Shown: piece after piece, positions 1-43,049 of the stretch | Numbering within the stretch: the first letter of the stretch is position 1 | Layout: every line of letters begins with the position of its first letter | From: Opitutaceae bacterium | GTDB lineage: Bacteria; Verrucomicrobiota; Verrucomicrobiia; Opitutales; Opitutaceae | DNA length: 43,049 bases | NCBI GenBank assembly: GCA_028284235.1 | Contig: JANQSC010000046.1 | Span: forward strand, 1 to 43,049 | Direction: 5' to 3' | Notes under the pieces: generated by a model | Databases searched by the model: none | Seen by the model: the letters and a program-made list of their open reading frames with translations, nothing else | Told to the model about the DNA's origin: nothing | Translations under genes and position numbers: made by a program

Positions 1-1
1 G

Positions 2-2721
2 CATGACTGGGACAAATACGACGACAAGAGGCAGACGGAACCCTGGGCGATGCATGAGATGGCCTGCTGGGCGGGATTCGTCGACTACCCTTCGTACGAT
101 TTTTCCGCGGTGGCCTACAACGAGGTGCGCCGCTTCGACAATCTTCTCTCGGCCACCTCTCCGGGGGGCTTCATCCCCATCGTGGCTCACGAATCGGTTT
201 CCGAAGTGGAGTCCAACAACTGGTGCGACGTGGCCCTCGAGACCGACGGCGTGGAGTGGGCGGACTACCCGCCTTCGGATTACGGCGACGATCGGGAAGT
301 CGCCCTGGAGACGGCCGTGGACGCGATCGAAATCGAGCTGCTGAGCCAGCGAAGCAATCTGAAGTTCTACGTCGATGGCGACCCCTGCTTCTGGCAGGTG
401 ACGCAGGACGCCGACAGCAACAAGCTCATGTTCGCGATGCTGATGGATTCGGACACGCTGACGCCGACAGCCGCGACGGCCACCCTGAAAGTGGGTTCGG
501 CGACGGGCTACTGGGAGGTGTTCGACCAGCTCGGCGCTCAGAACGCGCCCCTGGGCGTTCTGGACAGTGAGGTGTCGGGCTCGGGAGTAACGATCGACAT
601 TCCGGCGGGCGCGGCGCGATTCCTCACGATCCGGAAACGGCCGCTCTACTTCACCGAGGACTCGTTCGCGGAGCCGGCCGCTTTGGCAGGGGTCTTCTAC
701 GACGGGAGTATCGCTGATCGCGTGTGGAATCCCACAAACTACGCCAATGTCACGTTCTCGCTGGTGTCCGGCCCGTTATGGTTGACCGTCGACGCGGACG
801 GAACGCTCGGGGGAACGCCGGGCGCCGCGGACGTCGGGATCAATACCTTCATTGTGAAGGTCAGCTGCGCTGACTGGGAGTACGAGGCGACTATGAGCAT
901 TACGGTCAATCACCATGCCGAGTTCACCTCTGACCCGATTGTCGCGAGCGACGCGTTGTTTAACACGGCCTACGACGGCAGTCTGGCCGACTTCGTGAGC
1001 AGCAGCATCGCGCTGTCCGACCTGACGTTCTCGAAGGTCTCGGGACAGATTTCCAACGACTGGCTGGAAGTCGCGGAGGACGGGACGCTATCGGGCACTC
1101 CTACGGCAGCCGGTCGGCTAGATTGGATAGTTCGAATGGAGCATTCGTCCATCTCGCCTGTGGACGCGACGCTCAGGATCACGACTGGCCACAACGCTAG
1201 TCTCACCTCGGACCCGGCGGACGCGACCTGGAACACCCCGTATACCGACAACCTTTCCAATTATGTCGTTAGCAGCGTGGGAACGCAGGGTATGACTTTC
1301 TCGAAACTATCCGGCCCGAGCTCTGACGACTGGCTAACGATAGAGGACAATGGGTCCCTCTCGGGCACGCCTGCGACGACCGGCGAGCAGCAATGGACGG
1401 TTACGATGAGCCATCCGTCGCTGGGCGCCGTCGACGCGACCTTCAGCATCTACGTAGAAGACAATTGGTATTTCACGTCGGATCCCTTTTCAGAAAGTGG
1501 AGCGGTGTGGAATGTCCCGTTCTCCGGCAGCATTGCGGACGACGTGGCTGCGAGCAATCCCACTCTGTCGCTTTCGTTCTACAAGGATTCCGGGCCGGAC
1601 TGGCTTGATGTTGGCACCGACGGTTCGCTCTCCGGCACGCCGGATGATTCCGGGATGCAGTCGTTTACGGTACGCGTCTACCACGCGGGCATCAACAAGA
1701 CTGCAACGCTCAATATCGATGTCGCGCCGACGGTTTCCTTTGGGGCGGACTCGTATTTGGAGGGTTCGGTGATGTACAACACCCGCTTCTCCGGATGCCT
1801 GGCCGACACGGTGTCCGCACCTCCGAGCGCCCAGGTTACCTTTTCCAAGGTTTCCGGACCCGATTGGCTGATCGTCAACACCGATGGTTCTTATTCGGGC
1901 ACGGGTCCGCCGACAGCGATAGGCGTCAACACGTTCACGGTGATGGCTACTACGGGAACTTCTTCGGACACAGCGACTTTCGCCGTGGAAATTCTATCGA
2001 CTACTGATTCCAGTGAGGATCCGTTCCATGCGGGCAGCGTTATGCCGGGAAGCTCCTTTAGCGCGGACATATCGAACGCGGTAACGTACACAGGCTCCGG
2101 AACGCTTACCTTCGCGAAGACACCGGGTCCGTCTTGGGTGACGGTATCTACTAGCGGATCGGTCATCGGAACTCCCGCGGCGGGGGACGTCGGGGTGAAC
2201 CAAATAATACAGGTAGCTGTATTTGACAGCGAAGTGTCCGCGAACGCGACCATGGAGATTGACGTGGAGACGGTAGTCGCTTCGGATGATTTCGAGACAG
2301 ACAATTGGCGCGGCGGCAGCGGATGGAATGGGAACTGGGACGACACGAATACTGTGGGAAATTTGAGTACGGCATCTGTGAGATACAATTCCGCCCTAGA
2401 TTTCCATTACGCGAATGTATATGGCTACGAGGGCGTGCAGATTCAACGGGAATTGTCGTCCGAGGTGACGGATGGGACTCTGAGTTTCACTTACCGCTTT
2501 GCGAATCTGGGGGGTACTCCGATGTTGCGGGTTTCGTGGAAGTATATAACGGCAGCTCGTGGGTCGTCGCTTTCGAGACGACTGCCGATCACATGAATGG
2601 ATACTCGACCGCGTCAGTCGATCTAGAAGGCCTGGGCGCGATCTCGAAAATCCGGTTTCGGACGACACCGGTTGGATCGCTCGATTTTCTTATAAAAGAG
2701 ATCACTGTTTACGGACCTTGA
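2..2721 (+). CDS. Secreted multi-domain protein with He_PIG repeats, 5'-truncated and frameshifted
   Basis: The reading frame is open from the left edge of the window, so the N-terminus is missing. The first 200 or so visible residues resemble the C-terminal beta-sandwich part of a glycoside hydrolase-like protein, but I cannot name a family. Six putative-Ig (He_PIG) repeats follow, each with a W-L-x-V-x-x-D-G-S-L-S-G-T-P type signature, then a lectin-like C-terminal beta domain. The frame stops at 2596. The obvious continuation of the last domain (VEVYNGSSWVVAFETT and on to ITVYGP) lies in the -1 frame and ends at 2721. The switch point is a run of six G at 2509-2514. Either one G is missing (mutation or sequencing error) or ribosomes slip there. 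It is likely a cell-surface or exported polysaccharide-binding or degrading protein, consistent with the sulfatases that follow. Confidence 0.72.
647..2270 (+). repeat. Six tandem He_PIG (putative Ig) domains
   Basis: About 270 bp per unit. The units begin near LYFTEDSF, HAEFTSDPI, HNASLTSDP, NWYFTSDPF, TVSFGADSY and DSSEDPFHA. Each has the WLxVxxDGSLSGTP turn and ends in a beta strand of the type TFxVxV. The copies have diverged at protein and DNA level, so recombination between them is probably not recent. Such arrays act as spacers or adhesion modules in exported proteins (family knowledge). Confidence 0.7.
2509..2514 (+). other. Frameshift site, six-G run
   Basis: The zero frame reads ctG GGG GGT across this run. 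Moving back one base puts translation into the frame that completes the C-terminal domain. The heptamer G GGG GGT fits the X XXY YYZ slippery pattern. A one-base deletion in a homopolymer is the simpler explanation. No convincing downstream pseudoknot was identified by eye. Confidence 0.55.
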
Positions 2722-2872
2722 GAACGCGTTGTTGGAGATCGAGCTAGTATGACCTTGATGGAGTCCCACGCGCGTCTGGCGCGGTAGAGAATCGAATGGC
2801 TCTCAATCAAACATCTACATTGATGAAGTGAATGGGACCAACTCGAGTGAAGATCAAATGGACCAGGATCCA

Positions 2873-2896
2873 AGGCCGGGGCAACCCGGCCTTTTT
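2873..2896 (+). terminator. Rho-independent terminator
   Basis: The stem AGGCCGGG / CCCGGCCT with a GCAA tetraloop is followed by five T. It lies 150 bp after the 2721 stop and is oriented to end transcription of the He_PIG protein gene. Confidence 0.8.
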
Positions 2897-2907
2897 GCAT
2901 CTGGAGG

Positions 2908-3135
2908 TCAGTCGTGTATCCTATATTCAAATACTTGATGCAGAATCTCCGCGTCCTCGGCGTAGCCGAAGCGTTCGAGGAGCTTTTGACATCGCTCACA
3001 GGCGTTCGCTAGTTCCTTCCTGCGGAAGGAAATGGGTGTCTCCACTTTGTGGAGCCAGTAGGCTTCGAAGAGAGTGTCTAGTATGTCGAATAAGGTAGGG
3101 CTCGATCGCCGAGCGAGCCGTATCGGTTGGCGTAC
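2908..3135 (-). pseudogene. Possible remnant of a sulfatase C-terminus
   Basis: An open minus-strand frame of 76 codons without a start codon ends at 2908. It contains ERCQKLLERFGYAEDAEI, which resembles PGEQLLQRFGYSDDVDATG at the C-terminus of the intact sulfatase next door. The DNA match is about 27 of 35 bases around the shared GTAGCCGAAGCGTT. The upstream part (DILDTLFEAYWLHKVE) is not recognisable. The best guess is the decayed tail of a duplicated sulfatase gene. The rest of 2722-3264 holds the terminator, this remnant and an imperfect inverted repeat, and no intact gene was seen. Confidence 0.35.
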
Positions 3136-3178
3136 TTAAACGAATTGCGGACCGCTTGGCAGCCACCGTCGATGCCAG

Positions 3179-3254
3179 AATCTCCGCGACTTCTGCGGTT
3201 TAGAACGACAAGAAAGTTCTTGAACTGCGGAGGACGCCGAGGTCGCGGAGGAAC
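3179..3254. repeat. Imperfect inverted repeat (CCGCGACTTCTGCGG type)
   Basis: The left part CTCCGCGACTTCTGCGGTTT pairs loosely with the right part, which reads ACTGCGGAGGACGCCGAGG followed by TCGCGGAGG, around a small AAGAAAGTTCTT palindrome. It sits just past the stop of the minus-strand sulfatase and may help end its transcript. Confidence 0.45.
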
Positions 3255-3264
3255 TCGTTCCAAT

Positions 3265-4677
3265 TCACTCCTCCGGGTCCCAGTCTTCGGTGAAGGGCAT
3301 GGTGCCGGTTGCGTCGACGTCGTCGGAGTAGCCGAAGCGTTGCAGGAGTTGTTCGCCGGGGACGAGGGCGTCGTCGTGGCGCGCAAGCGTTCGAGAGAGT
3401 TGAGCGTCGAGGTCCGTTACTAGAGTTTGGTGTTCGGTTTCGTCGACGAGATTGTTGAGCTGGTAGGGGTCGGCTTCGTTATCGTAGAGGAGCCAGGGCC
3501 CGTCGAGGTCGCGGGTGTAGGTGTAGCGCTCGGTCCGGATTCCGCGGTATTCGCGACCGCCGACGTCGCGGGTGAACTGGCCGAAGGGGGATTGGCAGGC
3601 GAGCAAGGCGCAGTCAGCAAGCGGGGCCACGGATCGCCCCGCTTCGTTGTCGGTTCCGGCCGCTTCGACCACCTCCGCGATGTGCTGGGAGTAGTCGGAA
3701 CCATCCACGGAGTCGGGGATTTCGATACCGCACAGACCGAGAAGGGTCGGCAGCAGGTCGGGGGTGTTGATGAACGTGCGCGGCTGGGCCCCGTCGCGTC
3801 CGAAGCGCCTGGGGTAGCGGAGGAGAAGGGGAACGCGGATCGACTCTTCCCAGGGGCGTTGCTTGAAGAGTTCTTCGTGGGAGCGGAGCATGTCGCCGTG
3901 GTCGGACCAGAATACGAAAATTGTGTCGTCTGCGAGGCCTTGCGAATCGAGCGTTTTCAGGATTGAGGCGAGGCAGTCGTCGAGGGCGAGAATGTGGGCG
4001 TAGTAGCCGTGCAACAGTCGCCGCGCTTCGTCGGCGTGGGCGGCGGGCACGTTTTCGCGCAATGTGATCGTATCCGGATCAATTCGATCCAGGTAGCGCT
4101 GGGGCGCTTGTTCGTAGGGGTCGTGCGGCGGTCCCCAGGAGAGAGTGAGGAGGAAGGGCTTTTCTTGTTTGGCCCGCGCTTTGAGATACGCGATGGCGTC
4201 GTCGGTTTGGGCGACGGCGTCGTAGCCGTCCCAGGTTTTCCGCTCCAGGCTGTCGCCTTCGAAGTAGTAGGACTGGTTGTAGTCGTGGGAGCATTCGAGC
4301 GCTTTCCAGTATTGGAATCCGTGCTGCCGTTCGACGGGGATAGGCGAGCCGCGGCCGTTTGCGTTGACGTGCCATTTGCCAATGTAGGCGGTGTCGTAGC
4401 CGGCTTCGGCGAAGAGCTTGCCCATGGAGGTTGCCTCGGGATCGAGCGGAACGTCGTTGATAATGACGCCGTGGTGGTGCGGGTATTGGCCCGTGAGGAG
4501 CGAGGCTCGGGCGGGGCAGCAGACGGGCGTTCCGGAGATGGCGTTGACGAAATCCACGCTTTCTCGGGCGAGGGCGTCGAGAACGGGGGTCTCGATATTG
4601 GTTTCACCGCCGAATCCAGCGGCTTGGCGCCTAAGCTGGTCGGCGAATACGAATACTACGTTGGGCTGCGTTTCCAT
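3265..4677 (-). CDS. Type I sulfatase, no signal peptide
   Basis: A 470-residue sulfatase of the alkaline phosphatase superfamily, hydrolysing sulfate esters. PNVVFVFADQ gives the N-terminal metal site. C53 in CCPARASLLTG fits C-x-P-x-R and is the residue converted to formylglycine. YIGKWH and SDHGDMLRSHEELFKQRPWEESIRVPLLL complete the active site and resemble the SHGDMLG-type branch. Length is typical. The protein starts METQPNVV with no signal peptide, and no in-frame upstream start adds one, so it probably acts in the cytoplasm, unlike the other five sulfatases here. It is divergent from the sulfatase at 5025, with about 350 bp between their starts. The substrate is unknown. Confidence 0.93.
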   Translation of the reverse strand: METQPNVVFVFADQLRRQAAGFGGETNIETPVLDALARESVDFVNAISGTPVCCPARASLLTGQYPHHHGVIINDVPLDPEATSMGKLFAEAGYDTAYIGKWHVNANGRGSPIPVERQHGFQYWKALECSHDYNQSYYFEGDSLERKTWDGYDAVAQTDDAIAYLKARAKQEKPFLLTLSWGPPHDPYEQAPQRYLDRIDPDTITLRENVPAAHADEARRLLHGYYAHILALDDCLASILKTLDSQGLADDTIFVFWSDHGDMLRSHEELFKQRPWEESIRVPLLLRYPRRFGRDGAQPRTFINTPDLLPTLLGLCGIEIPDSVDGSDYSQHIAEVVEAAGTDNEAGRSVAPLADCALLACQSPFGQFTRDVGGREYRGIRTERYTYTRDLDGPWLLYDNEADPYQLNNLVDETEHQTLVTDLDAQLSRTLARHDDALVPGEQLLQRFGYSDDVDATGTMPFTEDWDPEE

Positions 4678-4868
4678 GTGAGGTGACTGGCTCGCGATAG
4701 GGAATGGGGGAAAGAGATGCCTTTATTGGAACGGTGTCAATTTCTCGTCCAAGAGGAGACTTTACTCGGTAAACTTCACGTGTCCTAATGGACGCTTTTC
4801 TCCCACCGTTTGACGTCTTACCCAATGCCCTTCGGCTGCACAGGATCAACCAGAATCTCGAGAATTAA

Positions 4869-5015
4869 GTTTAACAGGATGCGGTCTCCCGCTTTGCAGG
4901 ATCCCTCGCTTGATTCTGCTACGCAGAAACTTGATGAGAATTTGGGTTGTTTAGATCCATCAAGTTACCGCAGCGCGGTATCAAACAAGGGAGGAACGAC
5001 CGCATCCTGTTAAAC
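4869..5015. repeat. TIR element copy 1 (TTAACAGGATGCG family), 147 bp
   Basis: Perfect 18-bp terminal inverted repeats (GTTTAACAGGATGCGGTC and its complement). Inside are a hairpin TTCTGC-tac-GCAGAA (4914-4928), a pair AACTTGATG / CATCAAGTT, and a second hairpin ACCGC-agc-GCGGT (4967-4979), so the whole can fold as a branched cruciform. Its right end lies 9 bp before the ATG of the next sulfatase. The remaining gap, 4678-4868, shows nothing recognisable and probably carries divergent promoters. Confidence 0.85.
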
Positions 5016-5024
5016 AAAATACAC

Positions 5025-6776
<1,752 letters not shown>

Positions 6777-6783
6777 AGTGTTA

Positions 6784-6928
6784 TTTAACAGGATACGCCC
6801 CGACGCAGTCGAGGCTACAGGATGTCTCGCAAGCGAGACAACAGGATGGCGACTAAAAATCATGTTCTCCTGCAACAGCGGGAGATCCTGCGAGCGAATT
6901 CGCGTCGCGGATGAGCGCATCCTGTTAA
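6784..6928. repeat. TIR element copy 2, degenerate
   Basis: TTTAACAGGATACGC on the left and GCGCATCCTGTTAA on the right bound a segment with a hairpin GTCTCGC-aa-GCGAGAC (6824-6839) and a near-palindrome TCTCCTGC...GCGGGAGA. The layout matches copy 1, but more positions have drifted. It fills almost the whole gap between two sulfatase genes and ends 35 bp before the ATG at 6964. Confidence 0.75.
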
Positions 6929-6963
6929 TTTAAACTTCGTTCCCTATTAAGCTAACTCCAACT

Positions 6964-8424
6964 ATGAAATTACTGATTCTATCATTCCTGTTTTCTCTGT
7001 CGACTGTGTCCGTCGCCGGCGCGTCCCAACCCAATGTCGTTCTCATTTTTATCGACGATATGGGCTACGCGGATATCGGCTCGTTCGGGGCTCGCGACTA
7101 CCCGACGCCTCATCTCGATCGCCTCGCGGTGGAGGGGCGACGTTTCACGGATTTCATGGTGAGCGCTCCGGTGTGCTCCGCGTCGCGCGCGTCGTTGATG
7201 ACCGGCGCGCTGAGCATGCGCCTAGGAATTCTCGGCGCCTACAACCCGAAGGCTACGACTGGGCTCAACCCGGACGAGACGACCATCGCCGAGTTGTGTA
7301 AGCAAAAAGGATACGCAACGGCGATCTACGGGAAGTGGCATTTGGGGCATCACCCGAAGTTTTTGCCCACGAGCCAGGGCTTCGACGAGTATCACGGCAT
7401 TCCTTATTCCAACGATATGTGGCCCTGGCATCCGAGGTATCATGGACTCGCGGACGACGATCCGAAGCGTCGCGAAGTCTATCCCGATCTGCCCTTGGTT
7501 GAGAACGAGACGGTCATCGACGCTAGTGTCACGGGCGAGGAGCAAGAGCATCTCACGCGTTGGGCGTCCGAGCGCGGGGTGGAGTTCATCAACCGCAACA
7601 AGGACAAGCCCTTCTTCTTGTATCTACCGTACTCCATGGTGCATGTGCCGCTCTACGTTAGCGACGCGTTCCGGGGGAAGAGCGGCGCCGGGCTCTTTGG
7701 CGATGTAATGATGGAGCTGGACCATGGGATTGGCATGGTGGTTGACGCGTTGCGCGACAACGGAATCGCGGAGAATACCCTGGTGATTTTCACTTCCGAC
7801 AATGGCCCTTGGGACACCTACGGCGACCATGCCGGCTCGGCGGGACCGTATCGCGAGGCGAAGCAGACGACCTTCGACGGCGGCGTGCGCGTGCCGACGC
7901 TTTTCTGGTGGCCAGGCAAGGTGCCGGCGAATACCAGTTGCGACGAGTTCGCGGCGACTGTTGATATTCTGCCAACGGTGGCTGCGATGATTGGAGCGGA
8001 TTTGCCCGAGCTGAAAATCGACGGGAAGGACATCTCCCCACTCGTATTTGGAGAACGCGGAGCGCTTTCTCCTCACGACTATTATCCGCTGTTTCATCGC
8101 GGCGAGCTACAAGGGATCCGTAACGCCGACTGGAAGCTCGTTTTCCCGCATCGGTACAACTCTCTGGAAGGACGCCCGGGCGGAACGGGAGGGCTCCCCG
8201 AGAGCTCGAAAGCGAAGCAGGCGGAACTCGCATTGTACAATCGCAAAAACGATCCAGGCGAAACGCGCAACGTGATCGACCAGTATCCCGAAATCTATGC
8301 GGAGCTCTCGAAAGCCGCGGAGCGATGGCGTCACGAACTAGGCGACAAGCTGACCAAGACGAAAGGAACGGAGAATCGCTTCCCGGGCGAACTTGAGTCG
8401 GGGGACAAGACGCTTGAATGGTAG
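6964..8424 (+). CDS. Exported sulfatase (CSASR type)
   Basis: A 486-residue type I sulfatase. The signal peptide MKLLILSFLFSLSTVSVAGA is followed by SQPNVVLIFIDDMGYADIG with both metal aspartates. C71 in CSASRASLMTG is the formylglycine cysteine, with Ala in place of the usual Pro (allowed by C-x-P/A-x-R). YGKWHLGHH, FTSDNGPW and the TFDGGVRVPTLFWWPGKV segment are typical. Length is normal for a single-domain arylsulfatase. It lies downstream of another sulfatase in the same direction with a repeat element between, so co-transcription is uncertain. It probably removes sulfate from algal or host polysaccharide fragments in the periplasm. Confidence 0.94.
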   Translation: MKLLILSFLFSLSTVSVAGASQPNVVLIFIDDMGYADIGSFGARDYPTPHLDRLAVEGRRFTDFMVSAPVCSASRASLMTGALSMRLGILGAYNPKATTGLNPDETTIAELCKQKGYATAIYGKWHLGHHPKFLPTSQGFDEYHGIPYSNDMWPWHPRYHGLADDDPKRREVYPDLPLVENETVIDASVTGEEQEHLTRWASERGVEFINRNKDKPFFLYLPYSMVHVPLYVSDAFRGKSGAGLFGDVMMELDHGIGMVVDALRDNGIAENTLVIFTSDNGPWDTYGDHAGSAGPYREAKQTTFDGGVRVPTLFWWPGKVPANTSCDEFAATVDILPTVAAMIGADLPELKIDGKDISPLVFGERGALSPHDYYPLFHRGELQGIRNADWKLVFPHRYNSLEGRPGGTGGLPESSKAKQAELALYNRKNDPGETRNVIDQYPEIYAELSKAAERWRHELGDKLTKTKGTENRFPGELESGDKTLEW

Positions 8425-8426
8425 TT

Positions 8427-8437
8427 TAACAGGATTC
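8427..8437. repeat. Solo end of the TIR element
   Basis: TTTAACAGGAT directly after the sulfatase stop codon has no partner nearby except the next full copy. It may be a leftover of an older copy. The stretch 8425-8950 holds this, copies 3 and 4 and a decayed gene start, and no intact gene. Confidence 0.5.
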
Positions 8438-8473
8438 TTGTTTTGATTGTGCACGTAAGAGTACATTTTATTT

Positions 8474-8645
8474 TTAACAGGATGCGCTCGTGCCTCCTGC
8501 TTCGCTCTTCGAGCTACGCAGGACGCAGTCGCTCACTTGATACCGCTTCGCGGTTACTTGATGGGTCAATATAAGAAAACCAAATCAAGTTGGGCCCGCA
8601 GTTGCGGGACCATCAAATGAGCGAGGCACGAGCGCATCCTGTTAA
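8474..8645. repeat. TIR element copy 3, 172 bp
   Basis: The longest terminal repeats in the family: 23 bp, TTAACAGGATGCGCTCGTGC plus CTC, with a perfect inverted partner at 8623-8645. Internal hairpins are ACCGC-ttc-GCGGT and CCCGC-agtt-GCGGG, separated by CTTGATG and ATCAAG motifs as in copy 1. It is followed by a decayed copy of the DUF1080 gene start. Confidence 0.85.
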
Positions 8646-8740
8646 CCAACCTACGCAACCTAAAGAAAATCAACCTAGTATTATGAATACAATTAGACTA
8701 CTTTCAGTCTCGGCGTTTTGCTGAGCCTTAGTTTAATTGA
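8641..8740 (+). pseudogene. Decayed duplicate of the DUF1080 gene 5' end
   Basis: The sequence from GTTAACCAACCTACGCAACC through an ATG at 8683 repeats that at 8909-9000, the leader and signal peptide start of the intact DUF1080 gene. Copy one reads MNTIRLLSVSAFC then stops (TGA 8722-8724). The intact copy reads MNTNKLLLSLGVLLGL. A one-base deletion and several substitutions separate them, at roughly 80-85% identity by eye. Homology fades near 8740. It is a relic of a duplication bounded by elements 3 and 4. Confidence 0.8.
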
Positions 8741-8763
8741 GTTTAAAGACGAATATTTATTTT

Positions 8764-8913
8764 TTAACAGGATGCGGTCGTACCTCCCTTGCTTGATGGT
8801 CCCGCGAGCGGGACCAACATGATTATTTTTCAAAATCAAGTTACCGTTCCGACAAAGACGGGACGGTATCAAGTGAGCGATCTCGCCAGAGACAGGAGAG
8901 CGCATCCTGTTAA
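8764..8913. repeat. TIR element copy 4, 150 bp
   Basis: TTAACAGGATGCG at the left pairs with CGCATCCTGTTAA at 8901-8913. The inner hairpin GGTCCCGC-GA-GCGGGACC is a reverse-oriented relative of the right-hand hairpin of the gene-bearing copy at 21.2-21.8 kb. It ends 37 bp before the ATG of the DUF1080 gene. Confidence 0.82.
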
Positions 8914-8950
8914 CCAACCTACGCAACCTAAAGAAAACCAACCTAATATT

Positions 8951-9622
8951 ATGAATACAAATAAACTACTACTCAGTCTCGGTGTCTTGCTGGGCCTTAC
9001 TCTAACTGCGATCGCCGCTCCGCCGAAAGGCGAGGGCTGGGTGGCCTTGTTCGATGGAAAGACTCTGACCGGTTTCGAGTCCAAAAATGGATACGCGACT
9101 TACCAGGTTGAGGATGGAGCGATCGTCGGCCGTACCGCGGTAGGCAGCGAAAATACTTTTCTTGTCACCCGCAAGGAGTACTCGGATTTCGAGATCGTGT
9201 TCGAAGTGAAAGTCGACGACGGATTGAATTCAGGAATACAAGTCCGCTCACGCGGCCGCAACTGGGGGCACAACCACTTCATTGGCCCGCAGATTGAAAT
9301 CGAGAGCGGCCCGGGCCAGTCTGGATGGGTCTACGGCGAAGGCATGGATACTGGCTGGATTTCACAAGAACCTCAGTCGAAGGACAAAAGCGTCAACCAG
9401 CATGACTACATGAAAAACGGCGAGTGGAACCACTTTCGAATCGTTGCAAACGGGCCGAACATCAAGACTTTCATCAACGGCAATCAAGTAGCGGATGAAA
9501 ACATGAGGCGTTTCCACCGCAACTACGCGTCCGGACACTTCGGATTCCAGGTGCACAAGATCCCGAACGATAAAGGCCCCTTCGAAGTCCGCTGGCGGAA
9601 TATCTATATAAAAGAACTCTGA
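8951..9622 (+). CDS. Exported DUF1080 / 3-keto-disaccharide hydrolase-type protein
   Basis: A 223-residue protein. The signal peptide MNTNKLLLSLGVLLGLTLTAIA is followed by one DUF1080 (PF06439) domain from GEGWVALFDGKTLTGF to FEVRWRNIYIKEL. Characteristic pieces are NSGIQVRSRG, PQIEIESG, GEWNHFRIVANG and GHFGFQVH. The fold is a concanavalin-like beta sandwich. Family members act on glycans and some are described as 3-keto-glycoside hydrolases, but activity cannot be read from sequence. I chose 8951 because it starts the signal peptide and is mirrored by the duplicated upstream relic; a longer frame from 8789 would run through the repeat element. It lies among sulfatases, so a role on the same polysaccharide is likely. 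Confidence 0.92.
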   Translation: MNTNKLLLSLGVLLGLTLTAIAAPPKGEGWVALFDGKTLTGFESKNGYATYQVEDGAIVGRTAVGSENTFLVTRKEYSDFEIVFEVKVDDGLNSGIQVRSRGRNWGHNHFIGPQIEIESGPGQSGWVYGEGMDTGWISQEPQSKDKSVNQHDYMKNGEWNHFRIVANGPNIKTFINGNQVADENMRRFHRNYASGHFGFQVHKIPNDKGPFEVRWRNIYIKEL

Positions 9623-9782
9623 AGTTTTAACAACGCTTCGCTTGTTGCCCTGTCGGGCAAATGGGTTGGTCTCGCTTCGCGATACCAAATAGGTCTTAGT
9701 AGTAATTATGAAAACCTATTTCCCCAACGCGTTGGGGAACTTATTGACTCGCGTAGCGAGGCTCTAGCGACTGCAAGGAGCG
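9623..9782. repeat. Intergenic cluster of small hairpins, different repeat type
   Basis: A 160-bp gap made almost entirely of short palindromes: CAACGCTTCGCTTGTTG, GCCCTGTCGGGC, GGTCTCGCTTCGCGATACC, CCCCAACGCGTTGGGG and CTCGCGTAGCGAG, plus AAATAGGT / ACCTATTT arms. It lacks the AACAGGAT ends of the TIR family but has the same arms-with-minihairpins design. AAGGAG lies at 9775-9780, only two bases from the next ATG. Confidence 0.6.
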
Positions 9783-11285
9783 ATGTTTAAAATCAATTTC
9801 TCAGTATCAATGCCCATGAATCTTAAGATCCCATTTCTGATTGCATCACTTGTTGCTTTCGCGAACACTGTTGTCGCATCCCAGCCGAATATCGTTTTCA
9901 TTTTGGCGGACGATATGGGTTATGGGGATATCCAGGCGTTGAATACGAAGTCGACGATCCCAACGCCGAATCTGGATCGACTGGTCGACGAAGGGATGAC
10001 CTTCACGGACGGGCATTCGCCGTCGGCCGTGTGCACGCCGACCCGTTACGGCCTCTTAACGGGTCGCTACTGCTGGCGGAGTTCGCTGACGCGCGGCGTG
10101 CTCAATGGATACGGGGCGCCGCTCATCGAAACGACTCGCGACACGGTCGCGTCGGCTTTGAGGAGAGAGGGGTATGCAACTGCGGTGATTGGCAAGTGGC
10201 ATCTCGGCTTGGGCTTCCAGAAAACCGACGGGGAGTGGGACTGGTCCAAGAAACTAGACTACTCTCCGGTGGACATTGGTTTCGACTATTCATATGTCAT
10301 ACCCGCTTCACTGGATTTTCCGCCTTACGTGTACGTCGAAGGGCGCGAGATCACGGGAAAACCGAATCGAGTTCAACTGGCCCAGTCGTTTCCCGCGTTC
10401 TTGCGTAAAGGGGAGCTAGGATCGGACTTTTCCATTGTCGATTGTCTCGATCATCTGACGGACAAGAGTTCGGATTACATCGTGGAGCATGCGAAAGGAG
10501 GAAAACCGTTTTTCCTCTATTTCCCGTTAACCGCTCCTCACAAGCCCGCTTTGCCGCATCCGCGCTTCGTTGGAAAAAGCGGGCTCGGCCCCTACGGCGA
10601 CTTCGTGATTCAAGTCGACGAAACGGTAGGGAAAATTCTGGATACAATCGACGAGGCGGGAATTACTGAGAACACCTTGGTCATCTATACGAGCGACAAT
10701 GGCTCCTACATGTATCGCTATCAAGATGCGAGTAAACCGGATCATGTCGCCGATCATTCCGTGCAAGGCTACTACGAGGGAAACCATACGGCGAATGGCG
10801 TATTGCGGGGGACGAAGGCCGATATTTGGGAGGCGGGGCACCGCGTTCCCTTTTTGGCTCGCTGGCCGGCGAAAGTGAAGGCCGGCAGCGCGACGGATCG
10901 TACGATCACGCATACCGATTTCTTTGCGACCGCGGTATCCATCGCGGGCGGACAACTACCGAACGCGCGTGAGGCGGCTCAAGACAGTTTCGATTTCTCG
11001 CCGTTGCTCTTCGGAAAGGAGAAAGGCTGGAAGCGGGCGCCGGTGATCCATCATTCGGGAGGGGCTATGTTCGCGATACGCTCGGGCGAATGGAAGCTGA
11101 TTCTCGGCAATGGCTCGGGTGGCCGGGAGGCGCCGCGCGGCAAGCGTTTCGAGCGTCCGTGGCAGCTCTTCAATCTCGAGAACGACCTGAGCGAGCGCAC
11201 CGATGTTTACCGGCAGTTTCCGGAGGTCGCGCAGCGCTTGGAGACGCAGGCGCTGGAGATCATGAGCAACGGACGAAGCCGGTAG
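9783..11285 (+). CDS. Exported sulfatase (CTPTR type)
   Basis: A 500-residue type I sulfatase. PNIVFILADDMGYGDIQ gives the metal site. C84 in CTPTRYGLLTGRY is the formylglycine cysteine. IGKWHLGLGF, YTSDNGSYMYR and DIWEAGHRVPFLARWPAKV are typical of the N-acetylgalactosamine-6/arylsulfatase A-like branch. Signal peptide: the ATG at 9783 has AAGGAG only 2 bp away, which is tight. An internal ATG at 9816 would give a cleaner signal sequence (MNLKIPFLIASLVAFANTVVA), so the start is uncertain. It converges with the propeller protein gene; a long palindrome separates them. Confidence 0.92.
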   Translation: MFKINFSVSMPMNLKIPFLIASLVAFANTVVASQPNIVFILADDMGYGDIQALNTKSTIPTPNLDRLVDEGMTFTDGHSPSAVCTPTRYGLLTGRYCWRSSLTRGVLNGYGAPLIETTRDTVASALRREGYATAVIGKWHLGLGFQKTDGEWDWSKKLDYSPVDIGFDYSYVIPASLDFPPYVYVEGREITGKPNRVQLAQSFPAFLRKGELGSDFSIVDCLDHLTDKSSDYIVEHAKGGKPFFLYFPLTAPHKPALPHPRFVGKSGLGPYGDFVIQVDETVGKILDTIDEAGITENTLVIYTSDNGSYMYRYQDASKPDHVADHSVQGYYEGNHTANGVLRGTKADIWEAGHRVPFLARWPAKVKAGSATDRTITHTDFFATAVSIAGGQLPNAREAAQDSFDFSPLLFGKEKGWKRAPVIHHSGGAMFAIRSGEWKLILGNGSGGREAPRGKRFERPWQLFNLENDLSERTDVYRQFPEVAQRLETQALEIMSNGRSR

Positions 11286-11302
11286 TTGGCTGGGCGCTTT
11301 GA

Positions 11303-11344
11303 AAATAGGACCTATAGGACTTATAAGACCTATAGGTCCTATTT
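11303..11344. terminator. 16-bp-stem palindrome built of 9-mers, bidirectional terminator candidate
   Basis: The arms AAATAGGACCTATAGG (11303-11318) and CCTATAGGTCCTATTT (11329-11344) are perfect complements around a 10-base loop. The segment also reads as near-tandem 9-mers GGACCTATA, GGACTTATA, AGACCTATA, GGTCCTATT. It sits between convergent genes and contains the TAG stop of the minus-strand propeller gene. Confidence 0.7.
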
Positions 11345-13066
11345 GCGCGAGCCTTTCGGCAATCGAAACGCGGCCATTTCGCGATCGTTTCGGACGAGAA
11401 GGACATTGTCCACGAGGACCGGATGGTTCCAGGTTTTGCCTTCGATCGCGGGGATGCGGGCCAGCTCTTCGAAGGCGTCTGGTTTTGCGGATACGAGGGC
11501 CAGTTCGCCGGTTTCCGATAGGATGATCAGGAGCTCTTGGTCTTCGAGAAACAGGAGCTGTCCGCTTCCGTAGCGAGCGCCCTTCCATTGACGGTCGCCG
11601 GTGGCGACATCGGCGCAGATCACGTTGCTGCCGTCGAATCCGTAGAGGTGTTCCCCGTGAACGACAAAGTCGCTGAAGTACGGTTTGACGCGATTGGTGT
11701 TCCACTTTTCAACGACGTTCCATTCGCCTCCCTCGCGGGCGACTTTGAAACGAGCGAGGCCAGATCGTTCGCCGCGACTGACAAGAATGTCGCCGTCGGA
11801 GGTGACGGCAGGCTGCACGATGCGCGAGCCTCCGGGCCACGGCTTCTCCCAAAGCAGCGCGCCGTCGCTTGCGGATACACTGGTGACTCCGGATCGACTT
11901 GCGAGGAGGATTTGGGCGACACCGTCGATTGTGAGCAAGTGGGGCGAGCTGTATCCATCTCCGCCTTCAGGCCCGACCCAGAGCGAGTAGCCGGTTTCGC
12001 GGTCGTACGCGGCGAGTGTGCCCGCGGTGGCGACTACGACTTTGTTGTCGACGACGAGAGGCGAGCCGGCGAATCCCCATCCGGGAATGGCGGCTCCGGT
12101 ATCGTCCGCCGCGTTGCGCGTCCAGAGTAGGGCGCCGGTCGAGGCGTCGAGCGCGTTGAGAATGCCCGTTGCCCCGAGCGTGTAGAGTTGGCTGTCGCTG
12201 AGCGTGGGTGTTCCGCGCGGGCCGGCGCCGGCATTGGCTTCCCAGAATCGGGCGTCGTCCTCGTGTTTCCAGACGAGAGCGCCGGTTTGCAGGTTGTAGC
12301 ACGATACGGTTTCCGATTCGCCGCGTTGCTCCTGCGTGAATACGAGATTGCCCTGGACGGCGAAAGAGGACCAACCGGGTCCGACCGGTTGACGCCACAG
12401 TTCCAGTGGAGGGCTCGCCTTCCAATCCGCGGCGATCGTCGCGTTCTTCAGTTTGCTGTTTCGATCCGTTCCTCTGAATCCGGGCCAGAATGATGTGTTT
12501 GAAAGGTCGCTGGAGTCGTTTGGTTGACCTGTAGAGCCGGTCGCCTCGCTCGATACCAGTCGATCTTCGGCGGTTTCCGACCAGCGCCAGGCGAAGTCGT
12601 TGCGCATCTCGCTGTCGAATCCGTCGGTCCGCAAGAGCGTCCAGACAAACGTGGCGACAACGATGCTAGCGGCCATCGATGCTCGGCGAGCAGGCCTTTC
12701 CCAGTTCCGAGTCGCTACTGCCCAAACGACAAAGATGCTGGCGAGGAGCGGGATCGCGTAAATGCCGTACATCATGCCCATCATACCCGTTCCGATCGAC
12801 TCGTGCAGCATTTGCGTCGCGATTGCCATGGAAAGAGCGACAATTCCAACCGCCGTTAGCCGGTCCGACCAGGGCGCTCGGCTCAGAAACAACCACCAAA
12901 GCCCGATGAGGAATCCGCAGAGCACGGAGCCCATGACGCCGTATTGTAAAAGGTTCGCGTCGATGGCCGGCGCGATGAAGCGGCCAATAACTAGGAGAAT
13001 GAAAAGGGCGATCCCCGGCCAGAGCCGGAGCGGCTTCTGCGAAGCGGACGGTTGGGAAGTGCTCAT
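11339..13066 (-). CDS. Membrane-anchored PQQ-type beta-propeller protein
   Basis: A 575-residue protein. The first 150 residues contain four or five hydrophobic segments (for example WPGIALFILLVIGRFIA, YGVMGSVLCGFLIGLWWLF and YGIYAIPLLASIFVVW). The rest is a PQQ-like (outer membrane protein assembly BamB-type) propeller with blades such as YNLQTGALVWKHEDD, LDASTGALLWTRNAADD, SASDGALLWEKPWPGG and ADVATGDRQWKG. The WPGFRGTDRNS entry to the propeller is common in Planctomycetes and Verrucomicrobiota proteins annotated PQQ-binding-like. No catalytic residues for a quinoprotein dehydrogenase are evident, so an enzymatic role is doubtful. Its stop codon lies inside the palindrome at 11303-11344. 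Confidence 0.82.
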   Translation of the reverse strand: MSTSQPSASQKPLRLWPGIALFILLVIGRFIAPAIDANLLQYGVMGSVLCGFLIGLWWLFLSRAPWSDRLTAVGIVALSMAIATQMLHESIGTGMMGMMYGIYAIPLLASIFVVWAVATRNWERPARRASMAASIVVATFVWTLLRTDGFDSEMRNDFAWRWSETAEDRLVSSEATGSTGQPNDSSDLSNTSFWPGFRGTDRNSKLKNATIAADWKASPPLELWRQPVGPGWSSFAVQGNLVFTQEQRGESETVSCYNLQTGALVWKHEDDARFWEANAGAGPRGTPTLSDSQLYTLGATGILNALDASTGALLWTRNAADDTGAAIPGWGFAGSPLVVDNKVVVATAGTLAAYDRETGYSLWVGPEGGDGYSSPHLLTIDGVAQILLASRSGVTSVSASDGALLWEKPWPGGSRIVQPAVTSDGDILVSRGERSGLARFKVAREGGEWNVVEKWNTNRVKPYFSDFVVHGEHLYGFDGSNVICADVATGDRQWKGARYGSGQLLFLEDQELLIILSETGELALVSAKPDAFEELARIPAIEGKTWNHPVLVDNVLLVRNDREMAAFRLPKGSRK

Positions 13067-13143
13067 GATCTGTGTATGATCAAGAGTACACGGGCGGGTG
13101 GTTCGAGGTTACTCAAATTTGCCTCGCTCTGCTAGACACTCTC

Positions 13144-13749
13144 TTAAGGTTGGGATGTGGCCCCTGGGACGCGCTCAGAGGGATTGACAATAATGCTCTT
13201 CGTCCCGTCGGCCGCTCCAAAGTCCTCAGGCCCCCAATCGCCATCAGGACCTTTGGGATAATCGGTGATCGCGTACACGCTGTCGCTCCGGGAAGATTCG
13301 ACTTCGGGCACGTTTTCAAATTCCAGCAGGTCGCGTAGATCGGAGGTCTTGATCGGGTCGATTTTCAGATCGCCCCATCGAAAGAGTACGATGGCGGTAA
13401 GCATTCCGTCGTGGGCGACATGGAGTTCTCTCGGAATCGATAGGGAGTCGATGTCGGAGATCGGAATCCTGACGACCTCGTCTTTGCGAGCCGTGTTCAA
13501 ATTGCCTTTGACCAACACTAACTCGGAATCGGTCAGGCCAACGAGCGCGGTCGATTGGGGAACTTCTTGGGATGCGCCAACGGGGAAGGACGCGAAATAG
13601 CAATGAGAGAGAAAACGAAACTCGGACTCGTCCGCCCCGAAGATCGACTGGATGGGATCGCGGTTCTCGCTCGTGTTGAGCGGAGGGGTCACGCACCCTC
13701 CTAGGAGGGTCGCGGCGAGACCGACAAGGGCGACGAGTGGGGGTTTCAT
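13144..13749 (-). CDS. Putative lipoprotein, unknown function
   Basis: A 201-residue protein with a lipoprotein signal (MKPPLVALVGLAATLLGGC, lipobox LGGC), so it is probably membrane-anchored outside the cytoplasm. The body (ALVGLTDSELVLVKGNLN, VVRIPISDIDSLSIP) has the look of a small PH-like beta domain that reports on a stored value, but I do not recognise the family. It lies 77 bp upstream of the propeller gene on the same strand and may be independent. It is divergent from the lyase-like gene; the 129-bp gap between them should hold both promoters. Confidence 0.75.
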   Translation of the reverse strand: MKPPLVALVGLAATLLGGCVTPPLNTSENRDPIQSIFGADESEFRFLSHCYFASFPVGASQEVPQSTALVGLTDSELVLVKGNLNTARKDEVVRIPISDIDSLSIPRELHVAHDGMLTAIVLFRWGDLKIDPIKTSDLRDLLEFENVPEVESSRSDSVYAITDYPKGPDGDWGPEDFGAADGTKSIIVNPSERVPGATSQP

Positions 13750-13878
13750 GGCGTTGGAGTCAGTGTTTCGAAAGAGTCAGTATAAACCCTAGCTCTTTAA
13801 GGTTCCCTTGCAAGTTTGGATTGCGCGGCTTCATATACGATGGAGCTTGTTTCTGACTTTGATAAACTATCCAGAGAG

Positions 13879-14667
13879 ATGAAGACGATCCTATCAGTCG
13901 CGATTACGGCAGCGCTTTTTCTTGCCCAGTCTTGGGCGGAGCAATCCGACGATGAGCGTGTTCTTTTGACAGAGGACTTCGATCGGAGCGCCGACGAGGG
14001 GCTAGCGGGCGCTCTGCTAGCTCATCGCCATATTCGCTTAGCTTCGAGCGCTGGGACGGATGGTTCGGATGCGATTCGGGTTGCCTATGTGGGGTACGAG
14101 CGAGGCAGCGAGCGGGTCACCGCGCGGTATCCACTGGGAGTAAACGTGGCGCAGGCGACGCTTGCGTTCGATGTCCGATTCGACGTGGACTTCCAGTGGG
14201 TGAAAGGTGGAAAGCTCCATGGTTTGGGTCCCAAGCGCCCGATAACGGGCGGTCGGGAGCGTATCCCGGAAGGCTGGAGCGCTCGCGTTACATTTAAGCC
14301 GGACGGGCATTGCGCCTCGTATCTATATGATCAGGACAAGGACAGAACGTACGGAGTGGGACAGACGTCGAACGGGCCCGTTTTCGAAGCGGGTAAATGG
14401 CACCGCGTTTCGCTGCAGGTGTCTCTGAACGATCCCGGCGAGTCGAATGGACATGCTCGGATCTCAGTCGACGGGAAGCCTGTGGTCGAAACGCGGAATG
14501 TCGTTTTCCGAGAAGCGGGCGGGGAGGACACACTCATCCAGCAATTCCTTTTCAGCACGTTTCACGGCGGCCACGAGCCCCATTGGGCCCCGGTGGACGC
14601 CGATGGAAACTTCAAGACTGTATACGCTTATTTTGACAATTTCGTGGTGACGGGAAGCGATCGCTAA
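13879..14667 (+). CDS. Exported polysaccharide lyase-like protein (PL14 type)
   Basis: A 262-residue protein with signal peptide MKTILSVAITAALFLAQSWA. The body fits the PL14-like jelly-roll: LAFDVRFDVDFQWVKGGKLHGL, GWSARVTFKPDG, YLYDQDKDRTYG, GKWHRVSLQVSLNDPG, GHARISVDGKPV, FLFSTFHGGHEPHW and YAYFDNFVV. Characterised members cleave alginate or other uronic-acid polymers by beta-elimination (family knowledge). Here W-x-K-G-G-K-L-H-G-L has His where many members have Pro. I chose the ATG at 13879 for the signal peptide and the AGAGAG just upstream; a start at 13816 would put an odd 21-residue leader first. It probably acts on a uronic-acid polysaccharide outside the cytoplasm. Confidence 0.78.
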   Translation: MKTILSVAITAALFLAQSWAEQSDDERVLLTEDFDRSADEGLAGALLAHRHIRLASSAGTDGSDAIRVAYVGYERGSERVTARYPLGVNVAQATLAFDVRFDVDFQWVKGGKLHGLGPKRPITGGRERIPEGWSARVTFKPDGHCASYLYDQDKDRTYGVGQTSNGPVFEAGKWHRVSLQVSLNDPGESNGHARISVDGKPVVETRNVVFREAGGEDTLIQQFLFSTFHGGHEPHWAPVDADGNFKTVYAYFDNFVVTGSDR

Positions 14668-14704
14668 GGCGTGTTTAAATCAGGCAACATTCTAGATTCG
14701 TATT

Positions 14705-14932
14705 GTGGAAGATAAAGAGCAGAAAGGACCTTTCGTTGAAAGCGCTCAAGAAGCCGTATTTTCGTTTTTAGCGGGCGCGTTCGTTGGGTTTTGCGTGATT
14801 ATTCTGACGTATTGGGTGAAGTCTATTTCGATACATTGGGGAGCGGTTGCACTCGGTACCATTGGTATGGGGGTCTTGTCGGTGGTTTTTGGAAAGACGT
14901 TTTGGAAGGTGATCTTCAACCTTCTCCCTTAG
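14705..14932 (+). CDS. Small two-helix membrane protein, unknown
   Basis: A 75-residue protein with GTG start. Two hydrophobic helices are visible, AVFSFLAGAFVGFCVIILTYWV and WGAVALGTIGMGVLSVVFGKTFW, with a charged N-terminus (MEDKEQKGPF). No family is recognised. It lies 37 bp after the lyase-like gene and before vapB. Codon use looks normal, so it is probably real. No Shine-Dalgarno was seen. Confidence 0.55.
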   Translation: MEDKEQKGPFVESAQEAVFSFLAGAFVGFCVIILTYWVKSISIHWGAVALGTIGMGVLSVVFGKTFWKVIFNLLP

Positions 14933-14982
14933 TCGACATTACATTGCGAGACTTCAAAGGGTGATTGACTGAACGCGCGTTT

Positions 14983-15000
14983 TGTGCGAAGGTTCGCACA
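14983..15000 (+). promoter_or_regulatory. Perfect 8-bp palindrome over the vapB start, likely operator or RBS-masking hairpin
   Basis: TGTGCGAA-GG-TTCGCACA ends on the A of the vapB ATG. The Shine-Dalgarno-like GAAGG lies inside it. VapBC complexes usually bind palindromes at their own promoter (family knowledge). Alternatively the RNA hairpin could limit translation. Confidence 0.5.
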
Positions 15001-15200
15001 TGGCGACCAACATCGAGTTGAACGAAAAACTCCTTTCCAAGGCGATGAAGCTCGGAGGGATGCGTACAAAGAAAGAGGCCGTGAACGAGGCTCTTTCCGA
15101 GTATGTGCAACGGAGAGAGCAGCTCAAGGTGCTCGATTTCTTTGGAACGATTGAGGAAGACCCGAGCTTCGACTACAAGAAGCAGAGAAACGTGAAGTGA
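15000..15200 (+). CDS. vapB: VapB-type antitoxin
   Basis: A 66-residue protein, MATNIELNEKLLSKAMKLGG then MRTKKEAVNEALSEYVQRRE. It has an N-terminal ribbon-helix-helix DNA-binding part (beta strand TNIELNEKLL, then two helices) and a C-terminal tail (LDFFGTIEEDPSFDY) expected to wrap the toxin. This matches the DUF2191/VapB pattern. It should neutralise the PIN toxin encoded next and repress the pair. The gene ends in GTGA overlapping the toxin start, the usual translational coupling. The ATG at 15000 is preferred over a TTG at 14982, which lies within the palindrome. Confidence 0.85.
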   Translation: MATNIELNEKLLSKAMKLGGMRTKKEAVNEALSEYVQRREQLKVLDFFGTIEEDPSFDYKKQRNVK

Positions 15201-15607
15201 ACGTTCTGGTCGATACCGATGTCTGGTCGGAAGCGCTCCGAAAGAAAAAGGGAGCGAAATCAGATTACGTTTCCGAGCTAGTCAACTTGATTCAAGAGGG
15301 CCGTCTTGAGATGATCGGACCGATTCGAATGGAAGTCCTTTCTGGAATTAGAGAACCGAAAACGTTTGAGGCCTTTTCGAAAAGACTGTCGGCATTCCCG
15401 GACCGACCCATGGATAGTAGCGTGTACGTTATGGCCGCGAGGTTCTTGAATCTCTGTAGGAGTAGAGGCATCCAAGGTTCGAATACGGATTTTCAGATTT
15501 GTGCTTGCTCGGTTCAGTGGGGAGTTCCGATCCTGTCAAAAGACAAGGACTATCAGCGATATATAAAGTACATTCCGATCGAGCTGGCTCAGCCCAGAAA
15601 CGGGTAG
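15197..15607 (+). CDS. vapC: VapC toxin, PIN-domain ribonuclease
   Basis: A 136-residue PIN domain that overlaps vapB by 4 bp (GTG start). Acidic metal-binding residues are visible at D6 and D8 (VDTDVW), E46 (MEVLSGI), D98 (SNTDFQICA) and D116 or D118 (LSKDKDYQ), the standard VapC quartet, so the nuclease is probably intact. VapC toxins cut specific RNAs, often initiator tRNA or the sarcin-ricin loop; the target here is unknown. The pair sits between the lyase-like region and the LsrF operon, where it may stabilise the chromosomal region or be a passenger. Confidence 0.88.
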   Translation: MNVLVDTDVWSEALRKKKGAKSDYVSELVNLIQEGRLEMIGPIRMEVLSGIREPKTFEAFSKRLSAFPDRPMDSSVYVMAARFLNLCRSRGIQGSNTDFQICACSVQWGVPILSKDKDYQRYIKYIPIELAQPRNG

Positions 15608-15626
15608 TGGAATCGAGCGAAATTGA

Positions 15627-15653
15627 AAAGGCCGGACCTTTCGGTCCGACCTT
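15627..15653 (-). terminator. Terminator between vapC and lsrF-like gene
   Basis: GGCCGGACC-tttc-GGTCCGACC gives a 9-bp stem with one wobble. Read on the minus strand it ends in CCTTTTC, a fair U-run for the minus-strand operon. It is much weaker for the plus strand. Confidence 0.7.
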
Positions 15654-15681
15654 AGTAGGGGTATAAAAACTGTGGTTTTGA

Positions 15682-16557
15682 CTAGCCGTTCTTGAGCTCG
15701 TTGAAGAGCTCGAGGGCTTCGGTCGGTTTGAGTCCGTCGTGAACGACGCCCGCGACGGCTTTGATCATGGCGAGCGGGGCTTCGGACTGGAATACGTTGC
15801 GCCCCATGTCGACTCCGGCGGCGCCGCATTGGATGGCGTTGTAGGCGAGCTCGAGGGCCTCGATTTCGGGCAGCTTCTTGCCGCCGGCGATGACCACCGG
15901 CACGGGAGTCGCAGCGACGACGTTTTCGAAGCCTTCGGTGTAGTAGGTCTTGACGATGCTGGCGCCATTTTCAGCGCAGACGCGGGCGGCGAGTCCGAAG
16001 TAGCGGGAGTCGCGAGCCATGTCCTTGCCGACGGCGGTCACGCCCATGACCGGGATGCTGTACTTTTGTCCGATATCGACGAGACGACTGATGTTGGCGA
16101 CGGTCGAGGCTTCCGTGGCGGCGTCCCCGACGGCGATCATCGCCGCCATGGCGGAGGCGTTCATGCTGATCGCTTCCGTTTCGTCGATGAGCACGTTGTG
16201 GTTCATCTCGGTGAGGATGGTCGTGCCGGTGTCGGTGCGGAGGCAAATGGGTTTTGTATTGTCCGCGGGGATACAGGAACGGATCATGCCGCGGGTGCCC
16301 ATGAGGCAGTCTGCGTGCTCGGCGAGGGGAGCGATGTTGAGATCGATCCGCTCCAGTCCGGAAGTGGGTCCCATGAGGAAGCCGTGGTCGAACGCGAGCA
16401 TGACCGTGCGGCCGGATTTGCGGTTGAATATGCGCGACATGCGGTTTTTGACGCCCCAGTCCGTGCTGTTCATACCTTTCAGGTAGAACGCGCTGGTGTC
16501 CGCGGGCGTGTTGAGACCGAAGTTGTCGCCGTCTCTGATATCGTCTAGATCTGCCAT
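15682..16557 (-). CDS. lsrF: LsrF-family class I aldolase/thiolase
   Basis: A 291-residue protein, the same length as E. coli LsrF as I recall it, and starting MADLDDIRDG like it. FDHGFLMGPTSGLERIDLNIAPL, GVTAVGKDMARDSRYF, VIAGGKKLPE and GVDMGRN are family signatures. K203 (SIVKTYYTEGFE) is the Schiff-base lysine position. LsrF splits 3-hydroxy-5-phosphooxypentane-2,4-dione with CoA into DHAP and acetyl-CoA in autoinducer-2 breakdown. No lsrACDB, lsrK or lsrR is near; instead DhaK, DhaL and an SDR precede it, so another phosphorylated ketose or diketone is the more likely substrate. It is last in the minus-strand set and followed by the terminator at 15.63 kb. Confidence 0.9.
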   Translation of the reverse strand: MADLDDIRDGDNFGLNTPADTSAFYLKGMNSTDWGVKNRMSRIFNRKSGRTVMLAFDHGFLMGPTSGLERIDLNIAPLAEHADCLMGTRGMIRSCIPADNTKPICLRTDTGTTILTEMNHNVLIDETEAISMNASAMAAMIAVGDAATEASTVANISRLVDIGQKYSIPVMGVTAVGKDMARDSRYFGLAARVCAENGASIVKTYYTEGFENVVAATPVPVVIAGGKKLPEIEALELAYNAIQCGAAGVDMGRNVFQSEAPLAMIKAVAGVVHDGLKPTEALELFNELKNG

Positions 16558-16613
16558 TGTATTTTAAAGGTGTTTAGGTTTTTAGGAATTAGGTGTTTAG
16601 GAAAGGGTGAATT

Positions 16614-16684
16614 TGCCCACAGATTACGCAGATTGTCTCAGATGTTTTGAATGAATCTGTGTCGATCTGCGTAATCTGTGGGCA
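16614..16684. repeat. Inverted repeat of CACAGATTACGCAGAT type
   Basis: TGCCCACAGATTACGCAGAT (16614-16633) has a perfect complement at 16665-16684 around a 31-base loop. This motif class recurs between genes in many bacterial genomes. A second member is at 18423-18527. A separate GTGTTTAGG direct repeat precedes it at 16570-16602. Confidence 0.75.
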
Positions 16685-16697
16685 GTTAATGTCGGCG

Positions 16698-17333
16698 CTA
16701 CTGGTTCACGTATTCGCTGGCGGTGGTGAACATTATGGATACGGAAACGGCGCCGGGATCGGGGTGGCCGATGGATTTCTCGCCGAGCGTTTTTGCGCGG
16801 CCCATGGTGGCGATCATTTCTTTGGTCGCCTCCATTCCAGCGACTGCTCCGGCCGCGACGTCGGCGATGGCTTCGGGCAGTGGTTTGCCGGCGCTGGCGA
16901 CGGCGGCTTCTTGGGCGGTGGCGAGGGCGTCGACCATGGTCTTGTCGCCCCGCTTGGCCCCGCCGAGATTGGTGACGCCTTCGAGGGCGGCGGTGGTGAA
17001 GGTAGAGAGGCAGGCGGAATCGAAAGTGTCCGCATCGCCGAGGGCGGTTCCGCCGTTTTGGTAGAGCATCCCCATGACGGCTCCGGAGGCTCCACCCATG
17101 GTGCTCATGAGCGTTATTCCCGTCGTGGAGAACACTTGTCCGACGGTGGCGGGTTCGAGGGCTTCGACTTGGGCTTTGGCGGCGGTGAATCCGCGTTGCA
17201 TGCCGAGCCCGTGGTCGCCGTCGCCGAGGCGACGGTCGGCTTCGGAGAGAAGCTCTTCGCTGGCGATGATCTTGTCGGCGATGGCGATTACCATCTCTTT
17301 GACTTCGTTGGGACTGAGGCTCTCTTTGCTCAT
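16698..17333 (-). CDS. dhaL: Dihydroxyacetone kinase-type subunit DhaL
   Basis: A 211-residue all-helical DhaL protein. DRRLGDGDHGLGM carries the three nucleotide-magnesium aspartates (D33, D38, D40). GGASGAVMG, GDKTMVDAL and GRAKTLGEKSIGHPDPGAVSVS are the expected nucleotide-pocket motifs. DhaL holds ADP or ATP and phosphorylates the ketose bound covalently in DhaK. No DhaM or PTS gene is in the window, so whether the phosphate comes from ATP or from PEP via a distant DhaM cannot be settled. Substrates of related DhaK/DhaL kinases include tetruloses such as erythrulose (family knowledge). The gene lies 68 bp after dhaK, with a short repeat in between. Confidence 0.9.
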   Translation of the reverse strand: MSKESLSPNEVKEMVIAIADKIIASEELLSEADRRLGDGDHGLGMQRGFTAAKAQVEALEPATVGQVFSTTGITLMSTMGGASGAVMGMLYQNGGTALGDADTFDSACLSTFTTAALEGVTNLGGAKRGDKTMVDALATAQEAAVASAGKPLPEAIADVAAGAVAGMEATKEMIATMGRAKTLGEKSIGHPDPGAVSVSIMFTTASEYVNQ

Positions 17334-17358
17334 GGATGAAACGGGGTTTGGTTGAAAT

Positions 17359-17383
17359 GGCCGCTCGGAGATCGGCCGCTACC
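17359..17383. repeat. GGCCGC...GGCCGCTACC repeat, copy 1
   Basis: GGCCGCTCGGAGATCGGCCG followed by CTACC, in the dhaK-dhaL gap. Nearly the same sequence occurs at 41461-41485 in the glcE-glcF gap (22 of 25 or better by eye), so it is a dispersed short repeat. Confidence 0.7.
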
Positions 17384-17401
17384 ATTTGATTTGGCGAATG
17401 C

Positions 17402-18397
17402 TTACAGTTTTGTGTATCCAAGGGACGAGCACGGAGCGTCCCACAGGGGTTTGAGGGTGTCGTCGAGTTTGGTGATGCTGACGGATATGCCGGCCATTTC
17501 CTGGCAGGTGACGAGTGGCCCGAGGAGGACGTCGTAGATGTTGACGCCTTTTTCGACGAGAATGGCTTTCACTTTCTTGAGAACGATAAGGCATTCCATC
17601 ATAGTGGTGGAGCCGAGGCTGTTGATGAGCAGGAGGATTTCGTCGCCGGAGTCGATGGGGAGGTCGTCGGCGAGGACGAGGTTGACCATTTTCTCGGCGA
17701 GGGCGTCAGCGGTCATCATCTTCTCGATACCGACACCTTGTTCGCCATGAATGCCCATGCCTATGCCGATCGAATCTTCATCGAGCTCGAAGGTGGGCTT
17801 GCCGGTGGCGGGGATGGATCCGGGGGAAAGGGCGACGCCGATGGAGCGGGTGTTGTCGCGAGCGGCGGTGACCAGGCTGACGAGCTCGTCGAGGTCCTTG
17901 GCTGTGCTAGCGGCGGCGCCGGCGAGTTTGACAATGGGGATGAGTCCGGCGATGCCGCGGCGGTTTTCCTTTTGCGTCGGCGGGGCGGAGGCGACGTCGT
18001 CCCAGATAAGCACGGTTTCGACGCGAATGCCTTCGGCAGCGGCGAGCTGGGCGGCGATCTTGAAATTCATGACGTCGCCCGCGTAGTTGCCGTAAAGATA
18101 CAAGACGCCGTTGCCTTTGTTTACGGCCCGAGTGGCGTCGAGGATGACATTGGGGGGCGGGGCGGCGAAGATGTCGCCGCAGGCGGCGCCGTCGGCCATG
18201 CCGGGGCCGATGAGGCCGTGGTAGATGGGTTCATGGCCGGTGCCGCCTCCCACGAGAAGGGCGACCTTGTCGTCGGGCAGGTTGTTGACGGCGATGGCGC
18301 CGGGTCCGACCTTGTCGACGGAGCCGTTGTAGTAGTCGACGAGACCGTCCACGAGTTCAGCGGCGGCGTTGTTGGGGTCGTTGAGTATCTTTTTCAT
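17402..18397 (-). CDS. dhaK: Dihydroxyacetone kinase-type subunit DhaK
   Basis: A 331-residue DhaK protein. GGGTGHEP near residue 50 binds the substrate. H217 in GIGMGIHGEQ is the histidine that forms the hemiaminal with the ketose carbonyl. YGNYAGDVMNF, DDVASAPP and RGIAGLIPIVKLAGAAA are family signatures. Length equals that of separately encoded DhaK rather than the fused ATP-dependent kinase. With dhaL, the lsrF-like aldolase and the SDR it suggests oxidise, phosphorylate, cleave. The 136-bp gap to the upstream SDR gene holds a CACAGATT inverted repeat. Confidence 0.92.
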   Translation of the reverse strand: MKKILNDPNNAAAELVDGLVDYYNGSVDKVGPGAIAVNNLPDDKVALLVGGGTGHEPIYHGLIGPGMADGAACGDIFAAPPPNVILDATRAVNKGNGVLYLYGNYAGDVMNFKIAAQLAAAEGIRVETVLIWDDVASAPPTQKENRRGIAGLIPIVKLAGAAASTAKDLDELVSLVTAARDNTRSIGVALSPGSIPATGKPTFELDEDSIGIGMGIHGEQGVGIEKMMTADALAEKMVNLVLADDLPIDSGDEILLLINSLGSTTMMECLIVLKKVKAILVEKGVNIYDVLLGPLVTCQEMAGISVSITKLDDTLKPLWDAPCSSLGYTKL

Positions 18398-18422
18398 GGG
18401 ATTGGAATGCTGGATGGTTTCT

Positions 18423-18527
18423 GCCCACAGATTGCACAGATATGCACAGGTTTTTGTGGGTTGCAGAGAGTTTCTGGAGCTAAAATTGTGTATTCAAAAT
18501 CTGTGTGAATCTGTGTAATCTGTGGGC
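18423..18527. repeat. Inverted repeat of CACAGATTACACAGAT type, copy 2
   Basis: GCCCACAGATTGCACAGA (18423-18440) pairs with TCTGTGTAATCTGTGGGC (18510-18527), 17 of 18 positions. It lies between the SDR gene and dhaK. With the copy at 16.6 kb it brackets dhaK-dhaL. Confidence 0.7.
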
Positions 18528-18533
18528 GACTCT

Positions 18534-20246
18534 CTATATAATTCTATCATTGCCGCCGTCGACGGGGATTTGGGCGCCGGTGGTTTTGGCGAAGGCGTTT
18601 GAGGCGAGGGCGACGACGGTGTTGCCCACGCTGCGGGAAGTGATCTCCGTTTTCATAAGGTTTCGTTTCTTGTATTGTTCGACGGTGAGTCCGTAGCGTT
18701 CGGCGGAGCGTTCGAGCGCTTCTTGTGTCCAGAGTTTAGTGTCGAATACGGCGTCGGGGTGGATGATGTTGACGCGAACGCCGTCGGGCGCAAGTTCGAG
18801 GGCGGCGACGCGGCAGAGCTGGTTGAGCGCGGCTTTTGCGCAGGAGTAGCTAGCGGCCCCGGCTCCGGGCGCGTTGACGTTGCGCGAGCCGATGAAAATG
18901 ATGGTTGGGTCGATTCCTTTTTTGACGAAGGGAATGGCGTGTTTGAGGAGGACTTGGTGGCTGGTGAGGTTGACGGCGAGGCTGCGTTCCCAGTTTTTGG
19001 ATTCCATGTCCTCGAGGTAGGCGCCGGCAGTGAATATCCCCGCATTGGATACGATGATGTCGAGGCCGCCGAAGGAACGGACGATGCGTTCGACCATGGC
19101 GGTGATCTGGTCTTCCTGGGTGAGGTCGATGGCGATTCCGATCGCTCCGATCGCTTCCATGATACCTTCGATTTCCGGATTGATGTCGGCTCCGATGACG
19201 CAGGCGCCGGCTTCCGCGAGCGTGGTGGCGGTGGCGAGGCCGATTCCGGCGGCGGATCCAGAAACGAGGGCGATTTTCCCTTGCAGGAGACCGGAGGGCG
19301 GCGGGCAGTGGACGGGATCCGACTCTTCGACCGGGGTGAGGCCTCCATTTGCCGAGGCGAGGTGGGCGGCTTGGCAAACGTGCCGGGTTCGGAGGGCCGC
19401 GTCTTGGGCGGCGGATTTGCTGGGGCCGACGCTGACGAGTCCCGCGTTTTCGGCGGTGACGCGTTCGTTGGGCGAGTCAGAGTTCGAAGCGAAGGCGAGC
19501 GCGGCTGCGGATCCGTCGTGGATTGCGATACGGGCCTGTCCTGCGTCCTGAGAGGCGGATTGCCTCAATTCCGCGAGCGTTGCGAGGTCGATTTGGGTGG
19601 TCGTTTCGGATCCGGTTTCGGCGCCGGTAGATTCAAAGTAATCTCGGGCCTCGTTGTTGAGCCGGACGGTACGCTCGTAGCATTGCTGGGGGTCGTCGCC
19701 GAAGGTGAGGAGACCGATATTGGGAACGAAAAGACCTTCCAGGGTTGCGGAATCGCTCGCGTTGAGCGCTTCGACGATTGCATGGGCAGAGGCGTTGGCC
19801 GCGAGGGCGGCGCGACTGTCAAATTGTTCGCTGACGATTGCGGCGGCGTTGACGTGATTGGCGAGGGCGAGCGTGTGCGGGGAGCGCGTTTGATCGACAA
19901 ACTGGGCGGGAATGGTTGCGTGGGCGATGATGCCAATGTCGGGCGTCTGCTTGAGGGGTTTGACCGCGGAGAGTCGGAGTTGCTCGGCGTGCGCGTCGGG
20001 CGTCAGAGAGTCGAGTGAGCCTAGTTTTTTGAGACGATCCGCGTCAAAAGCGATGGGGTCGTTTCCATGAGAAACCCAAAGGAGAGACTGTTTGTCGCCG
20101 AATACGTCGGTGGAAGCGGTTTTGACGGTGGTGAGCAGGGATAGGTCCGCCGCGCTGTTTTTCAAGAGGCCATGGGTGTACGCTCGTTGAGCGATGGGAT
20201 CGTCGCCCTGTTTCCGGGCGTCGTCGCTGTTCCACTGGCTTTGCAT
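18534..20246 (-). CDS. Fusion of degenerate class II aldolase domain and short-chain dehydrogenase
   Basis: A 570-residue protein of the bifunctional rhamnulose-1-phosphate aldolase/SDR type. The SDR half (from about residue 322) is intact: VSGSAAGIG (328-336), NAG (401-403), S454 in GSRN, Y467 and K471 in YSCAK, and a C-terminal VDGG. The N-terminal half follows the RhaD-like order but is short. By my alignment its zinc site is lost: HVDHTHP of the family reads FVDQTRSP (116-123), and the HGLFTWG histidine aligns with I177 in NIGLLTFG. So it is probably an NAD(P)-dependent alcohol dehydrogenase with a non-catalytic or repurposed aldolase domain. It is first of the set SDR-dhaK-dhaL-lsrF, 149 bp after the AraC regulator gene. 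Confidence 0.82.
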   Translation of the reverse strand: MQSQWNSDDARKQGDDPIAQRAYTHGLLKNSAADLSLLTTVKTASTDVFGDKQSLLWVSHGNDPIAFDADRLKKLGSLDSLTPDAHAEQLRLSAVKPLKQTPDIGIIAHATIPAQFVDQTRSPHTLALANHVNAAAIVSEQFDSRAALAANASAHAIVEALNASDSATLEGLFVPNIGLLTFGDDPQQCYERTVRLNNEARDYFESTGAETGSETTTQIDLATLAELRQSASQDAGQARIAIHDGSAAALAFASNSDSPNERVTAENAGLVSVGPSKSAAQDAALRTRHVCQAAHLASANGGLTPVEESDPVHCPPPSGLLQGKIALVSGSAAGIGLATATTLAEAGACVIGADINPEIEGIMEAIGAIGIAIDLTQEDQITAMVERIVRSFGGLDIIVSNAGIFTAGAYLEDMESKNWERSLAVNLTSHQVLLKHAIPFVKKGIDPTIIFIGSRNVNAPGAGAASYSCAKAALNQLCRVAALELAPDGVRVNIIHPDAVFDTKLWTQEALERSAERYGLTVEQYKKRNLMKTEITSRSVGNTVVALASNAFAKTTGAQIPVDGGNDRII

Positions 20247-20395
20247 ATTCTGAGCGTTTTCGTTTTTGGCGGCGTTTGGGCTCTAAGGGGCTAAAACGGG
20301 GTAAATTATGGGGGAACGAGGGGTTTGGGGCTAGGACTATTTCTGCAATGATCGGTATAAAATCGGCATTTGGGGGTTCGCGAATGGAGGGGGAT

Positions 20396-21142
20396 TCAGG
20401 TGTAGCGTCGCCGGTAGGCGGCGGGGGTCGTGTGGAGGACGCGGAGGAAGGAGCGGGTGAAATGGCTTTGGTCGTAGAAGCCGCAGTCCATGGCGATGGC
20501 GGAAATGGGCGTGTCGGTCTGGCTGAGAGCGGCGCAGGACTGTTGGATTCGGTACCGGTTGAGGTATTGGATGGGGGTGAGGTGGAAGCTCTTCTTGAAA
20601 TGGCGTTCGAAGGCGCTGAGCGAGAGGCCGCATTCTTTGGCGAGGTCCTTGAGTTTGATCTCGTTGGCGTAGTTGGCGGCGATGTACTCGATGGAGCGAT
20701 CGAGGGCGGAGCGGTGGAGGGCGTTGGTGTTGCCTTCGAATTTGCGGGTAACGCCTGCGAGGCCGCAGATGGCGCCGTTTCGGTCGTAGAGCGGAACTTT
20801 GTTGGTGATGTGCCACTGGATGAGGCGCTGAGAGGTGGTGATGAGCTCGACTTTGTTTCTCACTTCCTTGCCTTCTCCGATGACCTGCTTGTCGTCGGCC
20901 GCGTAGCTTTGCTCGATGTCGTCGGCGAAGAAGTCGGAGTCGGGCCGGCCGACGATTTCCTCTTTACTGGCGAGGCCCATGAAGTCGGCGAGCTCTTGAT
21001 TTACGTAGATGAAGTGGCGCTGGGAGTCTTTGACGAAAAACAGGAGTCCGGGGATGCAGTCGAAGAGGAGCTGACCTGTATTCACTATTCCGTTATTCTT
21101 GATGAACTCGGATAGGGAGTCTTCTGTTTTTGGGGGCGACAT
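20396..21142 (-). CDS. PAS domain-AraC family transcription regulator
   Basis: A 248-residue protein. A PAS-type sensor domain spans about residues 25-135 (LLFDCIPGLLFFVKDSQRHFIYVNQELADFMG, IVGRPDSDFFADDI, VPLYDRNGAICGLAGVTRKF). An AraC/XylS double helix-turn-helix fills the rest (IKLKDLAKECGLSLSAFERHFKK, ISAIAMDCGFYDQSHFTRSFL, TPAAYRRRY). The PAS part replaces the usual cupin sugar-binding arm and may sense a small metabolite or redox state. It is transcribed in the same direction as the SDR-dhaK-dhaL-lsrF genes directly downstream and probably activates them. The gene-bearing TIR element starts 107 bp upstream of its ATG. Confidence 0.9.
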   Translation of the reverse strand: MSPPKTEDSLSEFIKNNGIVNTGQLLFDCIPGLLFFVKDSQRHFIYVNQELADFMGLASKEEIVGRPDSDFFADDIEQSYAADDKQVIGEGKEVRNKVELITTSQRLIQWHITNKVPLYDRNGAICGLAGVTRKFEGNTNALHRSALDRSIEYIAANYANEIKLKDLAKECGLSLSAFERHFKKSFHLTPIQYLNRYRIQQSCAALSQTDTPISAIAMDCGFYDQSHFTRSFLRVLHTTPAAYRRRYT

Positions 21143-21248
21143 GAACCTGAAAACGAGGGAGAATGAGAAAATCAGGAGCGAGAGAGCTGGGCAAGTGATT
21201 TGTCGAGACAGGATGGGTTGGGTGGTTTTAACGGGATGGTGGGTTTTT

Positions 21249-21802
21249 GTTTAACAGGATGCGCTCTCCCGTGAAACGGGATCGCTGACTTGATCTCCCG
21301 CTACCGCGGGAGAACTTGATGGGTTTTAGCCAAGGCTGAGGTCGCCCCGTTTAACTTCTAGCCGCGAAGGACCAAAGTTCATCAACAAACCCCTATCTAT
21401 TCGCGATGCCTTGAGATAGTTGATCAGCTGAGCTTGATGCTCTGGAAGAAGCCGTTTGACCGCTTTCAGTTCGATGATGACCTCGTCATTGACTACAAGG
21501 TCGGCCAAATACTCCCCAACAGCCTCGCCCCTAAACATTACTTTAATTGGAACTTGCTGTCTCACTCTGAAACTAGCCTGTTCGAGAGCGATCTTTAGAG
21601 AATTCTCATACACTTTCTCTACAAACCCAATTCCCAGTTCATCGTGAACTTCGAAGGAGATACCTATAATTTTCCCAGTTAAAGAGTCGTTTTCCATTCG
21701 AGCAGCCTAAACGCCATCGGAGCATTCACAACCCGAATCCATCAAGTTGGTCCCGTTTACGGGGCCATCAAACGAGCGAGGCACGAGCGCATCCTGTTAA
21801 AC
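21249..21802. mobile_element. Gene-bearing TIR element (copy 5), 554 bp
   Basis: Perfect 18-bp terminal inverted repeats GTTTAACAGGATGCGCTC / GAGCGCATCCTGTTAAAC. The left arm holds hairpin TCTCCCGC-tacc-GCGGGAGA between TTGATCT and CTTGATG. The right arm holds CATCAAGTT, hairpin GGTCCCG...CGGGGCC and CATCAAACGAGCG. These are the two halves of the short elements, pushed apart by a GxxExxY gene (21326-21697). No obvious direct target duplication was identified. Classed as mobile by inference from dispersion, structure and the deletion derivative at 23948-24165. Confidence 0.65.
21326..21697 (-). CDS. GxxExxY protein, PD-(D/E)XK-like fold
   Basis: A 123-residue protein of the GxxExxY family (PF13366, PDDEXK_3). 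The name motif is G24-F-V-E27-K-V-Y30. A PD-(D/E)XK nuclease-like core is visible: E27, D66 in YLADLVV, E76-L-K78 in IIELKAV, then a Q in HQAQLINYLK. Family members are abundant, often multi-copy and functionally unproven. Here the gene lies wholly inside the terminal repeats of a TIR element, with its stop codon 3-5 bases from the left arm's CTTGATGGG. It may act on the element's cruciform DNA or RNA, but that is inference. No Shine-Dalgarno was seen. It lies on the same strand as its neighbours but is probably independent. Confidence 0.88.
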   Translation of the reverse strand: MENDSLTGKIIGISFEVHDELGIGFVEKVYENSLKIALEQASFRVRQQVPIKVMFRGEAVGEYLADLVVNDEVIIELKAVKRLLPEHQAQLINYLKASRIDRGLLMNFGPSRLEVKRGDLSLG

Positions 21803-21824
21803 CCCCTTGTCCCTCGTATCCTGT

Positions 21825-21836
21825 TAAATCACAAAA
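21825..21836. repeat. Solo right end of TIR element
   Basis: GTATCCTGTTAAAT lies 23 bp beyond the right end of the gene-bearing copy, in the same orientation. It could be a scar of an earlier copy or of a tandem insertion. Confidence 0.45.
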
Positions 21837-21864
21837 AACCCTGCAGTTCGTTTGCTGCAGGGTT
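21833..21864 (-). terminator. Terminator of the isomerase gene pair
   Basis: On the minus strand: AACCCTGCAG-loop-CTGCAGGGTT followed by TTTT. The 10-bp stem and U-run are strong, and it lies 26 bp beyond the stop at 21890. Confidence 0.88.
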
Positions 21865-21889
21865 CGATGTGAATTGGCTTGTCTGGCGG

Positions 21890-22711
21890 TTATCCTTTGA
21901 TGATCGGCATGAGGTGCTCTTGGCAGTACTCGCCGTCGTGTAGGGTGACGCCGTCGGGGTCTTCGATGGCTTTGTCCGCCTCGTCTTCGCAGATGATCCA
22001 GCCGTCGAGATCCTGGTCGACGAGCCACTGAGTGATGCCTTTGAAGTCGACTTTGCCTTCGCCCATTAGAGTCCATTCCGGGTTGCCGTCCCAGTCCTTG
22101 TAGTGGACGTGGTTGATGAGGGAGCTGAACTCTTTCATCTTGCCGAGCGGGTCCATGCCGCCGTTGATAATGTGGCCGACGTCGGGCGTCCATCCGGTCA
22201 CGCTGGCGTCGAGACCGTTGAGGATGACTTCGTAGTCTTCTTCGGTGCGATTGATTGAGGTGTCGGGCGAGTTCGGGTGAAAGGAGCAGCGGAGGCCGGC
22301 GTCGTGAGCGCGTCGGGAGACGGCGTTGACGTTGGCAACGAGGTTCAGACGGCGCTGCCCGAGGTCGTGGCGGCCGTTGGGCATTTGCACGGTGCAGAGC
22401 GGGGCGCCGGGGAATTGCTTCAAGGTCTCGATGACTGCGTCGGCTTGGCGTATTTCGTCGTCGGTTTCTTCCGGATTGTTCCAATCCAGGACGAGGGCGA
22501 TGCCAGCCAGCTTGACGTTGTGCTGGGCGAGCTTGTCGGCGAGTTTGGCGGGGTCGGTGAGGTCGCCCATCCAGAAATGCATGGGCTCAATGCCTTCGAA
22601 CCCGGCTTTCTCGACGATTTCGATCATGTGCCCGAGCTTGTTGTCATAGGCGGCTCCTGTTTCGCGCATGAACCAGGTGTATACTTCTGCTCCTAGGGAT
22701 ATGTTTGCCAT
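21890..22711 (-). CDS. Sugar phosphate isomerase/epimerase-like TIM barrel protein
   Basis: A 273-residue AP endonuclease 2/xylose isomerase-like TIM barrel (IolE-type clan). Likely metal ligands are carried by LCTVQMP near residue 105, the SFHPNSPD loop, TPDVGHIINGG, INHVHYKDWDG and WIICEDEAD at the C-terminal strand ends. It starts MANISLGAEVYTWFMRETG with no signal peptide, so it is cytoplasmic. Family enzymes epimerise, isomerise or dehydrate keto-sugars and inositol derivatives; the substrate is unknown. It lies 57 bp downstream of another TIM barrel of the same clan and shares its transcript, ending at the strong terminator at 21.84 kb. Confidence 0.88.
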   Translation of the reverse strand: MANISLGAEVYTWFMRETGAAYDNKLGHMIEIVEKAGFEGIEPMHFWMGDLTDPAKLADKLAQHNVKLAGIALVLDWNNPEETDDEIRQADAVIETLKQFPGAPLCTVQMPNGRHDLGQRRLNLVANVNAVSRRAHDAGLRCSFHPNSPDTSINRTEEDYEVILNGLDASVTGWTPDVGHIINGGMDPLGKMKEFSSLINHVHYKDWDGNPEWTLMGEGKVDFKGITQWLVDQDLDGWIICEDEADKAIEDPDGVTLHDGEYCQEHLMPIIKG

Positions 22712-22768
22712 TGTTCTATCAAATAATTTGGAGGTTCTCGTTGGAGTGATAAAATGGATACGCGCTTG

Positions 22769-23797
<1,029 letters not shown>

Positions 23798-23947
23798 GAA
23801 ACGGTATTTTGGAGAGTGAAACGTTAAGGATCGAGGATATACGCAAATGGGCAATCTATATTGTACTCATTTCGCAAAGCGTTGTACAATTTGGGCGCGG
23901 GGCTTGTGAATGGGTTTGGATTACAGGATGAGGGAAGAGGGGGGTTT

Positions 23948-24165
23948 TAAACAGGATGCGCTCCTGCGTCGCTCGTTTGATCTCCCGCTGCCGCGGGAGA
24001 GCTTGATGATTTGATAACGGGGACGGCTCGTACGCGGGACCGAGAGTTGAGGGCAAACAAAACCGCCATCGAACCCTTCACAGTCCGAATGCATCAAGTT
24101 GGTCCCGCTCCCGGGACCATCAAACGAGCGATCCCGTCAGAGACGGGAGAGCGCATCCTGTTAAA
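23948..24165. mobile_element. TIR element copy 6, internal-deletion form, 218 bp
   Basis: Ends TTAAACAGGATGCGCTC and GAGCGCATCCTGTTAAA. Left arm hairpin TCTCCCGC-tgcc-GCGGGAGA with TTGAT...GCTTGATG, right arm CATCAAGTTGGTCCCGC...CGGGACCATCAAACGAGCG. The middle keeps about 33 bp (24058-24091, GCCATCG..CTTCACA..CCGAAT) that match the region just upstream of the GxxExxY gene in copy 5 (21715-21740), but the gene itself is gone. Hence it is an internal-deletion relative. It fills most of the gap 23798-24179, where nothing else was seen. Confidence 0.7.
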
Positions 24166-24179
24166 AAAACAATCCTGTA

Positions 24180-25436
24180 CTATTTCCAGTACTTCTTAGC
24201 GGCGGGGTGGGTGTCGAGGAGGATTTCTTTGATAGCCGCTTTGTCTCGGCGGGAGATGTGAGTATAGCCTTCGTAGCGCGTCATTGGATTTAGAATACGC
24301 TCGATTTCGGGCCAGATGTAGTCGAGGGCTGCTTCGGGGAGGTTGTTGAAGGTGTCGGTGTAGACGAGGTAGCTGAAGGCGTAGCGGAACATGCGACGAT
24401 TCATGCGCAGCTGGTAGAGGGATCGGTCTTTCGAATCCCTGGGTCCGCGTTCTTGAAAATTCCGGGCGAAGTCGGACTGTTCCATGTCGATACGGGGGAG
24501 CTCCGCTTCGTCGGCGAAGAACATGTACTTGAGAACCTTGTCGCTGGCGTGCTTGATGCGACGCTGCGTGGATTCGGAGATGGGCTCGTCGCGGTTCAGA
24601 AGCTCGTCCATGACTTTCTGGTCGTGGAAGGCGCGCCGGGTGGCGAGGGTGAGGTCGGCCAGGAGAGTGTGGAGTTGTACTTGGTGGTTGAGTACGAGTT
24701 GGGCGACGACGTCGCTTTCACCCACCGGGTACTTGGGATTGGGGATATCGTCCCATTCGAAAGTGGAACGGAACGCGGCTCCGGAATCGGTCTCGTCGAA
24801 GAGGACGTTTCCTTTGTGCGGGAAATCGGTTCCGGTAACGAGCCAGCCGCCCCAGCGATCGGCGACGGGCGTGGTTTGGTCGACCACTTGGGTGCCGGCT
24901 TTGAAAATGGGTTGGCCGGTTCGGTCAGGGTAGACGGAGCGGACGAGGTGACCGGGAATGTTGCGAGTGAAGGATCCACCGTGGCATTGCAGGCAGTCGT
25001 GGCTTTCCCGCAGGAGCTCGGGGCGGTCGCTCTGCATGTCGAGCACGTAGAAATTGGTGCCCGTGGTCGGGCTGGGAACGGAAATCTCGAGTATCCCGCC
25101 GCCGGGTACCCAGCCGACGTAGATCTCGTCGTTGAAGTAGATGGCGCGCGGATTCTCCGGGCGGATGCGACTCGCTTGTAGGCTGGTTTTGGAGAAGACG
25201 AGGGACTGCGAGTTAGCCGGAATGTCGAAGGCTTCGAGGAATGCCTCGAGGTAGCCCCCCGGACCTCTCCGCTCCCAGCTGTCAACCTTTTCAGTATCCG
25301 AAAAGTAAGCGCTGATGGCGTCGACCGCTTCGCTGTCGTAGTAGTTGATCGGCGCGGACTCGTACAGGTTCTGACCCGACAAGGGCAGCGCGATGCTGGC
25401 GAGGGCGAGGCTGACGAGTGTGTGTTTGGAGAGCAT
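24180..25436 (-). CDS. Exported c-type haem protein of unknown function
   Basis: A 418-residue protein. A signal peptide (MLSKHTLVSLALASIALPLSG) is followed by a domain containing a single haem c motif C148-L-Q-C151-H152 (SHDCLQCHGGS). Other visible pieces are YVGWVPGGGILEISVP, PGHLVRSVYPDRTG, GWLVTGTDFPHKGNV and ESDVVAQLVLNHQVQLHTLL, where further histidines could be ligands. The length is far above that of a simple cytochrome c, so the haem is part of a larger enzyme or sensor. No family name is recognised. It lies 100 bp after a sulfatase on the same strand and may be co-transcribed with the esterase-sulfatase genes. Confidence 0.78.
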   Translation of the reverse strand: MLSKHTLVSLALASIALPLSGQNLYESAPINYYDSEAVDAISAYFSDTEKVDSWERRGPGGYLEAFLEAFDIPANSQSLVFSKTSLQASRIRPENPRAIYFNDEIYVGWVPGGGILEISVPSPTTGTNFYVLDMQSDRPELLRESHDCLQCHGGSFTRNIPGHLVRSVYPDRTGQPIFKAGTQVVDQTTPVADRWGGWLVTGTDFPHKGNVLFDETDSGAAFRSTFEWDDIPNPKYPVGESDVVAQLVLNHQVQLHTLLADLTLATRRAFHDQKVMDELLNRDEPISESTQRRIKHASDKVLKYMFFADEAELPRIDMEQSDFARNFQERGPRDSKDRSLYQLRMNRRMFRYAFSYLVYTDTFNNLPEAALDYIWPEIERILNPMTRYEGYTHISRRDKAAIKEILLDTHPAAKKYWK

Positions 25437-25536
25437 GCGACGAGATTCTTGAGATCTCGTTCATTAGCAAGTCGCCGCCGGGAATCAAGAGGACAATCCA
25501 GCGGAAGCGATATTTCCGATTCGAATGCGGGCGTCG

Positions 25537-26976
25537 CTATCGTCCTTTGCGGGCGTTCAAGTCGCGGGAAAGCTGGGAGACGATGGATCGGTATTCCGGC
25601 AGGGAAGCCAAATTTCGATTCTCGTCGGGGTCCTTGTGGTGGTCGTAGAGCATGCGGGCGACGATGGCTCCATCGCCGGCGTCTGCATTCGAAGTGTATT
25701 CCGTGTAGCGCCACCGATCGGTCCGGATGGTGTCGCCATTGCGAAAGCGCCCGACGGCGAATCCTTTGCCGGGGAGTTCGGGGTTCTCGATGACGGGACG
25801 CAGGCTTTGGCCGTCGAGGTGGCTGGGAGCGTCGATGCCGGCGAGGTCGCAGAGCGTGGGGTAGATGTCGACGAATTCTGCGAGGGCGTCGGTGGCGTTG
25901 CCGCGACCGGCGGCGACTTGGTCGGGGGTCCGGATGAGGAGCGGGGCTTGCATGGCGTTTTCGAAGGTGCAGTGCTTGCACCAGAGCGTGTGCTCGCCGA
26001 GGTTCCAACCGTGGTCGCCCCAGAGAACGACGATGGTGTTGTCGGCGATTCCGGCGTCGTCGAGCGCGGCGAGCACGCGTCCGATCTGGGCGTCGGTGTA
26101 GGACACGCAGGCGTAGTAGCCGCGAATGAGGGTCCGGGCCATGGCGTCGCTGACGGGGCCTTTCTTGGGGACGCCGGCGTAGGATCGGAGTTCGCCGAAC
26201 GAGTGGATCGCTTCCTGGGGCGCGTTCTCGGGCGGGTGGTAGTTCTGTGGGAGATCGATGGATACGTCGTCGTAAAGGTCCCAATATTTTTTCGGCGCGT
26301 TGAATGGTAGATGGGGTTTGAAGAAGCCGACGGCGAGAAAGAAGGGATCGTTTTGCGTGGCGAGGTTTTGGATACGACGAACGGCTTCGCTCGCGACTTT
26401 TCCATCCGCGAGGGCGGCGTCAGCGACGTCGAAGGAAGCGAAAGGAGGCCGCTTCTTGTCGGATTGCTCGTTCAGCTCTGCCTCGTTTGCGGGCGGCTTC
26501 CAGCCCAGGATTGGCTGGGGTTGCAATCCGCGCTCGTCCCGGTTGGGTCGCCACGGCGGTTCGCTCCAGCCGTCGGCGTGGTCGGCGGGGAAGTGGAGGA
26601 TTTTTCCCAGGCTGAGGGTTGTGTAGCCTTTGTCCTTGAAATGTTGATGCAGGGGAACGATGCCGGGGTCGTCTTCGTCGATTCGAGCGGTGAAGCGGAC
26701 GAATCGCGTCGGCGTGGGGCGTCGCCCGCTGAAGAGGCTGGCTCGGGAGGCGCCGCAAGTGGGGACCATGCAGTAGGCTCGGTTGAAGCGCGTGCCAGAG
26801 GCGGCGAGGGCGTCGATGTTGGGCGAGACGATTTGTGATTCGCCGTAGGAGCCGAGCTGCGTACGGAGGTCGTCGACGGCGATGAAGAGGATGTTGGGTT
26901 GTTTAGATTGAGGGAAGGAGAGTGTCGGGATGGAGAGAGCGGCGAAGGAGAGAAGGAGGGCGAAGCGGTAGTTCAT
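25537..26976 (-). CDS. Exported sulfatase, iduronate-2-sulfatase-like
   Basis: A 479-residue sulfatase with signal peptide MNYRFALLLSFAALSIPTLS. QPNILFIAVDDLRTQLG is the iduronate-2-sulfatase-style metal site. C74 in CGASRASLFSGRRP is the formylglycine cysteine (C-x-A-x-R). LGKILHFPADHADGW, FFKPHLPFNAPKKYWDLYD and WGDHGWNLGEHTLWCKHCTFE are typical of that branch, whose human member removes 2-O-sulfate from iduronate. The bacterial substrate may be any sulfated uronic or neutral sugar. It starts 15 bp after the stop of the preceding sulfatase, so the two are very likely in one operon. Confidence 0.94.
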   Translation of the reverse strand: MNYRFALLLSFAALSIPTLSFPQSKQPNILFIAVDDLRTQLGSYGESQIVSPNIDALAASGTRFNRAYCMVPTCGASRASLFSGRRPTPTRFVRFTARIDEDDPGIVPLHQHFKDKGYTTLSLGKILHFPADHADGWSEPPWRPNRDERGLQPQPILGWKPPANEAELNEQSDKKRPPFASFDVADAALADGKVASEAVRRIQNLATQNDPFFLAVGFFKPHLPFNAPKKYWDLYDDVSIDLPQNYHPPENAPQEAIHSFGELRSYAGVPKKGPVSDAMARTLIRGYYACVSYTDAQIGRVLAALDDAGIADNTIVVLWGDHGWNLGEHTLWCKHCTFENAMQAPLLIRTPDQVAAGRGNATDALAEFVDIYPTLCDLAGIDAPSHLDGQSLRPVIENPELPGKGFAVGRFRNGDTIRTDRWRYTEYTSNADAGDGAIVARMLYDHHKDPDENRNLASLPEYRSIVSQLSRDLNARKGR

Positions 26977-26991
26977 GGGCGGATTGGGCGG

Positions 26992-28539
26992 CTAGAGAGC
27001 GGGTCCCCAGCGTTCGGTTTGGGTGCGTTCGATGTCGATCGGGGTGTCGTTGGGCTGGGCGGGTCCGGGGCGGCTGGTCCCGCGGGCGATCACGTGTTTC
27101 AGGTTGCGCGTGAGGCGTTCGACAATTTCCGGATGCTGGGCGGCGACGTTGGTGGTTTCGGCGACGTCTGTATCCAGATTGTAGAGCTCGGCGGTGGTGG
27201 GCTGGCCGCGGATTTTGTTGAGCGGCCCGGGCTGATTGAGGAAGACGATTTTCCAGGGCCCTTCTTGGTATCCAAATTCGCCGCTGGTAGATTGGCTGAC
27301 CACGTGGTCGCGCAGGGGCGCCCGCGACTCGCCTCGCAGTTGGGGGAGGAAGCTGAGGCTGTCTTCGGCGACGTTGGCGGGGAGGGGTTTGCCGAGCAGA
27401 TCGGCGACGGTCGCGAAGGTGTCGTTGAGGCTCAGGATCTGATGGCTGACGCTTCCGGCGGCTATTTTTCCGGGCCAGCGAACGAGGAAGGGGACGCGGT
27501 GGCCGCCCTCCCAGACATTGCTCTTGTGGCCGCGGAACTCCCCGCTGGGTTTGTGGCCTGCGTCGAGGAGTTCTTGGAGACCAGTGTAGTGCGAATGGCC
27601 GTTGTCGGCGGTGAAGATAATGAGGGTGTTGTCGGCGATTCCGGCGTTGTCGACTGCCTCGATGACTTGACCGGCGGACCAGTCGGTTTCCATGACGAAG
27701 TCGGCGATGGGCGCGATACCGCTGGCGCCTTTGAATTTTTCCGACGGGACGACGGGCTCGTGGGGCGAGGTCATGGAGAAGAAGAGGAAGAAGGGCTCTT
27801 TTCGTTTGGCGGTCTCGTGAATGTAGGCGACGGACCGCTGCGTGATTTCCGGGAGGATCTGGTCGAAGCGCCATCCGGGGGCGATGGGGGAGCCGGCGAA
27901 CCCGCGCGGCATAACGGTGCCTTCGTTGGGATCGTATTCGTATTTTTCGGACGGCTGCACGACGACGCGGTCGTTTTCGATATAGGTGAACGGGGGGAAG
28001 TTCGGTACGTGCGTGCCGAAGTAGTAGTCGAAACCGCGGGTGATGGGGCCGTCTTCGATGGGCTGGGTGAAGTCCCAGTTCAAGTTTTTGAGCGCGTTTC
28101 GCTCTTCCACCATGTGGCTTGGCTGGTCGCCGGCCCAATTCCACCCGAGATGCCATTTCCCGATACAGGCGGTGTCGTATCCATTCTCTTGTAGGAATCC
28201 CGCGAGCGTGAGCCGTTCCTTTGGGATGAGCGGCGGCTCGTAGCAGGCGAGCACCCATTCTTGTAAACGCGTGCGCCAAGCGTAGCGGCCGGTGAGCAGT
28301 CCGTAGCGGGAAGGCGTGCAGCAGGCGGTGTTGCTGTGGGCGTTGGTGAAGCGTTTGGAGGCGTCGCTAAAACGGTCGAGGTACGGGGTAGCGATTTTGT
28401 TGTCGGGATAGTGGGCTTGGATATCGCCCACGCCGAAGTCGTCCGCGAGGATGAGGACTATGTTGGGGCGTTCGCCTTGGGCGAGGGCGGCGGTGGCGAA
28501 AAGGACGGCCAGCAATAGGCAGGTGACTTTCTGGGTCAT
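26992..28539 (-). CDS. Exported sulfatase (CTPSR type)
   Basis: A 515-residue sulfatase with signal peptide MTQKVTCLLLAVLFATAALA. ERPNIVLILADDFGVGD is the metal site. C74 in CTPSRYGLLTGRY is the formylglycine cysteine. CIGKWHLGWN, FTADNGHSHYTG and NVWEGGHRVPFLVRWPGKI are typical. It resembles the sulfatase at 9783-11285 in motif spelling and length. The frame is open far upstream to 30360, but that extension is antisense to the esterase and the oxidoreductase and is not coding; the ATG at 28539 starts a clean signal peptide. It lies 35 bp after the esterase gene and 15 bp before the next sulfatase: an operon. Confidence 0.94.
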   Translation of the reverse strand: MTQKVTCLLLAVLFATAALAQGERPNIVLILADDFGVGDIQAHYPDNKIATPYLDRFSDASKRFTNAHSNTACCTPSRYGLLTGRYAWRTRLQEWVLACYEPPLIPKERLTLAGFLQENGYDTACIGKWHLGWNWAGDQPSHMVEERNALKNLNWDFTQPIEDGPITRGFDYYFGTHVPNFPPFTYIENDRVVVQPSEKYEYDPNEGTVMPRGFAGSPIAPGWRFDQILPEITQRSVAYIHETAKRKEPFFLFFSMTSPHEPVVPSEKFKGASGIAPIADFVMETDWSAGQVIEAVDNAGIADNTLIIFTADNGHSHYTGLQELLDAGHKPSGEFRGHKSNVWEGGHRVPFLVRWPGKIAAGSVSHQILSLNDTFATVADLLGKPLPANVAEDSLSFLPQLRGESRAPLRDHVVSQSTSGEFGYQEGPWKIVFLNQPGPLNKIRGQPTTAELYNLDTDVAETTNVAAQHPEIVERLTRNLKHVIARGTSRPGPAQPNDTPIDIERTQTERWGPAL

Positions 28540-28574
28540 GAGTTCGGGGTGTGGAGTGGTCGCTGGTGGTCTTT

Positions 28575-29522
28575 CTAGTCCGCTTTCTTTAGAAACGCTT
28601 CGACGCGGGGCTTGCCTTTCACGTAGCCGAGCGAATTCAGGAATTTGTCGGTCTCGGTGACGGTGGCGATGAAGTTGGCGGGACTCTCTTTCTTGTAGTT
28701 GAAAAATCCATGCGGTTGACCGGGATAGGCGACCAGTTCGCAGCGGTTGCCTTTGGATTGGGATTTTTGGGAGAAGAGCTGGACGGATTCGAAGGGAACG
28801 GTGGTGTCGGCTTCGCCGTGGAAGATAATCGCGGGAGGCTGGCCGGGCTCGATGTTGTGGAAGGGCGACAGGGATTCCAGGGGGACGCCGAGTCGTTCGC
28901 GCAACCCGCTGGCTCGGTCCTGCGGCAACTCGAATCGCCCTTCGATTGAGGCGAGCACCACGGCGGGGTTGTAGAGGCACAGCGCGTCGGGGACGGCGCT
29001 GATGGATGTGTCGTCGTTTGGATCGTCGTGGGCGCTGATGGTCCCGAGGGCGGCGGCGAGATGGCCGCCCGCGGAGCCACCACCCGCGGCGACGCGATTG
29101 GGATCGATTCCGAGACGTTTGGCGTTGGCCCGTACGTAACGCATGGCCGACTTGGCGTCTTGAAAGGCGGTCACGGCTTTGGTCTGGTGGCGAGAGGATA
29201 CGCGGTATTCGACGGTGATGGCCACCATCCCGCGCGAGGCGAGGTAGGCGCAGTGCTGCTGGAATTGGGCGGGGGAGCCGCTGCGCCAGCCGCCGCCGAA
29301 AAAGAAGACGATGGCCGGGCGAGAATCGGATGCGCCGCCGTCTTCGGGGGAGAATATGTGCAAGGGCAGTTCGACGTCGCCGATGGTTTTGTAGATTTCC
29401 GTTTTCGCCCCGGGCAAAGTGGTCGGGGCGGGCGTCGGCGCTCGCTGGTTTTGGGCGGAAGCGAACGATGTTAGGGCGAACGCGGCGAGAAGGGCGGCGA
29501 TGAAGGAAGGGGTAGTTTTCAC
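28575..29522 (-). CDS. Exported alpha/beta-hydrolase, carbohydrate esterase-like
   Basis: A 315-residue alpha/beta hydrolase of the BD-FAE/esterase-lipase type with signal peptide MKTTPSFIAALLAAFALTSFASA. FFGGGW is the oxyanion loop, S150 in GGGSAGGH is the nucleophile, D in HGEADTTVP and H in GQPHGF complete the triad. Such enzymes remove acetyl or feruloyl groups from polysaccharides, in line with the two sulfatases that follow in the same transcript. It is first of the operon esterase, sulfatase, sulfatase, and perhaps the haem protein, and is divergent from the Gfo/Idh/MocA gene with about 115 bp between starts. Confidence 0.9.
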   Translation of the reverse strand: MKTTPSFIAALLAAFALTSFASAQNQRAPTPAPTTLPGAKTEIYKTIGDVELPLHIFSPEDGGASDSRPAIVFFFGGGWRSGSPAQFQQHCAYLASRGMVAITVEYRVSSRHQTKAVTAFQDAKSAMRYVRANAKRLGIDPNRVAAGGGSAGGHLAAALGTISAHDDPNDDTSISAVPDALCLYNPAVVLASIEGRFELPQDRASGLRERLGVPLESLSPFHNIEPGQPPAIIFHGEADTTVPFESVQLFSQKSQSKGNRCELVAYPGQPHGFFNYKKESPANFIATVTETDKFLNSLGYVKGKPRVEAFLKKAD

Positions 29523-29637
29523 GGGGGGACGGTAGGCGAATGCGAGTGCGATAGAAAGACAATTTGAAGGTTGAGGGGAGCGGGATGGGAGGAAACGATT
29601 GCAGCGCGGCGGCGGATCCGCAAATTTGGCGAGCGAT

Positions 29638-30666
29638 ATGAGCGAGCCATTGAGAATCGGGGTGTTGGGGTTGAGTCACGACCATGTTTGGGGCGAGTCG
29701 GATGCGGCTGCCAAGTGCGAGGATATGGAGCTGGTCGCGGCGGCGGACCCGACCCCTGCGCTGACGAGCCGGTTCGCGGACACTTACAGTCGGCCGGTTT
29801 ACGAATCCGCGGAAGCGATGCTCGGGAGCGAGCAACTGGACGTGGCCTACGTGTTCGGGAGCAATCGCGAGGGCGCGGACTACGCGGTACAAGCGATGGA
29901 GCGGGGCTTGCACGTTTTGATTGAAAAACCGCTGGCGGCGCGTTTGGAGGACGCCAACCGGATGCTGGGCGCGGCCGAGAAATACGGGGTCCACTTGATC
30001 GTGAACTGGCCGTTCACTTGGTGGCCGCAATTGCAGCGGGCGTTGCAGATGGCGGAGGACGGAATGCTTGGCGAGCTCCGAGGAGTGACCTATCGGGCGG
30101 CTCATTGCGGACCTGAGGAGCTCGGGTGTTCGGAGCATTTTTGCAATTGGCTGTTCGACGCAGAGCTTAATGGCGGCGGGGCGATGATGGACTATTGTTG
30201 CTACGGCGCGGTTTTGGCGGCGGCGTTGATGGGAATGCCCGAGTCGGTGGTCGGAATGGCCGGCGGCCAGGCCAAGGAATTTCTGTCGGTCGAGGACAAT
30301 GGCATTATCGCAATGAAGTATCCCAAAGGAATGGCGACCGCGACCGCTTCGTGGACGCAAGTGGGAAACCTAACGAGCTACGGGACGGCGATTTACGGTT
30401 CCAAAGGGACTTTGCTGGTTGAGCCGCATGGCGATGGAAAACTGTATTGGGCAACTCAGGACGATCCGGAGGGATCCGAAGTGGCGGTTCCGACGCCGAA
30501 GGCGTGGATGGCCAATTCGGCGACGCATTTGGCGGAGGTGCTGCTGCGCGACGTGACTCCGCATTTGCTCTGCCGGGCGGAATTCTCGCGGGACGCCCAA
30601 GAGATCTTGGAAGCGGGAATGCGGTCGGCCGAAACCGGGTCCAGCGTTTCGTTGCCGTTGATTTAA
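29638..30666 (+). CDS. Gfo/Idh/MocA family oxidoreductase
   Basis: A 342-residue NAD(P)-dependent oxidoreductase. The N-terminal Rossmann fold begins LRIGVLGLSHDHVWG, with EKPLAARLEDANRM as the conserved catalytic-lysine loop. The C-terminal domain (GELRGVTYRAAHCGPEEL, GGGAMMDYCCYGAVLAAALMG) forms the substrate site. Family members oxidise or reduce sugars and inositols. The start is uncertain: ATG 29638 gives the usual short N-terminus, but a TTG at 29599 has a good GGGAGG 6 bp upstream and would add 13 residues. It is divergent from the esterase operon and may process the same released sugar. Confidence 0.88.
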   Translation: MSEPLRIGVLGLSHDHVWGESDAAAKCEDMELVAAADPTPALTSRFADTYSRPVYESAEAMLGSEQLDVAYVFGSNREGADYAVQAMERGLHVLIEKPLAARLEDANRMLGAAEKYGVHLIVNWPFTWWPQLQRALQMAEDGMLGELRGVTYRAAHCGPEELGCSEHFCNWLFDAELNGGGAMMDYCCYGAVLAAALMGMPESVVGMAGGQAKEFLSVEDNGIIAMKYPKGMATATASWTQVGNLTSYGTAIYGSKGTLLVEPHGDGKLYWATQDDPEGSEVAVPTPKAWMANSATHLAEVLLRDVTPHLLCRAEFSRDAQEILEAGMRSAETGSSVSLPLI

Positions 30667-30725
30667 GAGGGCGTCGACTTGCGGTCGGAAAGTGGAACAT
30701 CTGAGAGCGTTTGCTATGTCGAAAA

Positions 30726-30840
30726 CGTAGGGCTGGCGCTTGCGCCATGCCGCGAGTGTGACCCGGCATCAAACCTACGCGGCGCTTCGCAACCGTCTTC
30801 GCTCTACGAGCTTCGCCGCGTCAAGAGCGAAGGCCCTACG
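30726..30840. repeat. Cruciform repeat with CGTAGGGC / GCCCTACG ends
   Basis: An 8-bp terminal inverted repeat (CGTAGGGC, GCCCTACG) encloses minihairpin TGGCGC-tt-GCGCCA and a GCGGCG...CGCCGC pair. It follows the general arms-plus-minihairpins plan but has different ends from the AACAGGAT family. It lies in the gap before purL. Confidence 0.6.
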
Positions 30841-30931
30841 ACAGAGCTGATAAAAATCTGACTTGTCAGACACTTTCTAAGAGATTCCGCGCTTGCCGGG
30901 TCCGAGGGAAGTTCTCAACTTGCCTTGCGTA

Positions 30932-33900
30932 ATGATCATTCTACGCGGCGCGCCTTCCCATTCGGAATTTCGACTCAAAAAACTGCTGGCGGAACTCACC
31001 GCCGCTGGAGTGCCGGTCAAAGACGCGTACGCGGAGTTCGTGCATGTGGCGGAACTTTCCGAACCGCTGTCGAACGACGAGCAAGCGATTCTCGAGAAGC
31101 TGCTCACCTATGGCCCGAAGCTGGCGGAACACACGCCCAAGGGATTGTTGCGCGTGGTGGCCCCGCGTCCCGGGACCTTGTCCCCTTGGTCCTCGAAGGC
31201 GACGGATATCGCTCGAATTTGCGGTTTGTCGAAACTCGAGCGCGTGGAGCGGGCGGTTGCGTTCTCCATCGACTTGGGCGGCGCGGATTTGTCTGAAGCG
31301 CAGATGCATGCGCTCGACCGGCAGTTGCACGATCGAATGACGCAATCGGTGTTCGACCGACCGGAGGACTTGGAAGCGCTTTTTCGGCACGAGGAGCCGC
31401 GGCCATTTTCGTCCGTTCCGGTTCTTTCCGGAGGCCGTGAGGCGTTGGCGCAGGCGAACCAATCGCTGGGCTTGGCGCTGGCGGAAGACGAGATCGACTA
31501 TCTCGTGGAGAATTTTCAAAAGCTCGGCCGCGATCCGAACGATATCGAGTTGATGATGTTCGCCCAAGCGAACTCGGAACATTGCCGTCACAAGATTTTC
31601 AATGCGAGCTGGGACATCGACGGGGAGGCGCAGGAGAAGTCGCTCTTCAAGATGATCAAGAACACCTTCGAAATGCGCAGCGAGGGAATCCTCTCGGCCT
31701 ACAAGGACAACGCGGCCGTGTTCGAGGGAAGCGAAGGCAATCGCTTCTTTGCGGATCCGAAAACCAACGAGTATGGCGCCTGCAAGGAGGATATCGCTAT
31801 TCTCTGCAAGGTGGAGACGCATAACCACCCCACGGCGATTTCCCCGTTCCCGGGCGCAGCGACAGGATCCGGCGGGGAAATCCGGGACGAAGGAGCGACC
31901 GGAGTCGGTTCGAAGCCGAAGGCGGGACTCACAGGATTTACGGTATCCAATTTAAAAATACCGGGCGCGGAGCGGCCTTGGGAAACGGAATTCGGAAAGC
32001 CCAACCGTATCGTCTCGCCATTGGACATCATGATCGAAGGTCCGTTGGGCGGCGCGGCATTCAACAACGAATTCGGCCGCCCCAATATTCTCGGCTACTT
32101 TCGAACTTTTGAGCAGTCCGTTCCGGTGAAAGGGAAGGGGAATGGTGAAGAGGGAGGAGTGAAGAGTGAAATTCGTGGCTACCACAAGCCGATCATGCTG
32201 GCGGGCGGTTTGGGGAATATTCGCCGCGAGCACATAGAGAAGGGCGTCGTGAACGCGGGCGACAAGCTCGTCGTGCTTGGCGGGCCGGCGATGCTGATCG
32301 GCTTGGGCGGAGGCGCGGCCAGCTCGATGGACAGCGGGTCAGGGGAAGAAGATTTGGACTTCGCCAGCGTGCAGCGCGACAATCCGGAGTTGGAGCGCCG
32401 CTGCCAGGAAGTGATCGATCGTTGCTGGGCGCTGGGATCGGAGAATCCGATCGCGTTCATCCACGACGTCGGAGCGGGCGGTTTGTCCAACGCAATGCCG
32501 GAGCTGGTGAACGACGCGGGCAAGGGCGGGCGGTTTAATTTGCGGGCGGTCCACAACGACGAGCCGGGTATGAGTCCGCTGGAGATTTGGTGCAACGAAG
32601 CCCAAGAGCGCTATGTCATGGCGATCCCGAGCGACCGAATCGACGCGTTCGTCGCGATCTGCGATCGCGAGCGTTGTCCGTACGCCATTATCGGGGAGGC
32701 GGCCGACGAGCGTCAGCTCGTGCTGGACGATCCGCATTTCGGCAACCGGCCCATCGATCTTCCGCTGGAAGTGCTCCTCGGGAAACCGCCGCGGATGCAT
32801 CGCGACGAAACTTCGCTGGAACGCGACCTTGTGCCGCTCGACTTGGAAGGAATCTCGCTGGAGGAAGCGGCCCGACGCGTGCTGTCGCATCCGACTGTCG
32901 CGGACAAGACTTTCCTCATCACTATCGGCGACCGCACGGTGACGGGTTTGATCCATCGGGACCAGATGGTAGGACCGTGGCAGGTGCCGGTCGCGGATTG
33001 CGCAGTGACTGCGTCTTCATTCGATGGATACACCGGCGAAGCGATGTCTATCGGCGAGCGCACGCCGACAGCGGTCAACAGCGCGGCCGCTTCCGCTAGA
33101 CTAGCGGTTGGCGAGGCATTGACGAATCTGGCGGCGGCTCAAGTGGGTCCGTTGACAGGTGTCAATCTGTCCGCGAACTGGATGGCGGCGCCGTCTGTGC
33201 CGGGCGACGGGGCGGACTTGTATGAGGCGGTGAAGGCCGTTGGCATGGAACTTTGCCCGGCGCTCGGAGTAACCATTCCGGTGGGCAAGGACTCGATGAG
33301 TATGAGCACGGTTTGGCAGGGCGAGTCGGGCGAGCGGCGCGTCACCGCTCCCATTTCGCTCATCGTTTCCGCATTTGCTCGATGCGAAGATATACGGCTT
33401 TCACTCACGCCGCAGCTTGTCCAAAATCTGGATACGAGTCTAATACTAATCGATCTGGGTCGAGGAAAAGACCGACTGGGCAGTTCGATTTTGGGACAAA
33501 CGCTGGGCCAGACGGGCGCGGTGACCCCCGATGTGGACAGTCCGGAAGACTTGAGGAATTTCTGGAACGCGATCCAGGAACTCGGAAAGGAAAAGAAAAT
33601 CCTCGCCTACCACGACCGTTCCGACGGGGGCTTGTTCGCAGCCGCAGTGGAGATGGCGTTTGCCGGGAACATGGGAGTCAATTTGGAGGTTCTTAGCGAA
33701 GGGGACGCGTTTGGGCCGCTTTTCGCGGAGGAGCTGGGAGCGCTCATCCAAGTGAAAGGGAACGATCTCGCCGATGTGTTTGAAGTCCTCAAAAATCATG
33801 GCCTGGACGGGTGCTCAAGTATTGTGGGGCGACCGAACACGCGTCACCAGATAACGGTTACCCAGGCGGGACAGTCGATCTACGAGGAGGAGCTTTCGGT

Positions 33901-34846
33901 GCTGCGGGCGATTTGGTCGGACGTGACCTTCCGCATGCAGACTTTGCGGGACAATCCGGAGTCGGCGGCGTCCGAGCACGCCCTCCGCCAAGACCTGTCA
34001 AATCCCGGCATCACCCCAAAAATCACTTACGATTTTCACTCCTCACCCTTCACGCCTCACTCCTCCGCGGCGAAGCCACGGCTCGCGATTCTACGCGAGC
34101 AAGGCGTCAACGGAGAAGTGGAGATGGCCGGCGCCTTTGACCGAGCGGGCTTCCAGTGTATCGACGTTCACATGACGGATATTCTGAGTGGCCGCGTGTC
34201 GCTGTCGGATTTCCGAGGATTGGCTGCCTGTGGCGGATTCAGCTACGGCGATGTGCTCGGAGCGGGTGAAGGCTGGGCGAAGAGTATACTGTTCAACGAG
34301 CGGGCCCGCACGGAATTCGAAGCGTTTTTCGCTCGCGAGGACACCTTTGCGCTGGGCGTCTGCAATGGATGCCAAATGCTGAGCAACTTGAAGTCCCTTA
34401 TCCCGGGGACCGACCACTGGCCGCATTTCGTGCAGAATCGAAGCGAACGCTACGAAGGAAGGCTCGTTTCGGTGCGGATCGAGGAGAGCCCGAGCGTTCT
34501 TTTTGAGGGAATGGAAGGCAGCGTGTTGCCGATTGCGGTGGCGCATGGGGAAGGACGAGCGGAGTTCGCGAGCCCGGAGGTCGCGGCTGCGTGCAACGGG
34601 TCCGGACTGGTGTCGGCTCGGTTCGTCGACAACCACCACGCGGAAACCGAAATGTATCCACTCAATCCGAACGGTTCGCCCTTTGGCATCACGAGCCTGA
34701 CGAGCGCGGATGGCCGAGCGACTATCTTGATGCCGCATCCGGAGCGCGTGTTCCGCACGACCCAATTGAGCTGGGCGCCTGAAGACTGGGGCGAGGATTC
34801 GCCTTGGATGCGACTCTTCCAAAACGCCCGGGCCTGGGTGGGGTAA
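30932..34846 (+). CDS. purL: Phosphoribosylformylglycinamidine synthase, large single-chain form
   Basis: A 1304-residue FGAM synthase, the fourth step of purine synthesis: FGAR + glutamine + ATP to FGAM. It starts [18 protein letters not shown], aligned with the E. coli protein as I recall it, so ATG 30932 is preferred over an upstream start at 30893. It contains the N-terminal PurS-like domain, two AIRS-type ATP-binding halves ([64 protein letters not shown]) and a C-terminal glutaminase with Cys in GVCNGCQM (about residue 1145) and His in PHPERVFR. Two linkers carry unusual inserts: [16 protein letters not shown] (about 32129-32172) and [16 protein letters not shown] (about 34030-34078), which look repeat-derived. 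Probably monocistronic. Confidence 0.96.
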
Positions 34847-35256
34847 AACAACTTCGTAAACCCATTGTCCCTTAGGGACAGGGGCAGCCCAAGTTTAGCT
34901 GATCATCAATAACTTAGACTTGTAAAAGGGCCAAGTTAGGGACAACTGCGAGATCGTTGGTTACCGCAATTAATCCCTCTCGGTTGTAACTGCACCGGTT
35001 TATGTAGCGGAATTGTATGAATTGTGTTTTATCGGGGTTTCAGCAACTGGCCGAAACAGGCCTTGTCCCCCTATTTTCATGGGCCAAAATGCAGCTCAAT
35101 GCCTAATTCTGTTGCATGGCTTTGTTGTTGCGGAATAGTCTATGGCGAAGCATTCACGTTCACGGAGAGTAATTAGTCACGGTTTTTGAAAATATATCAA
35201 CAGTGAGTGATCGTTCCAGATTTTAGGATACGTAATCAATGACCCGATAACTGGTT
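34847..35256. other. Gene-free AT-rich gap
   Basis: 410 bp without a credible reading frame, starting a stretch of lower GC than the rest. Only a small hairpin TGTCCC-tta-GGGACA (34866-34880) just after purL was seen; it lacks a T-run. Promoter sequences for the hydrolase at 35257 probably lie near its right end but none is clear. Confidence 0.5.
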
Positions 35257-36312
35257 ATGAAAAAAAAGATTGTTATCATTGGATTAGGAATAGTCAGTTC
35301 TGTATGTGGATGGGGAAATGTTGAGGATATCGATTCCCTGCTGCCTCCTTCCGCTGGGGCTTCAGTTTTGGTTATAAGGAATGGAGAAACCATTCTCAAG
35401 CAGGGTTACGGTGTTAAGAAAATAGGGGAAGAGGATCCATGCGAGGCTTCAACGAACTTCAGAATCGCTTCGATAAGCAAGCAGTTCACCTCGTCAGCGA
35501 TCATGCTTCTAGTGGAGCGAGGCAATCTGTCGCTCGACGACAAACTGAGCGTTTTCTTTTCGGATGCTCCCAAATACTGGGATTCAATCTCTATCGAGCA
35601 GATTCTAACGCACACGTCTGGTTTGCCGGATTATGGAAGCCTGATACCGAATGGGACTTCGCTGCAGCTTACTGATTACAATTTCTTGGAGATGCTGCGT
35701 AAAACCGCTGAACCGGATTTCGAACCCGGAAGCAGATGGGCGTATAGTAATACCGGATACGTTCTGTTGGGATTAATTGTCGAGCAGGCAAGCGGGGAGC
35801 CATACCATCGATTTGTTCGCGAGGAGATATTCGAAGCGTTGGGAATGAATGGATCTCGAGTTTATCAACCTGGTTTAAATTCCATCCCTGATCGCGCGTT
35901 CGGGCACAGGTATCGAGGAGATGAGTTTGTCGTCGCTGACCAGAGCTTGACTAGTGTATTGAGAGGCGACGGCTCTGTTTATACTTCTGCAAATGGCATG
36001 GAGATTTGGGCGAATGCAGTTTTGGAAGGGAAGCTGTTAACCGTCGAGAAATGGAATTTAGTTCTGGAAGCGCGCGCAAAGACGTCATTCAAGCTGAAAT
36101 TTTTGGACGAGGTTAGCTATGGCTACGGTTGGTTCGTCTCCGAGTACAAGGGAAGGAAGATTTACATGCATGGTGGCAGTACGCGTGGCTTCGCCCTCGA
36201 CTTTTGGATATTTCCAGAGACAGATTCAGCAGTGTTGGTGATGTTCAATAGCGAGGTCAAAGTACCAACGCCGTATGTAACGAAGCGTATAGTCGACGCT
36301 CTGTTGTTTTAA
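35257..36312 (+). CDS. Serine hydrolase, beta-lactamase class C/ penicillin-binding type
   Basis: A 351-residue exported serine hydrolase with a short signal peptide (MKKKIVIIGLGIVSSVCGWG). Active-site motifs are S72-I-S-K75 (SxxK), YSN in RWAYSNTGYV near residue 166, and HGG in MHGGSTRGF in place of KTG. QILTHTSGLPDYG and PGSRWAYSNTGYVLLG are typical of the family, which covers esterases, D-aminopeptidases and true AmpC enzymes; the function here is not predictable. GC is near 47% against about 60% or more in purL, and the gene is flanked by AT-rich gaps, so acquisition by transfer is possible. Confidence 0.88.
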   Translation: MKKKIVIIGLGIVSSVCGWGNVEDIDSLLPPSAGASVLVIRNGETILKQGYGVKKIGEEDPCEASTNFRIASISKQFTSSAIMLLVERGNLSLDDKLSVFFSDAPKYWDSISIEQILTHTSGLPDYGSLIPNGTSLQLTDYNFLEMLRKTAEPDFEPGSRWAYSNTGYVLLGLIVEQASGEPYHRFVREEIFEALGMNGSRVYQPGLNSIPDRAFGHRYRGDEFVVADQSLTSVLRGDGSVYTSANGMEIWANAVLEGKLLTVEKWNLVLEARAKTSFKLKFLDEVSYGYGWFVSEYKGRKIYMHGGSTRGFALDFWIFPETDSAVLVMFNSEVKVPTPYVTKRIVDALLF

Positions 36313-36780
36313 TGAAGATTACTCCGAGTTGACGAACGTGTTGGAGAATATTTCTGCAGACAACTAGGCGCCCCTTACGGCGTGTGCTTGAGCGCGCCTT
36401 ATGGCCTAATTGATGATGTCTGAACTCCCCGTTTTGGCTAAGATGGTAGTTCAATGATGAAACAGTATTGGCAATAGTATCAGGTCCGAGAAATAGAGGA
36501 CAGAAAAGGGACAAAAAGTCGGGATCTTGGGTGACTCTACGGTATCTTACGCCAAAATCGCTGATTCGTTGACTTTACTTTAAGCTGCTGCTCTCAAGCG
36601 ACCCTTCGAGAAAAACGTTGCGTGACACCCGTTCCGGACTTGTCTCGACGTAGTTCCAGCAAGGCTGGGACGAAGACGGACGTAGGAGGGGACTAGCTAA
36701 GACGGATGTGTGGTGTCGCTCAAAGAAATACGCATTCTTGTGTTCGGTTTTGTGGTGGGTCGGCTATTATAGAATGTACG
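36313..36780. other. Gap with short repeats before the sigma factor gene
   Basis: 468 bp. It contains TAGGCGC...GCCTTATGGCCTA near 36366-36408 and, at 36641-36690, a motif TCTCGACGTAGTTCCAGCAA followed by GGCTGGGACGAAGACGG with a small CCAGC/GCTGG hairpin, probably another dispersed repeat. No gene was seen. Confidence 0.5.
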
Positions 36781-38412
36781 ATGGATAGAGAGGTTCAGTT
36801 GCTGGAGGCGTTTCGACGCGGAAGTTCGGAGGGGGTTTTTGCGGAGATCGTGCAACGGTATTTGAAACTGGTCTATTCGGTGGCCTTTCGGCAGGTCGGT
36901 GGCGACGAGGGAATGGCGGAGGATGTGTGTCAGGAGGTTTTCATTACGCTGGCTCGGGAGGCGTCGCGATTGGAGGAAGGAGTGGTTCTTTCGGGTTGGC
37001 TCTATCGCTGCGCTCGATTCGCGGCTTTGAATGCGATGCGGTCCGAGCGACGTCGTCAAAAACGGGAAGAGGAGGCGGTACGCATGGACGAAATAGAACG
37101 AGAGGGTGGCGGGGAATCGATGGACTGGGAGCGCGCGCGTCCCCTTTTGGACGAGGCGATTGGCGATTTGGGAGAGGACGATCGCGCTGCGATTTGCTTG
37201 CGTTACTTCGACGAGCTGAGTTTTTCCGAGATTGGCGAGCGATTGAACGCGAGCGCGGACGCTTCCCGCATGCGTGTCAATCGGGCTTTGGAGCGGTTGA
37301 ACGAGCGATTGGGGGGGAGAGGGATCCGGTCAAGCGCAGTCGCGTTGGGCGTAGCGGTTTCGGGCCAAGCGGCCTTGTCGGCGCCAGTAGGGCTTGCGGG
37401 GACGATTGTCGAGGTGGCTTCGCTCGGAACGTCTGTGACTTCGACCGGATCGCTTTGGCATGGCTTGGCGACACTTATGAAAACAACAAAGGCGACAGTT
37501 GGGTGGACCTCGGCGCTAGCGGCGTGCGCGGTGGGAACGGTTTGGTATCAGTTGGAACGCTTAGAGGGTGTGCGAGCTGATTTGTCCGAGCTGCGGGCAA
37601 TGCAGCGAACTGCGGACTCGTTGGATTCGGAGATCGACTCGCTGCGCCTTCAATTGGAGACGCAGGATGAAGATAATCGAAGTATCGCGGGATCTTCGAA
37701 TATAGAGGAGACTGCCTTTCACGGATTTACTCAACTCGAAATGGAGGCAGCACTCGAAAGTTGGGTAACTCGGGTAACACAGCTCATAGACTTTGCTTCT
37801 CTCTATCCGGAGTTGCGTATCCCTGAAATGGATATGCTGGAATCAAGCGACTGGCTCGATGTAGTCGAGGGTGACGAGCTGAAGACGGTGGCGGACTATC
37901 GATTGGTATTGGCTCGCCTGAGGCAGAAAGGTAAACAGAAGATGACCCAGCCTCTCGCCAAAGCGTTTCGAGCCTATTTGGAAGCGTCGGACGGCGCTAT
38001 GCCTGAACGGGCAACGGATCTCTACGAATACTCAGAAAAGTCGTTCGATCCTGCCATACTTGAGCGATACGATGTGGGGACGTTGGGTCAGTACTATCCG
38101 AATCGGCGAAGCCCAAACTCGAAGTTGCTCTACGAGGCCCGGCCCGCTGATCCTATATGGGAGGACGATTTCTATGTAGGCCCGCGTATCTCAGCGGGGA
38201 GTAGTAGTCATCCTGGGGGTAGAAAGTGGCGATCGGTAGAAACCGCGTTGGAAACCTTCGAAAAGGAAAAAGGACGACTGCCAGTTGATAGCTCGGAGTT
38301 GACGGATTTCGTCAGCTTGGAAGACGATTCAGGCAAGCTCGAATTCAATACGGATAGGTATGAGGAAATATTCGCGGCGATGACGACGCTTGTCGATTTC
38401 GACGAAAAGTAG
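36781..38412 (+). CDS. ECF-type sigma factor with fused membrane and extracytoplasmic domain
   Basis: A 543-residue protein. Residues 1-175 are an ECF sigma factor: region 2 (VFAEIVQRYLKLVYSVAFRQVGG, AEDVCQEVFITLAREA, SGWLYRCARFAALNAMR) and region 4 (LGEDDRAAICLRYFDELSFSEIGERL, DASRMRVNRALERL). An alanine/glycine-rich linker and a hydrophobic segment (VGWTSALAACAVGTVWY, about 240-257) follow, then a coiled coil and a 220-residue C-terminal domain. The topology suggests a sigma factor tethered to the membrane with a domain outside. The C-terminal domain recurs in the next gene. The ATG at 36781 is chosen; an in-frame start at 36706 would add an unrelated leader. No separate anti-sigma factor is adjacent. 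Confidence 0.88.
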   Translation: MDREVQLLEAFRRGSSEGVFAEIVQRYLKLVYSVAFRQVGGDEGMAEDVCQEVFITLAREASRLEEGVVLSGWLYRCARFAALNAMRSERRRQKREEEAVRMDEIEREGGGESMDWERARPLLDEAIGDLGEDDRAAICLRYFDELSFSEIGERLNASADASRMRVNRALERLNERLGGRGIRSSAVALGVAVSGQAALSAPVGLAGTIVEVASLGTSVTSTGSLWHGLATLMKTTKATVGWTSALAACAVGTVWYQLERLEGVRADLSELRAMQRTADSLDSEIDSLRLQLETQDEDNRSIAGSSNIEETAFHGFTQLEMEAALESWVTRVTQLIDFASLYPELRIPEMDMLESSDWLDVVEGDELKTVADYRLVLARLRQKGKQKMTQPLAKAFRAYLEASDGAMPERATDLYEYSEKSFDPAILERYDVGTLGQYYPNRRSPNSKLLYEARPADPIWEDDFYVGPRISAGSSSHPGGRKWRSVETALETFEKEKGRLPVDSSELTDFVSLEDDSGKLEFNTDRYEEIFAAMTTLVDFDEK

Positions 38413-38419
38413 GCGCGTT

Positions 38420-39337
38420 ATGAGAAAATGTATCCACATATTGGTTTTTGGAATAGTCACTATTTCGACTGTGTATATATGGATCTTGCAAGGTCGGATT
38501 GCCAAAAGTCGGGCGGAGATCGAAGCCCTTGCGGGATTGATCCCAGATTTGGAATCGAAACGTTTGATTGTGTCTTCGCTCGAACTGGAGATCGCCGGTA
38601 GGGTGGAACGTGCTATGGAGGAGCAACTTTCTGGTGAGGCATCAAAGGATGTGCTCAGTGAAGAAGCGGGCCCGGAGTCGAATTCGATGGAATTTACTGG
38701 AGATGTTGAGGCGTGGGTGGAGAGAGTAAATCGATTAAGTCATTTCCTGTATTTGAACCCCAAGTACGCAATCGCTGAAATGGAGATGCTTAAACCTCAT
38801 GACTGGTTGTCGGTTACTAAGGAGGGTGTGTTGGCTACCGAGGCCGATTTTCGGATAGCCCTTTCTAGACTTCGGAAAAAGGTCAAGATGCGATCGAGCG
38901 ATTTCATCAGGGAAGCATGGGAGGCGTTCGATGAACAATCTGATGGGCGATTACTTTCAGATTTCTCAGAACTCGGTCAATTCTCAGATGGAAGGCTAAG
39001 CAAAGACGTGCTACGGCGTTTTCGCAAGATGACTGAAAACGATGTGACGGGCGGAATGACGTTCATTACTTCGGGTAGCCAACTTGCATTTATCGATGAA
39101 CCGATTGACCCATTGTGGGGCACGAAAACTCAAGCGAGGATCGGTGGAATCGCCTATTCGCCCAGTGGTGTTTGGCAGGCGAAGGAGAAGATTGAGGCCG
39201 CGGTAGAGCAATTTGTTTCCGAAAAAGGTCGTGAACCAAACGGCAGCGACGAAATCGCTCCCTTTATTGAAAGCGAAGAGGTGCGAGCCGTGCTGCCCGA
39301 GATGTACCGGGCGATGACGACGTATCCAGAATTGTAG
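38420..39337 (+). CDS. Membrane-anchored paralogue of the sigma factor's C-terminal domain
   Basis: A 305-residue protein with an N-terminal membrane segment (CIHILVFGIVTISTVYIWIL), a coiled coil, and a domain clearly homologous to the C-terminal part of the preceding protein. Shared pieces are WV.RV..L..F..L.P...I.EM.ML...DWL.V, then ..T.AD.R..L.RLR.K.K, and a final ..FE.EKGR.P..S.E....V-type segment (here FVSEKGREPNGSDEI). It starts 7 bp after the sigma gene, so the two are co-transcribed and arose by partial duplication. Function unknown; a partner or competitor of the sigma factor's outer domain is plausible. Confidence 0.8.
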   Translation: MRKCIHILVFGIVTISTVYIWILQGRIAKSRAEIEALAGLIPDLESKRLIVSSLELEIAGRVERAMEEQLSGEASKDVLSEEAGPESNSMEFTGDVEAWVERVNRLSHFLYLNPKYAIAEMEMLKPHDWLSVTKEGVLATEADFRIALSRLRKKVKMRSSDFIREAWEAFDEQSDGRLLSDFSELGQFSDGRLSKDVLRRFRKMTENDVTGGMTFITSGSQLAFIDEPIDPLWGTKTQARIGGIAYSPSGVWQAKEKIEAAVEQFVSEKGREPNGSDEIAPFIESEEVRAVLPEMYRAMTTYPEL

Positions 39338-39349
39338 TGCAGTCGGTGT

Positions 39350-39994
39350 TTAGTCCGGCCGCTGGAAGCAGACGATTTCGTGATTCTCGCGGTCGTTGGT
39401 CCAGAAGTTCTGGCCGTCGAAGGCGAGGGCCCGAGCGCCGAAGGCGATGGTGGCGATGTCGGTAGCGGTTTGGGTGGCGGGATCGATCCGGGTGAGGAAG
39501 TACTCGTCGGTTTCCTCGGCGTCGGTGGTGGCCAGGTAGATTTGGTTGTCGATAATCGTCTGGCCGCTTATCCCGTGTGGGGAGTCGACGGACCGGATTA
39601 CTTGATCGTCTTCTCCGAGAGTCAGGACCTTTTTGTTGTACCATTGGCTGACGTGGAGGTTGGACCCGTCGAAGCCGAGCTGGGATCCGGTATCGTCAGG
39701 GCAGGGAAGTTTGAATACGGTGTCGAATCCGCGGTCGGGGATAAGCCGGCGGATGATTCGGTAGTCCTCTTCGGTCTCGCCGCAGAGGACGCGAAGCTCG
39801 TCGCCGATGGAGACCATGCCGAAGGGGACGCCGGGCGCTTTCACTTCCCAGAGGACGGTCCAGGATTCCGGGTCGATTTGATAGACGGTTTTGGTGTCCA
39901 TGGATCCCATCCACAGGTGGTTGTGGTGCCAGGCGAGGCTTTGGGGCCGCGTGACTGGCGAGGCGAGGCGTTTGATTTCTTGAATAGCGTTCAT
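39350..39994 (-). CDS. Small beta-propeller-like protein, unknown
   Basis: A 214-residue cytoplasmic protein with repeating strands of propeller type: SLAWHHNHLWMGSMDTKTVYQID, GVPFGMVSIGDELRVL, LGFDGSNLHVSQWYNKKVL, GISGQTIIDNQIYLATTD and ALAFDGQNFWTNDRENHEI. It resembles NHL/glutamine cyclotransferase-like repeats but is short (four to five blades at most). No catalytic residues are evident. It converges with the sigma factor operon, 12 bp between stops, and is separated from glcF by repeats. Confidence 0.68.
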   Translation of the reverse strand: MNAIQEIKRLASPVTRPQSLAWHHNHLWMGSMDTKTVYQIDPESWTVLWEVKAPGVPFGMVSIGDELRVLCGETEEDYRIIRRLIPDRGFDTVFKLPCPDDTGSQLGFDGSNLHVSQWYNKKVLTLGEDDQVIRSVDSPHGISGQTIIDNQIYLATTDAEETDEYFLTRIDPATQTATDIATIAFGARALAFDGQNFWTNDRENHEIVCFQRPD

Positions 39995-40103
39995 TTGTTT
40001 TCTCCCACGAATGTCACGAACCTACACGAATAAACCCGTCAGTCTATTTCAATTTTTTGGAGGGTTTTCGTCCGTAGAGCGAGTAGGACGGAGTGTTGTT
40101 TGA

Positions 40104-40181
40104 AACCGCGAATGCACGCGAATAGTCGCGAATATCTTACAATCTGGGCTTATTCGTGACTATTCGCGTGCATTCGCGGTT
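40104..40181. repeat. 31-bp inverted repeat, CGCGAATGCACGCGAATA type, overlapping glcF stop
   Basis: The left arm at 40104-40134 (AACCGCGAATGCACGCGAAT and on) pairs with 40151-40181 at 30 of 31 positions around a 16-base loop. The right arm encodes the last ten codons and stop of glcF. A related CACGAATGTCACGAA motif lies at 40005-40030. It may serve as glcF terminator. Confidence 0.8.
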
Positions 40182-41442
40182 CCTGAAAAGCACCGTCGAG
40201 GAGTTCGACGGTGTGGACGACGCGTAGAGGCGTTGCTTGGTCTTTCGAGTGGAATTCGATTTGGGTGAGGCAGCCGATGTTTCCGGTGGCGACGATTTCG
40301 GCTCCGGTGGCGGCGAGGTTCTTCACTTTGCGCTTTCCGAGCGTTTTGGCCGTATCCGGATGTTCAATATTGTAGCTGCCAGCGGATCCGCAGCAGATTT
40401 CCCATTCAGCGGGTTCCAAGAGGGTGAGTCCGGGTACGGACTGAAGAAGCTTCCGCGGCGACGAGCGAATTTTCTGAGCGTGGGCCAGGTGGCAGGCGTC
40501 GTGGTAGGCGACGGTCTGAGGGGCGGCGTTTTGGTTCTCGGGCGGCGTGAAGCCGATCTGATCGAGATACTCGCAGATGTCGATGACTCTGCTGGCGAAG
40601 TTTCGGGCCTCCTCGAGGATTTCCGGATCTTGCCCGGCGAAGAGGGTGCCGTATTCTTTCATTCCGGAACCGCAGCCGGCCGCGGTGGAGATGATGGCGT
40701 CGACATCGTCCGGGAAGGCGTCAAAATTGCGGGCGGCGGCAGTTCGGGCTTCCTTGGACTCGCCGATGTGCATGGCGAGTGATCCGCAGCATCCTTGATT
40801 TTTGGGTACGAGGACTTCGATGCCGGCGCGGTTGAGCACGCGAATGGCGGCTTGGTTGATACGCGGGGCGAGGACTTGCTGGGCGCATCCGGAGAGGAGG
40901 GCGACGCGGCCGTGTTGTTCGCCGATCGCGGGGTAGCGTTCTTGGAAATCGTGTTTGGGTGGCAGGGTCTCGGGAGCGAGCTCCAGCATGGCCCCGAAGC
41001 CTTTGGGAAGGCGTTGCGCGAGCGGTTTGAATACGGTCGCGATTTTGGAGGCGGCCCGAAAGCGGTTGGGGTGGGGAATGGTTTTAAGGAGGGCGAGTCG
41101 TTGCAGTTTCTCGGAGAACGATCGCTTGCGCTTCTTTTCGGACCAAGCGCGGTAGGGGGAAATGAGTTCGCCGTACTCGACTCCGGAGGGGCAGGAGGTG
41201 ACGCAGGCCAGGCAACCGAGGCAGTTGTCGATGTAGGGATCGATCGAAGCGGGGTCGAGCTTGCCTTCGAGCGTTTCTTTCATGAGGAAGATGCGCCCGC
41301 GCGGCGAATTCATCTCGTCTCCCATTGTTGCGTAGGTGGGACAGGTCGGGAGGCAGAAGCCGCAGTGCACGCAGGCTTCGATCGGCTCCTTCATAGAGGC
41401 GAATTCGGGTCCGAGCGCTTTTTTGGAAATCTGGCTGAGCAT
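40150..41442 (-). CDS. glcF: Glycolate oxidase iron-sulfur subunit
   Basis: A 430-residue protein. Two 4Fe-4S clusters: C24-C27-C30-C34 in CVHCGFCLPTCP and C74-C77-C80-C84 in CLGCLACVTSCP. Two CCG domains follow (NQGCCGSLAMH, EICCGSAGSYN). It transfers electrons from the flavin subunits GlcD/GlcE to the quinone pool during oxidation of glycolate to glyoxylate. It is third in the order glcD, glcE, glcF on the minus strand, 38 bp after glcE. The final residues (EPRMHANSHE) are encoded by the intergenic repeat at 40104-40181, so the native stop was probably lost or displaced by repeat insertion. Confidence 0.94.
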   Translation of the reverse strand: MLSQISKKALGPEFASMKEPIEACVHCGFCLPTCPTYATMGDEMNSPRGRIFLMKETLEGKLDPASIDPYIDNCLGCLACVTSCPSGVEYGELISPYRAWSEKKRKRSFSEKLQRLALLKTIPHPNRFRAASKIATVFKPLAQRLPKGFGAMLELAPETLPPKHDFQERYPAIGEQHGRVALLSGCAQQVLAPRINQAAIRVLNRAGIEVLVPKNQGCCGSLAMHIGESKEARTAAARNFDAFPDDVDAIISTAAGCGSGMKEYGTLFAGQDPEILEEARNFASRVIDICEYLDQIGFTPPENQNAAPQTVAYHDACHLAHAQKIRSSPRKLLQSVPGLTLLEPAEWEICCGSAGSYNIEHPDTAKTLGKRKVKNLAATGAEIVATGNIGCLTQIEFHSKDQATPLRVVHTVELLDGAFQEPRMHANSHE

Positions 41443-41460
41443 GGTATCGTTTGAGGTGGT

Positions 41461-41485
41461 GGCCGCCCGGAGGTCGGCCGCTACC
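41461..41485. repeat. GGCCGC...GGCCGCTACC repeat, copy 2
   Basis: GGCCGCCCGGAGGTCGGCCG then CTACC, in the glcE-glcF gap. It nearly matches 17359-17383. The CTA at 41481-41483 is the TAG stop of glcE. Confidence 0.7.
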
Positions 41486-42557
41486 GGTAGAGGTTGGGGA
41501 ACTTGTTTTGGGGATCGAGGGCGGCTTTCAGTCGATCGTAGAAGGGCTGCTGGTTCTTAGTTCCTATGATCCGAGTCGGTGTTCCACCGCTCACGACTTG
41601 GGCGGAAAGGTCGAGGGTTTGCAGGATCGATTCAAGCGTTTCGAATTCATCGGTCCAATGAACCCACGCTACGTATCCGCCGATGCTATACCGTCGATGG
41701 GAGTTGTGAACTTCGAGGGCGTCTTCGAGTTGGGCGACGGTGCGGGGGGCGATGGGTATTTTCAAAAGGAGGCCGGTGTCGGGGAAGCGCTCGAGCGACA
41801 ACGAGGGCGGCCATTGAGTCTCGTTTGATTCCTCTGGAATATCCACGGATTGCGCGCCAATCGTCGTCTCTAGTGATTCAATACGGGAATCAAGGGAACC
41901 GTGATGGCCACTGAGTCCTACGAATAGATGTCCATCGGGACGCAGGTCAAGGGCGTCGAGCGTGAATTGGGATCTCCCTAACGCGACGAGCGCCTCGTGG
42001 CCCTCTTCGAAACGGGAAAAAGGAAATACGATGTCTTTTCTCTCGGGGGCGATGGGAAACACTTTGAAGCTCGCTTCGGTGATTACTCCGAAGCTGCCTC
42101 CGCTTCCGGACATGAGTTTGGGGATATCGAATCCGGCCGCATTTTTGACGACTTTCCCTCCCGTGTGGACGAGCGTGCCGGAGCCGTCTACGAAGGTGAC
42201 GCCGATAATGAAGTCGCGGAGGATCCCGTATCGAAAGCTGTCGGGTCCGGATAGACCACGGGCGATAGCCGCCCCGATGGTGGTTCCGGCGCTGACGAAT
42301 GGCGGATCGAAGGGCAGGTATTGTCCTTCCTTGGCCAGAGCGGCCTGGACGTCTGAAACGAGTATGCCGGATTCGACGGTTATGGTGTATTCATCGGGCT
42401 GGTACTCGACGATACGGTTGAACGCAGCGAGCGAAACAGGGGTAGCATTGGAGACGGGGGTTTCGCGGCGAGAAAGGTGGACGGTATCGGCGTCGCGCAC
42501 GATCGACTGGAGGTCGGCGACGCTTTTAGGCTCGAGGAATGCGGTGTCGGTTTCCAT
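41481..42557 (-). CDS. glcE: Glycolate oxidase FAD-binding subunit GlcE
   Basis: A 358-residue FAD-linked oxidase. It has the FAD-binding PCMH-type half (NRIVEYQPDEYTITVESGILVSDVQAAL, PFVSAGTTIGAAIARGLSGP, GGKVVKNAAGFDIPKLMSGSGGSFGVITEASFKV) and a short C-terminal half ending LDPQNKFPNLYR. Signatures and length match GlcE, which forms the flavoprotein part with GlcD. It begins 9 bp after the glcD stop and overlaps a dispersed repeat at its own stop codon. Cytoplasmic, at the inner membrane face. Confidence 0.92.
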   Translation of the reverse strand: METDTAFLEPKSVADLQSIVRDADTVHLSRRETPVSNATPVSLAAFNRIVEYQPDEYTITVESGILVSDVQAALAKEGQYLPFDPPFVSAGTTIGAAIARGLSGPDSFRYGILRDFIIGVTFVDGSGTLVHTGGKVVKNAAGFDIPKLMSGSGGSFGVITEASFKVFPIAPERKDIVFPFSRFEEGHEALVALGRSQFTLDALDLRPDGHLFVGLSGHHGSLDSRIESLETTIGAQSVDIPEESNETQWPPSLSLERFPDTGLLLKIPIAPRTVAQLEDALEVHNSHRRYSIGGYVAWVHWTDEFETLESILQTLDLSAQVVSGGTPTRIIGTKNQQPFYDRLKAALDPQNKFPNLYR

Positions 42558-42566
42558 CGTGCGCGG

Positions 42567-43049
42567 CTACATGCGGGTGATCACGCCGGCTTGCTCGAGC
42601 GGATGGGGTCCGCTGTGGCTCAAAGCGGGGGCTTCCTTGCCTGGCAACATTTTTCCGCGATTGGCAATTTCGTGGGGATCGATGGCGATGCGCACGCGGT
42701 TGAATGCCTCGAGATCGTCCTCGGTAAACATGTCCGGCATGTATTCGAGTTTCTCGACTCCGACGCCGTGTTCGCCGGTGATCGAGCCGCCGAGTTTCAG
42801 GCAAAGTCGGAGGATTCTCCCGGCTAGGGCTTCCGCGTTTTTGAGGCCGTCGGGCTGTTTGCCATCAAAGAGGATGAGCGGGTGGAGGTTGCCATCGCCG
42901 GCGTGGAAGACGTTGGCGACGCGGAGGCCGGCTTCGGCGCTGAGTTCGGAGATTCCTTTGAGGGCGGCGCCGAGCTGGGAGCGGGGGACAACGCCGTCTT
43001 GGACGATGTAGTCGGGGGAAAGGCGGCCAACGGCGGAGAAGGCGGACTT
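42567..43049 (-). CDS. glcD: Glycolate oxidase subunit GlcD, C-terminal part
   Basis: The last 161 codons of glcD; the N-terminal FAD-binding half lies beyond the window edge. Visible motifs of the FAD-oxidase C-terminal domain are [17 protein letters not shown] and [18 protein letters not shown], then [21 protein letters not shown] and a short tail ending ITRM. GlcD carries the FAD and oxidises glycolate, and D-lactate in some relatives. It is followed at once by glcE and glcF in one operon. Confidence 0.92.

Follow-up and report, generated by a model that had tools for sequence, protein, structure and literature searches.

How does a gene for a small predicted nuclease come to lie between the terminal repeats of a dispersed hairpin element, and are the two functionally connected? 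The question arises from a 43,049-nucleotide stretch of DNA (hereafter referred to as the window), which constitutes contig C2 of a source genome (G000) of 6.13 Mb assembled in 81 contigs. An earlier note on this DNA had described a GxxExxY gene enclosed by the ends of such an element, and had likened the arrangement to a gene-bearing element accompanied by short gene-less relatives.

Copies of the element in the window

A search with the TTAACAGGATGCG end, allowing up to two mismatches, returned 14 matches in the window against 0.75 expected. Twelve of these pair up to define six two-ended copies (Table 1), with unpaired matches at positions 8426 and 21815, and the left ends of the copies at 6785 and 23948 each carry one mismatch to TTAACAGGATGCG. 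The earlier account of their distribution is borne out, since all six copies fall within 4.87-24.16 kb and the same end search located none elsewhere in the window. It was also correct in that copy 5 encloses an intact gene encoding a 123-aa GxxExxY protein, with matches to both PF13366 and TIGR04256. The accompanying claim that CTTGATG and CATCAAG are shared by every copy stands only in part: both motifs are exact in copies 1, 5 and 6, copies 3 and 4 retain CTTGATG only, and copy 2 has neither.

Table 1. Features of the window and repeats flanking the other GxxExxY genes of the source genome
Feature	Position in window	Strand	Basis or remark
Copy 5, gene-bearing, complete element from one TTAACAGGATGCG end to the other	21251..21800	-	End matches and copy alignment
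Left terminal arm GTTTAACAGGATGCGCTC	21249..21266	+	18-bp inverted repeat, score 36
Right terminal arm, inverted counterpart of left arm	21785..21802	-	18-bp inverted repeat, score 36
GxxExxY protein gene, PD-(D/E)XK nuclease family, 123 aa	21326..21697	-	Profile matches
Left internal minihairpin (TCTCCCGCTACCGCGGGAGA), CTTGAT and CTTGATG at its sides	21289..21321		Read from sequence
Right internal minihairpin, CATCAAG at start	21740..21773		Read from sequence
Copy 1, gene-less	4871..5013		End matches, alignment
Copy 2, gene-less, divergent, without CTTGATG	6785..6928		End matches, alignment
Copy 3, gene-less	8474..8645		End matches, alignment
Copy 4, gene-less	8764..8913		End matches, alignment
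Copy 6, gene-less	23948..24164		About 30 bp of interior match stretch upstream of gene in copy 5
Gene-less hairpin of other end type (AACCGCGAATGCACGCGAATAGTCGCGAATA)	40104..40181		Same type encloses GxxExxY gene L006/L040, contig C49
Gene-less hairpin, CACAGATT-like units	16614..16684		Inverted-repeat list
Source genome gene L002			Inverted repeats AACCACGAAACACACGAA
Source genome gene L004			Inverted repeats GGACATCGCCCCGAC
Source genome gene L006			Inverted repeats AACCGCGAATGGACGCGAATAAACGCGAAT
Source genome gene L005			Long direct copies of hairpin composite on both sides
Source genome gene L001			Mainly direct-copy hairpin arrays and short inverted match

Because it keeps sequence found upstream of the gene in copy 5, copy 6 looks like an internal-deletion derivative from which the gene has been lost. 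A 73-nt stretch running from the right end of copy 4 into its flank is 95% identical to the equivalent stretch at copy 3, and copies 3 and 4 with their right flanks (window 8464-8970) probably represent a tandem duplication of some 270-290 bp. As a divergent sub-type, the window copy has internal minihairpins in addition to a single AACAGGAT unit at either end. A search of the window against Rfam gave no match, and the window element is not located inside an rRNA gene. Arms of the CACAGATT-like type were found around none of the six GxxExxY genes of the source genome. A second CACAGATT-type hairpin lies at 18421-18527 of the window, likewise without a matching gene among those six.

Element ends and gene-less hairpins in the source genome

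The exact TTAACAGGATGCG 13-mer occurs 66 times in the source genome (reversed control, 0), and the looser end AACAGGATNCG 127 times (control, 1). Counting copies with and without a gene by their TTAACAGG ends, over the first 100 of the 127 matches, yielded 25 two-ended copies, one of them holding a gene; copies in this set span 129-364 bp between the outer 11-mer edges, and the gene copy 546 bp. Six GxxExxY genes were found in this genome. The expectation that they would all share the same ends failed: identical ends around all GxxExxY genes are ruled out, as only the window gene (1/6) carries them. The other five have different repeats on both sides, which in three cases are clear inverted repeats and in two are mainly direct hairpin copies (Table 1). 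The results nonetheless support the idea of gene-bearing elements that have short gene-less relatives, and in a more general form than proposed, since matched inverted repeats also bound the majority of GxxExxY genes sampled outside this genome (see below).

Many gene-less copies of the flanking repeats are present in the source genome, and they belong to two end types. Arms of the CGCGAAT type gave 44 matches (control, 1), and the 20 loci fetched displayed 11 distinct two-arm cases, comprising ten gene-less hairpins and the gene copy. The arms are separated by 14-19 bp in nine of the gene-less cases, by 63 bp in one and by 379 bp in the gene copy. In the 63-bp case the arms are identical to those of the gene copy, with an interior that bears no evident likeness to it, and the interiors of the gene-less CGCGAAT hairpins are, by eye, unalike.

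Enclosure of GxxExxY genes by inverted repeats in relatives and other phyla

Matches to TIGR04256 were identified in 52 of the 61 sampled genomes of the family (part of a larger group), amounting to 232 genes. From the roughly 150 places listed we fetched 80 stretches (five from the source genome), mostly the higher-scoring ones and with some near contig starts skipped, which together with the window hold 82 GxxExxY genes. Enclosure was scored as the best local inverted match between the two 300-bp flanks of a gene, with a threshold of at least 28. This threshold is reached by 72/82 genes of the family sample, compared with 1.51% of 1656 control positions taken at the same loci with the same gap. 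For other phyla, the best 80 of at least 584 loci, titled and including Methanosarcinales, were used; five were dropped at contig edges, and 56 of the remaining 75 genes score at least 28, against 13/1084 control positions (1.2%). The latter sample leans to one sub-family because the search used conserved peptides of that sub-family. In the same 61 genomes, none of 25 ParE toxin genes (30 fetched, 5 dropped) and 3/19 Y1 transposase loci (30 fetched, 11 dropped by a length filter) reached the threshold. Enclosure of GxxExxY genes by matched inverted repeats is thus general and far above controls.

Anatomy of the arms

By eye, arms often open with a T-run, followed by AACC and some three repeats of a 6-7 bp unit. 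The best repeat lag is 8, 9 or 10 in 65/68 family arms and in 45/49 arms from other phyla, the analysis having left out 4/72 and 7/56 arms, respectively, for length. Letters match at lag 9 with a mean of 0.38, compared to 0.29 in shuffled arms, a modest mean signal because lags vary from arm to arm. The units differ among elements (CACAGAG, CACTGAT, CGCGAAT, CACGAAA, ACAGGAT), yet the two ends of any one element agree. The window protein falls in a supported group of six whose elements, by eye, carry multiple minihairpins and not plain ladders. At some genes the left arm continues into the reading frame, where it would encode the first residues of the protein (NHEGHKEHEG in L053, with the start chosen by script). 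Concerted evolution of the two arms is suggested in only one of five orthologous groups (group A; within 39.1 vs. cross 25.9) and not in groups B-E.

Arm numbers across genomes

A general period-10 arm pattern identified 684 arms in the 61 genomes (control, 1), of which only 4 lie in the nine gene-free genomes, versus 680 in the 52 gene-bearing ones (Mann-Whitney p 4e-4); 11 of the 52 have no arm of this pattern. Arm number correlates with GxxExxY gene number (rho 0.53), with the number of S23-type genes (rho 0.50) and with that of Y1 transposase genes (rho 0.42), but not with that of ParE genes (rho 0.12). Once two arms per gene are subtracted, the remainder shows no relation to gene number (rho 0.13, p 0.31). 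Genome G029 holds 39 period-10 arms, mainly of the CACGGAT or CACGAAT type, for which a matching gene was not found; its single GxxExxY gene has CACAGAG arms with a 9-bp period, invisible to the period-10 pattern. These orphan arms speak against strict pairing of gene and repeat. A further genome, G049, has 26 of its 30 period-10 arms within 38 kb (C1:2194564-2232634), where CACAGAT and CACGAAT arms are mixed, partly in steps of about 200 bp, in the manner of a hotspot or tandem array.

The GxxExxY protein

The window protein matches PF13366 (PDDEXK_3; E 3.6e-40, 137.4 bits, curated cut-off 22) and TIGR04256 (GxxExxY; E 1.2e-40, 138.5 bits, cut-off 35), both scores placing it above the curated cut-offs of the family. 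The frame is not of the S23/four-helix-bundle type, TIGR04256 being the only TIGR match of the protein. Residues G22, E27, Y30, D66, E76, K78 and Q90 are all in place, and the predicted PD-(D/E)XK nuclease pattern is present as a conserved D, (D/E)xK and helix E. The putative active-site residues are nearly invariant among GxxExxY proteins (E27 in 172/173, D66 in 173/174, E76 in 172/174 and K78 in 173/174). Values of dN between pairs lie at 0-0.26; dS is 0.14 for the closest pair, and at least 0.88 or saturated for all others. The protein is under purifying selection.

The combination of helix E, D, ExK and QxxxY resembles the motif pattern of nucleases of the RecB/Cas4 type and of Holliday-junction nucleases. 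This likeness agrees with Cas4-type matches, which were weak (the window protein at E 0.016, L047 at E 0.0044), and a sequence search of the PDB gave one weak match (E 0.32). A defence role was considered and set aside, as what pointed to it were these Cas4-like matches only, all weak. Searches with L047 gave no match in phage sequences, and viral contigs likewise gave none. A limited literature search found no function for GxxExxY in print, and the passage on GxxExxY in PMC8934634 makes no mention of repeat-bounded elements. No published description of such elements was among the matches listed in a literature search mostly outside subscription papers. GxxExxY is a common bacterial family, and the regular setting of its genes (inverted arms, gene-less copies, an empty site) opens its function to direct tests.

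Empty and filled alleles at the metH site

Empty orthologous sites, a comparison that the earlier note called for, are present at the metH locus of another bacterial family. In Roseibacillus L155, two frames border the element, the one encoding a homocysteine S-methyltransferase domain (PF02574) and the other a pterin-binding domain (PF00809), in the domain order of MetH. A search for this site in 97 genomes of the same family matched 91, and gaps were counted in the 58 genomes (query included) with both flanks listed on one contig, leaving out G107 and G143, which match through the element. The gap is below 200 bp in 45 genomes, 450-700 bp in 10, larger in 2 and 339 bp in 1, and 19 of the 45 short gaps have one identical value. 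Most of the longer gaps are element-sized.

We read 32 sites, picked to cover both filled and empty ones, and found a GxxExxY gene in 13, a remnant in one (L247), an S23-type gene in one (L240) and no element in 17. Orthologous alleles of this site either carry the element or lack it as a single block. The two MetH parts form one open frame in five of the 17 element-free sites (L235, L238, L252, L256, L258), four of which belong to the 19 genomes with identical gaps. Genomes without the element in the family of G061 (L229-L258) have the MetH parts as one frame in some cases and as two adjacent frames in others. The split of MetH may be a scar of lost elements.

Inverted matches of at least 34 occur in 12 of the 15 filled sites, within the 150 bp tested per end, and the same test gave no clear inverted match in L233, L245 and L248. 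In the best pairs the element begins at the upstream stop codon or immediately downstream of it, and from its letters the arm's TTTGAACC or TTAACC could itself supply the TGA or TAA stop. No target-site duplication was seen at metH, where the flanks have diverged. The S23-type gene (L240:760-1137; TIGR02436, E 1.1e-18) has arms of 7-bp units and stands where other genomes have GxxExxY elements. Repeated independent insertion at metH was tried as an explanation and set aside: the 13 GxxExxY proteins of the site require five changes on the tree, despite which a single origin of the site genes is not rejected (p-AU 0.397).

Tempo of movement

Among 20 close protein pairs tested, 18 have common neighbouring ORFs and were therefore probably inherited in place. 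No neighbouring ORFs are shared by L112 and L097 (89% amino acid identity, from two genomes of one genus) or by L059 and L053 (87%, from one genome). Since most close element pairs are syntenic, movement appears to be rare, and this synteny, the near-invariant active site and a dN far below dS together make the elements look like old, rarely moving residents that keep a working enzyme. Several GxxExxY fragments, some with in-frame stops, occur in G063 (Niabella pedocola), as expected of decaying element copies.

Comparison with known systems

REP/REPIN sequences and their RAYT (TnpA_REP) genes combine a gene flanked by inverted hairpin repeats, many gene-less hairpins and an HUH/Y1 transposase. 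The GxxExxY element resembles them in layout and in the many gene-less hairpins of the genome, but encloses a PDDEXK_3 gene instead of a Y1 (HUH) transposase, and its arms are tandem units. MITEs and insertion sequences are characterized by terminal inverted repeats, internal-deletion derivatives and empty sites. All three have counterparts here, the empty sites at metH only, whereas the GxxExxY elements carry no known transposase, and no target duplication was seen in their diverged flanks at metH; the mostly unalike interiors of their gene-less forms (by eye, CGCGAAT type) also set them apart from ordinary MITEs. Free-standing homing endonucleases place a nuclease gene in a small insert between gene parts, with uninterrupted alleles elsewhere. 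The element at metH is similar in being a nuclease insert between gene parts with uninterrupted alleles, but matched inverted arms and dispersed gene-less copies belong to the GxxExxY elements.

In layout, the rRNA intervening sequence comes closest. Like the GxxExxY element, a 23S rRNA intervening sequence with S23p has inverted repeats and just one small gene, next to which lie short tandem units, and an S23-type element occupies the GxxExxY-used metH site once (L240). The two differ in that GxxExxY is an unrelated nuclease family, with units every 8-10 bp as opposed to 7. According to PMC4990558, the Coxiella 23S intervening sequence has tandem heptamers ahead of the S23p frame and is excised by RNase III, and intergenic TAACTGA heptamers are described in PMC4679880.

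Proposed explanation and alternatives

On this evidence we consider it rather likely that the gene-bearing element of the window belongs to a widespread set of small mobile elements, in which terminal inverted repeats surround a single gene encoding a predicted PD-(D/E)XK nuclease. The elements are probably rarely moving and mostly vertically inherited, with the nuclease probably acting on the arms. It would recognise or bind the ladder of repeated units at each element end and would cut the arms, a cruciform formed by them or a target, cleavage of an extruded cruciform being one possible form; host repair could then copy or move the element, and gene-less hairpins might use the GxxExxY enzyme in trans. 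A broader proposal, which we put forward tentatively and hold to be somewhat less probable than its opposite, is that an element class spanning phyla, and not described before, uses GxxExxY as its mobility enzyme: a stand-alone PD-(D/E)XK nuclease would recognise tandem-unit terminal repeats, with the S23/four-helix-bundle elements as a parallel class using common insertion sites.

The likeness to intervening sequences opens an alternative at the RNA level, in which base-pairing of the arms within the transcript gives a stem that is trimmed by RNase III or a different enzyme. The element would persist by doing little harm where it lies, between transcribed genes or within them, and would be spread by host or other enzymes. 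The S23-type occupant of the metH site and the RNase III excision in Coxiella favour this reading, as do the S23/four-helix-bundle (TIGR02436) or IVP genes of the same genomes (L259-L288), which share the layout: 22/30 lie between inverted arms scoring at least 28, built of 7-bp tandem units (best lag 7 in 21/22). We nevertheless judge it unlikely, given that it leaves the conserved nuclease active site unexplained and that the arm period of GxxExxY elements differs from that of S23 arms. It is more improbable still that the hairpins belong to another transposase (an IS200/RAYT-type Y1 enzyme or other) with GxxExxY as a passenger. Matches to Y1_Tnp in 53/61 genomes, in numbers that correlate with arm number, and the orphan arms of G029 lean that way, but G029 itself has 39 arms and no Y1_Tnp match, only 3/19 Y1 loci are enclosed by inverted repeats, and the association of GxxExxY gene and arms persists across phyla. 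Equally little credence is given to the idea that GxxExxY is an immobile host nuclease gene whose flanking hairpins are regulatory (attenuators or terminators): it would accommodate the synteny of 18/20 close pairs and the purifying selection on the protein, but is at odds with presence and absence at metH, with the gene-less copies, with the lack of such flanks at all 25 ParE genes and with the two close pairs found at unrelated places.

If the element class proposed here is real, many intergenic hairpin families of environmental bacteria would be non-autonomous offspring of GxxExxY elements. The inverted-arm context of GxxExxY genes also suggests one origin for abundant intergenic hairpins, and it ties the old puzzle of rRNA intervening sequences to a wider class of elements with one gene between inverted repeats. 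A general hairpin search over 1.0 Mb returned 31 hairpins that, by eye, belong mostly to other families. A separate dispersed palindrome family, beginning with GGTAGGGAGGC, is present in several genomes of the family (e.g., at L049, L097 and L103).
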